A stretch of 64,000 nucleotides of DNA from Candidatus Kapaibacterium sp. (GTDB lineage Bacteria; Bacteroidota; Ignavibacteria; Kapaibacteriales; UBA2268), in contig CP058732.1 in NCBI GenBank assembly GCA_013414795.1, forward strand, positions 1,525,950 through 1,589,949, read 5' to 3'. The notes under the pieces were generated by a model, which saw nothing but the letters and a program-made list of their open reading frames with translations, did no database searches and was not told where the DNA came from. Both the position numbers and the translations under genes were made by a program. Shown here piece by piece: positions 1 through 64,000 of the stretch (positions are counted from its first letter, which is position 1; each line of letters opens with the position of its first letter).

Positions 1-481
1 GCGGGAGGCAGTTTTTCGCCGCTACCGTAGGCTTTTAGACGAAAACAAAGAATTGCCCGACCTTATTATTATCGATGGAGGGAAAGGTCAATTGAACGAA
101 GCGGTTTCAGTATTGAAAGAATTGGGAATTTACGAGAAAGTCCAAGTTATTTCAATTGCTAAAAGATTGGAAGAAATTTTCAAACCAGAGCAAAGCGATT
201 CTATAATTTTACCAAGAAGTTCCGCAACTTTACAATTAATCCAACAGATTCGAGACGAAGCCCATAGATTTGCAATTACATACCATCGCAAATTGCGAGC
301 GAAAAGAACAATTTCGACAGAGTTACTCAATATCGATGGGGTAGGAGAAATAACAGCAAATAAATTACTTAATGAGTTTGGTTCTGTTAAGGAAATAAAG
401 AACAAAACATTAGAGGAATTGACAAGTGTGGTAGGGAAAAAAGTTGCACAGAAGATTTATGATTATTTTCACAAGGAATAA
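1..481 (+). CDS. uvrC: UvrABC system protein C, C-terminal part (5' end outside window)
   Basis: UvrC makes the dual incision in nucleotide excision repair. Only about the last 160 codons are here; the open frame runs in from the left edge without a start. The motif PDLIIIDGGKGQLNEA belongs to the RNase H-like 5'-incision nuclease domain (the Asp of IDGG is a catalytic position in the family), followed by DEAHRFAITYHRK with the conserved His. The last 55 residues form a helix-hairpin-helix pair (LLNIDGVGEITANKLL and following), the usual DNA-binding end of UvrC. The gene converges on parB with about 25 bases between them. uvrA lies 2.5 kb downstream, so two excision-repair genes sit close together but in separate units. 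Confidence 0.95.
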   Translation, partial: REAVFRRYRRLLDENKELPDLIIIDGGKGQLNEAVSVLKELGIYEKVQVISIAKRLEEIFKPEQSDSIILPRSSATLQLIQQIRDEAHRFAITYHRKLRAKRTISTELLNIDGVGEITANKLLNEFGSVKEIKNKTLEELTSVVGKKVAQKIYDYFHKE

Positions 482-506
482 ACTATGTAACTTATAGCAA
501 AACCAA

Positions 507-1412
507 TTATTTATTTCTTCCAGTCAAATTTTCGATGATTCGTTCGAGGTCATCAAGATTATAATATTCAATGATTATTTTTCCTTTGTTGTTTTTGTCT
601 TGGATTTTTACTTTTGTACCAAGAATACGGGAAATCTCATTTTCGTAGAATGCGATATTGCTATCTTTTGTTTGTTCCCTTTGCTTTTTGGCTTGCAATT
701 TTTTGAACTTTTCGTTTAATTTGCCTACGATTTTTTCAGTTTGACGGACGGAAAGGTTTTCGGAAAGAATTTTTTTCCAAACTTGCTTAATCAAATTATC
801 ATCACTTAAAGAGAGCAATACTTTTGCGTGACCAATGGAAATTTCGCCGTTTCGCAAACTATCTTGAACTGCAATTGGAAGTTTTAAAAGCCGAATAAGG
901 TTTGTGATGGTCGAGCGGTCTTTTCCAACACGTTTAGCGATTTCTTCTTGTGTTAAATTAAATTCCTCGCTAAGTTTTTTTAAACCGTTGGCTAAGTCGA
1001 TTGGGTTTAAGTCTTCACGCTGGATATTTTCAATGAGTGCGATTTCCAGCATTTTGTAATCTTCGTCGACTTTGATGATGAATGCAGGTATTTTGGTTAA
1101 TCCAGCCTTGATTGCAGCACGTATTCGCCGCTCACCAGAAATTAATTGATAATTATTTCCGATTTTCCTAAGAGTTATTGGTTGAATAACGCCATTGATT
1201 TTTATTGATTCAGCCAGTTCCTCTATGTTCTTATCTTCGAATTGCTTCCTTGGTTGATATGGATTGAATTGAATTTGGGAGATTTCAACTTCCTGGAATA
1301 TTTCGTTCAAATAGTTCTGCATTCTTTGCTTTACATCGTCATCAAGAATGTCCGACGGAATTAAAGAACTTAATCCTTTTCCCAGTCCGAAGTTTTTCTT
1401 CTTTTCGCTCAT
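507..1412 (-). CDS. parB: Chromosome partitioning protein ParB (Spo0J family)
   Basis: A centromere-binding CTPase clamp that loads at parS sites and works with ParA in chromosome segregation. The 301-residue length is normal for the family. Visible elements are GERRIRAA (residues 93-100, nucleotide-binding/box II), ENIQREDLNPID (128-139), a helix-turn-helix around 152-175 (LTQEEIAKRVGKDRSTITNL) and a basic linker before the C-terminal dimerisation region. The start codon lies one base after the parA stop, so the two are almost certainly cotranscribed and translationally coupled. I saw no parS-like 16-mer within the window by eye, but I did not scan exhaustively. Confidence 0.95.
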   Translation of the reverse strand: MSEKKKNFGLGKGLSSLIPSDILDDDVKQRMQNYLNEIFQEVEISQIQFNPYQPRKQFEDKNIEELAESIKINGVIQPITLRKIGNNYQLISGERRIRAAIKAGLTKIPAFIIKVDEDYKMLEIALIENIQREDLNPIDLANGLKKLSEEFNLTQEEIAKRVGKDRSTITNLIRLLKLPIAVQDSLRNGEISIGHAKVLLSLSDDNLIKQVWKKILSENLSVRQTEKIVGKLNEKFKKLQAKKQREQTKDSNIAFYENEISRILGTKVKIQDKNNKGKIIIEYYNLDDLERIIENLTGRNK

Positions 1413-1413
1413 T

Positions 1414-2187
1414 TTACTTATTTATATTGTTTCTTCTCAAAATTTCTTTTGCCAATTCAATGTAATTTTTACATCCAATGCTTGTTGGGTCGTATAAAAC
1501 AACTGGTTTGCCGTGGCTTGGTGCTTCCGACAAGCGAACATTCCTATTGATTACGGTTTTGTAAGCTTTTTCGCCGAAAAGTTTCCAAATCTCTTGTGCA
1601 ACTTGATTGGAAAGCCTTAGCCTCGAATCGTACATAGTAAGCAAAACGCCTTCAAGATTTAAATTTGGGTTTAAACCAATTCGTACCATATGAATAGTGT
1701 TCAACAATTTGCTAAGACCTTCGAGTGCATAATATTCACATTGGACTGGAATAATCACACTGTCGGCAGCAGTCAGTGCATTTATTGTCAACAACCCGAG
1801 AGAAGGCGGACAATCGATTAAAATAAATTCAAATTCGGTTCTGATAACTTCGATTTTTTCTTTTAAAACCTTTTCTCGATTATCAAAGTTAACCAGTTCG
1901 ATTTCAGCACCAACGAGGTTGATATTGGAAGGAAGTAATTTAAGGTTTTCGATTTCTGTGTCCAAAAGTGCTAACTGAATTGGAGTTTTTCCTATTAGAA
2001 CTTCGTAAGTAGTTGACTTTAGTGCACTTTGGTCGAAACCAAAACCATTTGTAGCGTTTCCTTGTGGGTCTATATCTATCAGCAGAACTTTTTTCTGTTG
2101 CAATGCCAACGAGGCTGATAAATTTATAGCAGTCGTTGTTTTGCCAACCCCACCTTTTTGATTTGCAATTGCAATAACTTTACCCAT
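1414..2187 (-). CDS. parA: Chromosome partitioning ATPase ParA (Soj)
   Basis: A deviant Walker-type ATPase that drives ParB-parS segregation on the nucleoid. The N-terminus carries [18 protein letters not shown] (deviant Walker A with the signature lysine, residues 11-18), then [12 protein letters not shown] (Asp40 region) and [18 protein letters not shown] (Walker B). At 257 residues it is the size of chromosomal Soj-type ParA without an N-terminal HTH. It overlaps the upstream nudix gene by 8 bases and is followed one base later by parB, giving a nudix-parA-parB operon read leftward. Confidence 0.96.
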
Positions 2188-2734
2188 TATCCCATTTCTT
2201 TTCGTTTAAATAATAAAACAGGAAAGCATTTAGAACAATAGAGTGGTTGATAACTCCACTCTTTATCAAATTTTCAATTTCACTAACATCTTTTAAAATT
2301 ATCTCAACGTCCTCGTTTGTATCGAATTTTTGTTCATATTTTTTCTCGACGTCAAACCATAAAAATGAATAGCACTTGTTATTCAAAAACGCTGGGTTTG
2401 GTCTTGTGATGCCCAAAAGTATTGGTTCGCTATCGGAATAAAAGCCAGTTTCTTCGATGCATTCCCTTTTGGCTGCTTGAAGTGGTGTTTCCCCATCGTC
2501 AATCAACCCGCCAGGTATTTCAAGCGTAACTTCATCAATTCCGTGTCGATACTGTTGAACAAGGACAATTTTCTTGTCTTTTGTAATTGGGATAATATTA
2601 ACCCAATCCTTCGATTCGAGAACAATAAATTCTGATTTTCTTCTATTTCGTGGATTTTCTCTTAAAACCCATTTAGCAGAAAATATCTTCAAATCAATTG
2701 ATTTACCAAAACCAAGCGTTTTCCAGTTGTCCAA
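2180..2734 (-). CDS. NUDIX hydrolase, ADP-ribose pyrophosphatase-like
   Basis: The protein contains a complete Nudix box at residues 76-98 ([23 protein letters not shown], shown in part as [18 protein letters not shown]), matching Gx5Ex7REUxEExGU. The preceding [17 protein letters not shown] resembles ADP-ribose pyrophosphatases (NudF type), which hydrolyse ADP-ribose to AMP and ribose 5-phosphate. The substrate is inferred from this similarity only. It is the first gene of the par operon, its end overlaps parA by 8 bases, and a TAATTTTG promoter element lies 25 bases upstream of its start. The 184-residue length is typical. The par association may simply be cotranscription. Confidence 0.88.
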
Positions 2735-2758
2735 TTTGAATTTGAAATTTATAAATTA

Positions 2759-2766
2759 CAAAATTA
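2759..2766 (-). promoter_or_regulatory. Putative -7 promoter element of the nudix-parA-parB operon
   Basis: Reading leftward, the sequence TAATTTTG fits the Bacteroidetes -7 consensus TAnnTTTG and ends 25 bases before the nudix start codon. No clear TTTG -33 box is visible at the expected distance, so this rests on the -7 motif and position only. The rest of the 2735-2985 gap is AT-rich with no other recognisable element. Confidence 0.4.
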
Positions 2767-2985
2767 CGACTTTATTTTAGAACTATTTTTACCATTGAAA
2801 GATTATAGTGTTTGCATTTTTTGGTATGAAAAACAGCATTAGTTCATTTATTCTGCTTTTAAATAATAAAAATAAAAAAATTTTTTCTTCCAAAATAATT
2901 ATGAAGGTTACTTTTCGTCTCTATTAGATTGTATTATTTTTTCTATGTTTTTTGCAACTTTTCAATGGGAAACAAGAAGTCAACA

Positions 2986-5841
2986 ATGAGTTTAAACGGT
3001 GAAGAATACATTAGAGTTCGGGGTGCACGGGAACATAATTTAAAGAACATCAATGTCGAAATCCCAAGGAATAAGTTTGTGGTGATTACTGGTTTGTCTG
3101 GGTCCGGCAAGTCAACGCTTGCTTTTGATACTATTTATAGCGAAGGACACAGAAGATACGTCGATTGCCTTTCTGCCTATTCCAGACAATTTATTGGTAA
3201 TTACAAGAAGCCCGAAGTCGACTTTATTGAGGGGATTTCCCCGAGTATTTCCATAGAACAAAAAACGATTAGCCCCAATCCACGCTCGACTGTTGGAACA
3301 GTTACAGAAATATATGATTATTTGCGATTGCTTTTTGCCAAAATTGGTGTTCAATATTGTCCAGATTGCAAGATACCCGTTGAAAAGAAAAATATAAGCC
3401 AAATAATTAAGGAAATACTTGAAAAGTTTTCAGAAAGGAAGGTTCAAATCCTTGCTCCAGTCGTGCGTGGAAGAAAAGGTCACTATCGAGAACTTTTTGA
3501 ACAATTCCTACGGCTTGGCTTTACCCAGGTTCGTGTCGATGGCGAATTCCTTGAAATAGTCGAGGATATGAAGGTTTCTCGCTACCAAACGCATAATATT
3601 GAATTAGTTGTCGATAAGTTAATTGTCAACCCAAGCCACGAACAAAGACTTTACCAATCTTGTGATTTAGCCTTAAACTACGGCGAAGGCAACTTAATTG
3701 TTTACGATGTGGAAGATGAAAAAGAATTTCTTTACAGTATTCATTATTCTTGTCCAAAATGTGGGCGTTCGTTTGAACCGTTAGTTCCTAATAGTTTTTC
3801 CTATAATTCTCGTTATGGTGCTTGCCCAAAATGTGATGGGATTGGTGAGTTATTTGATTTTGATTTAGACTTGTTGATTCCAGACAAAAATTTGTCAATA
3901 TCCGAAGGTGCAATTGAAATTTTAAAAGACAATAGGTTCTACTGGCTTTTAGAGCAAGTGGTGGCTTTTGCTCAAAAATTTAAATATGATTTGGAGCGAC
4001 CAATCAAAGATTTCCAGGAGAACGAATTGAATTTTCTGTTGTATGGCGACCCCGAGGACCCAATTGAAATTACTATGAAGATGAAACATTCCAGTTCGCC
4101 ATATAGAATAACTTACAACGGAGTAGTGAACGCATTAAGACAAGTTTACAAAAATTCCGACACACCAACAATTGTGCGAACGTTAGAAAAATACATCAGA
4201 GGCTTTCCTTGTCCAGTATGTAATGGAGCAAGGTTGAAAGAAGAAAGTTTGAACGTGTTTGTTTATGGCTATTCAATTTATGATATTTCAAAAAGTGATA
4301 TAACCAGTGCGAAAAAGATTCTTGCCGAAATTCATTCCAAGTTGAATGAAAGAGAGCGGCAAATCGCAAGATTGATATTTAAAGAACTTTTCGATAGGCT
4401 TGAATTTCTTGAAAAACTTGGAATAGCCTATGTATCAATTGACCGTTCTGTTAGAACACTTTCTGGCGGCGAGTCACAACGAATTAGGCTTGCTGCTCAA
4501 CTTGGTTCTGAACTTGTCGGTGTTACCTACGTTCTCGATGAACCAAGTATTGGATTGCATCAATACGATAACCATAAACTTATTGATTCACTGAAGAAAT
4601 TGCGAGATTTAGGGAACACTGTGATTGTTGTTGAACACGACAAAGCAACAATAGAAAGTTCTGATTATATTATTGATTTAGGACCAAAGGCTGGTATTCA
4701 AGGCGGGGAGGTAATATTTTCTGCTTCCCCAGAAGAGTTAAAAAAATTAGATAAGAAAATTAAAAACAAATCACTTACTGCCCAATATCTTTTAAATGAT
4801 AGGAAAATTGAACTTCCAAAAGAACGTCGCAAAGGGAATGGAAAAGCAATTATTTTAAGGGGGGCAAAAGGTAATAATTTAAAGAATGTCACTTTGAGGC
4901 TTCCTCTTGGTCTTTTTGTTTGTATTACTGGACTTAGCGGTTCTGGGAAATCATCTTTGATTAACGATACTTTGTATCCAATTCTATCTAATCATTTTTA
5001 CAATTCAAATTTAAAGCCACTTCCGTACGATTCCATCGAAGGAATCGAATTTATTGACAAAATAATAGAAATTGACCAGTCTCCAATAGGAAGAACACCA
5101 CGTTCAAATCCAGCCACTTACACTGGCGTTTTCACCGAAATTCGCAATTTCTTTGCGATGTTGCCCGAGTCACGGTTGCGTGGATATAAAGCGGGGCGGT
5201 TTTCTTTCAACATACCAGGAGGAAGGTGTGAAGATTGCCAAGGTGGTGGAATGAAAGTCATAGAGATGAACTTTTTGCCCGAAGTTTATGTTGTTTGTGA
5301 TACTTGTGGCGGTAAACGTTATAACGATGAAACTCTTGCTGTTAAGTATAAAGGGAAATCAATAGCCGATGTGCTTGAAATGACAGTCGAAGAGTCTCTG
5401 GAATTCTTCAAAGATATCCCCAAAATTAAAAAAGTTTTACAAACGCTTTATGATGTTGGTCTTGGCTATATTAAACTTGGGCAACAAGCACCAACACTCT
5501 CGGGAGGCGAAGCCCAAAGAGTGAAATTAGCCACCGAACTTTCGAAGCGAAGTACAGGTAAAACATTGTATTTATTGGATGAGCCTACTACTGGCTTGCA
5601 TTTCGAGGATATTAGACTTCTGCTGAAACTTTTGAATGAGCTTGTTGACAAAGGGAATACGGTTGTGGTGATTGAACATAATCTGGATGTGATAAAGTGT
5701 GCTGATTGGATAATCGATTTGGGTCCAAAAGGAGGAGATGAAGGTGGCGAAATTGTTGCCGAAGGAACCCCAGAAGATGTCGCAAGAAATCCTAAAAGTC
5801 TCACTGGTTTGTTTTTGAAAGAAGAGTTAGGTATTGATTAG
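2986..5841 (+). CDS. uvrA: Excinuclease ABC subunit A
   Basis: The damage-recognition ATPase of nucleotide excision repair, with two ABC modules and zinc modules. Visible are [20 protein letters not shown] (first Walker A, about residues 36-43), [10 protein letters not shown] with CPKCDG (zinc), [12 protein letters not shown] with DEPSIGLHQ (first signature and Walker B), [17 protein letters not shown] (second Walker A), CEDCQGGG with CDTCGG (second zinc module), and [12 protein letters not shown] with DEPTTGLH. I chose the ATG at 2986 because family homology ([16 protein letters not shown]) begins a few residues later. An in-frame ATG at 2965 and a TTG at 2929 would add 7 or 19 residues without homology. 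kdtA overlaps its 3' end by 8 bases. Confidence 0.96.
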
Positions 5842-7102
5842 GATTATTTATAACTTTGTTCTTTTGCTTTTATGGGTTTTAAAACCTATCGTAGTCTTAT
5901 TCAATAAAAAATTTGCTACCAGAGAAAATAAATGGAAGATAGTTTTTCAAGAAAATCTTGCCAAAATTAAAGCAAAGGGGCAAAATGAAACATTCTGGAT
6001 ACATTCTGCTTCGATGGGAGAATTTGAGCAAGCCAAACCATTAATTGAAATCATCAAGAAAAAAAAACCTAATGCATTTGTTGTAGCGACTTTTTTCTCA
6101 CCTTCTGGTTATGAAAATCAAAAAAACTATCCATTTGCTGACGTGCTTTTATATCTTCCATTCGATTTTTTGTGGCTTGCGAAAATGTTTGTCGACACCA
6201 TTAAACCAAATTACGCAATTTTTATAAAGTATGAGTTTTGGTTAAACTACTTGTATGAGTTGAGAAAAAAGAATGTTCCAACTTTTTTGGTTTCTGCAAC
6301 CGAGCCATTTCGTGGAAATAATTTTTTGTACCGTATGTATCTGAAACATTCTTTGAACTTTTTCAATAAAGTGTTTGTTTTGGACCCAAAGGATTTAGAA
6401 TTTTATAAAAAATTGAACTTGAAAGTTCCAATTGCAATTGAATACGACACAAGATTTGATAGGGTGTTTTCTCAAATCCGAAGTGCGAAATCACTTCTAA
6501 TTTCGAAAGATGAACTTAAAGGGTATTTTGTTTTGGTTGCTGGGAGTGTCTGGGAACAAGATTTGAATTTAATTTTTAAAGCAAAGAAAATACTTGGACA
6601 AAATTTTGAAATCAAAATAATTTACGTGCCCCACGAACCAAGCGATAGCATAATAGAATTAATCGAAAAAAATGACCCAAATACAATCAGATACAGTGCC
6701 ATTGCCAATTTAATCAATGAAGAAGAAAAGCGTAGGGTATTTAAGGAAAAAAATATTATCGTTGACCGAATAGGGCTTTTGCTTTCGTTATATTCGCTTG
6801 CAGATATCGCATATGTTGGTGGTGGGTTTGGAAAGGGTTTGCACAGTGTAATTGAACCAGCAGGCTACTTTTTACCAATAATTTGCGGTGGAAATATACA
6901 CAATTCAAAAGATGCAATAAATATGAAAGAAAATGGAACTTTGTTTGTAGTAAATAATGAAACAGAGTGCGCAAAAGTCATAATTGAATTAAAAGATTCA
7001 AATTATTATAATACAATCAGGAAGAAAGCAGAAGCGTATTTCTTAAAACGGGTTGGTGCAACACAAAGAATAATTAATGAAATTTTAAATACGGCGAATT
7101 AG
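5834..7102 (+). CDS. waaA: 3-deoxy-D-manno-octulosonic acid transferase (Kdo transferase)
   Basis: Transfers Kdo to lipid IVA in lipopolysaccharide core assembly at the inner membrane. The N-terminus is a single hydrophobic anchor (residues 1-22). SASMGEFEQAKPLI follows, equivalent to the conserved acceptor-side Glu motif of WaaA. The C-terminal GT-B half contains YVGGGFGKGLHSVIEPAGY. The length of 422 is normal. The start is a TTG at 5834 inside the last codons of uvrA (8-base overlap), so initiation probably depends on uvrA translation. The 3' end overlaps the convergent HDOD gene by 4 bases. With lpxB at 13.8 kb it shows that the cell makes a Kdo-lipid A outer membrane. Confidence 0.9.
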   Translation: MIRIIYNFVLLLLWVLKPIVVLFNKKFATRENKWKIVFQENLAKIKAKGQNETFWIHSASMGEFEQAKPLIEIIKKKKPNAFVVATFFSPSGYENQKNYPFADVLLYLPFDFLWLAKMFVDTIKPNYAIFIKYEFWLNYLYELRKKNVPTFLVSATEPFRGNNFLYRMYLKHSLNFFNKVFVLDPKDLEFYKKLNLKVPIAIEYDTRFDRVFSQIRSAKSLLISKDELKGYFVLVAGSVWEQDLNLIFKAKKILGQNFEIKIIYVPHEPSDSIIELIEKNDPNTIRYSAIANLINEEEKRRVFKEKNIIVDRIGLLLSLYSLADIAYVGGGFGKGLHSVIEPAGYFLPIICGGNIHNSKDAINMKENGTLFVVNNETECAKVIIELKDSNYYNTIRKKAEAYFLKRVGATQRIINEILNTAN

Positions 7103-7974
7103 GCTGATGCAATAATCTTCAGAAATTCACTGGATTTTTTAAAATCTTCCTCAAGTTCGAATGTGAATTTTTCTAAGTCAAGATCGCCAAGTTCAGGGAA
7201 TCGCTCTAATAAAATTTTCCAAGAAGGTTGTTCTTCGAAGTTAATTATCTGAAAACCTTCGAAAAAGTCTGCACCCCACATTTCGCAGAGTAAATCTGCA
7301 AACCTAATAATAGAAGTAAGTTCTACATCTTCTTTCAATCTGTTAATTTTGGAGTGGTAAGCAATTACATTTACTATTTGACTTGGCAATTTCCATTTTT
7401 TAGCTATAAATTCACCAACCTCGAGATGGTCGACACCGAAAATCCGCTTTTCCGCTTCTGTATCTAAAATTCCTTCATTAGTTGTGATTTCAATTACCTT
7501 TACATAGTCAGCCAATTTGTATTGCATCATTACCAATTTGCCAAAGTCGTGGAGTAGCCCGCCAATGAATTCGAGTTCTTTGTAGTTTCTTCCAATCCGA
7601 TTGGCAAGGGTTTTGGATACAACCCCAGTAGAGGCAGAGTGCCACCATAGTTTTTCAAAAAGTTGTTTAGTGTATTGTTGGCTGTGGAGCATAAAGCGAG
7701 AGAAGATAGAGACTCCGATGACTATATTAGCCAATCGATTCAGTCCTATTGTAATAATTGCCTGCGAAATTGAAGTTACAGGAGTTCTTAACCCATATAT
7801 TGCAGAATTTGCGACTTTGAGAACTTTTGCTGTTAAAGAAGCATCTGTTTCAATAGTTTGGGCAACGTTTCTAATATCGACATTGTTGTCTTCAATTTGT
7901 TGCAAAATTTTTGTTGTTACTGTTGGTAAAGTCGCCAGTTCTTGTATATCGAGTAATTTTTCTAATACAAGCAT
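7099..7974 (-). CDS. HDOD domain signalling protein
   Basis: A 291-residue single-domain HDOD protein. The N-terminal third (LPTVTTKILQQIEDN, TDASLTAKVLKVANSAIYG) matches the start of HDOD domains, and GGLLHDFGKLVMMQYKLADY plus the downstream DHLEVGEFIAKKWKLP match the HD-like core. HDOD proteins usually lack a full catalytic HD site and act in signal transduction; here an H-D pair is present at GGLLHDFGK, but the complete metal ligand set is not evident. No signal peptide or membrane segment is visible, so it is cytoplasmic. It lies 21 bases downstream of the giant secreted protein gene on the same strand and may be cotranscribed with it. Confidence 0.88.
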   Translation of the reverse strand: MLVLEKLLDIQELATLPTVTTKILQQIEDNNVDIRNVAQTIETDASLTAKVLKVANSAIYGLRTPVTSISQAIITIGLNRLANIVIGVSIFSRFMLHSQQYTKQLFEKLWWHSASTGVVSKTLANRIGRNYKELEFIGGLLHDFGKLVMMQYKLADYVKVIEITTNEGILDTEAEKRIFGVDHLEVGEFIAKKWKLPSQIVNVIAYHSKINRLKEDVELTSIIRFADLLCEMWGADFFEGFQIINFEEQPSWKILLERFPELGDLDLEKFTFELEEDFKKSSEFLKIIASA

Positions 7975-7995
7975 TATATTTTAAGTAGTTAACTT

Positions 7996-10900
7996 TCAAA
8001 ACTTCACAAAACTAGAAAATTGGTAACCAGCATCAAATTCAAAAATAATAAAGTAGATTCCTTTTTCCAAATCTGACACATTCAATTGTAAATTGTTTGC
8101 TTCTGGCGGTAACTTTTCCAGAGTTACCAAAGTTCTTCCAGTAACATCTGTTATTCTTATTGATTTTGGAACCTTTTTACTTGTTAGGTTTATGTTTAAG
8201 TATTTACTTGTTGGGTTTGGATAAATGTTAGAAATATATGAATTTTCGTATACCATTTGAGGTGGCTCTTCTTTGGTAGTAAATTTCCAAGTATCACTCC
8301 ATTGTCCGATAGTTTGTTGATTTTTTGCACGAACTTTCCAATAGTACGTTGTATTGTATTTTAGATTTTGAATCAAAAGTTGATTGGTATTTAGTTGGTC
8401 ATTGGAGAATATTATGTCTTGGGTGAAGTCTGGGTCAAGAGAAAGCAAAAATTCGTAGTACTCGGCACCAATGACTGGTTCCCATATAAAAGTAATGAAG
8501 AGAGGCATATTTGTCGTGTCGTTTGGGGGAAAGACAAGATTCGGTTTTCCAATCCCAGTGGAAAAGGTAAATACCTCACTCCATAACCCAGAATATTCAT
8601 TCACTTTGTAGCGAACACGCCAGTAATATGTTGTATTCGTTTCAATGTCAGAAATCGTAAATGTTGGTTGTTTTAAAGTAGAGTCGTTTACAACAAGTAC
8701 TTTGAAATTTGGGTCCTTGGCAATTTGAATGTGGTGGTTAGTTGCTTTGTCAAAGTCTGTCCATTGGAAAGTAATTGGAGATTTTAAAAATTTACTGTTA
8801 TTTTCTGGTGCAATTATTTGCGGTGCTTGAATAATTGTAATAAACCACCAAGTTTCCGACCAATCAGTAGGACCAAATTCGTCGGAGGCACGAATCCTCC
8901 AATAGTATTTTGTAAAGTATTCAAGGAGTTTAGGTTCGAAATAATTGTTTGCTTGGGAAATCCCATCGAAGAATTTGTTTTCAAAGTTTTCGTCATAGGC
9001 AATTTGAACTTCGTAGAGATTTCCTCCTGGTGTAGGTGTCCATTCAAGAATTGTGGTAATTGGTACTCCGTAAGATGTGTTTGCGGGCGACCGTAAACTT
9101 ACTGGTTGAACTTTTGTTTTGAATTTCCATACTTCGGACCAGGCGGACATTGCATTTCCCATTTTCGCAGATACCCGCCAATAATATTCTGTATTGAATT
9201 GAAAGTTTGAATTGTGGGTATAAGTTGTATCATTGTTTTTTGTGAATGTTTTCTCGAAAACCATATTTGTAAAATCTTCATTTTTGGATACTTGTAAAAT
9301 ATATCCAGTGGCATCGGTAACTTTCGACCAGATGAATGTTGGTCGTAGGGATAACGCTCCTTTGTTATTAGGTGGAGCAATTAGTTTAGGTGGTTCCACA
9401 ATGGTCGTAAAGTAATATGTTTCGGACCAATTCCCCAAAGCGTTATTCAATTTAGACCTGATTCTCCAATAATATAATGAGTTATATGCAAATTGATAAT
9501 AATTTTGCCTTGCAGTGTCTTTCAATACTATTCTTTCTCGAATTGTATTGAAATCCATATCATCAGAAATTTCCATTTCAAAAATATCCCCTTTGCTTAC
9601 ATTGCTCCAAATGAAATCCACGAAAAGGTTCAAACCTAAAGCACCTTTGTTTGGATTAATTAATTTCGGAACGGAAAGTGAGTTTGGGTCGATTGCCCTA
9701 TAAATGTTTGAATTAGTTACAACCCAAATGTATCCTTGATTATCTGATTTTACAAAAAGGACGTTTTCTTTTAATAATCCAGGGTATATTGACACCGAGT
9801 CCCAAGTTGTACCGTTGTTCGTAGTAGTTTGCAACTCTCCATAGTAAGTGCTAAAAATGATTTGGTCGTAAATAGTGCAAGTGATGGAACGTCCAAATTG
9901 ATACAGCGAACTGAAAGTTTTCGTAGTCCAATTCACACCATCATTAGTAGAGCGAAAGAGACCAAAGTCTCCTACGACGAATACTGTGCCATTCTTTGTG
10001 AAAGCCAAATCGTTGTAATTACTGGAAGATTTATTCAAAGAAACCAGCCAGGTGTTTCCATTGTTTGTAGATTTTATCACACTATCCGACAAAGACACAA
10101 AAAGTGTCCCAGTTGTATTGAAGCCAATGGAACTAACCCCTTTGACATTCAAGGAATGAACTCCGAGGGCTGTCCAAGTGTTTCCTCCGTCTGTTGAACG
10201 CAGAATATCGTTTCGGGGAGAAGCAGGGTCTCGTGGATTGGCTGGTTGGAAATTAATTCCAACAAAGTACAAATTATTTTTGTTTGCAAAGACCCCAAAA
10301 AGTGTGTCATTTTTGGCTAATACCGTATCCCAGGAATTACCCAAATCATTGGAAACTAAAAGATACCCTCGTGGTGTGGAAAGAGACTTTGCAGTTGCAA
10401 AAAGTCTATTCGTTGAATCATTATAAAAACCAGTTAATGCAAGATTCCCAGTATTCAATTCTTCCCAGTTTAATCCATAGTCACTGCTTCGATATGATTT
10501 ATTGTTGTTCAACGCAACAAAAAGAGTATTATTAAAAGAATGGAAAGCAGAAATATAATTGTTTGAAGAACGGATGCTTTCCCAATTTGCACCACCATTG
10601 GTACTTTTGTACAATGCACCGTCAGAAGTTGCTGCGAATAGAATTCCAGTTCGACTTCTGGCTAATGCTGTTATTCCAACGTCACGTAGGCTGGTCAAAA
10701 CCCAATCCTCGTAGGCTCGGGAGTCGAAACGAAGCACTCCAATTCGTTCAGTTCCAGCAATTGGTTCAGCATTGTTGTAATATGTAACAGCAGTTACATT
10801 CTTCAATGTATCCTTCCTTTTGAATACTGCCCAAGAAACACCATTGTCCAATGAGGAAAAGACACCCCCTTGATATGTACCACAGAATATTTCGCCAATA

Positions 10901-11565
10901 CCACTTTTAGCAAATGATGTTATCACACGGAAATTGGGTGCATATCCGCTCCGCATCCAAGTTCTGCCACCATCGGCAGAATAATAAATCCCATCACCGT
11001 TGGTTCCAAGAACAATTGAACCATTGTCGCCAATTGTGATACAATTCACATCGTAATTCCATAGACCTTTGGTCAGACGAACCTTGACTGCTCCACGATT
11101 TGTAATGCGATAGATACCATAGCCTTCGACTGATACAAAGCAAGTATCGGGATACTTGATTTTCAACGCTTTGATTTTTAGGCTGGGCAATCCAGAATTT
11201 ATCGCAGACCACAGGGCACCATTATTAGTAGAAATAAAAACACCGCCACCATAAGTTGATGCGTAAAGTATACCATTCGAATCTTTTTCAATCCCAGTGA
11301 TGTATTTATTAGTTAGCCCATTGTTTATTTCAGTCCAGTTTTGACCAAGATTTAGAGAACGAAAAATTCCTTCGCCCCAAACACCAATGTACATAACATC
11401 GCTACTGTCGAAGGTAATAACTTTGATGTGGGCTGGATTGGGTACTGGAATAGCATTCCACATTGGTGCAAGTGTATCCCTTTGAGGTTGTGCAAAGGCG
11501 AGGTGGTAGGCAAAAACAGTTATTACGATAGTTAAAATTAAATTTGGTATATTTTTTGCACTCAT
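7996..11565 (-). CDS. Secreted Asp-box/fibronectin-like repeat protein with type IX sorting tail
   Basis: An 1189-residue exported protein. It starts with a signal peptide (hydrophobic segment ending near YHLAFAQ, about residue 25). The N-terminal half (about 70-620) carries at least eleven Asp-box (BNR) motifs of the form S-x-D/N-x-G-x-x-W, such as STNNGALW, SADGGRTW, STDGGNTW and STNDGVNW, implying one or two beta-propellers. About 640-1100 holds five repeats of about 90 residues ending in YYWRxR...W-S-x-x-x-x-F-x-T, a fibronectin III-like pattern. The last 80 residues (from NIYPNPTSKYLNI to the end) form a Por-type type IX sorting domain. No catalytic residues of sialidases are evident, so the function is unknown; adhesion or glycan binding is a guess. 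Confidence 0.88.
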   Translation of the reverse strand: MSAKNIPNLILTIVITVFAYHLAFAQPQRDTLAPMWNAIPVPNPAHIKVITFDSSDVMYIGVWGEGIFRSLNLGQNWTEINNGLTNKYITGIEKDSNGILYASTYGGGVFISTNNGALWSAINSGLPSLKIKALKIKYPDTCFVSVEGYGIYRITNRGAVKVRLTKGLWNYDVNCITIGDNGSIVLGTNGDGIYYSADGGRTWMRSGYAPNFRVITSFAKSGIGEIFCGTYQGGVFSSLDNGVSWAVFKRKDTLKNVTAVTYYNNAEPIAGTERIGVLRFDSRAYEDWVLTSLRDVGITALARSRTGILFAATSDGALYKSTNGGANWESIRSSNNYISAFHSFNNTLFVALNNNKSYRSSDYGLNWEELNTGNLALTGFYNDSTNRLFATAKSLSTPRGYLLVSNDLGNSWDTVLAKNDTLFGVFANKNNLYFVGINFQPANPRDPASPRNDILRSTDGGNTWTALGVHSLNVKGVSSIGFNTTGTLFVSLSDSVIKSTNNGNTWLVSLNKSSSNYNDLAFTKNGTVFVVGDFGLFRSTNDGVNWTTKTFSSLYQFGRSITCTIYDQIIFSTYYGELQTTTNNGTTWDSVSIYPGLLKENVLFVKSDNQGYIWVVTNSNIYRAIDPNSLSVPKLINPNKGALGLNLFVDFIWSNVSKGDIFEMEISDDMDFNTIRERIVLKDTARQNYYQFAYNSLYYWRIRSKLNNALGNWSETYYFTTIVEPPKLIAPPNNKGALSLRPTFIWSKVTDATGYILQVSKNEDFTNMVFEKTFTKNNDTTYTHNSNFQFNTEYYWRVSAKMGNAMSAWSEVWKFKTKVQPVSLRSPANTSYGVPITTILEWTPTPGGNLYEVQIAYDENFENKFFDGISQANNYFEPKLLEYFTKYYWRIRASDEFGPTDWSETWWFITIIQAPQIIAPENNSKFLKSPITFQWTDFDKATNHHIQIAKDPNFKVLVVNDSTLKQPTFTISDIETNTTYYWRVRYKVNEYSGLWSEVFTFSTGIGKPNLVFPPNDTTNMPLFITFIWEPVIGAEYYEFLLSLDPDFTQDIIFSNDQLNTNQLLIQNLKYNTTYYWKVRAKNQQTIGQWSDTWKFTTKEEPPQMVYENSYISNIYPNPTSKYLNINLTSKKVPKSIRITDVTGRTLVTLEKLPPEANNLQLNVSDLEKGIYFIIFEFDAGYQFSSFVKF

Positions 11566-11646
11566 TTTAAAACATTATTTATTTATTTTACATAATTTTA
11601 TAAGACAAAATAATGAAATTTTTCAAAAAAAATATCAGATGGATAA

Positions 11647-13803
11647 ATGAAAACAAAACAAATTTTGGAAAAAAGTGGAAAATTTGATGGACAAAAAAAT
11701 AAAACTGTTGAGCAGAAATTATTTTTCAACCGTGAGTTAAGTTTCCTTGAATTTAATCGTAGGGTGCTTTACGAGGCAAAAGATAAAAAACATCCTCTAC
11801 TTGAAAGATTAAAGTTTTTATGCATCTTCTCTTCAAACCTTGATGAATTCTTTATGATTCGTGTTGCTGGTTTGAAACGCCAAGTCGAATCTGGTGTAGT
11901 GGAACTTTCAATGGATGGTTTAACTCCCCGTGAGCAGTTAAAAGAAATCCGAAGTGTGGTTTTGGAACTGTACAAATTTCAAGAGGATATTTATTACAAT
12001 GAAATATTGCCCGAATTAAATGAATCTGGTATTTATATTCATCATTACAAAGATTTGTCCAATGAAAACAAAGAATATCTTAAAGAATATTTTTGTCGTG
12101 AAGTTTTGCCATTGCTTACTCCCAGAATACTCGACCAAGCACATCCTTTTCCAAATTTAATTAACCGAGCATTGAATATTATTTTTGTGTTGAAGGACAG
12201 AACCAATCCAGAAGCAGCACTGGTTAAAAATTTCGTTCAATTATCCGATAAAATACCTCGTTTAGTTCAAATTCCAACGAAAAAAGCAAATGAATTTCAT
12301 TACGTTCTTGTTGAGCAAGTAATTAAAGCCAATCGGGATTTACTTTTTCCTGGTTACGAGGTTGTATCTGCTAATACTTTTAGAGTTACACGTGATGCAG
12401 ACATCGAAATTGCAGAGGACGAGGCAGAAGATTTGTTGAATGCAATTTCTGAACAAATTAAGTTAAGGCATTGGGGTACAGCCATTGTTCGCCTCGAGGT
12501 TAGTAATCGTATGGATGATTCAGTGTTGAATTTCCTTCAAGAACACTTGAAATTGGAGGATGATGAAATATATCGACTTGGTCGTCCTTTGAAACTTCCC
12601 GATTTTATGGCTTTTCTTTCTATCGACCGTAGAGAATTGAAGGACAAACCATTTCAAACAAGAATTCCACCCGAACTTCTTATTCCGAACAAAACAATAT
12701 TTGAATGCATAAGCAATTCCGATATTCTTGTTCATCACCCTTACGATTCCTTTACTAATAGTGTTTTAAAATTTATTCGAAGTGCAGCCGAAGACCCAAA
12801 TGTTTTATCGATAAAGATAACACTTTATCGAGTAGGGAAGAATGCTCCCATTGTCGAAGCATTGATGCGAGCAGCCGAAAATGGAAAAGATGTTGTTGCT
12901 TTTGTTGAATTGAAAGCAAGATTTGATGAAGAAAGCAATATTGGTTGGGCAAAAGAATTGGAAAATCGTGGGGTTAATGTAGTTTATGGGGTTCTTGGAT
13001 TTAAAACGCATTGTAAAATTGCTTTAGTAATTCGAAAGGAAGGAAATACCCTTCGAAAGTATGTCCATTTAAGCACTGGTAACTACAATTCCGTTACAGC
13101 CAGAATTTACACCGATATTGGCTTGTTTACAGCCAATGAAGATTTTGCCTGGGACGCAGTACATTTGTTTAACATATTGACTGGTTATTCAAAGTTTACA
13201 AATTGGAGAAAATTCATTGTTGCTCCAATTAATTTAAAGCAGAAAATAATCGAACTTATTCGCCGTGAAGCAGAATACTCAACACCAGAAAATCCAGGTT
13301 TGATTTTCGTAAAAATGAACTCTTTAGCCCACGAGGAAGTAATAAATGAACTCTACAAGGCTTCCCAAAAAAATGTACAAATTAAACTTCTCATTCGTGG
13401 AATTTGTTGTCTCGTCCCTGGATTGAAGGGCATTAGCGATAATATTGAGGTTCGTAGTATTCTTGGTCGGTTTTTGGAACACAGCCGTATTTTTTATTTT
13501 AAAAACAATGGTAATCCAGAAGTTTATCTGTCGAGTGCGGATTGGATGACAAGAAATTTACATAGAAGAATAGAGTTGATGTATCCAGTCGAAGACCCAA
13601 AGATTAAAAGTGAATTAATTAATCTTTTAGAGTTATATTGGAGCGATAACACAAAGTCTTGGAGGCTTAAATCAGATGGAAGTTATGAAAAAATTGTTCC
13701 AAAAGAAGGTGAAAAAGAATTCTGTGCCCAACAATTCCTATTGGACGAATTGGAAAAAGAAAGAAAAGTTGGGAAATTTAGAATATTTACCATCCCCAAA
13801 TAA
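11647..13803 (+). CDS. ppk1: Polyphosphate kinase 1
   Basis: Reversibly polymerises the gamma-phosphate of ATP into polyphosphate. The N-domain starts with FFNRELSFLEFNRRVLYEA and NLDEFFMIRVAGLKRQ, both hallmark PPK1 segments. The catalytic phospholipase D-like part contains VHHPYDSF, RVGKNAPIVEALMRAAENGK, KTHCKIAL (the His is the phosphorylated residue in the family) and HLSTGNYN. The C-terminal part contains DWMTRNLHRRIE. Its 718 residues are full length. It begins the long plus-strand gene train that ends with ppx, the polyphosphate-degrading enzyme, 7 kb downstream. lpxB follows 5 bases after its stop. Confidence 0.96.
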   Translation: MKTKQILEKSGKFDGQKNKTVEQKLFFNRELSFLEFNRRVLYEAKDKKHPLLERLKFLCIFSSNLDEFFMIRVAGLKRQVESGVVELSMDGLTPREQLKEIRSVVLELYKFQEDIYYNEILPELNESGIYIHHYKDLSNENKEYLKEYFCREVLPLLTPRILDQAHPFPNLINRALNIIFVLKDRTNPEAALVKNFVQLSDKIPRLVQIPTKKANEFHYVLVEQVIKANRDLLFPGYEVVSANTFRVTRDADIEIAEDEAEDLLNAISEQIKLRHWGTAIVRLEVSNRMDDSVLNFLQEHLKLEDDEIYRLGRPLKLPDFMAFLSIDRRELKDKPFQTRIPPELLIPNKTIFECISNSDILVHHPYDSFTNSVLKFIRSAAEDPNVLSIKITLYRVGKNAPIVEALMRAAENGKDVVAFVELKARFDEESNIGWAKELENRGVNVVYGVLGFKTHCKIALVIRKEGNTLRKYVHLSTGNYNSVTARIYTDIGLFTANEDFAWDAVHLFNILTGYSKFTNWRKFIVAPINLKQKIIELIRREAEYSTPENPGLIFVKMNSLAHEEVINELYKASQKNVQIKLLIRGICCLVPGLKGISDNIEVRSILGRFLEHSRIFYFKNNGNPEVYLSSADWMTRNLHRRIELMYPVEDPKIKSELINLLELYWSDNTKSWRLKSDGSYEKIVPKEGEKEFCAQQFLLDELEKERKVGKFRIFTIPK

Positions 13804-13808
13804 ATTCT

Positions 13809-14927
13809 ATGAATAGCACTCGTGTTTTCATTGTTGCAGGGGAGAGTTCTGGGGATTTGCATGCTTCCAAATTAATGTATCATTTGAAACAAATTCTCCC
13901 CGAAGTTTCGTTCATCGGTATTGGTGGAAAAAGAATGGAGGAACAGGGGCTTCAAAGCATTGTTCCTTTGGAAAGAGTTTCTGTCGTTGGATTTGCGGAG
14001 GTAATAAAAAATATTAATTTTTTCAGACGAACCTTGAAAAAGTGCAAAAATGTTTTAGAAAACGAAAATATTGACATCGTTGTTCTTGTTGATTTTCCTG
14101 GTTTTAATATTAGAATTGCAGAAATAGCATCATCATTAAAAATTCCAGTATGCTATTATATTGCTCCCCAACTTTGGGCTTGGGGAAAGAAAAGAGTTAA
14201 TAAATTAAAAAAATATGTTGACCTACTGCTTGTGGTTTTTCCATTTGAACAAGAATTTTTTTCGCAATATCTTGATAATGTGGAATTTGTCGGACATCCT
14301 TTACTGGATGAACCAATTTTTCAAAATGATATTTTGAGATTCGAAGAACGTGAAAATTCAATTGCAATTTTGCCTGGTTCGAGAAAGTCTGAAATTTCAT
14401 ATCACAAAAAATTAGTGTTTAAAATCATAGAACTTCTACAAAGGGAATTTCCTGAATTTTCTATCAAAATTCCAGAACTACAAAGTTCGTTTTTTGGGGA
14501 ATTTGCAAAAGAGGTTAAAACTAAATATCGGCAAGTGGTTTTCGAGCTAAACTCCTACAATGTTTTGTCGAGTAGCAAAGTGGGAATTATCAAGTCGGGA
14601 ACTTCTAATTTAGAGGCGGCTCTTCTTGGGTTGCCTTTTGTTATGTTTTATAAAACCTCATTTGCAACTTATTTTATTGCCAAACAATTGGTTGAATTAA
14701 ATTACATTTCGATTGTAAATGTTTTGCTTAATAGCAAATTCGTTCCCGAATTTATTCAAAGAGAAGCAAGCCCGAAGAACATTGTTGGTGCAATTAAAGA
14801 TATTCTGTCAAATCAAGAAATTTACATTCAAATGCAATCTTCGTTTTCAACCATAAAACAAATTTTGGGGGGTAGCGGTGCTTCTGAAAGAGCCGCCAAA
14901 AAAATAATTGAACATTTTGGACTGTAA
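13809..14927 (+). CDS. lpxB: Lipid-A-disaccharide synthase
   Basis: Condenses UDP-2,3-diacylglucosamine with lipid X to form the lipid A disaccharide at the membrane surface. Family marks are VAGESSGDLHASKLM at the N-terminus, APQLWAWGKKRV in the middle, LPGSRKSEI, and KSGTSNLEAALLGLPFVMFYK near the C-terminus (UDP-binding GT-B region). The 372-residue length is typical. It begins 5 bases after ppk1 and is therefore probably in the same transcript. A 76-base gap with no gene follows. Confidence 0.95.
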   Translation: MNSTRVFIVAGESSGDLHASKLMYHLKQILPEVSFIGIGGKRMEEQGLQSIVPLERVSVVGFAEVIKNINFFRRTLKKCKNVLENENIDIVVLVDFPGFNIRIAEIASSLKIPVCYYIAPQLWAWGKKRVNKLKKYVDLLLVVFPFEQEFFSQYLDNVEFVGHPLLDEPIFQNDILRFEERENSIAILPGSRKSEISYHKKLVFKIIELLQREFPEFSIKIPELQSSFFGEFAKEVKTKYRQVVFELNSYNVLSSSKVGIIKSGTSNLEAALLGLPFVMFYKTSFATYFIAKQLVELNYISIVNVLLNSKFVPEFIQREASPKNIVGAIKDILSNQEIYIQMQSSFSTIKQILGGSGASERAAKKIIEHFGL

Positions 14928-15003
14928 AAAATGAGCAAAATTTAAACCAATCAAAATTTATTTTTAGCAACCTCGTTATTATTTTTTCATTATTGGAGCA
15001 ATT

Positions 15004-15561
15004 ATGGCTGCAACAGAGTCGAAAATGATTCCTTTGGGTACAGAAGTACCATACTTTAAACTTCAGGATGCTGTAACAGGTTATTGGGTTTCCACAGATG
15101 ATTTAAGAGATGGTAAACCCTTACTTGTAATGTTTATTTGCAATCATTGTCCCTACGTTATGCATATTATTGAAAAATTAGTTGAAATTTCCCGTGAATT
15201 TATTGAAAAAGGAGTTAACATTGTTGCAATCAATCCCAATGATTATTCAGCCTATCCCGAGGATTCGCCCGAAAAAATGATAGAATATTCAAAGAAATAC
15301 GATTATCCTTTCCCATATCTTATCGATGATACACAGGAAGTTGCACGCAAGTTTGACGCTGCTTGTACTCCCGACTTTTTCCTTTTTGATTCAAACAGGA
15401 AACTTATTTACCGTGGGCAGTTTGACGATTCTCGTCCAGGGAATAATATACCAGTAACTGGTGCAGATTTGAGAAAAGCACTTGAATATGCTATCTCCAA
15501 CAAAACGATTGACTTTCCACAAAAGCCTTCAATCGGATGTAGTATTAAATGGAAAAAATAA
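15004..15561 (+). CDS. Thioredoxin-like (AhpC/TSA-type redoxin) protein
   Basis: A 185-residue thioredoxin-fold protein without a signal peptide. The active-site region FICNHCPYVMHI has a CxxC pair (Cys-Asn-His-Cys) followed by a Pro. The N-terminal VPYFKLQDAVTGYWVSTDDL resembles AhpC/TSA-type redoxins, and ACTPDFFLFDSNRKLIYRG supplies the cis-Pro region. The precise substrate is unknown; a general thiol-disulfide or peroxide-related redox role is likely. The next gene starts 16 bases after its stop, so it may lead the redoxin-MBL-Rieske-queG operon. Confidence 0.85.
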   Translation: MAATESKMIPLGTEVPYFKLQDAVTGYWVSTDDLRDGKPLLVMFICNHCPYVMHIIEKLVEISREFIEKGVNIVAINPNDYSAYPEDSPEKMIEYSKKYDYPFPYLIDDTQEVARKFDAACTPDFFLFDSNRKLIYRGQFDDSRPGNNIPVTGADLRKALEYAISNKTIDFPQKPSIGCSIKWKK

Positions 15562-15576
15562 TTCATTGGAGTTTAA

Positions 15577-16422
15577 ATGAATAGCAATAATATCATATTG
15601 AAGACTATTGACACGGGATTATTTGGGCTCGATGGTGGCTCGATGTTTGGCATTATTCCAAAAGCATTATGGGCTAAGGCTTATTCTGAACCAGATGAAG
15701 CCAATCGAATACCTCTTTCCGCCCGTCCATTGTTAATTCAAACCCAAGATAGAAAAATCCTGATTGATACTGGAAACGGCACAAAGTTTAACGAGAAACT
15801 CCGAAAAATATATAATATCAACTTGGACAAGTCCAATGTTATCAATCAATTGAAGCAAATTGGTTTAGATGCTGACGACATTACTGATGTGGTTTTGACA
15901 CATTTACATTTTGACCATTGTGGGGGTTCAACCTATATCAATGACGAGGAAATTTTGCCAACTTTTCCAAAGGCAAAGTATTACATACAGCGAAAGCATT
16001 GGGAGTGGGCTTTACATCCCACAGAAAAGGATGCTGGTTCTTTTATGAAAAACGACTTTTTGCCCTTGTTTGAACATAGAGTTCTGGAATTTGTAGACGG
16101 AAATGTAAAATTATTCGATTTGCTTGAAATTAGAACATTGTTTGGACATACGCCAGCAATGCAAGTGGTTAAAATCACTGTCAATGGTCAGACATATTTT
16201 TACGCAGCGGATTTGTTTCCCACATCTGCCCATTTAAATTTGCCTTATATTCTTGCGTACGACAATTTTCCTCTTACAACATTGCAAGAGAAGAAGGAAA
16301 TTCTTCCTCAAGCAATCGAAGAAGATTGGATAATTATTTTCGAACACGACGCATTTGTTAAGGCTGGCAAAATTGGTTTCGAAAATGGTAAGTATTTTGT
16401 ACGTGAACAAATTGAATTATGA
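15577..16422 (+). CDS. Metallo-beta-lactamase-fold hydrolase
   Basis: The protein carries the zinc motif THLHFDHCGG (residues 108-117, HxHxDH), with further metal ligands expected in TLFGHTPAM and the Asp of FYAADLFPT. LIDTGNGTKF upstream is the usual start of the fold. The pattern (large insert before HxHxDH, GHT-type His) matches quorum-lactonase-like and related MBL hydrolases, but the substrate cannot be read from sequence. No signal peptide is visible. Its TGA stop overlaps the ATG of the Rieske gene (ATGA), indicating translational coupling. Confidence 0.87.
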   Translation: MNSNNIILKTIDTGLFGLDGGSMFGIIPKALWAKAYSEPDEANRIPLSARPLLIQTQDRKILIDTGNGTKFNEKLRKIYNINLDKSNVINQLKQIGLDADDITDVVLTHLHFDHCGGSTYINDEEILPTFPKAKYYIQRKHWEWALHPTEKDAGSFMKNDFLPLFEHRVLEFVDGNVKLFDLLEIRTLFGHTPAMQVVKITVNGQTYFYAADLFPTSAHLNLPYILAYDNFPLTTLQEKKEILPQAIEEDWIIIFEHDAFVKAGKIGFENGKYFVREQIEL

Positions 16423-16820
16423 GATTTTTCGTCGAGCATACTTTAACTATTGATGGTACGGAGTTTGTTCCGACAGTAAATGTTAATGTATTAAAAGAAA
16501 ATGTACCATTCTTATTGGAAATTGAAATAAACCATACTTCCAAACGAATAACTCTTGTTAAAACTAACGGTATAATTTACGCTATTTCAAATACTTGTCC
16601 ACATCAACATAGAGAATCGTTGCACAATGGGTATATTGAAAACAACTGTATTGTTTGCCCAGAACACGGATGGACATTCGATTTAGAAACTGGGGAAAAC
16701 GTTGACTCTTCCATTGGAAAACAAAAATTAAAGAAATACGATTTGGTAATTCAAAATCAAATTATTTGTATTAAATTGAATAGCCTTTTTAAAGAGAAAT
16801 GGGGATTTGATTTTGAATAA
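16419..16820 (+). CDS. Rieske [2Fe-2S] domain protein, NirD/ferredoxin-like
   Basis: A small 133-residue protein with a Rieske cluster site: Cys60-Pro-His62 (NTCPHQHRESLHNG) and Cys80-x-x-His83 (CIVCPEHGWTFDLETG). There is no membrane segment or signal peptide, so it is a soluble electron carrier or an oxygenase/nitrite-reductase-type small subunit. No partner reductase or oxygenase is adjacent. It is wedged between the MBL hydrolase (ATGA overlap) and queG (14-base overlap), so its partner may be one of these neighbours or an unlinked enzyme. Confidence 0.88.
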   Translation: MRFFVEHTLTIDGTEFVPTVNVNVLKENVPFLLEIEINHTSKRITLVKTNGIIYAISNTCPHQHRESLHNGYIENNCIVCPEHGWTFDLETGENVDSSIGKQKLKKYDLVIQNQIICIKLNSLFKEKWGFDFE

Positions 16821-17760
16821 AGAAATTAACATTAACTTTCTTAAAAACAATATTAAAGAATTTTCTTATTCTCTTGGTTTTGAAAAAGTTGGCTTTGCTC
16901 GATTTCGTTTTTTTAGTAAAGAAATTGAAAAATATAAAAACTGGCTCGCCAACGGTTATCAAGCATCTATGAATTATTTGGAGAGAAATATTGATAAACG
17001 TGAGAATATTGGCTTAATCCTTTCTGATGTAAAAAGCATAATTGTTTTTGCACATTCATACTTTACAGATGTCCAGCATTCAAAATCGATTTTTAAAATT
17101 TCAAGGTACGCATGGGGAGATGACTATCACGACATTTTGGAAAAGAAAATCCGAAAAGTTGCAAACTTTATTTCAGAACAAGTTGATACTTTTAAATTCA
17201 AAATCTATGTCGATACGGGACCAATACTTGAAAAAATTTGGGCTGTTGAGGCTGGAATTGGTTGGCAAGGTAAAAATAGTTTAGTCCTTTCCCAGGAACT
17301 TGGTTCGTATTTTTTTATTGGAATAATGCTTACAAATCTGGACGTTCCCCCAGATACAAAAGTTGTTGACCGTTGTGGGGAATGTAGAAAATGTATTGAT
17401 GCGTGTCCAACCAATGCTATTGTTAGCCCTAAAGTTGTTGACTCTCGTAAGTGCATTTCATTTTGGACAATTGAAAAGAAAATACACGAGGAAATTCCGC
17501 ATCAATTGGACTTTAAGGGCTGGATTTTTGGTTGCGATATTTGTCAAGAAGTATGTCCTTGGAACAGCAAAGCCAAAATTACAAAAGAATTAGCATTTTA
17601 TCCTCGGAATGGAAAAACAAATCTTGAAGAAGAGGATTTGATGAAATTAACAATTGAAAATTTCAAAGAAGTTTTTCGAAAATCTCCAATTAAAAGAGCA
17701 AAGTTTGAAGGATTAATGAAAAATTATTTACATTTAAGGGGGTTAAATGAATTTGAATAG
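16807..17760 (+). CDS. queG: Epoxyqueuosine reductase
   Basis: A cobalamin-dependent iron-sulfur enzyme that reduces epoxyqueuosine to queuosine in tRNA, the last step of Q34 synthesis. It shows [20 protein letters not shown] and [18 protein letters not shown], both typical of QueG, then two [4Fe-4S] sites: [16 protein letters not shown] and [11 protein letters not shown]. The length of 317 is normal. The start is a TTG at 16807 (another TTG lies at 16813), inside the Rieske gene; no ATG lies near the beginning of homology. The stop overlaps the start of the next gene. No other queuosine gene is in the window. Confidence 0.93.
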
Positions 17761-19834
17761 ATTGGCAAAAGAGAAAAGTCCATATCTTCAACAGCACGCT
17801 CACAATCCAGTAGATTGGTATCCTTGGTGCGACGAAGCATTTGAAATTGCAAAAAAATTGGATAAGCCAATTTTTTTGTCGATTGGATATTCGACTTGCC
17901 ATTGGTGCCACGTTATGGAAAGAGAAAGTTTTGACGATGAGGAAGTGGCAGAAGTTTTGAATGATGTTTTTGTGTGCATAAAAGTTGATAGGGAAGAGCG
18001 TCCCGACATAGACGCTTTCTATATGAAAGTCTGTCAAATGATGACTGGAAGCGGGGGATGGCCACTGACGATAATAATGACACCAGATAAAAAACCTTTT
18101 TTTGCGGGAACTTACTTTCCCAAGGAAACCCGTTACAATAGAATTGGAATTGTTGACCTTGCCCTAAATGTAAAAAATGTATGGACAAATAGGCGTGCTG
18201 ATGTTGAAAATTCAGCAAACAGTTTAATTGAATACTTAAAACAAAAAAATGATAAAAGTAACATAGATTATTTAAGTGAGAATTATTTAGAGGAGGCATT
18301 TCAAAGTTTGAGATTTGCTTTTGATAAAGTTTATGGGGGATTTGGTTCTGCTCCGAAGTTTCCCACTCCTCAAAATTTGCTCTTTCTGTTGGATTACTTT
18401 GCTTTGAAAAATGAACAAACTGCTATGCAAATGGTGGAAGAGACATTAGTCAAAATGAGGCTTGGAGGAATTTTCGACCATATTGGTTTTGGCTTCCACC
18501 GTTATTCGACCGATATCAAATGGCTAGTTCCACACTTCGAAAAAATGCTCTACGACCAAGCAATGCTTTTATATACTTATTCGAAAGCGTATCAAATTAC
18601 AAAGAACCAGTTTTACCTAAATGTATCCAATGAGATTGTAGAGTATGTATTGCGAGAATTGCTATTCGAAAACAAGGCTTTCTATTCCAGCGAAGATGCA
18701 GATAGCGAAGGAGAGGAAGGAAAATTCTATCTTTTCGAATATGAGGAATTACAAAAAATACTCGGGGATGAGTTTGAACTTTTTAGCAAAGTTTTTAATG
18801 TGCAACCATCTGGAAATTTCGAAGATTTTTTCGGGGAAAATGTTAATAAGAATATTTTACATCTTTCAAAGGTGATACCAGAACTGGCTGATGAACTTTT
18901 AATTAGTCCGAAAGATTTAGAAAATAAAATTGATTTGTGGTGAAAAGTTATTTTTGATTATCGGGAGAAAAGGGAGAAACCTTTTAAGGACAAGAAAATA
19001 ATGACAGATTGGAATGGCTTAATGATTGCTGGTTTATCAGCCTACTACTCGGTAACCAAACGAAGGGATATTTTGGAAATACTCGTAAACTATTTGAGTT
19101 TCTTTAAAGACCATTTGTTGAAAGGAGATGGCTCGATTTTTCATTTGTATATTGACAATCAAGCAAAAGTGGATGGTTTCCTTGATGACTATGCCTTCTC
19201 AATATTTGGTTTTATCGAGGTGTTTGAATCTACAATGAAAAGTGAATTCCTGGAAATGGCTAAATCACTTTTAGATGTGTCAATTGTTAAGTTTTGGTCA
19301 GATGATGAAAACGCATTCTATTTTACCTCGAATGATAAATGTGAAACGGCAATAAATACTTTGGAGTTTTTTGATGGTGCGGTACCTTCGGGAAATTCTG
19401 TAATGTTTTATGTTTTAAATAAATTCTACTTGTATTCTGGAATAACCGATTACTTTGAAAAAGCCGAAAGATTAGAAAAAACATTTGCCAAATTTGCTGA
19501 CTCCAATCCCTCTGCATATAATTTCTTCAATTTTGGTTTACAGAAAAAATTTTCACATAACTTCGAAGTTGTAATTGTTTACCCAGACGAAAATGATGAT
19601 GAGTTTAAAAAATATAAGGAATTTTTTGAGGGAAAATATTTTCCAAATGGCACAGTAATTTTTTTCAATCCAAATTATAATAATAAACTCTCTAATTTTT
19701 TATTTTGGAACGATTACAAGTTGGTTCAAGATAAGGCAACTGCATACTTATGTTCGAATTTTTCTTGTAGCCCACCATTTACTAATTTTGAACTTTTCGT
19801 AAAAGAATTTGAAAGAAAAATTAATGCCAAATGA
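17747..19834 (+). pseudogene. Thioredoxin-domain DUF255 protein (YyaL/SSP411 family) with an in-frame TGA
   Basis: The two open segments 17747-18943 and 19001-19834 lie in the same frame, and together give a full-length (about 695 codons) YyaL-type protein. The N-terminal part has [17 protein letters not shown] and the CxxC site Cys51-His-Trp-Cys54 ([14 protein letters not shown]). The C-terminal part begins with KIMTDWNGLMIAGLS and is an (alpha/alpha) barrel-like domain. Codon 399 (18941-18943) is TGA, falling where relatives have an Arg in the helix before the REKR..P..D.K segment. No indel is needed, so a CGA or AGA to TGA substitution explains it. A strong ribosome site (AAGGGGGTTAA) precedes the ATG. 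prmA overlaps the true end. It could be a recent nonsense mutation, an assembly error, or readthrough. Confidence 0.85.
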
Positions 19835-20672
19835 AAAATTTATCTTTGTAACAATTTCCAGCAAGGAAGAGTATTCCGACAATTTAGTTGCGGTCTTGAG
19901 TACTTTTCCAATACTTGGTATAGAAGAAAAAAACGATACTTTTGTTGCAACTTTTCGACTTTCTGATTGGGATACGATAGACCTTGATTTCTTTTTATCC
20001 TCACTTCGTTTGGTCGACCCAAATGTTAGCGTTGTTAGAATTGAGTCAATTGAGGATAAGAATTGGAATGAAGAATGGGAAAAGAATCTAACATCAGTAA
20101 TTGTTACCGACCGTGTTGCAATTGTTCCTTCAACAAAAGTTGGTACAACTGGGAAAGAAATCGAAATTATTATCGACCCAAAAATGTCGTTTGGCACTGG
20201 ACACCACGCAACCACCAGATTGATGATTAAGTTAGCGGAAAAGTATGTTAAACCGAACAGTTTCTGGATTGACGTTGGTACTGGTACTTGTGTTCTGGCG
20301 ATTCTCGCCAAAAAACTTGGAGCAAAAGAAGTCCTCGCTTTTGATAATAATAATTGGGCAATACAAAATTCCTTCGAAAATTTGAAAAGAAACCAAATCA
20401 AAGAAGGAATTGACTTGTTGGAAATGGATATAGATACGCTTCCCTCTTTACCAACAGCCGATGGTATCTTTGCGAATTTGAACTATGATGTAGTTGTAAG
20501 GAATTTAAAGAAATTCTGCTCTGCTGTTGATACGACCTCTGGGGTTGTTCTTGTCAGCGGAATTTTGGTTTATGATTACGATGACTTTGCCGAATTAGCA
20601 CAAAAGGCGGGATTTCGAATTCTTGAAGTTTTGAGAGAAGAGGAATGGTTTGCCGCTGTGTTACAATGTTGA
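19824..20672 (+). CDS. prmA: Ribosomal protein L11 methyltransferase
   Basis: SAM-dependent methyltransferase that modifies ribosomal protein L11. The diagnostic segment is DPKMSFGTGHHATTRLM, followed by the SAM loop DVGTGTCVLAILAKKLGA and the acidic AFDNNNWA. FANLNYDVV occupies the place of the catalytic-loop N-x-x-x motif, where relatives usually have ANI/ANL. The ATG at 19824 lies inside the last codons of the DUF255 gene (11-base overlap). A TTG at 19809 is the alternative start. ppx begins 7 bases after its stop. Confidence 0.93.
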   Translation: MPNEKFIFVTISSKEEYSDNLVAVLSTFPILGIEEKNDTFVATFRLSDWDTIDLDFFLSSLRLVDPNVSVVRIESIEDKNWNEEWEKNLTSVIVTDRVAIVPSTKVGTTGKEIEIIIDPKMSFGTGHHATTRLMIKLAEKYVKPNSFWIDVGTGTCVLAILAKKLGAKEVLAFDNNNWAIQNSFENLKRNQIKEGIDLLEMDIDTLPSLPTADGIFANLNYDVVVRNLKKFCSAVDTTSGVVLVSGILVYDYDDFAELAQKAGFRILEVLREEEWFAAVLQC

Positions 20673-20679
20673 CATTCAA

Positions 20680-21594
20680 ATGAGAGTTGCTGGAATTGAC
20701 ATTGGTACGAATACAATACTTATGCTTATTGCAGATTTAGATGAAAATGGCAAAGTTCTTCCAATTGCGGATTTTCATTCGATTGCTAGATTAGGAGAAG
20801 GTTTGAACCAATCTGGTATAATTTCCCAACAAGCAGTACAAAGAGCAATAAAGATTTTGATAGATTACAAAAAAGAAATCGAAAGATTTAATGTTGAAAA
20901 ATATTTTTGCGTTAGCACTTCTGCAATGCGAGAAGCAAAAAATTCGCAAGAAGTTATTCGTGAAATCAAAGTTCAAACTGGTTTCGACGTGTTGGTTATT
21001 GATGGCGATTTGGAGGCTTATCTTAGTTATATTGGCACAGTCGAAGACGCTAAGCACTCTGTTGTGCTCGATATTGGTGGTGGCAGTACAGAAGTTATCG
21101 TTGGGGAGCAAGATAAAATTATTTTCCGTAAGTCATTTAAAATAGGTGCGGTTGGCTTAACCGAAAAATATATCCCTCAACATCCACCAACAAAAGAAAT
21201 AATTGATAAAATAAAAAAAGAGTGCATAGATAATTTCGTATCAATCGACAAAAGTTTGATTTCGGGTAATGTTTATGGAGTCGCTGGAACTCCAACAACA
21301 ATTGCAGCGGTTGTGCTTGGGCTTAAAGAGTATGATAGGTCGAAGGTGGATAATTTTAAACTTTCGTTAGACGAAATTCGAAAGACCAAAGAATTGTTTT
21401 TATCTCTTTCAATTGATGAAATTGTTCAAAAGTTGTACGTTCCACCAATGCGGGCTGATGTTATCACCGCAGGGACAATAATTTTAGAGGCATTTTGCGA
21501 CCATTTTGCCTTGCCAGAAGTGATTGTGAGCGACAAAGGTTTAAGATTTGGGATAATTAAATACTTCACAGGTAAGTTAGTAAAGAATTGTTAA
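20680..21594 (+). CDS. ppx: Exopolyphosphatase (Ppx/GppA family)
   Basis: A hydrolase of polyphosphate ends or of pppGpp, from the actin/HSP70-like ASKHA superfamily. It has IDIGTNTILMLIAD (phosphate 1 motif), STSAMREAKNS, and DIGGGSTEVIVG (phosphate 2 motif). The 304-residue length means only the short catalytic two-domain core is present, without the C-terminal HD-type extension of E. coli Ppx/GppA. I start at the ATG at 20680, right before VAGIDIGTNT; a TTG 30 bases upstream is less likely. It ends the plus-strand train that begins with ppk1, so polyphosphate synthesis and breakdown genes lie 7 kb apart on the same strand. Confidence 0.92.
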   Translation: MRVAGIDIGTNTILMLIADLDENGKVLPIADFHSIARLGEGLNQSGIISQQAVQRAIKILIDYKKEIERFNVEKYFCVSTSAMREAKNSQEVIREIKVQTGFDVLVIDGDLEAYLSYIGTVEDAKHSVVLDIGGGSTEVIVGEQDKIIFRKSFKIGAVGLTEKYIPQHPPTKEIIDKIKKECIDNFVSIDKSLISGNVYGVAGTPTTIAAVVLGLKEYDRSKVDNFKLSLDEIRKTKELFLSLSIDEIVQKLYVPPMRADVITAGTIILEAFCDHFALPEVIVSDKGLRFGIIKYFTGKLVKNC

Positions 21595-21618
21595 TTCGTT
21601 AATTAGTTTTAAAAAAAG

Positions 21619-21646
21619 AAAAAGGGTACTTTTAGCACCCTTTTTT
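21619..21646. terminator. Bidirectional intrinsic terminator between ppx and pta
   Basis: An inverted repeat AAGGGT/ACCCTT with a nine-base loop, flanked by A-runs on the left and a six-T run on the right. It therefore reads as a terminator in both directions. It sits in the 68-base gap between the convergent ppx and pta genes, exactly where one is needed. Confidence 0.85.
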
Positions 21647-21662
21647 GATTTACAAATATAAA

Positions 21663-22652
21663 CTAAAATGCTCCTTTCGCCATTAATGAGCAAATGCAAG
21701 AAACATTTATCATATCGTCTACGCTACAACCCCGAGAAAGGTCGCAATAAGGTTTGCTTAACCCTTGAACGATAGGTCCAACCGCTTGCGCACCAGCAAG
21801 CCGTTCAACAAGTTTGTAACCGATGTTTCCAGCGTCGAGGTCTGGGAAAATGAGCACATTTGCTTTACCAGCAACTGGGGAGCCTTTGCATTTTCGCTCA
21901 CCAACAGATGGAACTAAGGCGGCGTCGGCTTGCATTTCACCGTCAATCATCAAATTTGGGGCTTTTTCTTTTGCAATTTGTGTGGCTTGGATTACTTTGT
22001 CAACGTGTGGGTGGGATGCACTTCCTTTGGTTGAAAACGATAACATCGCAACGTGAGGAGTTAAGCCAGTTACAGCCTGGAAATTTTTTGCAGAAGTAAT
22101 TGCAATGTCGGCGAGTTGTTCTGGCGTTGGGTCTGGGTTGACAGCACAATCTGCAAAGCAAAGCAATTTGTCGGACAATACCATAATGAAGTAACTACTT
22201 ACGATGGAGATGCCAGGAGCAACTCCAACGGTGTAAATAGCGGAGCGGATAATGTCGCCAGTGGACGAAACGTTACCTCCGACAACAACTTGGACATCGT
22301 CATTGTCGAGCATCATTCCAGCAAAGTAGATTGGCTTTTTAATTAAATCTCTGGCTTGCTCTTCGGTCATTCCTTTGGCTTTTCGCTTTTCAAACAGTTT
22401 CTTGGAAAATTCTTCGAATTTTGGAGAGGCTTGGGGTTCGACTATTTCAATTCCATCGAGGTTAATACCCTCGGATTTTGCAATGCTTGCAATATTCTCC
22501 GGGTTACCAACCAGAACTGGTTTACCCAATCCATTTTCTAAGATAAAAAGAGTAGTTTTTAGCGTTCGGGAATCCTCTGCATCTGGATAGGCAATACGAT
22601 AATTTAAGCCTTTTGCCTTTTGACGAATCTCTTCGATAAAGTTACCACTCAT
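21663..22652 (-). CDS. pta: Phosphate acetyltransferase
   Basis: Interconverts acetyl-CoA and acetyl phosphate. It is 329 residues long, the short form without the N-terminal DRTGG/P-loop domain. Typical motifs are PVLVGNPENI, FSTKGSASHPHVDKV, GEMQADAALVPSVGERK and the C-terminal NVLIFPDLDAGNIGYKLVER followed by GPIVQGLSKPYCDLSRG. It lies 25 bases downstream of ackA and must share its transcript. An AAGGG ribosome site precedes its start. The bidirectional terminator at 21619-21646 closes the operon. Confidence 0.96.
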   Translation of the reverse strand: MSGNFIEEIRQKAKGLNYRIAYPDAEDSRTLKTTLFILENGLGKPVLVGNPENIASIAKSEGINLDGIEIVEPQASPKFEEFSKKLFEKRKAKGMTEEQARDLIKKPIYFAGMMLDNDDVQVVVGGNVSSTGDIIRSAIYTVGVAPGISIVSSYFIMVLSDKLLCFADCAVNPDPTPEQLADIAITSAKNFQAVTGLTPHVAMLSFSTKGSASHPHVDKVIQATQIAKEKAPNLMIDGEMQADAALVPSVGERKCKGSPVAGKANVLIFPDLDAGNIGYKLVERLAGAQAVGPIVQGLSKPYCDLSRGCSVDDMINVSCICSLMAKGAF

Positions 22653-22677
22653 ACTTTTTCCCTTTCTTAAATTTTAA

Positions 22678-23922
22678 TTACCAAATTCTTGGAACATTGA
22701 GAACAACTCTTAAAGTATCGCGGGCAATGAGAAGTTCTTCATTGGTTGCAATAACGTAAACTTCAATTTTACTGTCGGGAGCGGATATTTTCATTTCCTT
22801 AACACCAACGGCTTTTTCGTTTAATTCATCGTCGAGTTTTATTCCAAAGAAATCGAGATTTGAAAGACAACGACGGCGAACTTCTGGTGAATTTTCCCCA
22901 ATGCCACCAGTGAAACAAATAGCATCGGTGCCATTCAATTCAGCCAAATAGGCACCAATATATTTTTTGACGCGATTGCAAAAGATATTTATCGCAAGGC
23001 TTGCTCTTCGGTCTTGATGTTCTCGTTCCTCCTCCAATAAGTCTCGCATATCATTAGTCAAACCAGAAATACCAAGCAAGCCCGAGCGTTTGTTCAAAAT
23101 GTTGAATACTTCATCAACAGATGAGCCTTCGTTGTGTATCAGAAATTCAACAATTGCCGGGTCGATGTCTCCGGAACGAGTTCCCATAACCAAACCTTCA
23201 AGGGGTGTCATACCCATCGATGTATCCAAAGAAAATCCATTTTTAATTGCACAAGCAGAACAGCCATTTCCCAGATGGAGGGTGATGATATTGACTTGTT
23301 CTCTTTCTATACCTTTGATTTTTCGGTAACGGTATGCAATGTAGCGGTGTGAGGTGCCGTGGAAACCATATTTACGAATTTTAAATCTACGATAAAGTTG
23401 ATAAGGAATGGCATATAAATAATTTTCCTCGGGCATTGTGGAGTGAAATGCTGTATCGAAAACGGCAACTTGTGGAATTCCGGGGAAAACCTCTCTTGCT
23501 GCGTAAACACCTTTCAAATTTGGTGGATTGTGCAATGGGGCAAGAGGAATGCAATCCTCGATTTGGTCAATAACATTTTCATCAATTAGAACAGATTTTT
23601 TCAATTTTTCAGCCCCGTGCACAATTCTGTGTCCGATTGCGTGAATGTCTGTTAAGTCCGTAATCCCTTCTATTTTAGTTTCTGGATTGGTAATCCATTT
23701 CAAAACGTATTGAAGAGCAGATTTGTGGTCGCGGATTGGTTCTGCTGTTCTTAGCGGAGGGTGTCCCGTGGCTTGCAATGTGATAATTGCTTGGCTACCG
23801 ATTCTTTCGATGTAGCCTTTTGCAAGCATTTTGTCTTGGTCGTTTTTAATTGCTTCCAAATCTGTTTGAATGATTTGGAATTTTAGTGATGAACTTCCAC
23901 AATTCAATACTAATATGTTCAT
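22678..23922 (-). CDS. ackA: Acetate kinase
   Basis: Makes ATP and acetate from acetyl phosphate, or the reverse. It is a 414-residue ASKHA-fold kinase with NILVLNCGSSSLKFQI (phosphate-binding start, signature 1), FDTAFHSTMPEENYLYAIP, YGFHGTSHRYIAYR (signature 2) and GGIGENSPEVRRR. It is the first gene of ackA-pta. A good ribosome site (GAGGAG) precedes the ATG, and a TAATTTTG promoter element lies 38 bases upstream. With ppdK in the same window this suggests acetate overflow or acetate use combined with pyruvate-PEP interconversion. Confidence 0.97.
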   Translation of the reverse strand: MNILVLNCGSSSLKFQIIQTDLEAIKNDQDKMLAKGYIERIGSQAIITLQATGHPPLRTAEPIRDHKSALQYVLKWITNPETKIEGITDLTDIHAIGHRIVHGAEKLKKSVLIDENVIDQIEDCIPLAPLHNPPNLKGVYAAREVFPGIPQVAVFDTAFHSTMPEENYLYAIPYQLYRRFKIRKYGFHGTSHRYIAYRYRKIKGIEREQVNIITLHLGNGCSACAIKNGFSLDTSMGMTPLEGLVMGTRSGDIDPAIVEFLIHNEGSSVDEVFNILNKRSGLLGISGLTNDMRDLLEEEREHQDRRASLAINIFCNRVKKYIGAYLAELNGTDAICFTGGIGENSPEVRRRCLSNLDFFGIKLDDELNEKAVGVKEMKISAPDSKIEVYVIATNEELLIARDTLRVVLNVPRIW

Positions 23923-23959
23923 TTTCTCCTCTATTTTTTAAAATATATTTTCAAAAAAG

Positions 23960-23967
23960 CAAAATTA
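23960..23967 (-). promoter_or_regulatory. Putative -7 promoter element of ackA-pta
   Basis: Read leftward the sequence is TAATTTTG, matching TAnnTTTG, in the 83-base gap between the amidase gene and ackA. No convincing -33 TTTG is present at the ideal distance. Confidence 0.4.
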
Positions 23968-24005
23968 AACTTATTGAGAATGCTTTTGTGTATTATTTTA
24001 TAAAT

Positions 24006-25250
24006 TTACTTACTTTTTGTTGCTTTTCCGTCTCTCATTAAGCGCGAAAACTTGATTAACCCTAAACAAAGCCATTTAGAAATTGCTTCCCTATTGTTTT
24101 TTTCCACAAAACGATATTGATTGCTTTTATTTCGAATATTCCCAAGTTCAATATATACTGTTGTAGGTAGGGAATTTCGCAACATAAAAAGATTTCGAGT
24201 TTCAATGGTGCCAAAGTATCCCCTTCCAGGTTGATATTTTTCATATTGTTCGGCGAAAGTTTGTTGAAGAGTTTCTGCAAGGATTTTGCTTTCCAAGTTA
24301 TTCTCTTGGTAGTAATAAAATACATCAACTTTTTCTTCCTCTGAACGGGAGTCCAAATGTATGTTAATTGAGATATGTTTTTTCGATTTGTTTTTACTTT
24401 CTTTTTTGTATAAGTCATTTAAAATATTAGCACACAATTCAAGCCTTTCCTTTTGATTTGTTGGAATTTGAACGCCACCATAAAAAACTTCTCTATTGCT
24501 TGTTTCCAATATTCTGTCGTCACGAATTCCATCAACCGTGTCGATTGTTATCATATACACTTTACCACCATTCTCTTCAAGGTGTTTAGCCAATCTCAAA
24601 GTAATATCATAGGCATATTCATCCTCGTGCAGTTCTTTACCTTCGAAATATCCGATGGCTCCAGGGTCGGGACCGCCGTGCCCGCTTACCAAGTAGAACA
24701 CAAAGTCCTTTAAATGGTTTGTTCTTTTTTTTACATTTTTTATTTTTCCGTAATATGGTTTGAATGATTTTGGGTTTAAATTACTTTTATGTTTCTTGCT
24801 TTCTGATTGAACCTGGTTTTCTTTTCTACTAACTTCGATTTCATCTTCTAAAAAATGCAACGGAATCCATATTTCACTCTGTTCTGTTTTAATACCCTTT
24901 TGTGAAAGTGATTTGTTGTAATTAATGATAAGAGTTTGTATTCTATTGGCGGAATCTTCGGAAACAAATTGCTTTAATGTTTTTGTTAAATTTTTTCTTT
25001 CAACAACAATTATTGGAAGTTTATATTTTAAGCCAGACATCAATTTAAGTTCTTTGTTGGTTTTTCTTTTGTTTAGATTAATAAAAGCCACGAACATTCG
25101 CTGTGTTTTTGGCAAATTATACTTTTTGAAAATCAATTCAACTTTGTCTCCTTTCTTTGCGATAAATTCAATATACTTTGGTTGCTCGTTTGCGAAGCAA
25201 TTAAAGAATATGCCAGAAATAATGAAAATTAAAAGAACTTTATATTTCAT
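24006..25250 (-). CDS. N-acetylmuramoyl-L-alanine amidase (Amidase_3) with LysM-like N-terminal domain
   Basis: Cleaves the amide bond between MurNAc and L-Ala in peptidoglycan. A signal peptide covers about the first 20 residues (LLIFIISGIFFNCFANEQ). Residues about 25-85 (KKGDKVELIFKKYNLP ... GLKYKLPI) look like a divergent LysM cell-wall-binding domain. The zinc amidase domain occupies about 185-410: FYLVSGHGGPDPGA (first His), the Glu of KELHEDEYAYDI, the His of SINIHLDS, and the catalytic Glu of VYIELGN. It overlaps the end of mutS by 4 bases, so it is cotranscribed with a DNA-repair gene of unrelated function. Periplasmic location is inferred. Confidence 0.88.
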   Translation of the reverse strand: MKYKVLLIFIISGIFFNCFANEQPKYIEFIAKKGDKVELIFKKYNLPKTQRMFVAFINLNKRKTNKELKLMSGLKYKLPIIVVERKNLTKTLKQFVSEDSANRIQTLIINYNKSLSQKGIKTEQSEIWIPLHFLEDEIEVSRKENQVQSESKKHKSNLNPKSFKPYYGKIKNVKKRTNHLKDFVFYLVSGHGGPDPGAIGYFEGKELHEDEYAYDITLRLAKHLEENGGKVYMITIDTVDGIRDDRILETSNREVFYGGVQIPTNQKERLELCANILNDLYKKESKNKSKKHISINIHLDSRSEEEKVDVFYYYQENNLESKILAETLQQTFAEQYEKYQPGRGYFGTIETRNLFMLRNSLPTTVYIELGNIRNKSNQYRFVEKNNREAISKWLCLGLIKFSRLMRDGKATKSK

Positions 25251-27892
25251 CCCTTCTCTCTCAATTCTTTTTGAAGATTTTCCAAAAACGCGAGTGCTTG
25301 AACTGGCGTAAGATTATTCAAATCGAGACTTAAAATTTTTTCTTTCAATTCATCGTCGCTGAAATCGAAAATTGCAAGTTGGCGAGCGGTGTGTTTCCTT
25401 TCAATTGTATTAATCATTTTTGGGTTAGGTTTTGTAAATGCAAAAATATCTCGCTGTGTTGTTGCTGAATTTTCTAATATCCGCAAAATCTCATTTGCTC
25501 GATTTATAACTTCTTCGGGTATTCCAGCCATCTGTGCGACGTAAATCCCAAAGGAATGGTCGCTATGTCCTTTTTTTAATTTGTGTGTGAAAATCACCTT
25601 ATTTTCTTTTTCAATGACTTCTACACAATAATTTTCTATGTTTTCATATTTATTTTCAAGTTCGTTCAATTCGTGGTAATGTGTTGCGAAAAGAGTTTTT
25701 GCCCCGATGTTGTTATGAATGTATTCTGCAATTGCCCAGGCGATTGATATTCCATCAAAAGTTGCAGTTCCACGCCCCACTTCGTCGAGAAGAATCAAAC
25801 TGCGACTTGTCGCATTATTCAAAATGTTCGCACTTTCCTGCATTTCAACTAGGAATGTACTTTCGCCTTGGGAAATATTGTCCTGCGCCCCAACACGAGT
25901 GAAAATTCGGTCGACAATTCCAATTTTTGCATAATCAGCGGGAACAAAAGAACCAATTTGAGCAAGGAGCACAATCAAACCGACTTGACGAAGATAGCAA
26001 GACTTACCGCTCATATTCGGACCAGTAATAATATGAACAAAAGAATTTTTGTTCATAAAAGTTGAATTCGGAGTGAACTTTTCACCAATCGGAAGATTTT
26101 TTTCAACGACTGGATGCCTTCCATTTTTTATTTCCAATTCAAAGTCGTCGGTTATGATTGGCTTGCAATAATTATTTTCTTGGGCAACGGTTGCAAAATT
26201 GACCAAACAGTCAATTTCTGCAATAGTTTGGGCTGTGGACTGAAGTTGATTTGTGTAATTAGATATTATTGAAAGAATATCATTGAATAAGTTTATTTCA
26301 ATTTGTTGAATTTCAAATTCAATGTTTAATAGTTTTTCCTCGATTTCCTTCAACTTTGGGGTGGTATATCTTTCTGCATTTGTCAAAGTTTGTTTGCGTT
26401 CGAAATAGTTGGGGACTTTGTTAGAGTGTACTTTTGTTACTTCGATGTAATAGCCAAATACGTTGTTGAATCCAATTTTTAGACTGGGTATGTTTGTCTT
26501 TATTTTTTCTTCTTCTTGATATTCTTTAAGATAATTTTTACTGTTTGTTGCAAAATCTTTCAGTTTGTCGAATTCAGTATTGTAACCCTTCTTAATTACA
26601 TCCCCAGACCCAACCGTAACACTTGCATCCTCTCTTATCGATTTTTGAATTAAATCTCTAATTTCATCAAAAGTGTATAGTTTGTTTATTAAACTACCTA
26701 ATATGGGGTTCGAATTTGTGCCAAGTTCTGTGATAATTAAGGGAATTGCATCAAGAGACTTTTTCAAAGCGAGTACGTCCCGAGGAGTTGCTTTAAAACT
26801 ACAAATTTTTGATGTTAATCTTTCAATATCGGCAACTTCATTCAAATGGTTCCTTATTTTAGAGCGTAGTTCACTATTTTCGTAAAACATTTGAACTAAA
26901 TCCAAGCGTCTAACAATTTGTTCTTTGTCGAGCAATGGATTACCGACCCAACGTTTCAAAAGACGAGCCCCCATTGGGGTTAAGGTTTTGTCTAAAACAG
27001 AGTAAAGACCACCTTCGTATAAGTTGTCTAATGATGTGTATATTTCGAGATTACGTTTCGTCGCCAAATCCAAGGTCATAAAGTTTGAAAGGTTTAGCAA
27101 GCGGACTTGTTTGATTTGAGCCAAAAATGCTGGTTGCGTTTGTTTGATGTGATAAAGCAAAGCACCAGCAGCAACGACCGCAGTTTCAGATTTATCTATG
27201 CCAAATCCTTTCAAATTAGTAGTGCCAAAATGACCTAAAAGTCCTTCTTTTGCAAATTGGTAATCGAAAATCCAGGGTTCGAGTTTATTTACAAAGACTT
27301 GGCTGTTAAAATTTTGAAGGACATTCTCAAAAAGTTGTTTTTGAGATTTAGAAATAATAATTTCTCTGATATTATAATTGCCCAAAAAATCTATGAGTTT
27401 GCTCGAAAAAATTTCTGTAACGAAGAATTCTCCAGTGGAAACATCTGCAAATGCTATTCCAAGTACTTTGTCTTTCTGGCTGTTGTTTGTTTGAAGATAT
27501 AAAGCAGAAATGAAATTATTTGCTCTATCGGGCAAAAGTCTTTCATTTAATGCGATTCCTGGGGTTACAACTTCAATAACTTCACGTCGAACAATGCCTT
27601 TTGCTTTTTTGGGGTCTTCGACTTGTTCGCAAACTGCAACTTTATAACCTGCTTTGACAATTTTAGGCAAGTAATTGTCTAGTTGGTGAAATGGAAAGCC
27701 AGCAAGAGGGACATCTCCTGCGGCTCCATTGTTTCTTTTTGTCAAAATGATATTGCATACTTTGGATGTAATCTCAGCATCTTCGAAAAAAGTTTCGTAG
27801 AAGTCACCAATTCTATAAAGTAGTATATAATCTGGATATTTACTTTTTATTTGAAGATATTGCTTTATCAATGGAGTGTTTAAATCTTTCAT
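25247..27892 (-). CDS. mutS: DNA mismatch repair protein MutS
   Basis: Recognises mismatches and starts repair. The mismatch-binding Phe-x-Glu lies in YRIGDFYETFFEDAE near residue 30. The ATPase domain has GPNMSGKSCYLRQVGLIVLL (Walker A), STFLVEMQES, LILLDEVGRGTATFDG (Walker B) and FATHYHEL. The 881 residues match bacterial MutS1. No mutL is present in the window. The upstream gap to ppdK (27893-28043) is AT-rich; any mutS promoter there is not recognisable. Confidence 0.97.
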   Translation of the reverse strand: MKDLNTPLIKQYLQIKSKYPDYILLYRIGDFYETFFEDAEITSKVCNIILTKRNNGAAGDVPLAGFPFHQLDNYLPKIVKAGYKVAVCEQVEDPKKAKGIVRREVIEVVTPGIALNERLLPDRANNFISALYLQTNNSQKDKVLGIAFADVSTGEFFVTEIFSSKLIDFLGNYNIREIIISKSQKQLFENVLQNFNSQVFVNKLEPWIFDYQFAKEGLLGHFGTTNLKGFGIDKSETAVVAAGALLYHIKQTQPAFLAQIKQVRLLNLSNFMTLDLATKRNLEIYTSLDNLYEGGLYSVLDKTLTPMGARLLKRWVGNPLLDKEQIVRRLDLVQMFYENSELRSKIRNHLNEVADIERLTSKICSFKATPRDVLALKKSLDAIPLIITELGTNSNPILGSLINKLYTFDEIRDLIQKSIREDASVTVGSGDVIKKGYNTEFDKLKDFATNSKNYLKEYQEEEKIKTNIPSLKIGFNNVFGYYIEVTKVHSNKVPNYFERKQTLTNAERYTTPKLKEIEEKLLNIEFEIQQIEINLFNDILSIISNYTNQLQSTAQTIAEIDCLVNFATVAQENNYCKPIITDDFELEIKNGRHPVVEKNLPIGEKFTPNSTFMNKNSFVHIITGPNMSGKSCYLRQVGLIVLLAQIGSFVPADYAKIGIVDRIFTRVGAQDNISQGESTFLVEMQESANILNNATSRSLILLDEVGRGTATFDGISIAWAIAEYIHNNIGAKTLFATHYHELNELENKYENIENYCVEVIEKENKVIFTHKLKKGHSDHSFGIYVAQMAGIPEEVINRANEILRILENSATTQRDIFAFTKPNPKMINTIERKHTARQLAIFDFSDDELKEKILSLDLNNLTPVQALAFLENLQKELREKG

Positions 27893-28003
27893 ATCTATGT
27901 TTCCAAATAAGATACAAAATTAATAAGTAATTATCATTCGAATGGTAAAAACAATATAAAAACAAGTAGGAAATAAGTTAAGAGTTTATATACAAAATAT
28001 TTG

Positions 28004-28011
28004 TAATTTTG
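28004..28011 (+). promoter_or_regulatory. Putative -7 promoter element of ppdK
   Basis: TAATTTTG fits TAnnTTTG and lies 33 bases before the ppdK start in the divergent mutS/ppdK gap. The -33 box is not clear. Confidence 0.4.
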
Positions 28012-28043
28012 ATTTTTTATTTTCCACAATTTATGGGTTTTTT

Positions 28044-30806
28044 ATGGGTAAAAAAGAGAAGAAAATGAAGAAGTATGTTTATTATTTTGGTGGCGGAAAA
28101 GCCGAAGGCAATGCTAAGATGAAAGACCTTCTCGGGGGAAAAGGAGCCAATCTTGCTGAAATGACAAATCTGGGTCTTCCTGTTCCTGCGGGTTTTACAA
28201 TAACCACAGAAGTTTGTAGATATTATTATGAAAATAATAAGACGTATCCAAAAGGCCTTTACGAGCAAGTGAAGGAAGCAATGAAGAAAGTTGAAGAAGA
28301 AATGGGTGCAAAATTTGGCGACCCCGAAAATCCTTTGCTTGTCTCCGTTCGTTCAGGTGCAAGAAGTTCAATGCCAGGAATGATGGATACTGTGCTCAAC
28401 TTGGGTTTGAATGATGTAACTGTTCAAGGACTTATAAAGCAATCGGGAAATCCAAGATTTGCATACGATGCTTATAGACGATTTGTTGCAATGTATGGGG
28501 ACGTTGTCCTTGGTTTAAAACCGCAAACCAAGGATGACATTGACCCGTTTGAAGAAATACTGGAAAAAAAGAAAAAAGAGAAAGGCGTGCATTATGATGT
28601 TGAACTTGATGTTGAGGCTTTGAAAGAACTTGTGCAAGAATTTAAGCAAGCAATCAAAGATAGATTAGGTATTGACTTTCCAGAGGACCCCGAGGAACAA
28701 CTTTGGGGAGCAATCGGGGCTGTATTTGGCTCTTGGAACAATCCACGAGCGATTGTTTATAGGAAATTGAACAACATTCCCGATTGGTGGGGAACTGCTG
28801 TAAATGTCCAGGCGATGGTGTTCGGAAATTTGGGCGAAGATAGCGGAACGGGCGTTGCTTTCACACGCGATCCTGCCACTGGCGAAAACAAATTCTATGG
28901 TGAATTTTTAATGAACGCTCAAGGCGAGGATGTTGTTGCTGGAATTCGTACTCCTTTACCAATTGAGCAGTTGAAGGAAAGAGATCCAAAATCTTACAAT
29001 GAATTGCTTCGAATTCGAGAAATTCTCGAAAAGCATTACCGAGAGATGCAAGATATTGAATTTACAATACAAAAAGGCAAATTGTATATGCTCCAATGCC
29101 GTGCGGGAAAGAGAACTGCATTGGCAGCGATGAGAATTGCAGTCGATATGGTCAATGAAGGCTTAATTAAACCCAAAGAAGCATTGCTGCGAATTGAACC
29201 CGACCAACTTAATCAACTTTTGCGTCCAATTTTTGACGCAGAGGAAAAGAAGAAGGCTTTGAAAAATAACCAATTGATTGCAAAGGGTTTGAATGCTGGA
29301 CCGGGGGCTGCTTCTGGTAGGATTGTTTTCAATGCAGAAGATGCAGTTGAATGGGCAAAGCGTGGCGAAAAGGTAATTCTTGTTCGTATTGAAACCTCTC
29401 CCGAGGACATTGCCGGTATGAATGCAGCCGAAGGAATATTGACTTCTCGCGGTGGAATGACTTCCCACGCAGCTTTGGTTGCTCGACAGATGGGCAAAGT
29501 TTGTGTTGCTGGGTGCGGTGCTTTAATAATTGACTACAAAGCCCGTGAAATGCGTGTTGAAGGTAAAGATATTGTTTTAAAAGAGGGGGATTACATTTCA
29601 CTAGATGGTTCTACTGGGGAAGTTTTCCAGGGAAAAATTGAAACGAAGCCAAGCGAAGTTATTCAAGTTCTACTTGAAAAAACCCTTTCAGAAGATCAAG
29701 CACCAACCTATAAAATATACAAACAGATTATGGAATGGGCTGATAAGTATCGAAAATTGAAAGTTCGAACCAATGCTGACCAACCAGATCAAGCCAGAAA
29801 TGCAGTTGCATTTGGAGCCGAAGGTATTGGTCTCTGCCGAACCGAGCATATGTTCTTTGGCGAAGGTAAAATTGGACCAATGCGTGAAATGATTCTTGCA
29901 GATACACCAGAAGAAAGGAAAAAGGCTTTGAATAAATTGTTGCCTTTGCAAAGACAAGACTTCGAGGGAATATTCATTGCAATGGAGGGAAGACCAGTAA
30001 CAATTCGGACTTTGGACCCACCCTTGCACGAGTTTTTGCCCCACGACGAGGCTGGGCAGAAAGAAGTTGCAAAAATGTTAAATGTTCCGGTGGAAAAAGT
30101 CCGAGAAAGAGTAGAATCATTAAAAGAATTTAATCCTATGCTTGGTTTCCGTGGTTGTAGGCTTGGAATACTTTATCCTGAAATTACAGAAATGCAAGCG
30201 CGTGCTATTTTCGAAGCAACTGTAAATGTGATAAAACAAGGGTATAAAGCCTATCCCGAAATAATGATTCCACTTGTTGGGCATTACAAGGAACTGAAAA
30301 ACCAAGAAGAAATCGTTCGCCGAGTTGCCAAGGAAGTGATGGACGAATCCGGTGTTCAATTTGAATATTTAGTCGGCACAATGATTGAAGTTCCGCGAGG
30401 AGCAATAACAGCCCGAGAAATTGCCGAGGTTGCCGAATTTTTCTCATTTGGAACTAATGACCTTACGCAAACCACATTAGGGCTGAGTCGTGATGATTCT
30501 GGAAGATTTTTGCCTTATTATGTAGAAAAGGAAATATACAAGCGAGATCCATTCGAAACAATTGATCAAGATGGCGTTGGCTACCTTATGAAACTTGCTG
30601 TTAAGGAAGGAAGAAAGACTCGGAAGAAGTTGAAAATTGGTATTTGCGGTGAACATGGTGGCGAACCAGCCTCTGTTGAATTTTGCCATAGAATAGGCCT
30701 TGATTACGTTTCTTGCTCTCCATTTAGAGTGCCAATTGCACGTCTTGCTGCTGCACGTGCTGCTATTCTTGAAAAAATGGAAGAAAAAGAAGAAAAGAAA
30801 AAGTAA
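28044..30806 (+). CDS. ppdK: Pyruvate, phosphate dikinase
   Basis: Interconverts pyruvate + ATP + Pi and PEP + AMP + PPi. It is 920 residues long. The ATP-grasp half begins at [20 protein letters not shown]. The phosphohistidine domain has [16 protein letters not shown] with the phosphorylated His at residue 475. The C-terminal PEP/pyruvate barrel ends with [20 protein letters not shown] and the Cys of [18 protein letters not shown]. The ends are lysine- and glutamate-rich ([20 protein letters not shown]). It is monocistronic: TAATTTTG promoter element upstream and a perfect 14-bp terminator hairpin downstream. The direction (gluconeogenic or glycolytic) cannot be told from sequence. Confidence 0.97.
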
Positions 30807-30824
30807 TCTTTAATGATTAATTTG

Positions 30825-30856
30825 AAAAAGGGAAAGTGGTACACTTTCCCTTTTTT
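30825..30856 (+). terminator. Strong intrinsic terminator after ppdK
   Basis: A perfect 14-bp inverted repeat, AAAAAGGGAAAGTG with its complement, around a three-base loop and followed by a T-run. It starts 18 bases after the ppdK stop. The A-run on the left makes it potentially active in both directions. Confidence 0.9.
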
Positions 30857-30876
30857 ATTATTAAGCAATATTTTAT

Positions 30877-30884
30877 TATTTTTG
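30877..30884 (+). promoter_or_regulatory. Putative -7 promoter element of the diheme peroxidase gene
   Basis: TATTTTTG fits TAnnTTTG and lies between the ppdK terminator and the next gene, 34 bases before its ATG. There is no convincing -33 box. Confidence 0.35.
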
Positions 30885-30917
30885 AATTTCAGTTCATACA
30901 AATTTGGAGGTAATTTT

Positions 30918-31940
30918 ATGAAAAAATTCATATTCTTATCAATTCTTGCAATAATTCTTATTTCTTGCGGCGGGAAAAAGGAAGGAGAGGTTAAAAAACT
31001 CTCGGAAGCGGAAGAGCAAGAACTTTTGACAAAAGCGAGCAGTATTTTTGGTATGCTTCCAAATAAAATGCCTGGAAGCGAAAACGACTCTCCAGAATTG
31101 ATTGAATTGGGCAAAAAATTATATTTCGAAACCAAACTTTCGGTTAACAATACAATGTCCTGCAACACTTGTCATGACATTAACAACAAAGCGGGTGTGG
31201 ACAACAAACCGACTTCACCTGGAGCAATCGAAGGCAAGATGGGAACTCGCAACACGCCAACAGTATTCAATGCTGGCTTTCAATTTGTTCAATTTTGGGA
31301 TGGTCGTGCAGCCGACCTAAAAGAGCAAGCCAAAGGACCAATCCTGAATCCTGTTGAAATGGCTATGCCAAACGAAAAAGAAGTTGAAAAAGTGATTTCC
31401 TCCATTCCCGAATACCAGGAAATGTTCAAAAAAGCATTTCCCAACGAAAAGAAACCCATCACTTTCGACAATATTGCTCACGCTATTGCAGCATTTGAAA
31501 GAACACTTGTTTCGAAGTCACGCTATGACAAATGGGTAACTGGTGATAAAACTGCTTTAACTGACGAAGAAAAACTTGGTTTGAAGAATTTTATCGAAGT
31601 TGGATGTATTACTTGCCATACTGGTCCAGGCTTTGGTGGTAATCTTTATCAAAAGATGGGCTTGGTTAAGCCTTATTATAATACAAAAGATTTAGGTAGG
31701 TACGAAGTTACAAAACAAGAATCGGACAAGTTTATGTTTAAAGTGGCTATGCTCCGAAATGTTGAATTAACTTGGCCCTATTTCCACGATGGAAGTGCAA
31801 AGACATTGGAAGAAGCAGTTAAAATTATGGCAGACATTAATCTTGGCAAACAATTAACCGATGAGCAGTTGAAATCCATAGTCGCATTTCTAAAAGCATT
31901 GACTGACCCGAATCTTGTTCCCAAAACAGCCAAAAATTAA
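30918..31940 (+). CDS. Diheme cytochrome c peroxidase, lipoprotein
   Basis: A periplasmic enzyme of the CcpA/MauG family that reduces hydrogen peroxide with electrons from cytochromes. The ATG at 30918 has a GGAGG ribosome site 7 bases upstream and starts a lipoprotein signal (ending LISCGG, lipidated Cys about residue 17). Two c-type heme sites are present: Cys82-N-T-Cys85-His86 (MSCNTCHDI) and Cys230-I-T-Cys233-His234 (GCITCHTGPGFGG). TRNTPTVFNAGFQFVQFWDG and FERTLVSKSRYDKW are typical of the family. The 340-residue length fits. It has its own promoter element and terminator. Cysteines for heme attachment imply a cytochrome c maturation system elsewhere. Confidence 0.93.
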   Translation: MKKFIFLSILAIILISCGGKKEGEVKKLSEAEEQELLTKASSIFGMLPNKMPGSENDSPELIELGKKLYFETKLSVNNTMSCNTCHDINNKAGVDNKPTSPGAIEGKMGTRNTPTVFNAGFQFVQFWDGRAADLKEQAKGPILNPVEMAMPNEKEVEKVISSIPEYQEMFKKAFPNEKKPITFDNIAHAIAAFERTLVSKSRYDKWVTGDKTALTDEEKLGLKNFIEVGCITCHTGPGFGGNLYQKMGLVKPYYNTKDLGRYEVTKQESDKFMFKVAMLRNVELTWPYFHDGSAKTLEEAVKIMADINLGKQLTDEQLKSIVAFLKALTDPNLVPKTAKN

Positions 31941-31961
31941 TAAATATTTTTGCTTCAACTG

Positions 31962-31992
31962 GGGCTATTCAGTTATGAATAGCCCTTTTTTT
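31962..31992 (+). terminator. Intrinsic terminator after the diheme peroxidase gene
   Basis: A perfect 10-bp stem, GGGCTATTCA / TGAATAGCCC, with a four-base loop and an eight-base T tract, 21 bases after the stop codon. Confidence 0.92.
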
Positions 31993-32011
31993 ATACAATA
32001 CCAAAGTTTTG

Positions 32012-32043
32012 TTTTGTTATTGAAAATATTTTAAATAAATTTG
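32012..32043 (+). promoter_or_regulatory. Bacteroidetes-type promoter of the acidic protein/DUF432-like/MscS operon
   Basis: TTTTG at 32012-32016 and TAAATTTG at 32036-32043 are separated by 19 bases, matching the Bacteroidetes TTTG-N19-TAnnTTTG consensus. The element lies 34 bases before the first start codon and just downstream of the previous terminator. It is the best-formed promoter in the window. Confidence 0.6.
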
Positions 32044-32076
32044 ATTTTTGTTGTAAAACAATATTAGAAATCAAAT

Positions 32077-32391
32077 ATGTTAGAATTTAACGAAAAAAGG
32101 GATAGCAATTATAGTTACTTTGCTGGAAGTGGTTATGATGATTTCGAAGACCAGTTTTTCTCTGAATTCGATGATGATGATTTCGAAGAAGAACACATCT
32201 TCGACGACGAAGACCTCTTGAACCTTGAAGAAATAGATGAAACAGAATACTTTAAAAAGGAAAAAGGTGACGATGACAAAGATGAGGACATTTTCCCCGA
32301 GGACCTTTTCCCCGAAGGTGGGTTCGATGAGTTCATTGACGACGAAGACATTGGAGACGAGTTCGACGATGATTTAGATTTTGATAGATAA
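32077..32391 (+). CDS. Small, extremely acidic protein of unknown function
   Basis: A 104-residue protein in which by my count 47 residues are Asp or Glu, with runs such as DDDDFEEE and DDED. Phe and Tyr recur between the acidic runs (FEDQFFSEF, FPEDLFPEGGF). Only a handful of Lys/Arg are present. It has no signal peptide, membrane segment or recognisable domain and is likely disordered. I believe it is real because it has a well-formed promoter, lies 6 bases before the next gene, and begins a three-gene operon with the DUF432-like protein and MscS. Possible roles (cation binding, nucleic-acid mimicry, chaperone) are guesses; I do not recognise a family. Confidence 0.7.
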   Translation: MLEFNEKRDSNYSYFAGSGYDDFEDQFFSEFDDDDFEEEHIFDDEDLLNLEEIDETEYFKKEKGDDDKDEDIFPEDLFPEGGFDEFIDDEDIGDEFDDDLDFDR

Positions 32392-32397
32392 ACTTCT

Positions 32398-33120
32398 ATG
32401 CCAACAAACGTTTCGAGGTATGGCTCTTTTCCGCTTGATGATTCTTTTGTATGTGAAAATTTTAAGTTTTCATTAATCAACAAAGCAAATTCCTATCTTT
32501 ATAGAAGAGAAACAATTGATAATAATATTAAAAGTTCAACTCTATCCTATGTTGAGTGTGATGAGATTATTATTCAACCATCGGAGCCTCTGGTTGAAGA
32601 TTTACCCAAAACTCTTATAATGCTTGAATTTGAGGAACCTTTAGTTTTACTGCCAGAGAGCAAATTGAATGGCTTTACAACATTTCCTATTTCCATTGCA
32701 ATTTTTCTCAAAGATAAAAGGAAGCATTATTTGATTGATTTATTTAATATCTCTCGATTGAAATTTGCTTTATACGGAAATCCTCATAATGGTTCAGTTT
32801 GTAGGTATTGGAAAACAAATTTTTTGTTGGAACCATTTGAAACGACAATATTCGAAACTGCTCTGTTAGAACTCGAACTTGAAAACACATCTTCATCCAC
32901 TATCAAATTAACCAAATTAATTCTCGATTTTGCCTATATTCGTTTGTATTATAAAGAAAGGCAAGCAAAAACGAAAGCCAGGGCAAAAATCCAATCTGAA
33001 TTGTATTGTGAAACAGAATTTTTAGACACAAATGAGAAGGAAGGTTTTATTCAAACTATTGATTTGATACCGACTAAACTCCTTTCCAGTTCAAAATTCA
33101 TTATGACTAATGGCTTATGA
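32398..33120 (+). CDS. Uncharacterised protein, possibly DUF432 family
   Basis: A 240-residue soluble protein with no signal peptide. It starts VSRYGSFPLDDSF, then IIIQPSEPLVEDLP, and TFPISIAIFLKDKRKHYLID in the middle. This pattern resembles my memory of the DUF432 family (a Y-G-x-x-P-L start and a T-F-P-I-x-I segment), but I cannot confirm it without a profile search. Predicted mostly beta-strand, with one basic helix (YKERQAKTKARAKIQ) near residue 200. It lies 6 bases after the acidic protein gene and overlaps the MscS gene by 4 bases, so its product is probably linked to the channel. Confidence 0.65.
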   Translation: MPTNVSRYGSFPLDDSFVCENFKFSLINKANSYLYRRETIDNNIKSSTLSYVECDEIIIQPSEPLVEDLPKTLIMLEFEEPLVLLPESKLNGFTTFPISIAIFLKDKRKHYLIDLFNISRLKFALYGNPHNGSVCRYWKTNFLLEPFETTIFETALLELELENTSSSTIKLTKLILDFAYIRLYYKERQAKTKARAKIQSELYCETEFLDTNEKEGFIQTIDLIPTKLLSSSKFIMTNGL

Positions 33121-33917
33121 AATTTTTTGAAGGCATAACTGCTGGGAAAATAATCGAAATTCTACTATTATTACTATTATTTTTGATTTTAATAGTAATT
33201 ATTAGGCTTTTGGTTAATCGTTTGAAATTTGTATTGCGCGAGAAAGTTTCTCAACAAACCCTGGCAATACTTAATAGATTTATTCTTTGGACTTTCATTT
33301 TCCTTTATGTTATTATTGTTTTGACATATCTTGGAGTAAATCTTACTGGATTGCTTGCTGTTGGGGGATTTGCCTCGATTATTATTGGTTTTGCAACACA
33401 GAAAGTAGTCGGAAATTTCATTGCTGGATTGTTTCTAATAATTGAGCGTCCAATCAAGTTGGGTCAGTCAGTTCGAGTCGATAATGTTTCTGGAATTGTA
33501 GAGGAAATCCGCTTTCTCGCTACGATAATTCGCTCTTTCGAAGGCGAGTTCATAAGAATTCCAAACGAGCAAGTTTTTACTTCTGTAATCATAAACTTGA
33601 CCGAAAATGTTGCACGCAGAGTAGACTTTGTAGTTGGAATTCGTTATGCCGACGATTTTGACAAAGCACAAAAAGTTATTTTGAATTTTTTAGACATTCA
33701 ACCATTTGTACTTGCAGTTCCCCAGCCAGAAGTTTTTGTTGAACAACTGGCTTCAAGTAGCGTTAATGTTCATATGCGTTTTTGGTGTCCAACAGAAAAA
33801 TGGTATGCAACCAAAAACAATCTTTTAATTCAAATCAAAAATGAATTAGAAAAGAACGGAATTCAAATACCATTCCCTCAAATGGAAGTAAAAATTCATA
33901 ATTTAAAAGAGTTTTAG
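33117..33917 (+). CDS. MscS-type mechanosensitive ion channel
   Basis: A 266-residue inner-membrane channel. Three hydrophobic segments occur in the first 110 residues. The pore-lining helix is the glycine/alanine-rich LAVGGFASIIIGFATQKVVG, followed by FIAGLFLIIERPIKLG and the beta domain VDNVSGIVEEI, with FEGEFIRIPNEQV, all diagnostic of MscS. The C-terminal part is the cytoplasmic alpha/beta domain. It opens under membrane tension to release solutes. Its start overlaps the DUF432-like gene (ATGA), and its end overlaps the convergent S8 peptidase gene by 15 bases. Confidence 0.95.
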   Translation: MKFFEGITAGKIIEILLLLLLFLILIVIIRLLVNRLKFVLREKVSQQTLAILNRFILWTFIFLYVIIVLTYLGVNLTGLLAVGGFASIIIGFATQKVVGNFIAGLFLIIERPIKLGQSVRVDNVSGIVEEIRFLATIIRSFEGEFIRIPNEQVFTSVIINLTENVARRVDFVVGIRYADDFDKAQKVILNFLDIQPFVLAVPQPEVFVEQLASSSVNVHMRFWCPTEKWYATKNNLLIQIKNELEKNGIQIPFPQMEVKIHNLKEF

Positions 33918-35924
33918 GATTTTCGAAACTAAAATGAAACCATTTGCAGTGCTTAATTTGACTATATAAGGTCCTTTGGGTAGTTCGCCAAGATAGATTT
34001 TTTCTAATTCGTTTGAGTTGATTTCCAGTCTTTTACGAAAATGAACATTGCCAATTAAATCGATTATTTCTATGTTTGTTAGGTTATCGTTCAATTCCTC
34101 GGATTTAATGTACAATTCATTTGAATAGTCTAAAACCAATGGAAAGATACTAACATTTGCAATCCCTTCATTTGGGAATATATTTAATACTGGTGGATTT
34201 ATAACGAAAATATTTTTTGAATTTGTCCCAACACGAATTTCAAATTCTTTATCCGAATAATATGGTTTTCGACGCTCTTGCCCATCAATGCTTTTAGCAA
34301 CGACGTAGATGTAAAAACAAGTGTCGGTTTTACTTGGAACTAAATCTATATAAAATTCATTTGTCCAAGGGATTTTAATTAGGTTTGCCATTTCGTATTC
34401 AGAGTTGTTGTTTTTTCGATAAAATATTTTTGCAGATACGATTTCCTTTTTGTGATTAATTTTAAATACAACTCTTTGAACTCCATTATGATAAAATGTG
34501 ACTGGGGAGGAGATTATAATATCATAATTTAAAGCGGCTTCATAGAAGTCAACGATTCCGTAACCCCAAGAGTTATCGGGATTGTTTTTCATTGAAGAAT
34601 AGTTCTTCAATATTGAATAGATTTGGTTTGGGGTCAGTTCTTCGAATGCAGAAAGAAGCAAAGCCACACCGCTTGCGAAAATCGGACCAGCAACAGAAGT
34701 TCCACTTCCATACATTACCGTGTCGAAAGGATAGGCTGGGGAACAAACAACATTGGTTCCTTGGGCAACAAAATCTGGTTTAAGCCTTCCGTCGAAAGTT
34801 GGACCCCGAGAGGAAAATTTTAAAACTGTATCTGCTGTTGGATTGACGGCTCCAATTGCTATTTCGCCAATTGCCTCGGCTGGGGATTGAATAGTCGAGT
34901 CGTTGGGTCCTCGGTTACCAGCGGAGGAGACCATAGTTATACCAATATTTCTGGCTCGATTTGCGTAAGCAGAAACTATTGTTGTTCTACCATCGAAGTC
35001 CTCGAAAGAGTAACTTGATTCAGTTGAATCGAATTTTGAGTATCCGAGCGAAGAAGAAACGACATCAACGCCTAATGAATCCATCCATTCCAAAGCGGCA
35101 GCAAAACAATCCTCTTCAAAATGTGATTCCCTTCGATAGTCTTCGGTTTTTGCCAGCACAAAAGTTGAAAAAGGTGAGCCGCCAAATAGAAATCCTTCTT
35201 TTATTCCAGAGATTATAGAAAAAACCATAGTTCCGTGGCTATCCTGGACTGTTGTATCTATTTCTTCATTTTCTGTTATAGTATCTTGAAAAAGAAAATC
35301 GTATTCAGCAAGAACCGTGGCATTTTGAAAAATCTTATTGGCTTTCCACCTAAAGCCAGTGTCGATGATTCCAAAAATCACACTGTCGCCTAAAATTCCG
35401 ATTGAGTGCAACTTATCGATTGTGAGCATTTTCCATTGATTTAGACTTTCGCCATAATTGTCGTTTGATAATTCATTTACAAAAAGCAATTTGTTGGCTC
35501 CGATAACAGAATTAGTTGTATTAACGTTGTTTGTTATTTCTCTGGGAATTTTTTCGCCAATCGGTTGCACAAAGTTGACAAAATTCTTTTTTGAAATTAG
35601 TTTAATTTGCTGTTCATTTGCCTCTACCACAATATAATTCAACCATTTTAATTTTAAGAGAATTTTGGCTCCCGTTTTTGAAATTTCGTTTAGGTAATTG
35701 TCGAATATTGGTGCATCTGCGTAGGTTACAAAAGAGTCGCTTGGAAACACTTTCTTCCTTCTTTCAATGGATTTGAATGATAAAGATTTTTGAGTTCTTT
35801 CAAATAAATCTGAACCTTTGTGAAATTCGTAATTACCTTTATCCTTGAAAAAAACTCTGTACTTTTCAGTATGAATTTCCTGGTTGAATAGTAGCAAAGC
35901 CAATAAAATAAAGAGAAAAATCAT
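33903..35924 (-). CDS. Secreted subtilisin-like serine protease (S8) with type IX sorting tail
   Basis: A 673-residue exported protease. I start at the ATG at 35924, which begins a signal peptide (MIFLFILLALLLFNQEIHT); the open frame continues another 61 codons upstream, but into the divergent SDR gene and without a signal. An inhibitor-like propeptide follows (YRVFFKDKG ... ERRKKVFP). The catalytic triad is visible: Asp in FGIIDTGF, His in QDSHGTMVFS and Ser in GSGTSVAGP, with SSAGNRGPND as the oxyanion Asn region. A beta domain and a Por-type sorting domain (from about NIFPNEG to YIVKLSTANGF) make up the C-terminal third. Type IX export to the cell surface is inferred from the tail. Confidence 0.9.
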   Translation of the reverse strand: MIFLFILLALLLFNQEIHTEKYRVFFKDKGNYEFHKGSDLFERTQKSLSFKSIERRKKVFPSDSFVTYADAPIFDNYLNEISKTGAKILLKLKWLNYIVVEANEQQIKLISKKNFVNFVQPIGEKIPREITNNVNTTNSVIGANKLLFVNELSNDNYGESLNQWKMLTIDKLHSIGILGDSVIFGIIDTGFRWKANKIFQNATVLAEYDFLFQDTITENEEIDTTVQDSHGTMVFSIISGIKEGFLFGGSPFSTFVLAKTEDYRRESHFEEDCFAAALEWMDSLGVDVVSSSLGYSKFDSTESSYSFEDFDGRTTIVSAYANRARNIGITMVSSAGNRGPNDSTIQSPAEAIGEIAIGAVNPTADTVLKFSSRGPTFDGRLKPDFVAQGTNVVCSPAYPFDTVMYGSGTSVAGPIFASGVALLLSAFEELTPNQIYSILKNYSSMKNNPDNSWGYGIVDFYEAALNYDIIISSPVTFYHNGVQRVVFKINHKKEIVSAKIFYRKNNNSEYEMANLIKIPWTNEFYIDLVPSKTDTCFYIYVVAKSIDGQERRKPYYSDKEFEIRVGTNSKNIFVINPPVLNIFPNEGIANVSIFPLVLDYSNELYIKSEELNDNLTNIEIIDLIGNVHFRKRLEINSNELEKIYLGELPKGPYIVKLSTANGFILVSKILKLF

Positions 35925-35979
35925 AAGTTTATAAAATTTAGAAAATATAAAATTAGAACTTTTTCTGTTTAAAATTATT

Positions 35980-36711
35980 ATGAGTTTAGTTTTAATAACT
36001 GGAAGCGGACGAAGAATTGGCAGAGGTTTAGCAATCGAATTTGCACGCAAAGGCTGGAATGTAATTATCCATTTCAATTCTGCAATGGAAAGTGCCCTTG
36101 AGACCAAAAATTATATAGTAAAGAATTTTGGAGTGAAGGTGTTCACTTTCGCAAGCGACCTCCAAGATATTAAAACCTCTGTAGATAACTTCGAAAAAGT
36201 ATTCAATGAAGTTGGTGTTCCTAATGTTTTGGTGAATAATGCAGCAATTTTTCCAAATCGAAGGAATTTAGACGAGATTGATGAAGAAATTTGGGATTTG
36301 ACTTTAACAATAAATCTTAAAGCCTATTTGTTTGTTTCAAAAACATTTGCAAAATATGCACAAGAAGGGTCAAGGATAATTAACATTGGTTCTCTTGGCG
36401 GTATCGAAACTTGGAAAGGTCGAATTCCTTACAACATTTCGAAGGCTGGTGTAATTCAACTAACCAAATCTTTAGCAAAGGAATTAGCGCCCAAAATAAC
36501 AGTGAATTGCGTCAATCCGGGTACCATTTTTATTCCCTACGAACCCAATCAAATTGACTCCCCACTTGTTCCTCTTGAAAAAATTCCAATGCAACGATAT
36601 GGGACTATTTTAGATATTTTCGACGCAGTTTATTTTTTTGCAACTTGTTCGAATTTTATTACTGGGCAAGTTCTAAATGTAGATGGCGGATACCACTTGG
36701 ATAGATTTTAA
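35980..36711 (+). CDS. Short-chain dehydrogenase/reductase, pteridine-reductase-like
   Basis: A classical SDR of 243 residues: TGSGRRIGRG (residues 7-16, NADP-binding; the R-R-I-G variant is common in pteridine reductases and FolM), LVNNAAIF, and the catalytic Ser region NIGSLGG with Y-N-I-S-K. The C-terminus NVDGGYHLDRF is typical of the family. It could reduce a pterin or another keto substrate; the former is inferred only from the RRIG motif. It is divergent from the S8 protease (55 bases apart) and overlaps the convergent purN end by 4 bases. Confidence 0.85.
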   Translation: MSLVLITGSGRRIGRGLAIEFARKGWNVIIHFNSAMESALETKNYIVKNFGVKVFTFASDLQDIKTSVDNFEKVFNEVGVPNVLVNNAAIFPNRRNLDEIDEEIWDLTLTINLKAYLFVSKTFAKYAQEGSRIINIGSLGGIETWKGRIPYNISKAGVIQLTKSLAKELAPKITVNCVNPGTIFIPYEPNQIDSPLVPLEKIPMQRYGTILDIFDAVYFFATCSNFITGQVLNVDGGYHLDRF

Positions 36712-37310
36712 TCTAAAACGATTTCGCCTTTTGCGATTTTTTGCAACACCTCGGGATAGAGTTTGTGTTCTTGTTCCAACACTCGCTGGGCAAGAGTTTC
36801 AACAGTGTCGTCTGGATAGACAGGGACAATTTTTTGCCCAAGAATTCTACCGTGGTCATAGATTTCGTCAACAAGGTGGACGGTGCAACCACTTTCTTTT
36901 TCTCCGGCGTTCAAAACTGCCTCGTGCACAAATTTTCCAAACATACCTTTCCCTCCGAACTTTGGCAAAAGTGCTGGATGTATGTTCAGCACTCGGTTTT
37001 TAAAGTAATTTAAAACCTTTGGACCAACTTTTTTCATATAACCAGCAAGGCAAACAATATTTACATTATGTTTAATTAAAGTTTCAAGTATTGCTTTGTC
37101 GAGTTCCTCCTCGGTAGGATATTGTTTGGAACTTATGTGATAGGCGGGAATTCCCTCGCGACGGGCTCTTTCCAAGGCAAAAGCATTAGAATTGTTAGAA
37201 ATAACCACTGCGGGAATTGCGTCCAGTTCTCCCCGCTTGATTGAGTCGATAATTGCTTGCATATTGCTACCGTTGTGAGATGCCAAGAAGCCAATTCTTA
37301 ACTTTTCCAT
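36708..37310 (-). CDS. purN: Phosphoribosylglycinamide formyltransferase
   Basis: Third step of purine synthesis: transfers a formyl group from 10-formyl-THF to GAR. Of 200 residues, the N-terminus is RIGFLASHNGSNMQAIIDSI (phosphate-binding loop), with NIHPALLPKFGGKGMFG (catalytic Asn and His) and the catalytic Asp in VDEIYDHGRILGQ. It is a lone pur gene here; other purine genes are not in the window. The end overlaps the SDR gene by 4 bases. A TAATTTTG element 23 bases upstream is a plausible promoter. Confidence 0.95.
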   Translation of the reverse strand: MEKLRIGFLASHNGSNMQAIIDSIKRGELDAIPAVVISNNSNAFALERARREGIPAYHISSKQYPTEEELDKAILETLIKHNVNIVCLAGYMKKVGPKVLNYFKNRVLNIHPALLPKFGGKGMFGKFVHEAVLNAGEKESGCTVHLVDEIYDHGRILGQKIVPVYPDDTVETLAQRVLEQEHKLYPEVLQKIAKGEIVLD

Positions 37311-37332
37311 TTTTCAATCTTAATTGAAAGAG

Positions 37333-37340
37333 CAAAATTA
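37333..37340 (-). promoter_or_regulatory. Putative -7 promoter element of purN
   Basis: Read leftward the sequence is TAATTTTG. It lies 23 bases before the purN ATG and faces a second TAATTTTG for the divergent S9 peptidase gene. Confidence 0.4.
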
Positions 37341-37364
37341 ACATTTTCAAACTGGTTATTTGAT

Positions 37365-37372
37365 TAATTTTG
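37365..37372 (+). promoter_or_regulatory. Putative -7 promoter element of the S9 peptidase gene
   Basis: TAATTTTG, 32 bases before the ATG at 37404. Together with the minus-strand copy at 37333-37340 it makes a symmetrical divergent promoter region. Confidence 0.4.
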
Positions 37373-37403
37373 TTTTTTAAATAAAAACAATTAGGGATTG
37401 CGT

Positions 37404-39662
37404 ATGAAAAGGGTTTTAAATATTATTGCCTTTTTATTTGTTTGTAGTTTGTTGGCATTTTCGCAACCAAAGATGAACCCAGTTTTAGATTCAATTCTTC
37501 GAACAATGCCACCAGAGAAAGTTCCTTTCGTGCCCCCGTTTCTTATGAATTATGATTTTCAACGAGTTCAGGAGATGACACGCGAGGAATTGTTGGAACT
37601 TTTTAATGTAAAATTCAACAAGTTTATTATCGACTCGGGTTGGAAATATTTCCGATTTGAACCGATGTTTATTTATTATGGTAATACTGTTCTAACCCCA
37701 GAACTTCTTCTTTCCCTTAAAAGAGTAGGGCACCCCAAGGTTTCCCCTGATGGAAAATATCTCCTTTATTCAATTGAAAGCCCAAAGATTAATGATAATA
37801 CATTTGAAAAGGATTTATTTTTGATAAATTTGGAAACTGGTGAAAAAGAAAACCTTACAAACGACCCCCAGTTTGGTGACTTCGATTACCAATGGGATAA
37901 ATCTGGGCGTTACGTTTACTTTATATCTACTTCAACAACCAAACAACAAATATTTAGGATTGATATAAAAACAAAGGAACGAAAGCAAATCACAAATGTT
38001 GATAATGACGTTACAAGTTTCAAACTTTCTCCAGATGGGAAATTAATTGCTTTCACAATGGATGTCAAAGTGTTCGAAACACCAGCGGATAAATATCCAT
38101 ACTTAAACAAAGCCAAAGTACGAATATATGACAGGTTGCCTGTTCGACATTGGGATACTTGGGAAGATGAGTACAAATCACATTTGTTCATTGTGCCAGT
38201 TGAAGGTGGGATTCCAATTGATATTATGCCAAATGAACCTTTCGATGTACCAGACCCACCATTCGGTGGTTCAGAACAATACGATTGGTCTCCAGATTCC
38301 AAAGAAATTGCATACACTTGCAAAAAAGAGAAAGATTATGCTTTAAGCACCAATACAGACATTTACATTTATAATCTTGAAACAAAACAAACGCAAAATA
38401 TAACATCTGGAATGCCTGGATATGATAGGAATCCTCAATATTCATCCGACGGCAATTGGATTGCTTTTGTAAGTATGAAGCGTGCTGGATATGAATCCGA
38501 TAGACAAAGATTGATGCTTTACAATCGCAAAGATAAGAAAATTACTGAACTATCCTGGCGACTTGACCAGTGGGTTGGAGATTTCCTTTGGCATCCCAAC
38601 AGTCAAAAAATATACTTTTCTGCAGAAGATGGGGCAACAGTTCAAATCTATGAGATTGACATTCGCGATGGTTATTGGAAAATAATTACCAAAGGTAAAT
38701 ACAATCACGACGGAGGATTATCAATTACATCTGACGGCGAGAAAATTTATTTTGGTCGAAGGAATATGCTTCGTCCATTTGAAATTTTTTCTTCCGGTAC
38801 CACAAATCCAGAAGTTCCTATAATGCAACATACATTTGAAAATGAGGAAGTATATCGGGAAATTAAACCAGTAAGAATTGAAGAATATTGGATAAAAAGC
38901 AAGGATAACAAAAAAATTCATACTTATGTATTGTTCCCACCAGATTTTGATTCAACAAAGAAATATCCAGTGATTGTCTATTGCCAAGGTGGTCCTCAAT
39001 CAACTATTAGTCAATATTTCAGTTACAGATGGAATTTGTTTCTTTTTGCCTCGCAAGGATACATTGTTGTTGCACCAAATCGACGGGGAGTTCCAGGATT
39101 TGGTCAAGATTGGGTCGACGCCATTAATAAAGACTGGTCTGGAAAAGCAATGGATGATATTCTCTCGGCAACAGACTCGATTAGCAAATTACCATTTGTT
39201 GACGCTAATCGAAAGGCAGCAGTTGGAGCAAGCGCTGGTGGTTACGCTGTTTTCTGGCTTGCTGGTAATCATCAGAAGAGATTTTCGGCTTTTGTTTCGC
39301 ATTGCGGTGTGTTCAATTTAGAAAGCAAATATGGTTCCACCGAGGAACTTTGGTTCCCCAATTGGGAGTTTGGTGGTCCATATTGGGACCCAAAGAACAA
39401 ACCTATTTTTGAAAAACAATCTCCCCATCGTTATGCACAAAATTGGGATACGCCAATTCTAATTTCAACTGGGGAAAAAGATTTTCGTGTACCATATACT
39501 CAAAGTCTTGAAGCCTTTACAGTTGCACAAGTAAAGAAAATTCCCTCGAAATTAATTATTTTCCCAACGATGGGACATTGGATAACAAAACCACAAGAAC
39601 AGATTCTTTGGTATTACGAAGTATTTGATTTTTTAGACAAGTATTGCAAAAGCAAAAAGTAA
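37404..39662 (+). CDS. S9 family prolyl oligopeptidase/dipeptidyl peptidase, exported
   Basis: A 752-residue exported serine peptidase. I start at the ATG at 37404, which begins a signal peptide (VLNIIAFLFVCSLLAFSQ); a TTG two codons upstream is possible. The N-terminal propeptide is followed by a beta-propeller (repeats such as VSPDGKYLLYS, LSPDGKLIAF, WSPDSKEIAYT and SSDGNWIAFVS). The C-terminal alpha/beta-hydrolase has the nucleophile GASAGGYAVFW, the Asp in STGEKDFRVP and the His in TMGHWITKP. It probably releases dipeptides or oligopeptides in the periplasm, so it fits the surrounding protease set. The convergent M16 gene abuts its stop. Confidence 0.93.
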   Translation: MKRVLNIIAFLFVCSLLAFSQPKMNPVLDSILRTMPPEKVPFVPPFLMNYDFQRVQEMTREELLELFNVKFNKFIIDSGWKYFRFEPMFIYYGNTVLTPELLLSLKRVGHPKVSPDGKYLLYSIESPKINDNTFEKDLFLINLETGEKENLTNDPQFGDFDYQWDKSGRYVYFISTSTTKQQIFRIDIKTKERKQITNVDNDVTSFKLSPDGKLIAFTMDVKVFETPADKYPYLNKAKVRIYDRLPVRHWDTWEDEYKSHLFIVPVEGGIPIDIMPNEPFDVPDPPFGGSEQYDWSPDSKEIAYTCKKEKDYALSTNTDIYIYNLETKQTQNITSGMPGYDRNPQYSSDGNWIAFVSMKRAGYESDRQRLMLYNRKDKKITELSWRLDQWVGDFLWHPNSQKIYFSAEDGATVQIYEIDIRDGYWKIITKGKYNHDGGLSITSDGEKIYFGRRNMLRPFEIFSSGTTNPEVPIMQHTFENEEVYREIKPVRIEEYWIKSKDNKKIHTYVLFPPDFDSTKKYPVIVYCQGGPQSTISQYFSYRWNLFLFASQGYIVVAPNRRGVPGFGQDWVDAINKDWSGKAMDDILSATDSISKLPFVDANRKAAVGASAGGYAVFWLAGNHQKRFSAFVSHCGVFNLESKYGSTEELWFPNWEFGGPYWDPKNKPIFEKQSPHRYAQNWDTPILISTGEKDFRVPYTQSLEAFTVAQVKKIPSKLIIFPTMGHWITKPQEQILWYYEVFDFLDKYCKSKK

Positions 39663-40949
39663 CTATTTTGGTTCGAAGATAATAGACGACCAAGAATCAG
39701 GAGCAAAATGTTTCTTTGCGAATTTATTCAATTCATCAAGTGTGATTGAATCAACTATATCTATTGTTTCATACAAGGATTCATATCTACCAAAGGTAAG
39801 TTGCGATTTTATTATCGATTGCATTCGTTCGGAGGAGTTTTCCAAAGCCATTATTGTGGTTGATTTTAATTGCTCCTTTGCAAGGAGCAGTTCGTTTTCG
39901 TCAAAGCCCACATTATGAATTAATTCGAGTTCTTTTTGGATTCGCCCAATGGTTTTTTCTTTCTTATTGGGATTTGTAGTTGCGTAAATATAGATAGCAG
40001 AAGTATCGGAGTAGGAGGTAAATGTTGAGAAAACATTATAAACAAGGGCACTTTTCTCCCTCAATGATTTATAAAGTCTACTGCTTGCACAATCGCCAAG
40101 AAGAAGATTTGCAATTGCACATAAGTATCGTTCTCGGATGGAAAGATTTGGGAAAGTTTTTGCAAACGAAATATGGCTTTGTAGAAATTGTCGTTTTAAT
40201 TTAATATTAAAAGTCTTGTGTTCAATAATAGAAGAAACTCTTTCTACTCGTTTAGTTGATTTAGGAAGATTTTCCAATTTCTGGGAAATTTTGTCAATGA
40301 GTTCTAAATCGTCCATTTCTCCGATATAAACAACAACAACGTTGTTGCTTTGGTAAAAATCTTGATAAAAATTTGAAATGTCCTCGAGTGAAATACTGTT
40401 TACCGTTTTGATTTTCCCAACAATAGGGTGGGCAAGACTGGAATTTTGAAATAAATATTTATCGGTAACATCGAAAATTTCTTCTTCTGGGTCTTCGTTG
40501 TAAGAGCGAATTTCTTCCTTTACGATGGATTTTTCTTTTGCAATGTCACGTTTATCGAATTTCGGTTGAAATACAATTTCCGAAAGTAAATTCCATACTT
40601 TTTCAAAATTCTGGTTTAAAGCACGCACGTAATAGGCTGTGTATTCTTTGGTTGTAAAAGCATTGGAGTACGAACCGAATTTCTCGAAAAGTTCGTTGAT
40701 TTGTTTAGATTCATAGTTTTGGGTTCTTCTAAAAACGCAATGTTCAAGAAGATGAGAAATGCCCTCTTTACCAAAATAGTCATCTCTTGAACCGACTTTG
40801 ACGCCAATTCCCAAAGCAAACGAATTATAATAGGGAATTTGCTCGTTTATAACGGTTACACCATTTGCGAGTTTTGTAATGCAGACATCAAACTGTGTTT
40901 GATTAACTCGGTGAGTTGTTCCACGGAAAAATTTATTTTTTCGCTTCAT
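39663..40949 (-). CDS. M16 family zinc metallopeptidase (processing-peptidase-like)
   Basis: 428 residues, with the inverted zinc motif HLLEH in EGISHLLEHCVFRRT and a downstream Glu in KSIVKEEIRSYNEDPEEE, as in M16 peptidases. The single-module length fits the YmxG/mitochondrial-processing-like subgroup. It has no signal peptide, so it is probably cytoplasmic; it may degrade small peptides or process precursors. The start overlaps the end of the PLP decarboxylase gene by 17 bases, and its stop touches the S9 gene stop. Confidence 0.92.
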   Translation of the reverse strand: MKRKNKFFRGTTHRVNQTQFDVCITKLANGVTVINEQIPYYNSFALGIGVKVGSRDDYFGKEGISHLLEHCVFRRTQNYESKQINELFEKFGSYSNAFTTKEYTAYYVRALNQNFEKVWNLLSEIVFQPKFDKRDIAKEKSIVKEEIRSYNEDPEEEIFDVTDKYLFQNSSLAHPIVGKIKTVNSISLEDISNFYQDFYQSNNVVVVYIGEMDDLELIDKISQKLENLPKSTKRVERVSSIIEHKTFNIKLKRQFLQSHISFAKTFPNLSIRERYLCAIANLLLGDCASSRLYKSLREKSALVYNVFSTFTSYSDTSAIYIYATTNPNKKEKTIGRIQKELELIHNVGFDENELLLAKEQLKSTTIMALENSSERMQSIIKSQLTFGRYESLYETIDIVDSITLDELNKFAKKHFAPDSWSSIIFEPK

Positions 40950-42366
40950 AATTTTCTAATTTATTTGCTTGTTTTTGGATGAAATGCCAAGTTTGTAAAA
41001 CGTCGTCCCATTCAGTGTTTGTTTGCCCGATTGAAAATCGTAACACGAATTTACCGTTTAAGGTAGTGTGCGAGAGAAAAGCAAATCCGCTGGCATTAAT
41101 TTCTTCGAGTAATTTCTTGTTTATTTGGTCGAGTTCTTGTTCGTTCAATTTTGAGTTACTGAATCTGAAGCAAATTGTTGTGAAATTAACTGGTGCCAAA
41201 ACTTCAAATCGAGAATCAGAAAGAATTTGCTCTTTTAACTTTTTAGCAAATTCTAAATGTTTACGAAGTTTGGCTTGAATTTCACGTAGACCAAAGTATC
41301 GGAGAACGAACCAAAGTTTCAAGGCACGAAATCTTCTGCCTAATTGTATTCCCCAATCGCGGTAATTATTTACAATTTCATCGAAATCCGTTCGAAGATA
41401 ACTTGGCGTGATTGAAAAAGTATCTTTAAGAAGTTCTGGATTTTTGACAAAGTAAATTGAACAATCGAAATTTGTGAATAGCCATTTGTGTGGGTTGAAA
41501 ACAAAGGAATCAGCATAATTAATTCCTTTTGTTAAGTATTGGAATTCTGGCAAAAGTAAAGCCAAGCCAACCATCGCTCCATCAATGTGATACCAAATAT
41601 TATATTTCTTTGCAATTTCTCCAATTTCTTTCAATGGGTCAACTGCTGTGCTCCCAGTAGTTCCTAATGCACCAACAATGCAAATGGGGGTAAATCCATT
41701 GGTCAAATCATCTGTTATTGCCTTTTCGAGTTTGGGCACAGACATTGCAAAATTTTCGTCCACATCAATTTTTCGCAAATTATTTCTCCCAATACCAGCA
41801 ATTTTAACTGCTTTTTCAATTGAGGAATGGGCTTCTTTGGAACAGTAGATAGTGTATCTATGTTGTTTGCCGAAACCATTTTCGTTAATTTCGAAGTTGG
41901 AGGCTTTCTCTCTTGCAGTTAGAATCGCAACAAGTGTGGATGTGGAAGCAGTATCTTGAATAATGCCAGTGAATTCTTTTGAGATTCCCATTGCGTCTCG
42001 TAGCCAATGGACAACTTTTTCCTCAAGTTCTGTTGCAGATGGGGAAGTCAACCACATCATTGCTTGTATTCCCAGGGCAGAGGTCAAATATTCCCCAAGA
42101 ATAGAAGGGAAACTCGTATTTGCAGGGAAATAGGCGAAAAATCGAGGATGTTGCCAATGGGTAATTCCTTTGAGTATTATATTTTCAAAGTCCTCAAGAA
42201 TATTCTCAAATGGTTCGCCTTCGAGCGGAATTTCGCTTGGTAATTGGTTGAAAATTTCTCTTGGTTCTGCTTTCGACTTTACTGGATAAGACCTAATGTT
42301 CTCGTAGTAGTTGCTTATCCATTTGGTCAATTCTTGTGCATATTTTTTGAATTCGTCTGTATTCAT
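40933..42366 (-). CDS. PLP-dependent amino-acid decarboxylase (group II, aromatic type)
   Basis: Fold-type I PLP enzyme, 477 residues from the ATG at 42366, which comes one base after the upstream gene's stop. An in-frame start at 42396 (30 bases upstream) would overlap that gene by 29 bases and adds no homology. The PLP lysine lies in FNPHKWLFTNFDCS, preceded by WYHIDGAMVG (Asp contact) and VGALGTTGSTAVDPL. It resembles tyrosine/DOPA/tryptophan decarboxylases by the position of these motifs; the amino acid substrate cannot be determined here. It lies in a minus-strand unit after the aldo/keto reductase gene and before M16. Confidence 0.88.
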   Translation of the reverse strand: MNTDEFKKYAQELTKWISNYYENIRSYPVKSKAEPREIFNQLPSEIPLEGEPFENILEDFENIILKGITHWQHPRFFAYFPANTSFPSILGEYLTSALGIQAMMWLTSPSATELEEKVVHWLRDAMGISKEFTGIIQDTASTSTLVAILTAREKASNFEINENGFGKQHRYTIYCSKEAHSSIEKAVKIAGIGRNNLRKIDVDENFAMSVPKLEKAITDDLTNGFTPICIVGALGTTGSTAVDPLKEIGEIAKKYNIWYHIDGAMVGLALLLPEFQYLTKGINYADSFVFNPHKWLFTNFDCSIYFVKNPELLKDTFSITPSYLRTDFDEIVNNYRDWGIQLGRRFRALKLWFVLRYFGLREIQAKLRKHLEFAKKLKEQILSDSRFEVLAPVNFTTICFRFSNSKLNEQELDQINKKLLEEINASGFAFLSHTTLNGKFVLRFSIGQTNTEWDDVLQTWHFIQKQANKLENYEAKK

Positions 42367-42367
42367 A

Positions 42368-43189
42368 TTATTCGATGGTTTCTGGATTCCAAGCAACTCG
42401 ATAGCCTTCGTTTAAAGTACTTAATTTTTGCATATCTTCTGGGGAAATTTCGAAGTCAAAAACCAAACTATTTTCAATGATACGCTCTTTCTTTGAGGAT
42501 TTAGGTATTACGATTGTGCCCAATTGAATTGCCCACCTAATCATAATTTGAGCTGGGGTCTTTCCATATTTTTTCGAAAGTTCAACCAAAATTGGATGGT
42601 CGAATTTTCGACCACGAGCAAGCGGGGAGTATGCTTCGATTTTAATATTATTTGACTCACAAAATTCCAAAAGTTCTTTTTGGTAAAGGAAAGGTGAAAA
42701 TTCAACTTGATTAACTACTGGAATAACGTTGGCATAATTAAACAACTCTTGCAAATGGTTTATTGTGTAATTGCTAACCCCAATTGAGGCACAAATGCCT
42801 TCGTCGTAAACTTTTTCCAATGCTTTCCAGGTTTCCTTTCTTAAACCAGGAACTGGCCAATGCACAAGAACCAAGTCGATGTAATCGAACCCCAAAAGTT
42901 TCAAACTTTTTTCAACTGCACGCAAAGTCTTATCATATCCCTGGTCGTCGTTCCATACCTTTGTAGTAACAAAGACCTCGGTTCTTTCAATGCCAGAATC
43001 TTTAACTGCTTTGCCGACATCAGCCTCGTTTCGATAAAAGGAGGCAGTGTCGATGTGACGATAGCCCACTTCCAGAGCCCATTTACAAGCGTTGTAGGTC
43101 TCGTCGCCAGGTTTCATTAAATATGTACCAAGACCAAGTATTGGTATTTTAACACCGTTATTCAGCGTGATTTTCTGTTGAATGTTCAT
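42368..43189 (-). CDS. Aldo/keto reductase
   Basis: A 273-residue NADPH-dependent reductase with the catalytic tetrad visible: Asp in YRHIDTASFY, Tyr in SFYRNEA, Lys in VTTKVWNDD and His in VLVHWPVPG. IGVSNYTINHLQEL, a Gln in VNQVEFSPF and IPKSSKKERI for cofactor binding are also typical. The family acts on aldehydes and methylglyoxal-like compounds; no specific substrate is indicated. It heads the minus-strand AKR-decarboxylase-M16 unit with a one-base spacing to the decarboxylase. Confidence 0.93.
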   Translation of the reverse strand: MNIQQKITLNNGVKIPILGLGTYLMKPGDETYNACKWALEVGYRHIDTASFYRNEADVGKAVKDSGIERTEVFVTTKVWNDDQGYDKTLRAVEKSLKLLGFDYIDLVLVHWPVPGLRKETWKALEKVYDEGICASIGVSNYTINHLQELFNYANVIPVVNQVEFSPFLYQKELLEFCESNNIKIEAYSPLARGRKFDHPILVELSKKYGKTPAQIMIRWAIQLGTIVIPKSSKKERIIENSLVFDFEISPEDMQKLSTLNEGYRVAWNPETIE

Positions 43190-43232
43190 ACCTTATTTAA
43201 ATTATATTTTCATAATTTCGTTACTTATTTTT

Positions 43233-43261
43233 TTTGAAACGAATTTTTTAAAGTATAATTG
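43233..43261 (+). promoter_or_regulatory. Possible promoter of the M1 aminopeptidase gene
   Basis: TTTG at 43233-43236 and TATAATTG at 43254-43261, separated by 17 bases, resemble a Bacteroidetes promoter with one mismatch in the -7 box. If used, transcription would start about 43266-43269, making the ATG at 43283 more likely than the one at 43271. Confidence 0.3.
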
Positions 43262-43282
43262 TTATTAAAAATGGTTTTTAAA

Positions 43283-45415
43283 ATGAGATATTTTGTGTTT
43301 GCATTGGTTTTTATAACATTATTTTTTCAATACAGTTTTGCTTCCAGAATATTTCTTGATGAAATTCAATACTATGATTTCGGTGAATCTAATTTATACA
43401 AAGTTAGAAAAATGGATAACCCATTTGCCGTAAATCCACGCCCCTATGATGTTATTGAATATGATTTGTATCTTGATTGGTACAATGTTATGAAAAATCC
43501 CACCAGTATGGATTCGTTAGATAGAATTTGGTTTGGAGTTAACACAATAACTGCCAAGTCGAGTGTTGATAATCTAACTAATTTAGAACTTGATTGCGCT
43601 GGTTTGTATATCGATTCGGTTTTTGTTTCGAATGGTTCAGAATTTCAAAAAGTAGTTCCTACCCCAAAGGTTATTAATAAAAAATTAATCATACCATTGC
43701 AAACAAATCTTAACAATGGAGATACCGTAAAAATAAAAGTTTTCTACACTTACGCTCGTAATATTCCAGAAGAAAATTATCGAGGCTTTTATCTTTATCC
43801 AAAAGGGAAGTTTGTTGGTCGTTTACCAGCCCCATTTTATGATTCAGTTTTTGTCGAAGAACGACTTGCATACACGATGAGTGAACCCGAAGATGCCCGA
43901 TATTGGATGCCGTGCAACGATGCCCCATACGACAAGGCAAATGCTCGCATTACCGTTCGAGTTCCAAAAGATTATGTTGTTGCTTCAAATGGTTATTTGG
44001 ACAAAGTTTTAACTGATGGAGATACTGCAAAAATTTTCTTCTGGATAAGCGATAAGCCAATAACGACTTATTTGATGAGCGTAACTACTTCCAAATATGT
44101 TATTTTCTCCGATTGGTACCGAAAAGTGACAAATCCAAATGATTCAATTGAGATACAATATTATGTTTGGGAAAAAGATTTCAAAGCAACCAAAACCGAC
44201 GGTTCCGAATATAATGCCAAAAATACTTTTCAATATACTTCGAAAATGATGGAATTCTTTTCAAAGACTTTTCTTGAATATCCTTTCATTAAGTATGGGA
44301 TGACATCGGTTATGCCATTTAATTTTGGCGGGATGGAACACCAAACAATTACGACAATCAATCGAGTATGGCTTCGACAAAACTCGCAATTTGGAATTGC
44401 ACACGAGTTAGCACATCAATGGATTGGCGACCTTGTTACTTGTGCAACTTGGAACGACATTTGGTTTAACGAAGGAGGAGCCACCTGGAGCGAGGCTCTC
44501 TATGCTGAAAGTCTTTGGGGAGACTGGGGCTACAATTACTTTCTTTTGAGTTCCCGCCAATCCTATCTTAAAAAGGGGGGATTAACTTTACCACCAATTT
44601 ACGGGCTTCCAACCAACACAATCTTTGGAGATTACGCTGTTCTTGTTTATCAAAAAGCAAGTTGGGTTTATCATATGTTGAAATTTATGTTGGGCGACTC
44701 CCTTTTCTTTCAAACTTTTCGTAGTTTTCTCCAAGATTTTAGTTTCCAATCGATAACAACAGAGGATATCATTAATTACTTTTCAGAAAAAGTTACAAAT
44801 CCTCTTGTAGATTTTTCAACCTTTTTCAATCAGTGGTTGTTCAAAGCAGGTCATCCAGTTTTTGTTGTAAATTCTGCATTTCATTCCTTCCCCAATCAAG
44901 ACAACAGGTACGAAGGTGTAGTAACAATATCTCAAACTCAAAGTGGAAACAATATTCCAGAAGTTTTTAAATGTCCCGTAAGAATATTATTCAAGTCAGG
45001 CGATACTCTCACTACTTCTTCAACTTTGGTTGTCGAGGAAAGAACCCAATCTTTCAAAGTTTCACTTCCATTCTTTCCCGATTCAATTTTCATCGACACA
45101 ACTTCTGTACTTTGTGAAGTAGGGGATATTTACCTTACCAGTTTGGAAAGCAACCAAAATGAGGAAATTAAGATTTTTCCAAATCCTGTTGAGAAAAACC
45201 AAATTCTTTTTGTTGAATTTTCAGAAAAATATGAATTGCCAATAATTTTGGAAATTTTCGATATTCTTGGAAACAAATTGTTGACAAAGAAATTGGATCT
45301 CTCGTCTGGAAGGATTGTTTCATTCGACGATGTTGGCAATTTACCAAGTGGAATGTATGTCTTAAGAGTACATTCGCCTAAACAAATACATAATCACTTG
45401 ATTCAGAAAAATTGA
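43283..45415 (+). CDS. M1 family aminopeptidase with type IX sorting tail
   Basis: A 710-residue secreted zinc aminopeptidase. The signal peptide (YFVFALVFITLFFQYSFAS) starts just after the ATG at 43283; an in-frame ATG at 43271 is a second option. The catalytic core shows FNFGGMEHQTITT (G-x-M-E-N-like exopeptidase motif with His in place of Asn) and the zinc site HELAHQW followed by NEGGATW, which supplies the third ligand Glu. The last 80 residues (from IKIFPNPVEKNQILF) are a Por-type sorting domain, so the enzyme should reach the cell surface. Its stop overlaps the next gene (TGATG). Confidence 0.92.
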   Translation: MRYFVFALVFITLFFQYSFASRIFLDEIQYYDFGESNLYKVRKMDNPFAVNPRPYDVIEYDLYLDWYNVMKNPTSMDSLDRIWFGVNTITAKSSVDNLTNLELDCAGLYIDSVFVSNGSEFQKVVPTPKVINKKLIIPLQTNLNNGDTVKIKVFYTYARNIPEENYRGFYLYPKGKFVGRLPAPFYDSVFVEERLAYTMSEPEDARYWMPCNDAPYDKANARITVRVPKDYVVASNGYLDKVLTDGDTAKIFFWISDKPITTYLMSVTTSKYVIFSDWYRKVTNPNDSIEIQYYVWEKDFKATKTDGSEYNAKNTFQYTSKMMEFFSKTFLEYPFIKYGMTSVMPFNFGGMEHQTITTINRVWLRQNSQFGIAHELAHQWIGDLVTCATWNDIWFNEGGATWSEALYAESLWGDWGYNYFLLSSRQSYLKKGGLTLPPIYGLPTNTIFGDYAVLVYQKASWVYHMLKFMLGDSLFFQTFRSFLQDFSFQSITTEDIINYFSEKVTNPLVDFSTFFNQWLFKAGHPVFVVNSAFHSFPNQDNRYEGVVTISQTQSGNNIPEVFKCPVRILFKSGDTLTTSSTLVVEERTQSFKVSLPFFPDSIFIDTTSVLCEVGDIYLTSLESNQNEEIKIFPNPVEKNQILFVEFSEKYELPIILEIFDILGNKLLTKKLDLSSGRIVSFDDVGNLPSGMYVLRVHSPKQIHNHLIQKN

Positions 45416-46311
45416 TGCTCGAAGAAAAAAAGTCTTTATTACTTGGCTTGCTGGCAGTTGTTTTTTGGTCGACAGTTGCAACAGCATTCAAAATTGCATT
45501 AAAATTTGTTACCCCAACTCAACTGTTGGTTTTTGCTTCCATTTCTTCTGCCACAATTCTATTTGCAATAATATTATTTCAAGGGAAGTTAATAGATTTG
45601 GCTTTCCTTTCGAAAAAAGATTGGCTTATTTCCTTGTTAATTGGCTTTCTAAATCCATTTCTTTATTATTTGGTACTTTTCAAGGCTTATTCTTTGTTAC
45701 CAGCACAAGAGGCTCTATCGCTGAATTACACCTGGGCAATAGTTTTGACCATCCTTTCAAGCATTTTCCAAAAGAAAAGAATAACATTTTTGTCCTACTT
45801 TGCCTTAATTATTAGTTTTTTTGGTGTTTTGGTGATAATTTCAAAAGGAAGCATTGTTACATTGAAACCATCGAATAGTTTAGGAGCAATTTTGGCTCTT
45901 TCAAGTTCTTTGATTTGGGGTACATCTTGGATATTAAACATTCTCTCGAATGTAAAAGATCTGCTTCGAATGTTCTTGAATTTCCTTTTTGGTTCGGTTT
46001 TCGGTTTGTTTTTTTTACTTTATTCTGAATCTTTCTCATTTCCGAATTACCATTCTTTTTTACCAATCTTGTACATTGGTGCTTTTGAAATGGGATTGAC
46101 TTTTTTAATATGGAATAAAGCATTGAAATTATCTTCAAATCCTGCACGTATCAACAATTTAATTTATCTTTCACCAGTTTTGTCTTTTGTATTCATTAGT
46201 TTGATTTTGAAGGAAACAATCTACATTTCCTCAATAGTTGGTCTTTTTTTGATAATTAGTGGAATATTTTTACAAAATATCACCCTCCTTGGAAATAGAA
46301 AAAATAAATAA
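45415..46311 (+). CDS. EamA/DMT superfamily permease
   Basis: A 298-residue integral membrane protein made of about ten hydrophobic segments with two internal EamA-like halves. The first half has AVVFWSTVATAFKIALKFV and YSLLPAQEALSLNYTWAIVL; the second has LSSSLIWGTSWILNILS and GAFEMGLTFLIWNKAL. Transport of metabolites such as amino acids is the usual role, but the substrate is unknown. The ATG overlaps the aminopeptidase stop (TGATG), so the two are translated together: an exporter or importer paired with a peptidase. A TTG one codon earlier is possible. Confidence 0.92.
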   Translation: MLEEKKSLLLGLLAVVFWSTVATAFKIALKFVTPTQLLVFASISSATILFAIILFQGKLIDLAFLSKKDWLISLLIGFLNPFLYYLVLFKAYSLLPAQEALSLNYTWAIVLTILSSIFQKKRITFLSYFALIISFFGVLVIISKGSIVTLKPSNSLGAILALSSSLIWGTSWILNILSNVKDLLRMFLNFLFGSVFGLFFLLYSESFSFPNYHSFLPILYIGAFEMGLTFLIWNKALKLSSNPARINNLIYLSPVLSFVFISLILKETIYISSIVGLFLIISGIFLQNITLLGNRKNK

Positions 46312-46362
46312 CTTTATTTTAACCACATTTCAATTCTAACTTTTTAGTATATTTGGAGGGAT

Positions 46363-47622
46363 ATGAAAAGAATTTTTTTATACATTGCTACGATATTTGT
46401 TTTAATATTTCTTTTCTTTTGTTCAACAGTGAATAAAATTCCATCACCAAAAGAGAAGTTAGCCATCGACTCGCTTTCGTTTTTAGAAATGGTAAAAACA
46501 TTAAGTGTTACACCCGAAGATTTAAAGTTTTTGGACAAGAGTGAGAAGAAGTTCTGGGAAGTAGTACAATTAATACTAAAATCCGATTTTTCGCTGGTCG
46601 AACAAAAATGTCGTGAAATTCTTGTTAGCGATGTTTCAAATCGCTTTCGATTTGAATATTTAAAATTTCTAACATATTCATTGTTCTACCAGTCCAAATG
46701 GGCTGAACTTATTCCTTCCCAAAATACTTTTTATTATGACCCAGATAGTGTGTTCTTGCTTGCCAAAGTTTTTGCAAAAGTTGAACCCCAAAGTGTCGTT
46801 TTTTCCAAAAATGTCGATACGATTGAATTCGAAACAGCACCAAATGGTGCAATAATCCTCAAAGTTTTTGTAAACGGAAAGCAAAGAAATTTTTGGTTTG
46901 ATACTGGAACAAACTATACAATTGTATCATCTAAAACTGCCGAAGATTGTAATCTTCCAATTCTTTCAAAAGAAACCAGCAAAGCAGTTACACATACAGA
47001 ATATAAAGTTGATGTTCGCCCCACATTCATTCAAAGTTTAAGGTTAGGTAATCTTGAAATCCTTAATCATCCTTCATTAGTTGTGGATGACTATAATTTA
47101 AAGTTGCGACTTATAGCCTCGAATGTTCCAGTTGAAATTTATGGAATAGTAGGTTGGAAAACTATTCAAAATGCCAAATTCACAATCAATTACCAAAAAA
47201 GAATAATGATTATTGAAAAACCAGAGAAAGAGTTTAGAAATTACCCGAACTTTTTCTGGTTCGGCGTACCAATAGTAATTGGAAAATTCAAAAATCAACA
47301 ATTGTTGTTCATTTTGGACATTGGAGCAGAAAAAAGTTATTTAACTCAAAATATTTTTAAAAAAATAGATTTTCAGAAAGTATATGAACAAACGAAACAA
47401 ATTGGTTCGGTGGGTGGCTGGAAATTCAATCCTACTGTTGTTATTCCATATTTTGAAGTATACTTTGATAGTGTAAAAATTAGTTTTAAAGATATAGGAA
47501 CGATAGACTTTAAAAAGGACTACTTCTTTGAGATTGATGGTATTTTTGGTTTAGATTTGGTTAAGAATTCAAAAATTTCTTTTGATATTTCAAATTCAAA
47601 TTTTAAAGTTCAAAAGAATTAG
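46363..47622 (+). CDS. Membrane-anchored tandem retropepsin-like aspartic protease
   Basis: 419 residues. The N-terminal hydrophobic segment ends LFLFFCSTV, so it may be a lipoprotein (non-canonical lipobox) or membrane anchored. Two retropepsin-like repeats follow the spacer: about 165-285 with NFWFDTGTNYTIVSS and the flap-closing EIYGIVGWKT, and about 295-419 with LLFILDIGAEKSYL and EIDGIFGLDLVKNSK. The first active site is the canonical D-T-G-T. The second reads D-I-G-A instead of D-T/S-G, which may weaken or alter activity. A strong ribosome site (GGAGGG) precedes the ATG. It starts 51 bases after the permease gene and precedes the 351-base gap before susC. Confidence 0.8.
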   Translation: MKRIFLYIATIFVLIFLFFCSTVNKIPSPKEKLAIDSLSFLEMVKTLSVTPEDLKFLDKSEKKFWEVVQLILKSDFSLVEQKCREILVSDVSNRFRFEYLKFLTYSLFYQSKWAELIPSQNTFYYDPDSVFLLAKVFAKVEPQSVVFSKNVDTIEFETAPNGAIILKVFVNGKQRNFWFDTGTNYTIVSSKTAEDCNLPILSKETSKAVTHTEYKVDVRPTFIQSLRLGNLEILNHPSLVVDDYNLKLRLIASNVPVEIYGIVGWKTIQNAKFTINYQKRIMIIEKPEKEFRNYPNFFWFGVPIVIGKFKNQQLLFILDIGAEKSYLTQNIFKKIDFQKVYEQTKQIGSVGGWKFNPTVVIPYFEVYFDSVKISFKDIGTIDFKKDYFFEIDGIFGLDLVKNSKISFDISNSNFKVQKN

Positions 47623-47973
47623 TTTGATATTTGCTTGAAAATCAATCAAATACAGATTTTGTAAAAAAAATTTGCATTTTAATTAACAATTGTTTAATTT
47701 GTCAATGCAAATAAAGAAAATGTTGATGAAACTTTTGTTTAGTGAGAAAGTATTTTTGAAACAGTCTTCTAAAATTCATACCAGTTTCTATTATTTTTCA
47801 AAAAAATTTATGGGGGTTGCCTATGAGGAAAATCTTTTTCACATCTTTCCAAATTCGCGACAAACCACATTAAAAATCTTCCAAAGCAAATTAATTTGTT
47901 CGCGTCGCTTTAACTACTCGATTTCGTGAAATTCTTTTTTAAAAAAGTTTTGTTAAATAATGGTTGTGGGAGT
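47623..47973. other. 351-base non-coding gap upstream of susC
   Basis: No gene of good quality is visible here. A possible reading frame at 47690-47929 has no homology and no ribosome site. The gap holds the hairpin described at 47670-47712 and must contain the susC promoter, but I found no clean TAnnTTTG element with the expected spacing. Confidence 0.5.
47670..47712. repeat. Long AT-rich inverted repeat upstream of susC
   Basis: ATTTGCATT at 47670-47678 is exactly complementary to AATGCAAAT at 47704-47712. Inside this lies a nested arm AATTAA, CAATTG, TTAATT with one extra T. It could be an operator for a regulator of the susCD genes or a hairpin in the retropepsin 3' region. No T-run follows on the plus strand, so it is not an obvious plus-strand terminator; a run of A just before it would serve only the minus strand. 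Confidence 0.6.
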
Positions 47974-50900
47974 ATGAAAAAACTAATTAATTACCTGTTT
48001 TTGCTATTCTTTGTTGCTTCCACAGTTGCATTAGCCCAAGATAGGGTTGTAACTGGGAAAGTGACAGACGAAAATGGTAACGCACTTTCTGGCGTTACCG
48101 TTTTAGTAAAAGGTACAGCAATTGGTACCTTCACGAAGAACGATGGAACTTTTCAAATTCGCGTGCCCGCAAACGCAAAAACTCTTGTCTTTCGTCGCGT
48201 TGGTATGAAAACCAAAGAAGTTCCAGTTGGAACAAAAGACTTCTTCGCCGTGACGCTTGAGGAAGATAAGTTGCAAACGGAAGAAGTAGTCGTTACTGCA
48301 ATCGGATTGGAAAGGGAAAAGAAATCCATTGGATACGCCTACGAGGAAGTTAAAGGAAACATTGTATCGGAAGCAAAAGTTACTAATATTGTCAATTCTA
48401 TAACTGGAAAAGTTGCTGGTGTGCAGGTTGTAAATACAACTGGTGTTCCTGGCGCTTCTGCATACATTCAAATTCGCGGTCAAAACTCTTTCCTTGGTGG
48501 AAACCAACCATTGTTTATCGTCGACGGTATACCAATTGACAACTCAATGGTTTATAGTGGTAACCCTGACAATGGGACAAATAACTTATTATCTAATGTC
48601 GCATTTTCGAACCGTGCCATCGATTTGAACCCAGACGACATTGAATCTGTAACAATTCTTAAAGGTCCTGCCGCAACTGCATTGTATGGGATTCGTGCTG
48701 CAAATGGTGCAATTGTCATTACCACGAAAAAAGGGCAAACTGCTGCAAGATAAAGAATAAATGTTACTTTTTCGGCAACGACAAGCCTCGAAGAAGTAAA
48801 TAAGTTGCCCGAAATGCAAAAGAAATTTATCCAGGGTATGGGTGGCATTATCCGTCAGCCAGGAAGCAATGAACCCAGAAGTTGGGGTGCTTCAATTGAT
48901 ACATTATATTGGGATTTGCAATCTCCAAATAAATTTGATAAGAACGGAAACATTGTTGGAAAATACTTTGTTGACAGTGTAGCAAATCCTTCACGATTTA
49001 AGAAATTCGAGCCATACGACAATGTGAATAACTTTTTCGTAACTGGAATGACTAACACACAGAATTTGTCGATGGCTGGAGGAACAGATTTTGGTTCATT
49101 CTATCTTTCAATCTCAAATTCAAAATCCTTTGGTGTTGTTCCTTTAACGAGTTTTTCTCGTCAATCAATAAGATTCAATGGAGAAGCAAGAATTTCATCA
49201 AAGTTGAAAGCCTCGGGTAACATAAGTTATACCAATTCGGGTGGTCGTAGAGCACAACAAGGCAGTAACATTTCTGGTGTTATGCTTGGTTTGTTGCGAA
49301 CACCCATTTCATTTGACAATTCAAATGGTCACGGTAAAGAAGCGTATAACTACGAAGATGCTTTTATGTTCCCCGATGGAACCCAAAGAAACTATCGAGG
49401 TGGCGGAGGATACGACAATCCATACTGGACTATTGTAAAATCTCCATTCTTTGATGATGTTGATAGGTTCATCGGAAACATACAGTTGAATTACTTCTTT
49501 AATCAAAACATTGATTTAACCTATCGATTAGGTGCCGACATTTATTTCGATAAACGACGACAGGAATTCGCCATTAATTCAAGAGCATTTCCCGCTGGGC
49601 AAATATTCAATCACGAAATTTATAGTAATGACCTAACATCAGACCTAATTTTGACATTTAATTACAATTTAACCGATGACCTTGTAGGTAAACTAATTGT
49701 TGGTAATAATTTATATCAATCACTTGGAAGTTCGCTTTATACACAAGGCGATGGATTGATCGTTCCCGATTTCTACCATATTTCCAACACCACCAGCCAA
49801 ATTGTCCGCCAATCTCGTGGAACTCTTCGTAGATTAGGTTTCTACGGAGATCTCTCCTTGGATTATCAAGAGTGGTTGTATTTTAACGGTTCTTTACGAA
49901 ATGATATGTCAACCACTTTGCCGAAGGACAATAATTCCTTCTGGTACGGACAAGGAAGTGTTAGCGTAGTGTTTACGAATTTATTCAAAAATGCTTTTGA
50001 AGGCACTTTCTTCAATTTTGGTAAACTTCGCTTCAATTACGCAATCGTCGGAAAAGATGCTCCGATGTATGCAACCACTACACCATTCATTCAGGCGGCT
50101 TATGCTGATGGATATACAAATGGTGTCTCATTCCCATTCAATGGTCAAGTTGGCTTTGTCTCTGGCGATGTTTTGGGGAACGATAAACTTAGACCCGAAA
50201 AGACAACATCTTGGGAAATCGGTTTGAACCTCGCTTTATTTAATAACATTGTATCGTTGGACTTGACATATTATAATTCTGTAAGTAAAGACCAAATTTT
50301 CAGCGTTCCAATAGCACGTTCGACTGGATATTTTGCTACTGTTTTCAACGCAGGACAAATTTCAAACAAAGGTTTTGAAGCCGTTTTAAATATTACCCCA
50401 TTAAACACTGCCGATTGGCGTTGGGATATTAATTTGAACTTTTCTACGAACAAAAATATGGTAGATGAGTTGTACGAAGGTATTGACAACATATTCTTAG
50501 GTGGTTTTGAGGGTTCATCAGTTCGAATTGTTGCAGGTAAGCCATACGGTTCGATATTCGGATTTGGATGGGTTCGAGATCCCCAAACTGGCGAAGTCGT
50601 AATTAATGACGACCCGAATAGCGAAGAATATGGATTTCCTATCCTTGATATGAACAATGAAAAAGCCTTTGGGTCCTCCAATCCAGATTGGTTGCTCGGT
50701 TTCAGAAATTCAATTAGTTGGAAAGACTTGACTTTGTCCTTTTTGATTGACATTAAGAAAGGCGGAAAGATGTGGAACGGTACCCGAAGCGCCCTATACT
50801 ATTTTGGAACTCATAAAGAAACAGAAAATCGAAATTACAAAAAAGTTTTCACTGGTGTTAAGGGTCATTTTGATGAAAACGGTAATTTAGTGGTTTCTGG

Positions 50901-51240
50901 TAAAAATGATATCCAAGTTACAATCGACCAGAATTGGTTGGCACTTGGAAATGGAAATGGTTTCTTTGGAAGCAACACCGAGGATTTTGTTGAGGACGCT
51001 GGCTGGGTCCGATTGCGTGAGTTGAGTCTTTCTTACAAATTACCCAAATCCATTGTCGGGTATACTCCGTTTTCGAATGTTGTGTTGACCTTTACCGGGC
51101 GGAATTTGTGGTTGAGTACGAAATATAAAGGTGTCGATCCAGAGACAAACTTGATGGGTGCTTATAGTGCCCAAGGACTCGAATACTTTAATATGCCCGG
51201 CGTTCGCAGCTATAATTTCACAATTACTGTCGATTTCTAA
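47974..51240 (+). pseudogene. SusC/RagA-type TonB-dependent outer-membrane receptor, interrupted by in-frame TAA
   Basis: With the internal stop ignored this is a full-length SusC-like receptor of about 1088 residues. The signal peptide starts at the ATG at 47974, then the carboxypeptidase-like regulatory domain (GKVTDENGNALSGVTVLVKG), then the TonB plug with EEVVVTAIGLER and FIVDGIPIDNS, ending ITTKKGQTAAR. Codon 260 (48751-48753) is TAA. The frame continues without shift into RINVTFSATTSLEEV and an intact barrel to the C-terminal aromatic residue of TITVDF. AAA, CAA or GAA to TAA by one substitution explains it. susD follows 26 bases later and is intact. If the stop is real, a 259-residue plug-only fragment is made. 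Substrate unknown. Confidence 0.85.
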
Positions 51241-51266
51241 TTGGTTTAACAAATTAGGAGAGAATT

Positions 51267-52634
51267 ATGAAAATAAAGTATTTGCTAACAATAATTGGAA
51301 TCAGTTTGATATTCTTTGCTTGCGACAGTTGGATTGACACAAATTTAAATATCGATCCAACTAGTCCTGCAGATGTTCCTTTAAAAACTGTGCTACCAAC
51401 AACTCAAGTTGGCATTGCATATGTTTTGGGCGGTGATGTCGGTCGTTTCACTGGATGTTTTACCCAACAACTCTACGGATGGAATAGGCAACACCAAGGG
51501 ATTTACAACTACACATTTAAAGAAGACGATATCGACAATGCATGGAATACGATGTATGCTGGCCCAATGATGGATTTGGATTTTATCATTAAAAAAGCAG
51601 ACGAACTGCAATCTCCCTATTACAAAGGTGTTGCTCAAATTCTGATGGCGTTCAGTCTAAATATGTGGACAGATTTAATGGGCGATATTCCATATTCTGA
51701 TGCTTTCAAAGGGACAAATGCGTTGACCCCAAAATACGATAGCCAAGAACAAATTTATAATTCTATGCAAAAACTTTTAGACGATGCTATCACGAACCTT
51801 CAAGCCTCGACGAGTGTGTTCAAACCCGGCGCCGATGATTTTATTTATGGAGGTAAAACAGCAAATTGGATTAAAGCCGCATATACCCTAAAAGCGCGCC
51901 TATATCTCCATTTGAAGAAATATGATGATGCGTTGGCCGCTTTGGAAAAAGGATTTACAAGTAACAATGATGATATGCAAGTTCCATTCACAGAAAAAGA
52001 GACTGAAGCAAACCCGCTTTATCAATTTGATGTGCAACGTGGAGACGTTCATATGGGTCCCAAATTAATGGATTTGATGAACCAGTTTAACGACCCACGA
52101 AGGCCATTCTTCGGTAAACCCGATGAAAATGGTGGCTATTCCCAAGATTCACCTTTGGGACCATTCTACGCAAGTGCAAACTCACCAGTTCCATTTATTA
52201 CATATGTTGAAGCAAAGTTCATCGAAGCAGAATGCCAGTTAGCAAAAGGAAACAAAACCGCTGCTTACAATGCATATAAAGAAGGAATCTTGGCCTCGAT
52301 GAAAAAAGTGGGGGTCTCTGACGCTGACGCCCAAACCTATTGGAGTCAGCCTACTGTGGATGTTGGGGAAAGTAACCTCACGCTGGAAAACATAATGGTT
52401 CAAAAGTACATTGCTTGCTTCTTCTCCCCAGAAGTTTATACTGATTGGAGAAGAACTGGCTTTCCAAATTTGTCTCCAGTTAAGGGGAATGTAATTCCAC
52501 GACGTTTCCCGTATCCACAGTCCGAACGATTATATAATTTCAACAATGTCAAGGCTGTCGCGCCCAATTTCCAAGACCCGAACTTTATCTTTACCGACAA
52601 ATTATGGTGGGATAAGACATTCTGGAATCCATAA
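51267..52634 (+). CDS. SusD/RagB-like outer-membrane nutrient-binding lipoprotein
   Basis: Partner of the SusC receptor, 455 residues. The signal ends LIFFACDSW, giving a lipidated Cys at about residue 18. TPR-like helices are apparent from FTGCFTQQLYGWNRQHQG and MAFSLNMWTDLMGDIPYSDAF (conserved W-x-D-x-x-x-x-x-P-Y in SusD). FIEAECQLAKGNKTAAYNAY is also family-typical. It binds the substrate at the surface and hands it to SusC. An AGGAGA ribosome site precedes the ATG. Glycan or peptide specificity cannot be read from the sequence; neighbours are proteases, not glycosidases, which favours peptides (inference). Confidence 0.9.
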   Translation: MKIKYLLTIIGISLIFFACDSWIDTNLNIDPTSPADVPLKTVLPTTQVGIAYVLGGDVGRFTGCFTQQLYGWNRQHQGIYNYTFKEDDIDNAWNTMYAGPMMDLDFIIKKADELQSPYYKGVAQILMAFSLNMWTDLMGDIPYSDAFKGTNALTPKYDSQEQIYNSMQKLLDDAITNLQASTSVFKPGADDFIYGGKTANWIKAAYTLKARLYLHLKKYDDALAALEKGFTSNNDDMQVPFTEKETEANPLYQFDVQRGDVHMGPKLMDLMNQFNDPRRPFFGKPDENGGYSQDSPLGPFYASANSPVPFITYVEAKFIEAECQLAKGNKTAAYNAYKEGILASMKKVGVSDADAQTYWSQPTVDVGESNLTLENIMVQKYIACFFSPEVYTDWRRTGFPNLSPVKGNVIPRRFPYPQSERLYNFNNVKAVAPNFQDPNFIFTDKLWWDKTFWNP

Positions 52635-52641
52635 CCAATAT

Positions 52642-52670
52642 TAGGGGCTATCCTCTTTGGATAGCCCCTA
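52642..52670. terminator. Hairpin terminator after susD, between convergent genes
   Basis: A perfect 12-bp stem, TAGGGGCTATCC / GGATAGCCCCTA, with a five-base loop TCTTT, eight bases after the susD stop. A weak T-rich tail follows. It lies between susD and the convergent FtsL-like gene. Confidence 0.8.
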
Positions 52671-52683
52671 GTTCTTTGATTAA

Positions 52684-52944
52684 TTAGAGTTTCTTTGCTG
52701 GTTTTTCTGGAAGTTTCATTCCGTACTTTTTGGTTGCTATTTCAATTATTCTTCCTGGCGATTCTAGTTCAATAATTCTTTTCTTCAACATCAGATTTTG
52801 TTCTTTTACCTTCTGAAGATTTTCCTTAAGTTTTAAATTGTCTTTGACAATCCTATTACTAGTTATGACATTATTAATGTATAGGATTGATATAATGCCA
52901 AAAAAAACAATTCCAATCAAAATTTTTTTCCAATTTCTTTGCAT
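52684..52944 (-). CDS. FtsL/DivIC-like septum formation protein
   Basis: An 86-residue single-pass membrane protein: hydrophobic segment ILIGIVFFGIISILYINNV, a coiled-coil (KENLQKVKEQNLMLKKRIIE), then LESPGRIIEIATKKYGM, a typical C-terminal motif of the FtsL/FtsB/DivIC group (LESP-x-RI-x-x-IA). It would act in the divisome. I start at the ATG at 52944; a TTG two codons upstream is the alternative. It is isolated from mraW or other mur/fts genes, which is unusual for ftsL in many bacteria, so FtsB/DivIC is equally possible. Confidence 0.75.
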   Translation of the reverse strand: MQRNWKKILIGIVFFGIISILYINNVITSNRIVKDNLKLKENLQKVKEQNLMLKKRIIELESPGRIIEIATKKYGMKLPEKPAKKL

Positions 52945-53086
52945 ATCCAACAGAATTTTGTTAATTTCGTTTTTAAGATTAGTTCGAAAATATAAAAAAA
53001 ATTATTTGTAAATCAAAATCGAACTATAAAATGTATTTTTTTCCACAAACTCAATTAATATCGTGAATAATTTAGGAGGATAAATT

Positions 53087-54406
53087 ATGCCAACCACCAA
53101 AGTTGATGGAAATAATGTACCTACCACCAGGGAAATGATTGACATCGAAGTTCTTAAATCCAAAAAAATTGCTGAACTGACTGCTATTGCAAAGTCGCTT
53201 GGAATTACCAATTTTTCGGATTTAAGAAAACAGGAACTTATTCTAAAAATACTCGAGGCACAAACGCATTCGAAGGGGAAGGAAATGCCCGAGGAAGGTT
53301 TGTTAACAGCCACTGGCGTTCTCGAAGTTCTGCCCGACGGTTATGGTTTCCTTCGTTCCGCAGATTACAATTATTTGAATTCGCCAGACGATGTATACGT
53401 CTCCCCATCCCAAATTAAAAGATTTGGGCTTCGAACTGGCGACACTGTTCGTGGGCAGGTCCGTCCACCAAAAGAAGGGGAACGCTACTACGCTTTGCTC
53501 AAGGTTGAAAGTGTAAATTACCTCGAACCAGATTTGTTGCGTGATAGACCTTTGTTCGACAATTTGACACCAACTTATCCAATCAAAAGAATTAACCTCG
53601 AAACATCGCCGACTGAATATTCGATGCGTATTGTGAATTTGCTTTGTCCAATTGGTAAAGGGCAACGGGGTTTGATTGTCGCACCACCAAAGTCTGGTAA
53701 AACCATTCTCCTTCAACAAATGGCTAATGCAATAGTTCGAAACCACCCAGAGATTAAATTGATCATTCTTCTCATTGACGAACGACCCGAAGAAGTAACT
53801 GATATGGAACGCTCGGTTAAAGCAGAAATTATTTCATCTACATTCGACGAACCGCCCGAAAGGCATATGCAAGTTGCAGATATGGTTTTGGAAAAGGCAA
53901 AAAGATTGGTCGAGGCTAAACTTGATGTTGTTATTCTTTTGGACTCGCTTACAAGGTTGGCTCGTGCCAGCAATACTGTAACGCCACATTCTGGGAAAAT
54001 TCTTTCTGGTGGCGTCGATGCAAACGCATTGCACAAACCGAAGAGATTTTTTGGTGCTGCTCGTAATATCGAGGAGGGTGGCTCGCTAACAATTATTGCA
54101 ACAGCCTTGATTGAAACTGGAAGTAGGATGGACGAGGTTATTTTCGAAGAGTTCAAAGGCACTGGAAATATGGAATTGGTTCTGGATAGAAAAATTGCCG
54201 ATAGGAGAGTTTTCCCCGCCATAGATGTGAACAAAAGTGGAACTCGTAAAGAGGAACTTCTTCTTACTCCCGAAGAATTAAATCGGGTTTGGATTTTGCG
54301 AAAAGTTTTAAGCGAAATGCAACCAGTCGAAGCAATTGAATTCTTGCTTAGCAAAATGAAAGGAACAAAGTCAAATCGAGACTTCCTACAATCAATGAGT
54401 TCGTAA
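53087..54406 (+). CDS. rho: Transcription termination factor Rho
   Basis: RNA-dependent hexameric helicase. It contains the N-terminal SAP-like [15 protein letters not shown], the cold-shock RNA-binding [15 protein letters not shown], then [10 protein letters not shown], Walker [16 protein letters not shown], Walker [19 protein letters not shown] (Q/R loop region) and [20 protein letters not shown]. The length of 439 is normal. A strong TTAGGAGGATAAATT ribosome site precedes the ATG. No extra N-terminal insert is present beyond about 10 residues. It converges on adk with 9 bases between them. Confidence 0.97.
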
Positions 54407-54415
54407 TGATTAATT

Positions 54416-55066
54416 CTATGTTTTGTTTTGCAAAATTTCTTTTATTCTGGAATAAATATCCTCAATTTTCCCTTTGCCATCGATATGATATGCTAACCCC
54501 TTGAGTTCGTAATATTCAATCAGTGGTTTGGTCTGTTTTTCATAAACAGCAAGTCTATTTCTGACGGTTTCTTCGTTATCGTCAGAACGTTGGTATAATT
54601 CCCCGCCACAAACATCGCAAATTCCTTCTTGTTTAGGGGGATTATAAACGAGGTGATATGTTTTTCCACACACACGGCAAGTTCTTCTTGCAGTAAGCCT
54701 TGTAACAAGTTCTTCAGTTGGCACTTCAAGAACAAGCACGGCATTCAAAGTTTGTCCTAATTCGTTAATTAATTTGTCGAATGCCTCTGCTTGTGCAATA
54801 GTTCTTGGAAAACCATCTAACAAATAACCATTTTGGTACTCTGGTTTCTTAAGTTCGCTTCTAATCATATCAATGATGAGCGAATCGGGTACTAGTTCAC
54901 CTTTGTCCATAAATTCTTGTGCTTTCTTACCAAGTTCTGTTCCTTCTTTTCGATGATATCGAAGCAAATCGCCAGTTGAAAGTTGTTTAATGTTGAAGTC
55001 TCGACATATGAACTCCGCTTGTGTACCTTTTCCAGCTCCTGGGGGACCAAGAAAAATCAATCTCAT
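54416..55066 (-). CDS. adk: Adenylate kinase
   Basis: Interconverts AMP, ADP and ATP. The 216-residue long form has the P-loop GPPGAGKGTQAEF, DGFPRTIAQAEAFD and the LID insertion with a four-Cys zinc site (TCRVCGKTYH ... GICDVCGGEL). Its AGGAGG ribosome site overlaps the stop codon of the upstream helical-repeat gene, so it is translationally coupled with it. The pairing with that unknown gene is unusual. Confidence 0.97.
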   Translation of the reverse strand: MRLIFLGPPGAGKGTQAEFICRDFNIKQLSTGDLLRYHRKEGTELGKKAQEFMDKGELVPDSLIIDMIRSELKKPEYQNGYLLDGFPRTIAQAEAFDKLINELGQTLNAVLVLEVPTEELVTRLTARRTCRVCGKTYHLVYNPPKQEGICDVCGGELYQRSDDNEETVRNRLAVYEKQTKPLIEYYELKGLAYHIDGKGKIEDIYSRIKEILQNKT

Positions 55067-55077
55067 AAAATTCCTCC

Positions 55078-57381
55078 TTACCAGTACTTTTGTTCAACAA
55101 CTATAGATTTAATCTTATACAAAATATCTTCATAGTCTTTGGCTTTTTCTAAAATCGACCTGATTGTTTGTTCTATGTTTTCCACGCCGAAAATATTCGA
55201 GTAGTTTTCAGCAAGAAGAATTAAATCCTCCGGCTTGTTGGTTCTATGGCAAAATTCATTGAACTTTGTCAAAAGTTCATCTTTGTCATAACCTTTTTCC
55301 ACGAGGAATTTTAACAGTACCACAAACTCGTTGGAAGTTAAATCTAATTTCCAAATTTCATTTAATATTTCCTTTTTAAGATTGTCAAGGTTTAAATCGT
55401 AGGCTAATTTTAATGCTGGGAATAAACTTGAAAATGATTTTTCATTAACAACAAAATTCTTTAAAAAGTTTTCAATTTCGCTTGTTTCAAATTTGTACTT
55501 TTGCAAAACTTTTGAAAATTTTAAAGCATCAAATAAATTTGTTGTTTTTCTTTGCCAACTGTTAAGATAGGTTTCGGTGATGGCTTTGGTTTTTTCTTTG
55601 TCATCGAATAATTTATGGACAAATTTCAATATATCTTCTAATTCTTGAATAAATCTTATTCTTTTGAAAAGTGAATCGAAAATAGATTTAGCCCAATTGG
55701 TATCTTTGGTTAACTGAATAATCGCTTTTGATAGTTTGTAATAATTTTCAATGTTCAAATATTGATTATCGAGAAGTTCATTGGCTTTGTTCAAAAGTTT
55801 TTTTGCATAATATACATCATCTAATTCAGTTATTACTCTTTCTGCAAGTGTCAAATAGTCCTTTAAATATTTTGCATCTTTTTCGAGTTTCAAAAATTCG
55901 TCATATTTGTTTTGGTTGGCTTGCCTTTTAGCAAGTTTTTCTTCGACTTGTTTAATCCATTCCTCATCATCTGGAAATAATTTTTTGACAGTTTCGGCGA
56001 CCAATTTCATATCTTGTAATGATGCAACAATTTCATCGGCAACTTCTAAATTCTTCTTGGCTTTTTCTCTATCATTCATCAAATTCATATAAAGTTTTGC
56101 AATTTCAATGTTTTCGACAGAGGACTTTGCAATTTCCTCGCATTTTTCAAGTGATTGCAAAACAAATTCATCTTTAACGAACAAATTGAAATACTTTTGA
56201 GTTAATTCTAAAAATTGCTCGAAATTTACACTATTATCGAAAGCCTTTTTGAAGAAAATTTTTGTTTGCTCTTCATCACCAATCAAATTGAATAATTCGG
56301 TTCCAAATTTGATGAGGTCTTTGGGTTCGGTTAATTTTGAAAGAGCAGTTTCGAAATGCTTTGAAGATATTTCTTTATCCTTAAGAATTTCAAAACCTAA
56401 CTTTATGTTTTGTAAAAGTTCATCATTTGAAGTACTATTCTCGACCAAAAAATCCAATATTTCTTTCGAAAATTCTTTGTCTTCAAGTTGTTGATATGAA
56501 AAAGTGAGGATGTTGGTTATTGCTTTCTTATCCTTTAATGATTTGTAGGACTTTTGAAGTAGAGTAGTCGTTAAAGTTTTATCTTTAAGGATATCCCAAA
56601 CAGCGATTGCCAAATCGTAATTTTCTTCTGCGGAAACCGCATAATTCCTTGCTTCTTCGAGCAATTCATTCACATTTTCTTTTAAACCCAGTTTGTCGAA
56701 TGCTTTGGCAAGTGTAATGAACTCATTTGTGAATTTTGCCTCGTCTTTTGCTTCCTCAAGTAGTTCTACTGCCCAATCTTTATCATTAAATAATTCATAA
56801 ACTAAATTCGATAAGTTTGCGATATTTATTACTCCGTCAACTTTCTTCTCATAGTCTTTAACTATTTGAATCGCAAGATTTTTGTCTTTTTCAGCGATTT
56901 CTTTGGCTACTTTGGTCAACTCATCTACACTTCTGATAGTCGAGGAGATTTTTTCTGTTATTGTTTTATGTAAGTCGCTTTCTGGGAAATCCATTTGAAT
57001 GTAGGAAAGAAGTTCGAAAAATTCTTGAACCTTCTTGGCATCTTTTAATGCATTTTGGAAAAGTTCTTTCGACTTGTCAACATTTTTTAAATGGCAAAAA
57101 ATACTATGGGCAAGTCTTGCCAATTCCAAAGGCTCGAAAGCATTGTCTTCGGCTGACTCGTAAAGTTCTTCGGCTTTATCCTTTTCGTTCATTTGTGCAT
57201 AGATTTCTGCCACCATTACGTATTCGTCTGGAAACTTGCATTCATCCTCGGCAGTTTCAAGAAGTTCCTTGGCATATTCGATATCGACGGGTTCTTCTAA
57301 CGCTTTTTTGGCAAGTTCAACGTAGTCTTTAACATCAACACAATTTTTCTCTTGTTCCTTCAATTCTTCTTTCAATGGCAT
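55078..57381 (-). CDS. Large helical-repeat (TPR/HAT-like) protein of unknown function
   Basis: 767 residues with no signal peptide, membrane segment or enzyme motif. It is made of about 20 repeats of 33-36 residues, each a pair of helices with a loose pattern Y-x-x-L/A-...-A-K/E-x-L-x-x-A, for example DYVELAKKALEE with YAKELLETAEDE, and EYVMVAEIYAQM with KAEELYESAEDN. Lys, Glu, Asp and Asn are abundant and Gly/Pro scarce, as in a solenoid scaffold. The repeats have diverged strongly, so the gene is old or fast-evolving. It is in an operon with adk downstream; TATTTTTG 55 bases before the start is a candidate promoter. A scaffolding or regulatory role is only a guess. Confidence 0.75.
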   Translation of the reverse strand: MPLKEELKEQEKNCVDVKDYVELAKKALEEPVDIEYAKELLETAEDECKFPDEYVMVAEIYAQMNEKDKAEELYESAEDNAFEPLELARLAHSIFCHLKNVDKSKELFQNALKDAKKVQEFFELLSYIQMDFPESDLHKTITEKISSTIRSVDELTKVAKEIAEKDKNLAIQIVKDYEKKVDGVINIANLSNLVYELFNDKDWAVELLEEAKDEAKFTNEFITLAKAFDKLGLKENVNELLEEARNYAVSAEENYDLAIAVWDILKDKTLTTTLLQKSYKSLKDKKAITNILTFSYQQLEDKEFSKEILDFLVENSTSNDELLQNIKLGFEILKDKEISSKHFETALSKLTEPKDLIKFGTELFNLIGDEEQTKIFFKKAFDNSVNFEQFLELTQKYFNLFVKDEFVLQSLEKCEEIAKSSVENIEIAKLYMNLMNDREKAKKNLEVADEIVASLQDMKLVAETVKKLFPDDEEWIKQVEEKLAKRQANQNKYDEFLKLEKDAKYLKDYLTLAERVITELDDVYYAKKLLNKANELLDNQYLNIENYYKLSKAIIQLTKDTNWAKSIFDSLFKRIRFIQELEDILKFVHKLFDDKEKTKAITETYLNSWQRKTTNLFDALKFSKVLQKYKFETSEIENFLKNFVVNEKSFSSLFPALKLAYDLNLDNLKKEILNEIWKLDLTSNEFVVLLKFLVEKGYDKDELLTKFNEFCHRTNKPEDLILLAENYSNIFGVENIEQTIRSILEKAKDYEDILYKIKSIVVEQKYW

Positions 57382-57435
57382 ATTTGGAAACCCTAATTTT
57401 TGAAAAATTCAATGTATTGAGTTAAACGGCAACTA

Positions 57436-57443
57436 CAAAAATA
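57436..57443 (-). promoter_or_regulatory. Putative -7 promoter element of the helical-repeat/adk operon
   Basis: Read leftward the sequence is TATTTTTG, 55 bases upstream of the start codon. It is back to back with the plus-strand element for yhdH. Confidence 0.35.
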
Positions 57444-57459
57444 ATTTTCAAGTTTGTAA

Positions 57460-57467
57460 TAATTTTG
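57460..57467 (+). promoter_or_regulatory. Putative -7 promoter element of yhdH
   Basis: TAATTTTG, 55 bases before the yhdH ATG in the 140-base divergent gap. No -33 box is clear. Confidence 0.35.
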
Positions 57468-57521
57468 TTTTTGTGTTCGTTATTAGTTAATTTGTATTTT
57501 TACAAAAAATAATCAAATCAT

Positions 57522-58523
57522 ATGAATGATATAACATTTAGAGCATTAATTGTCGAAGAATACGAACCAAACAAGTTTAGAAGATTTATTGGAAAGAAAT
57601 CTGTTTCTCAACTTCCCGATGGAGAAGTGTTGATAAAAGTTATTTACTCATCATTAAATTACAAAGATGCACTTTCTGCAAGAGGTCATAAGGGAATTAC
57701 TCGGAATTATCCTCATACCCCTGGTGTTGATGCAAGTGGAATTGTCGTTGAATCTAATTCATCTAAATTTAAAGTTGGAGACGAAGTTTTAGTGACTGGT
57801 TATGATTTGGGAATGAACACCTCGGGAGGTTTTGGGCAATACATACGTGTTCCAGACAAGTGGGTTGTACCTTTGCCAAAAGGCTTAACCTTGCTCGAAT
57901 CGATGATTTACGGAACCGCTGGCTTTACTGCTGGTTTGTGTGTGTATGCATTTTTAGAAAAGGGTATTAAACCAGACTCGGGAAAGATACTGGTCACTGG
58001 TGCAACTGGTGGGGTTGGTTCTCTCGCAGTAGCAATTTTATCCAAGCTTGGTTTTTATGTCGTTGCCTCCACTGGCAAATTGGAAAAGACAGAATTCTTA
58101 CAAAAGTTGGGTGCAAAAGAAGTTATACACAGAAGCGAGGTCTATGAACCAAGTGGCAAACCTTTATTGCCAAGGAAATGGATAGGTGTTGTGGATAATG
58201 TTGGTGGCATAACACTTTCAACCGCAATTCGTTCAACAGATTACGATGGGGTGGTTGCTTCTGTTGGTTTGGTGGAAAGTCCAGACTTAAACATAACGGT
58301 TTATCCATTTATTTTGCGGGGAGTTTCGTTGGTTGGAATTGATTCTGCTGAAACCAAGATGGATAAAAGATTGAAAATATGGGAACATCTTGCTACTGAT
58401 TGGAAAATTGATTTTAATGGCATTTGGCGGGAGGTCTCATTAGATGATTTGGACAAAGAAATTGAAAAAATTCTTCGAGGCGAACAAGTAGGTAAAGTTG
58501 TAATAAATCTTTGGAATAAATGA
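57522..58523 (+). CDS. YhdH/YhfP-type quinone oxidoreductase (MDR superfamily)
   Basis: A zinc-free NADPH-dependent medium-chain reductase of 333 residues. SSLNYKDALSARGH and NYPHTPGVDASGIVVES, then GYDLGMNTSGGFGQYIRVP, are typical of YhdH/AcuI; ILVTGATGGVGSLAVAIL is the nucleotide-binding turn. AcuI relatives reduce acryloyl-CoA, but this specificity is not proven here. The SPFH gene follows 9 bases after the stop with its own strong ribosome site, so the two are probably cotranscribed. Confidence 0.9.
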   Translation: MNDITFRALIVEEYEPNKFRRFIGKKSVSQLPDGEVLIKVIYSSLNYKDALSARGHKGITRNYPHTPGVDASGIVVESNSSKFKVGDEVLVTGYDLGMNTSGGFGQYIRVPDKWVVPLPKGLTLLESMIYGTAGFTAGLCVYAFLEKGIKPDSGKILVTGATGGVGSLAVAILSKLGFYVVASTGKLEKTEFLQKLGAKEVIHRSEVYEPSGKPLLPRKWIGVVDNVGGITLSTAIRSTDYDGVVASVGLVESPDLNITVYPFILRGVSLVGIDSAETKMDKRLKIWEHLATDWKIDFNGIWREVSLDDLDKEIEKILRGEQVGKVVINLWNK

Positions 58524-58532
58524 GAGGAGGTT

Positions 58533-59441
58533 ATGTTTTTTCTTGCTCTTGGTTTGATTATTTTGACTTTCAGTATATTCGTTCTCAAGTCCCAAATTGG
58601 GCTTGGCCGTTTTAAAAAAACGTTTATTTACATTGGTGCCTTGCTTACGTTAATTGGTTTTTTAACTTCGACCATTCGACAAGTCGATGCGGGTCACGTG
58701 GGTGTTCAAGTCCTTTTTGGTCAAGTGCAACCAAATGTTTTGTATGAGGGTTTGAATTTTGTAAATCCGTTTATTGATGTGAAACAGATGTCAATTCAAA
58801 CACAGAATTATACTATGAGTGGACGAGCCGACGAAGCAGTCCGCGACCATGACGACGCGATAAGGGTTCTAAGCCGCGACGGTTTAGAAGTTACAATAGA
58901 CTTGACTGTTCTGTATAAAATCATTCCAGACCAAGCACCCAAAATTTACCGAGAAATTGGGCTTAATTACCAAGATAAGATTATTCGACCAATTACCAGG
59001 ACTGGGATACGGGAAAGTGCCACCTATTATGATGCTATTTCTCTTTTTTCAGATAAACGAGAAGAATTTGAACAAAGAATTCGCGACAGAATTTATAATG
59101 AATTTCAAAGGCGGGGGATAGTTCTAGAAAGGCTCTTAGTACGGAATATTACTTTACCTCAGTCAGTGAAAGAAAGTATCGAACGTAAAATTACTGCTGT
59201 GCAAGAAGCACAGCGAATGGAATATGTTCTTCAAAAAGAACGGCAGGAAGCAGAAAGAAAGCGTGTCGAAGCACAAGGTATTGCCGATGCACAAAGGATA
59301 ATAAATTCTGGTTTAAGCGATAAAATTCTTCAATTTGAACTTATCAAGGTGCAAAAAGAATTGGTTAACTCTCCCAACGCAAAAATCATTATTCTTGGGG
59401 GAAAGCAATCTCCACCATTCATTATTGGTGATAGCAAATAG
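58533..59441 (+). CDS. SPFH/prohibitin-like membrane protein
   Basis: 302 residues. Two N-terminal hydrophobic segments (FFLALGLIILTFSIFVL and FIYIGALLTLIGFLTS) are followed by an SPFH domain starting VDAGHVGVQVLFGQVQPNVL and containing LTVLYKIIPDQAPKIYREIG. A long coiled-coil (residues about 215-265, QEAQRMEYVLQKERQEAERK and onward) precedes ILQFELIKVQKELV. Prohibitin homologues form membrane ring assemblies; a role in membrane organisation or protease regulation is only inferred. An AGAGGAGG ribosome site precedes the ATG. An AT-rich stem with T-run ends the gene. Confidence 0.93.
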   Translation: MFFLALGLIILTFSIFVLKSQIGLGRFKKTFIYIGALLTLIGFLTSTIRQVDAGHVGVQVLFGQVQPNVLYEGLNFVNPFIDVKQMSIQTQNYTMSGRADEAVRDHDDAIRVLSRDGLEVTIDLTVLYKIIPDQAPKIYREIGLNYQDKIIRPITRTGIRESATYYDAISLFSDKREEFEQRIRDRIYNEFQRRGIVLERLLVRNITLPQSVKESIERKITAVQEAQRMEYVLQKERQEAERKRVEAQGIADAQRIINSGLSDKILQFELIKVQKELVNSPNAKIIILGGKQSPPFIIGDSK

Positions 59442-59457
59442 TGTTTTTGCTTTTTTT
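59433..59457 (+). terminator. Putative weak terminator after the SPFH gene
   Basis: AGCAAA/TTTGCT inverted repeat around a seven-base loop, followed by a run of T. The left arm overlaps the end of the SPFH coding sequence. The six-bp, AT-rich stem makes it weak. Confidence 0.45.
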
Positions 59458-59499
59458 CATTTTGAACTTCCGTAATTTTATCTTTTTTTTAAAAGGCTT

Positions 59500-60675
59500 A
59501 TGGAATATTTAATCGAAAAGGAACGGGAATTTTTTTTACAAACTTATAAGCGTTTACCAATAATTGTTGACTATGCCAAAGGCACCAAAATTTATGATAT
59601 TTATGGTAACGAATATTTAGATTTCCTCGGTGGTATTGCGGTCAATGTTGTTGGACATAGCCATCCAGAAGTTATTTCTGCAATTGAAGACCAAATCCAC
59701 CGTTATATGCACCTTTCGAACTACTTTTACCAAGATGTTCAAATTAATTATGCCTCACGGTTCCTTGAAGTTACAAAATATGACAAACTTTTTTTTACTA
59801 ATTCTGGTACAGAAGCAAATGAAGGTGCATTGAAAATAGTTCGTCGCTGGGGTAACCAAAGACAAAAAAATAAAGTCATTTCGTTTGCTGGGGGTTTCCA
59901 CGGTCGGACATATGGTAGCCTTTCTTTAATGGACAAACCACAATACAAAGAACTAATGGACCCTTTTCTCGATGGTATTTCAATTGTGGAATACAACGAT
60001 ATTCAATCATTCAAAAAAGTTGTTGGATTTGATACCGCCGGAGTTTTCTTAGAATTTCTTCAAGGCGAAGGTGGTTTGAGAAAAGTTTCGCAAGAATTTG
60101 TTGATGAATTGTGGGAACTAAAATCCAAATACAATTTTTTGGTAGTTGCCGACGAAGTCCAATCCTGTATGTTCAGAACTGGAAAACTATTTGCTTTCGA
60201 GCATTACAATGTTGTTCCCGATGTTGTAACCGTTGCCAAGGGTTTTGGTGGTGGTTTACCTCTTGGTGCAATCTTGGTACAATCCCACCTAAAAGATATT
60301 TTCGAACGCGGAATGCACGGTACAACCTTTGGTGGAAATCCTGTTGCTTGTGCGGCTGGGCTTGCAACGTTTAATGTACTGTATCCAAAGATGATACCCC
60401 AGATTTTAGAGGTTTCAGAATATCTTTGGAAGAGACTCACCGAGGTTCAAAACAAGTTTCCTTCAAAAGTTTTGGAAGTTAGGGGAATCGGTTTAATGTG
60501 TGGATTGTTGTTGAATTTTGAAGCCATTCGGCTTGTGGAAAAACTTTTGGAGTTTAAAATTATTGCAAATGCGACAGCCAGAAATGTGCTTCGGCTTGTA
60601 CCTCCGCTCGTTATAACCATTGAAGATGTTGATAAATTTATTTTAGGGTTGGAAAATGCACTTTCTAAGGTTTAG
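59500..60675 (+). CDS. Class III aminotransferase, acetylornithine/ornithine aminotransferase-like
   Basis: A PLP enzyme of 391 residues resembling ArgD/OAT. Signals are YDIYGNEYLDFLGGIAVNVV, FFTNSGTEANEGALKIVRRW, VVADEVQSCMFRTGKLFAFE (Asp contact) and the PLP Lys in VAKGFGGGLPLGA. Length and motifs suit N-acetylornithine aminotransferase, but ornithine, GABA or other omega-amino donors are not excluded. No other arginine gene lies nearby, so biosynthetic use is uncertain. The last 20 bases overlap the SUMF1-like gene. Confidence 0.87.
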   Translation: MEYLIEKEREFFLQTYKRLPIIVDYAKGTKIYDIYGNEYLDFLGGIAVNVVGHSHPEVISAIEDQIHRYMHLSNYFYQDVQINYASRFLEVTKYDKLFFTNSGTEANEGALKIVRRWGNQRQKNKVISFAGGFHGRTYGSLSLMDKPQYKELMDPFLDGISIVEYNDIQSFKKVVGFDTAGVFLEFLQGEGGLRKVSQEFVDELWELKSKYNFLVVADEVQSCMFRTGKLFAFEHYNVVPDVVTVAKGFGGGLPLGAILVQSHLKDIFERGMHGTTFGGNPVACAAGLATFNVLYPKMIPQILEVSEYLWKRLTEVQNKFPSKVLEVRGIGLMCGLLLNFEAIRLVEKLLEFKIIANATARNVLRLVPPLVITIEDVDKFILGLENALSKV

Positions 60676-61723
60676 TTTATCATTTTTGTTGCTTTTTTTT
60701 ACTTTTAGTTGCAAAGAGAATGTCATTGTTGTAAACAATACTAAACTCCCACCAAAGTTGACAAGTGTCGAACCCGAACAAATCTATCCTTTCGACTTGG
60801 TCACTATTTTTGGCGAAAATCTTGGACTTGGCGGGGATTCATCATTCATTGTTATTGATTCGCTGTTCATAATAGGTTCGAAAGATTGTATGAAATGGAA
60901 CAACAGTTTCATTCAGTTCATTGCTCCAAAAAATTTTCACAATGGAAAGTTATATGTAGTTGTAGGAAAAGACACCTCGAATTCTTTAAATTTTAACTAT
61001 TATGCTTATCCTAAAATTGATTTTGTTTTAGTTCCCTCTGGTTTTTTCTCTATGGGTTCAAAAACTGGACTTGGATACGAACAGCCCGTACACGAAGTTC
61101 AAATCACAAACTCTTTTCTGATTTCTGCCTTTGAAATAACCCAAAAGCAATGGCTATCGGTTATGGATACCAATCCAAGTGCTTTTATTGGTGAAAAACT
61201 TCCAGTAATGAATGTAGATTGGTTTGATGCTATAATATTTTGTAACAGACTATCGAAGATGATGAATCTCGATACTTGTTACATAATCGAGGACACTAAT
61301 AAAGTGATTTTTGATACAACGGCGAATGGTTTTCGTCTGCCTACGGAAGCCGAGTGGGAATATGCTTGTAGGGCTGGTACCAATGGCGACTTTGCTGGCA
61401 ACGGTAATCCCCTCGATATGGGTTGGTTTGATGTCAATTCTGGGATGAAACCACACCCAGTTGGTGAAAAGTCACCGAATTCGTGGGGCATATTTGATAT
61501 GCACGGAAACGTTTGGGAATGGTGTTGGGATTGGTTCGACCCCTTTTACTATGAGAAATCCCCAAAAGTAAATCCTCGAGGTCCAAACAATGGGAAAATT
61601 CGAGTTGTTCGGGGCGGGTGTTGGCAAAAGGGAACTACATTTGGTAGGTCAAGTAGTCGGCAATTTCCAGAGGATCAAAAGAGTAACATTGGTTTTAGGA
61701 TTGTCAGAACCGTAACAAAGTAA
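60656..61723 (+). CDS. Lipoprotein with IPT/TIG and SUMF1 (FGE-like) domains
   Basis: 355 residues. A lipoprotein signal ends LLFFTFSCKEN (Cys about residue 21). Residues about 35-120 look like an IPT/TIG beta domain (PPKLTSVEPEQIYPFDLVTI with FGENLGLGG). About 120-355 is a formylglycine-generating-enzyme (SUMF1) fold: FVLVPSGFFSMGS, EITQKQWLSVM, FRLPTEAEWEYACRAG, WGIFDMHGNVWEWCWDWF and RVVRGGCWQKGTTFGRS. The Cys pair of true FGE expected after the RGGxW motif is absent (W-Q-K-G-T-T-F instead), so it is unlikely to make formylglycine. It overlaps the aminotransferase end by 20 bases. Confidence 0.85.
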   Translation: MHFLRFSLSFLLLFFTFSCKENVIVVNNTKLPPKLTSVEPEQIYPFDLVTIFGENLGLGGDSSFIVIDSLFIIGSKDCMKWNNSFIQFIAPKNFHNGKLYVVVGKDTSNSLNFNYYAYPKIDFVLVPSGFFSMGSKTGLGYEQPVHEVQITNSFLISAFEITQKQWLSVMDTNPSAFIGEKLPVMNVDWFDAIIFCNRLSKMMNLDTCYIIEDTNKVIFDTTANGFRLPTEAEWEYACRAGTNGDFAGNGNPLDMGWFDVNSGMKPHPVGEKSPNSWGIFDMHGNVWEWCWDWFDPFYYEKSPKVNPRGPNNGKIRVVRGGCWQKGTTFGRSSSRQFPEDQKSNIGFRIVRTVTK

Positions 61724-61725
61724 AA

Positions 61726-62748
61726 CTATTTGTTAGCCGAGCGTTTGGGAGTTGGATTTGCTTTGAATTTGTAATTAAAGAAATTTGTCTTTCCAAAAGA
61801 TTCTTCCAATTTGAATTCTCCAAGAAGAGCAATCATTGCAGCATTGTCCATACAATATTGCATTTTGGGAATAATAACTTTGACCCCAAATTTAGAAAAT
61901 GTTTCGGTAGATAGTTCTCGAAGTCTGGAATTAGCAGAAACCCCACCAGCAATAACTATGTTATTTAATCTATATTTCGAGATGGCTTTTAGAGATTTGC
62001 TAACAAGAACCTCAACAATGGCTTCTTGAATTGATGCACATAAATCATACAAATCTTGTTCGGGAATATCGTTTGGATAATTTTTTTGCAAAAAGTAACG
62101 AACCGAAGTTTTTAACCCACTGAAACTAAAATCTAAATCATCGGAGTTAATTAGTCCACGAGGGAAATCGAAACGATTTGGGTTTCCCATTTTGGAAAGT
62201 TTATCAATCTTTGGTCCAGCGGGATAGCCCAAGCCAAGAAGTTTTCCAATTTTGTCGAAGGCTTCGCCAGCAGCATCGTCACGGGTTGCACCAATCATTT
62301 CGTATTCTACAAACGAACGAACAAGGAAAAGAGAAGTATGTCCACCACTAACGATCAATGAGATAAATGGAAAAGATAAATCTTCTCCTTCGAGAAAGCC
62401 AGAATAAATGTGTCCTTCTATGTGGTCGATTGGAATTAATGGCTTGTTGAACCTCAATGAAATTCCTTTTGCATAATTCGTCCCAACGACAAGGGAACCA
62501 ATCAGACCTGGTTGGTATGTGACTGCAATTCCGTCGACTTCTTCAATAGTTACGTTCCCTTGTTTGAGAGCATCATCAACAACTTTTGAAATTATCTGTA
62601 TATGAATTCTTGATGCAATTTCTGGAACAACTCCCCCAAAATAATTATGCACAGTTTGGGAAGAAATCACATTACTCAGTGTTTGGTGATTTTTTATAAC
62701 AGCAGCCGATGTTTCGTCGCAAGATGTTTCGATTCCTAATATTGTCAT
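61726..62748 (-). CDS. tsaD: tRNA N6-threonylcarbamoyladenosine synthase TsaD (Kae1/Gcp)
   Basis: Transfers threonylcarbamoyl to A37 of ANN-decoding tRNAs. ASKHA fold of 340 residues: GIETSCDETSAAVI, the metal-binding HIEGHIYSG (His-x-x-x-His), VSGGHTSLFLV, DEAGEAFDK-type GEAFDKIGKLLGLGYPAGP, and FSFSGLKTSVRYF. It overlaps the cinA end (ATGA) and converges on the SUMF1-like gene with two bases between stops. Confidence 0.96.
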   Translation of the reverse strand: MTILGIETSCDETSAAVIKNHQTLSNVISSQTVHNYFGGVVPEIASRIHIQIISKVVDDALKQGNVTIEEVDGIAVTYQPGLIGSLVVGTNYAKGISLRFNKPLIPIDHIEGHIYSGFLEGEDLSFPFISLIVSGGHTSLFLVRSFVEYEMIGATRDDAAGEAFDKIGKLLGLGYPAGPKIDKLSKMGNPNRFDFPRGLINSDDLDFSFSGLKTSVRYFLQKNYPNDIPEQDLYDLCASIQEAIVEVLVSKSLKAISKYRLNNIVIAGGVSANSRLRELSTETFSKFGVKVIIPKMQYCMDNAAMIALLGEFKLEESFGKTNFFNYKFKANPTPKRSANK

Positions 62749-64000
62749 AGTTCTAAACCTTTTAAGAGGAAAAATAGCATTGTTAACGCAGAAGCAACGC
62801 TTCTTTCTCTGTTAATTTCTCGGTCCCCACCGAATTGATGCAATTTTGCAAATGTTTCGTTGGGAGTCGATAAACCTATCCATACTGTTCCTACTGGCTT
62901 TTTAGGAGTTCCGCCAGTGGGTCCAGCAATTCCAGTAATGCTAATCCCATAAGTAGAGTTGAATTTCTTTCGCACATTGTAAGCCATTTCAATCGCTGTT
63001 TCTTGACTCACCGCCCCGTACTTCGATAAAGTTTCGGTTGAAACACCTAGGTGTACTGATTTAATTTCATTGCTATATGCAATAATTCCCCCAAGGAAAT
63101 ATTTAGAACTACCAGAAATCTTTGTAAACTCCCCACCAAGCAAACCACCAGTGCACGATTCTGCGACGGCAACTGTTTCACCTCGTTCTTCGAGCATTTT
63201 GCCAACGGTTTCTGCTAATGTAACTTCGCCTTCGCCATAAACATAGTCCCCAACTTTCGAATAAATAAAACTCTTTACTTGCTCAATTTGGTGTTCTGCT
63301 AAGTCTATCGGCAAGCCTTTTGCTTCGATTCTTAATCTAACTCCTTTATACGAGGGCAAGAAAGCCAGATTTAAACCATTAAGGACAGATTCAACACCCG
63401 ACAGTTTATCGGCAAGAACACTTTCGGGAATTCCACAAGTTTGTAGAGTAACAAAAATGTGTGCTTCTTTCTTTTCTGATACAATTTTTGATTTCAGCAA
63501 AGGAAGAATATGTGTTTCCATAATAAATTTCATTTCTTTGGGTACGCCGGGCATCGAAACTAAAATTTTTCCGTTATGTTCAAATAACATTCCAGGTGCA
63601 GTACCAAATTCATTCTTCAAAGGCTTGCATTTCGAAGGCAAGTTTGCCAAATTCCGATTTCTTTCAGAAACTTCGTTTATTCCTCTTTTCTTGTAAAACT
63701 CTTTTATCCATTCCAAGACTTCTTCGTTGAAAATTAAAGTATCTTGAAAATATTTTGCTAATGTGGGTTTGGTTAAATCATCACTTGTTGGACCCAACCC
63801 GCCAGTGATTAAAACTACGTCAGATTTTTTCAGAAGGTCATCTACGCCATCAATTATTTCGTTTTGACTGTCGCCAACAACTCTGTGTTCCACAACTGTT
63901 GCGCCAACTTCAAGACATTTTTGGGCAATCCAGGATGCATTAGTATTAATGATTTGTCCAATAAGTATCTCATCTCCAATAGTTAAAATCGAAACCGATA
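62745..64000 (-). CDS. cinA: CinA: competence/damage-inducible protein, nicotinamide-nucleotide amidase (5' end outside window)
   Basis: The coding frame stays open past the GTG near 63893 to the right edge. Those extra residues read SILTIGDEILIGQIINTN, the usual CinA N-terminus, so the true start lies just beyond position 64000. The N-terminal half is a MoCF-like fold (VVLITGGLGPTSDD). The C-terminal half is the NMN amidase domain: AESCTGGLLGGEFTKISG, GGIIAYSNEIK and SITGIAGPTGG. It probably recycles NMN in NAD metabolism. It is coupled to tsaD by a 4-base overlap. Confidence 0.93.
   Translation of the reverse strand, partial: SVSILTIGDEILIGQIINTNASWIAQKCLEVGATVVEHRVVGDSQNEIIDGVDDLLKKSDVVLITGGLGPTSDDLTKPTLAKYFQDTLIFNEEVLEWIKEFYKKRGINEVSERNRNLANLPSKCKPLKNEFGTAPGMLFEHNGKILVSMPGVPKEMKFIMETHILPLLKSKIVSEKKEAHIFVTLQTCGIPESVLADKLSGVESVLNGLNLAFLPSYKGVRLRIEAKGLPIDLAEHQIEQVKSFIYSKVGDYVYGEGEVTLAETVGKMLEERGETVAVAESCTGGLLGGEFTKISGSSKYFLGGIIAYSNEIKSVHLGVSTETLSKYGAVSQETAIEMAYNVRKKFNSTYGISITGIAGPTGGTPKKPVGTVWIGLSTPNETFAKLHQFGGDREINRERSVASALTMLFFLLKGLEL

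Follow-up and report, generated by a model that had tools for sequence, protein, structure and literature searches.

The window, i.e. the whole stretch of 64,000 nucleotides from Candidatus Kapaibacterium sp. analysed here, harbours an operon in which the gene for a soluble DUF432 protein directly precedes the gene of an MscS channel that belongs to a distinct subfamily. In textbooks, MscS is a self-sufficient tension sensor. The arrangement suggests a channel with a cytosolic regulator of its own, of which we found no description. DUF432 and the channels of this MscS clade very probably work together. As the mechanism we favour a scenario, with a probability of roughly 0.4, in which DUF432 would regulate the gating of channels that carry an RxPNE motif, and in which an ultra-acidic protein encoded by the first gene would be an optional third part.

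Organisation of the operon and its products

The three open reading frames are packed as the earlier note had claimed: a 6-base gap separates the acidic ORF from the DUF432 gene, which in turn overlaps the MscS gene by 4 bases, and the coordinates match exactly (Table 1). The promoter proposed there, TTTTG-N19-TAAATTTG, was likewise located. Its N19 form recurs with identical position and spacing in two other genomes of the genus, and an N20 version is present in a third; within the window, the pattern TTTTG-N19-TANNTTTG occurs twice, versus 0.41 expected occurrences. A strong intrinsic terminator closes the preceding gene for a di-haem peroxidase and insulates the operon from it; this neighbour is retained upstream in all five genomes of the genus. 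The gene on the 3' side is convergent and overlaps the end of the MscS gene by 15 bases; from its sequence motifs we read its product as a putative S8-type protease. Since a terminator on the 5' side, a promoter and a convergent gene on the 3' side delimit the three genes, these form one transcription unit.

Table 1. Features of the operon and its upstream neighbour (positions in the window)
Feature	Position	Strand	Characteristics
MauG/MbnH-like di-haem peroxidase lipoprotein gene	30813-31940	+	directly 5' of the operon
Intrinsic terminator	31961-31986	+	11-pair stem with 5 GC, followed by a T run
Bacteroidota-type promoter TTTTG-N19-TAAATTTG	32012-32043	+	pattern match; same position in 2 other genomes of the genus
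Ultra-acidic protein, 104 aa	32077-32391	+	47/104 D+E; no Pfam or NCBIfam match; orthologues throughout the genus (5/5)
Core motif DEDLxNxExIDE of the acidic protein (residues 44-55)	32206-32241	+	invariant residues in five genomes
DUF432 protein, 240 aa	32398-33120	+	PF04254, residues 72-185, E 2.6e-31; no TM segment
MscS channel, 3 TM, 266 aa	33117-33917	+	PF00924/PF21082; aligns to 2vv5
TM3b-end signature F106-L-I-x-E110	33432-33446	+	from columns of linked vs unlinked channels
RxPNE signature (R147...E151)	33555-33569	+	E. coli MscS 164-168, alignment offset 17

The assignment of the third protein as an MscS channel is well founded. It matches PF00924 (MS_channel_2nd, E 4e-20) and PF21082 (MS_channel_3rd, E 7.2e-15), and PF21088 scores 22.2, just under the cut-off of 23.1. 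Its residues 14-265 align to residues 30-282 of E. coli MscS (2vv5; phmmer 1e-34), so that the three TM segments (TM-like stretches at 15-33, 56-74 and 72-98), the beta-domain and the cytosolic cage correspond end to end. It is the product of the only PF00924 gene in each of the five genomes of the genus; the window genome also encodes MscL.

The middle protein had been called DUF432-like, and an HMM search bears this out with a full-domain match to PF04254 of 108.8 bits, far above the curated cut-off of 21. A sequence search of the PDB retrieved no relative of DUF432 (best E 0.73). The AF2 model of the protein is poor (pLDDT 50, five sequences) and offers no basis for a docking surface.

Two further genes of the window, both on the forward strand, are interrupted. 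The gene at 17747-19834, which we take to encode a YyaL/DUF255-like thioredoxin-domain protein, is split by a single in-frame TGA (18941-18943) with both halves in the same frame; this may be a point nonsense mutation, a sequencing error or recoding. The gene at 47926-51240, presumably for a SusC/TonB-type outer-membrane receptor, is split by a single in-frame TAA (48751-48753), beyond which the same frame continues.

Pairing of DUF432 with one MscS clade

Among 100 relatives, DUF432 is found only in the five genomes of the window's genus, and in each of them the order is acidic gene, DUF432, MscS; the relatives that bear a name are Kapabacteria/Ignavibacteria MAGs. The earlier note would have given up its proposal if the neighbours were not conserved and the acidic protein did not co-occur with MscS; in the genus, both conservation and co-occurrence are complete (5/5). 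Outside the genus, what is widely conserved of the three-gene neighbourhood is the pair of DUF432 and MscS. Of 40 further Bacteroidota genomes, which represent independent families, 39 have DUF432 directly upstream of MscS on the same strand; this count includes one genome (G529) in which the end of the contig truncates the channel gene. These genomes come from a phylum sample, which added 12 DUF432 genomes, a class sample, which raised the total to 26, and a search with profile A7, built from the DUF432 sequences of these samples, which added 14. The only rearranged case is G403, where the acidic gene and DUF432 are located at C4:1.50 Mb and the cognate channel at C4:0.91 Mb (L129/L138); this channel is 84% identical to the linked channel of the related genome G417 and bears the signature RIPNE. 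The pair is also present in A. baumannii, where a 'hypothetical protein' resembling DUF432 (tblastn E 3e-12) is encoded 9 bp upstream of MscS. The functional link between the two proteins that had been proposed from the window thus finds support in the Bacteroidota as well as in Acinetobacter, and the sequence comparisons show DUF432 and one MscS clade to be co-inherited, an association that is well supported.

The A. baumannii protein reaches only 12.2 bits with the Pfam model, i.e. it falls below the cut-off, yet it shows the same pairing. With profile A7 it scores 263 bits, which is not independent evidence because the profile includes this very sequence. Since relatives such as this one score near or below the cut-off, PF04254 under-detects bacterial members and public annotation misses many of them; with the better profile, the number of DUF432 genomes in the phylum rose from 15 to 29. 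Proteins of the window type and of the Rhodothermia type both match Pfam, and hhalign confirms their homology (E 4e-6, probability 87%); the named archaeal control, Methanosarcina acetivorans, matches DUF432 as well. A scan of genome contigs with the single window protein found no DUF432, and one with the genus alignment found the genus only. A scan of viral contigs revealed no relatives of DUF432 and, for MscS, one weak match. Chromosomal genes of A. baumannii also turned up in PLSDB plasmid records and in contigs named 'Acinetobacter phage MD-2021a' (L103, L104, L105), which is a contamination of these collections.

Phylogenetic analysis places the linked channels together. A tree of 79 channels has all 30 linked sequences on one side of a branch (SH-aLRT 91), and none of 500 label shuffles was as clustered. 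A mixture-model tree of 25 linked and 39 unlinked channels recovered the linked clade with UFB/SH-aLRT values of 96/94. The unlinked sequences in the trees include paralogues from the DUF432 genomes themselves. When plasmid-borne channels were added, the clade (99/93) took in the Acinetobacter channel and two Legionella plasmid channels (L149, L150). Because these two, which have RxPNE, lack a DUF432-like neighbour, linkage to DUF432 can be considered the rule in this clade, but not universal. The L150 channel gene starts 5 bp after a stealth-family gene.

One could argue that DUF432 is an independent osmotic-stress protein which merely shares the MscS promoter and makes no physical contact with the channel. 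The presence of universal stress protein genes, on the opposite strand, beside DUF432-MscS pairs of two families (L011, L022) would be in line with such simple co-regulation. However, seven DUF432 genomes together encode 46 MscS genes and in each genome just one of these, always of the same clade, has DUF432 as a neighbour, while the other paralogues do not. Moreover, adjacency is nearly strict despite a divergence so deep that DUF432 identity drops to about 15%. We therefore consider co-regulation alone improbable.

The ultra-acidic protein

With 45% Asp/Glu, the first protein is indeed almost half acidic, as had been noted, and its predicted net charge at pH 7 is about -40. Orthologues occur in all five genomes of the genus and in none of 55 other relatives. 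As the five orthologues align 10-16 standard deviations above shuffled sequences of matched composition, and conservation is lower at codon position 3 than at positions 1 and 2, the ORF is a real gene that is conserved in the genus. Nine residues are invariant in the five genomes (D44, E45, D46, L47, N49, E51, I53, D54 and E55), and the orthologues share a C-terminal D-R. The protein has no TM-like segment, and its AF2 model (pTM 0.16) shows a largely disordered chain in which residues 44-48 and 55-63 form short helices. An antisense ORF at 32133-32483 was rejected as a gene, since codon-position conservation fits the sense frame. Read-through or fusion with DUF432 was likewise dismissed: although the 6-bp gap keeps the two genes in frame in the window, their starts lie in different frames in two other genomes.

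Short ORFs with at least 33% D+E were surveyed in all loci of the analysis, including about 50 neighbourhoods of unlinked MscS genes, and were encountered only upstream of DUF432 genes, namely in the genus and in G417 (73 aa, 59% D+E) and G403 (53%). The latter two genomes are from another class, on the Rhodothermia side; their acidic ORFs are single-copy and homologous to each other, and are absent from three other genomes of the genus to which G417 and G403 belong. The window protein shares 23-29% identity with other acidic sequences, a value affected by biased composition that does not establish homology. The acidic protein itself was found in the window's genus only, the ORFs of G417 and G403 being different-looking ones at the same position. 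In G403 the acidic gene has stayed beside DUF432 though the channel is elsewhere, which hints at a link between the acidic protein and DUF432, and some f34 DUF432 proteins (L012, L013, L017) contain an acidic insert. Charge complementarity, with a basic DUF432 in need of an acidic partner, is not supported, since the DUF432 proteins of the window type have a nearly neutral net charge (-1 to -4).

At less than even odds, the acidic protein may have a role in the same complex as DUF432 and MscS. A functionally unrelated gene, i.e. a genus-specific passenger or leader ORF, is a serious possibility, too, although short of an even chance. Its confinement to one genus plus two other genomes, the lack of a sequence family and its absence from most DUF432-MscS loci agree with a passenger; its retention at this position in 5/5 genomes with a conserved core motif, and the independent occurrence of such ORFs at the corresponding place in G417 and G403, do not.

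Channel signature and proposed mode of regulation

The alignment columns that separate linked from unlinked channels lie at the end of TM3b (I102, F106, L107, I108, E110) and in the beta-domain (L134, F141, R147, E151). RxPNE (R147, E151), which lies in the cyto-helix of the beta-domain, is present in all 31 linked and in none of 49 unlinked channels; the same counts hold for F106, whereas E110 is found in 31/31 linked and 9/49 unlinked sequences. RxPNE also occurs in the two Legionella channels and in the G403 channel that is separated from its DUF432 gene. As the Legionella channels lack an adjacent DUF432, the signature does not require a linked partner, and instead of being an adaptation to DUF432 it may simply have been inherited from the ancestor of the clade.

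The phmmer alignment with E. coli MscS is gapless with an offset of 17, so that N100 corresponds to N117, R147 to V164, N150 to N167 and E151 to G168. While both Asn equivalents are conserved, the window channel differs from the E. coli protein in its Glu at the Gly168 position, its Arg at 164 and F106/E110 at the end of TM3b, and also in having an operonic soluble partner. According to PMC6174206, the inactivated state of E. coli MscS is stabilised by contacts of N117 with N167, which connect TM3b to the cyto-helix; the same article, citing Koprowski 2011, reports that N117K and G168D strongly delay inactivation. Since Asp at this position has that effect, we infer that RxPNE channels, with Glu in its place, could be natively slow to inactivate. 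Together with the TM3b signature, RxPNE points to the inactivation interface of TM3b and beta-domain rather than to metal binding; the earlier note had offered the binding of divalent cations or gating from inside as possible modes of action.

This signature would be left unexplained if DUF432 were a chaperone-like assembly or stability factor of the MscS clade, with the acidic protein as a lineage-specific solubility or expression partner. The soluble gene lies upstream, is translationally coupled and would be expressed just before the channel, and DUF432 pairs one-to-one with one channel clade, all of which suits such a factor. Nonetheless, we deem it unlikely, because the Legionella members of the clade apparently do without an adjacent DUF432, as do unlinked MscS paralogues in the same genomes.

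Conversely, the channel could be the sensor and DUF432 the output, with tension changes or permeating solutes releasing DUF432 or the acidic protein from the channel to act on transcription or metabolism. That DUF432 lacks a TM segment would permit this. A precedent is the cmaX-cfrX-cmpX operon of P. aeruginosa, where CfrX, a protein of 84 aa with unknown function, is co-transcribed with the MscS-family channel CmpX; an action of CmpX and CfrX on the activity of SigX is proposed by the authors (PMC7641640). We nevertheless regard a sensor-output system as improbable, because no nucleic-acid-binding or enzyme domain was found and no regulator is constantly nearby across lineages. With its small partner and MscS-family channel, the P. 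aeruginosa operon is the nearest layout that we found, but the likeness is one of layout only: CfrX is not described as a DUF432 protein, and a gene for a CorA-like transporter also belongs to the operon. Another MscS-like channel whose specialisation sets it apart from the E. coli prototype is MscCG of Corynebacterium glutamicum; the abstract of PMC6110860 describes it as specialised for amino-acid export and notes no DUF432 partner.

The view that no system of this composition has been described is in keeping with the open-access literature, in which we found none. There, neither 'DUF432' as a whole word nor 'PF04254' occurs in any of 5.39 million papers, and words beginning with DUF432 are other words; as open-access texts only were covered, absence is no proof. 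The family, for which we found no described role, is here tied to one MscS clade.

In the preferred reading, regulation of gating by DUF432, the operon would give rise to a channel of a distinct MscS subfamily with a dedicated soluble partner. DUF432, soluble, probably all-beta and cytosolic, would dock onto the channel from the cytosol, on the RxPNE face or close to it. With Glu in place of Gly168, the contact between TM3b and beta-domain through which E. coli MscS inactivates may be weaker, and this would leave the linked channels natively slow to inactivate. Responding to the cytosol, DUF432 could then supply or tune the inactivation brake. As an optional third part, the acidic and largely disordered protein would bind DUF432 or the channel and might make the response depend on ionic strength or crowding. 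The operon order, with MscS last and translationally coupled, would ensure that the partners are made before the channel. In its full form, this proposal holds that the subfamily dropped its built-in TM3b/beta-domain brake and relies on DUF432, the acidic protein being an optional sensor of ionic strength or crowding; taken as a whole, we consider this version speculative and rather unlikely.

If true, prokaryotes would possess a mechanosensitive channel that has soluble regulatory subunits of its own. A clade that is co-inherited with a soluble partner and bears a charged residue right at a reported site of inactivation loss makes it testable in natural channels how and why MscS inactivates. 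The association also provides a hypothesis for the function of DUF432, a family for which we found no open-access paper, and, as the pair reaches Acinetobacter, an experimentally tractable relative is at hand.
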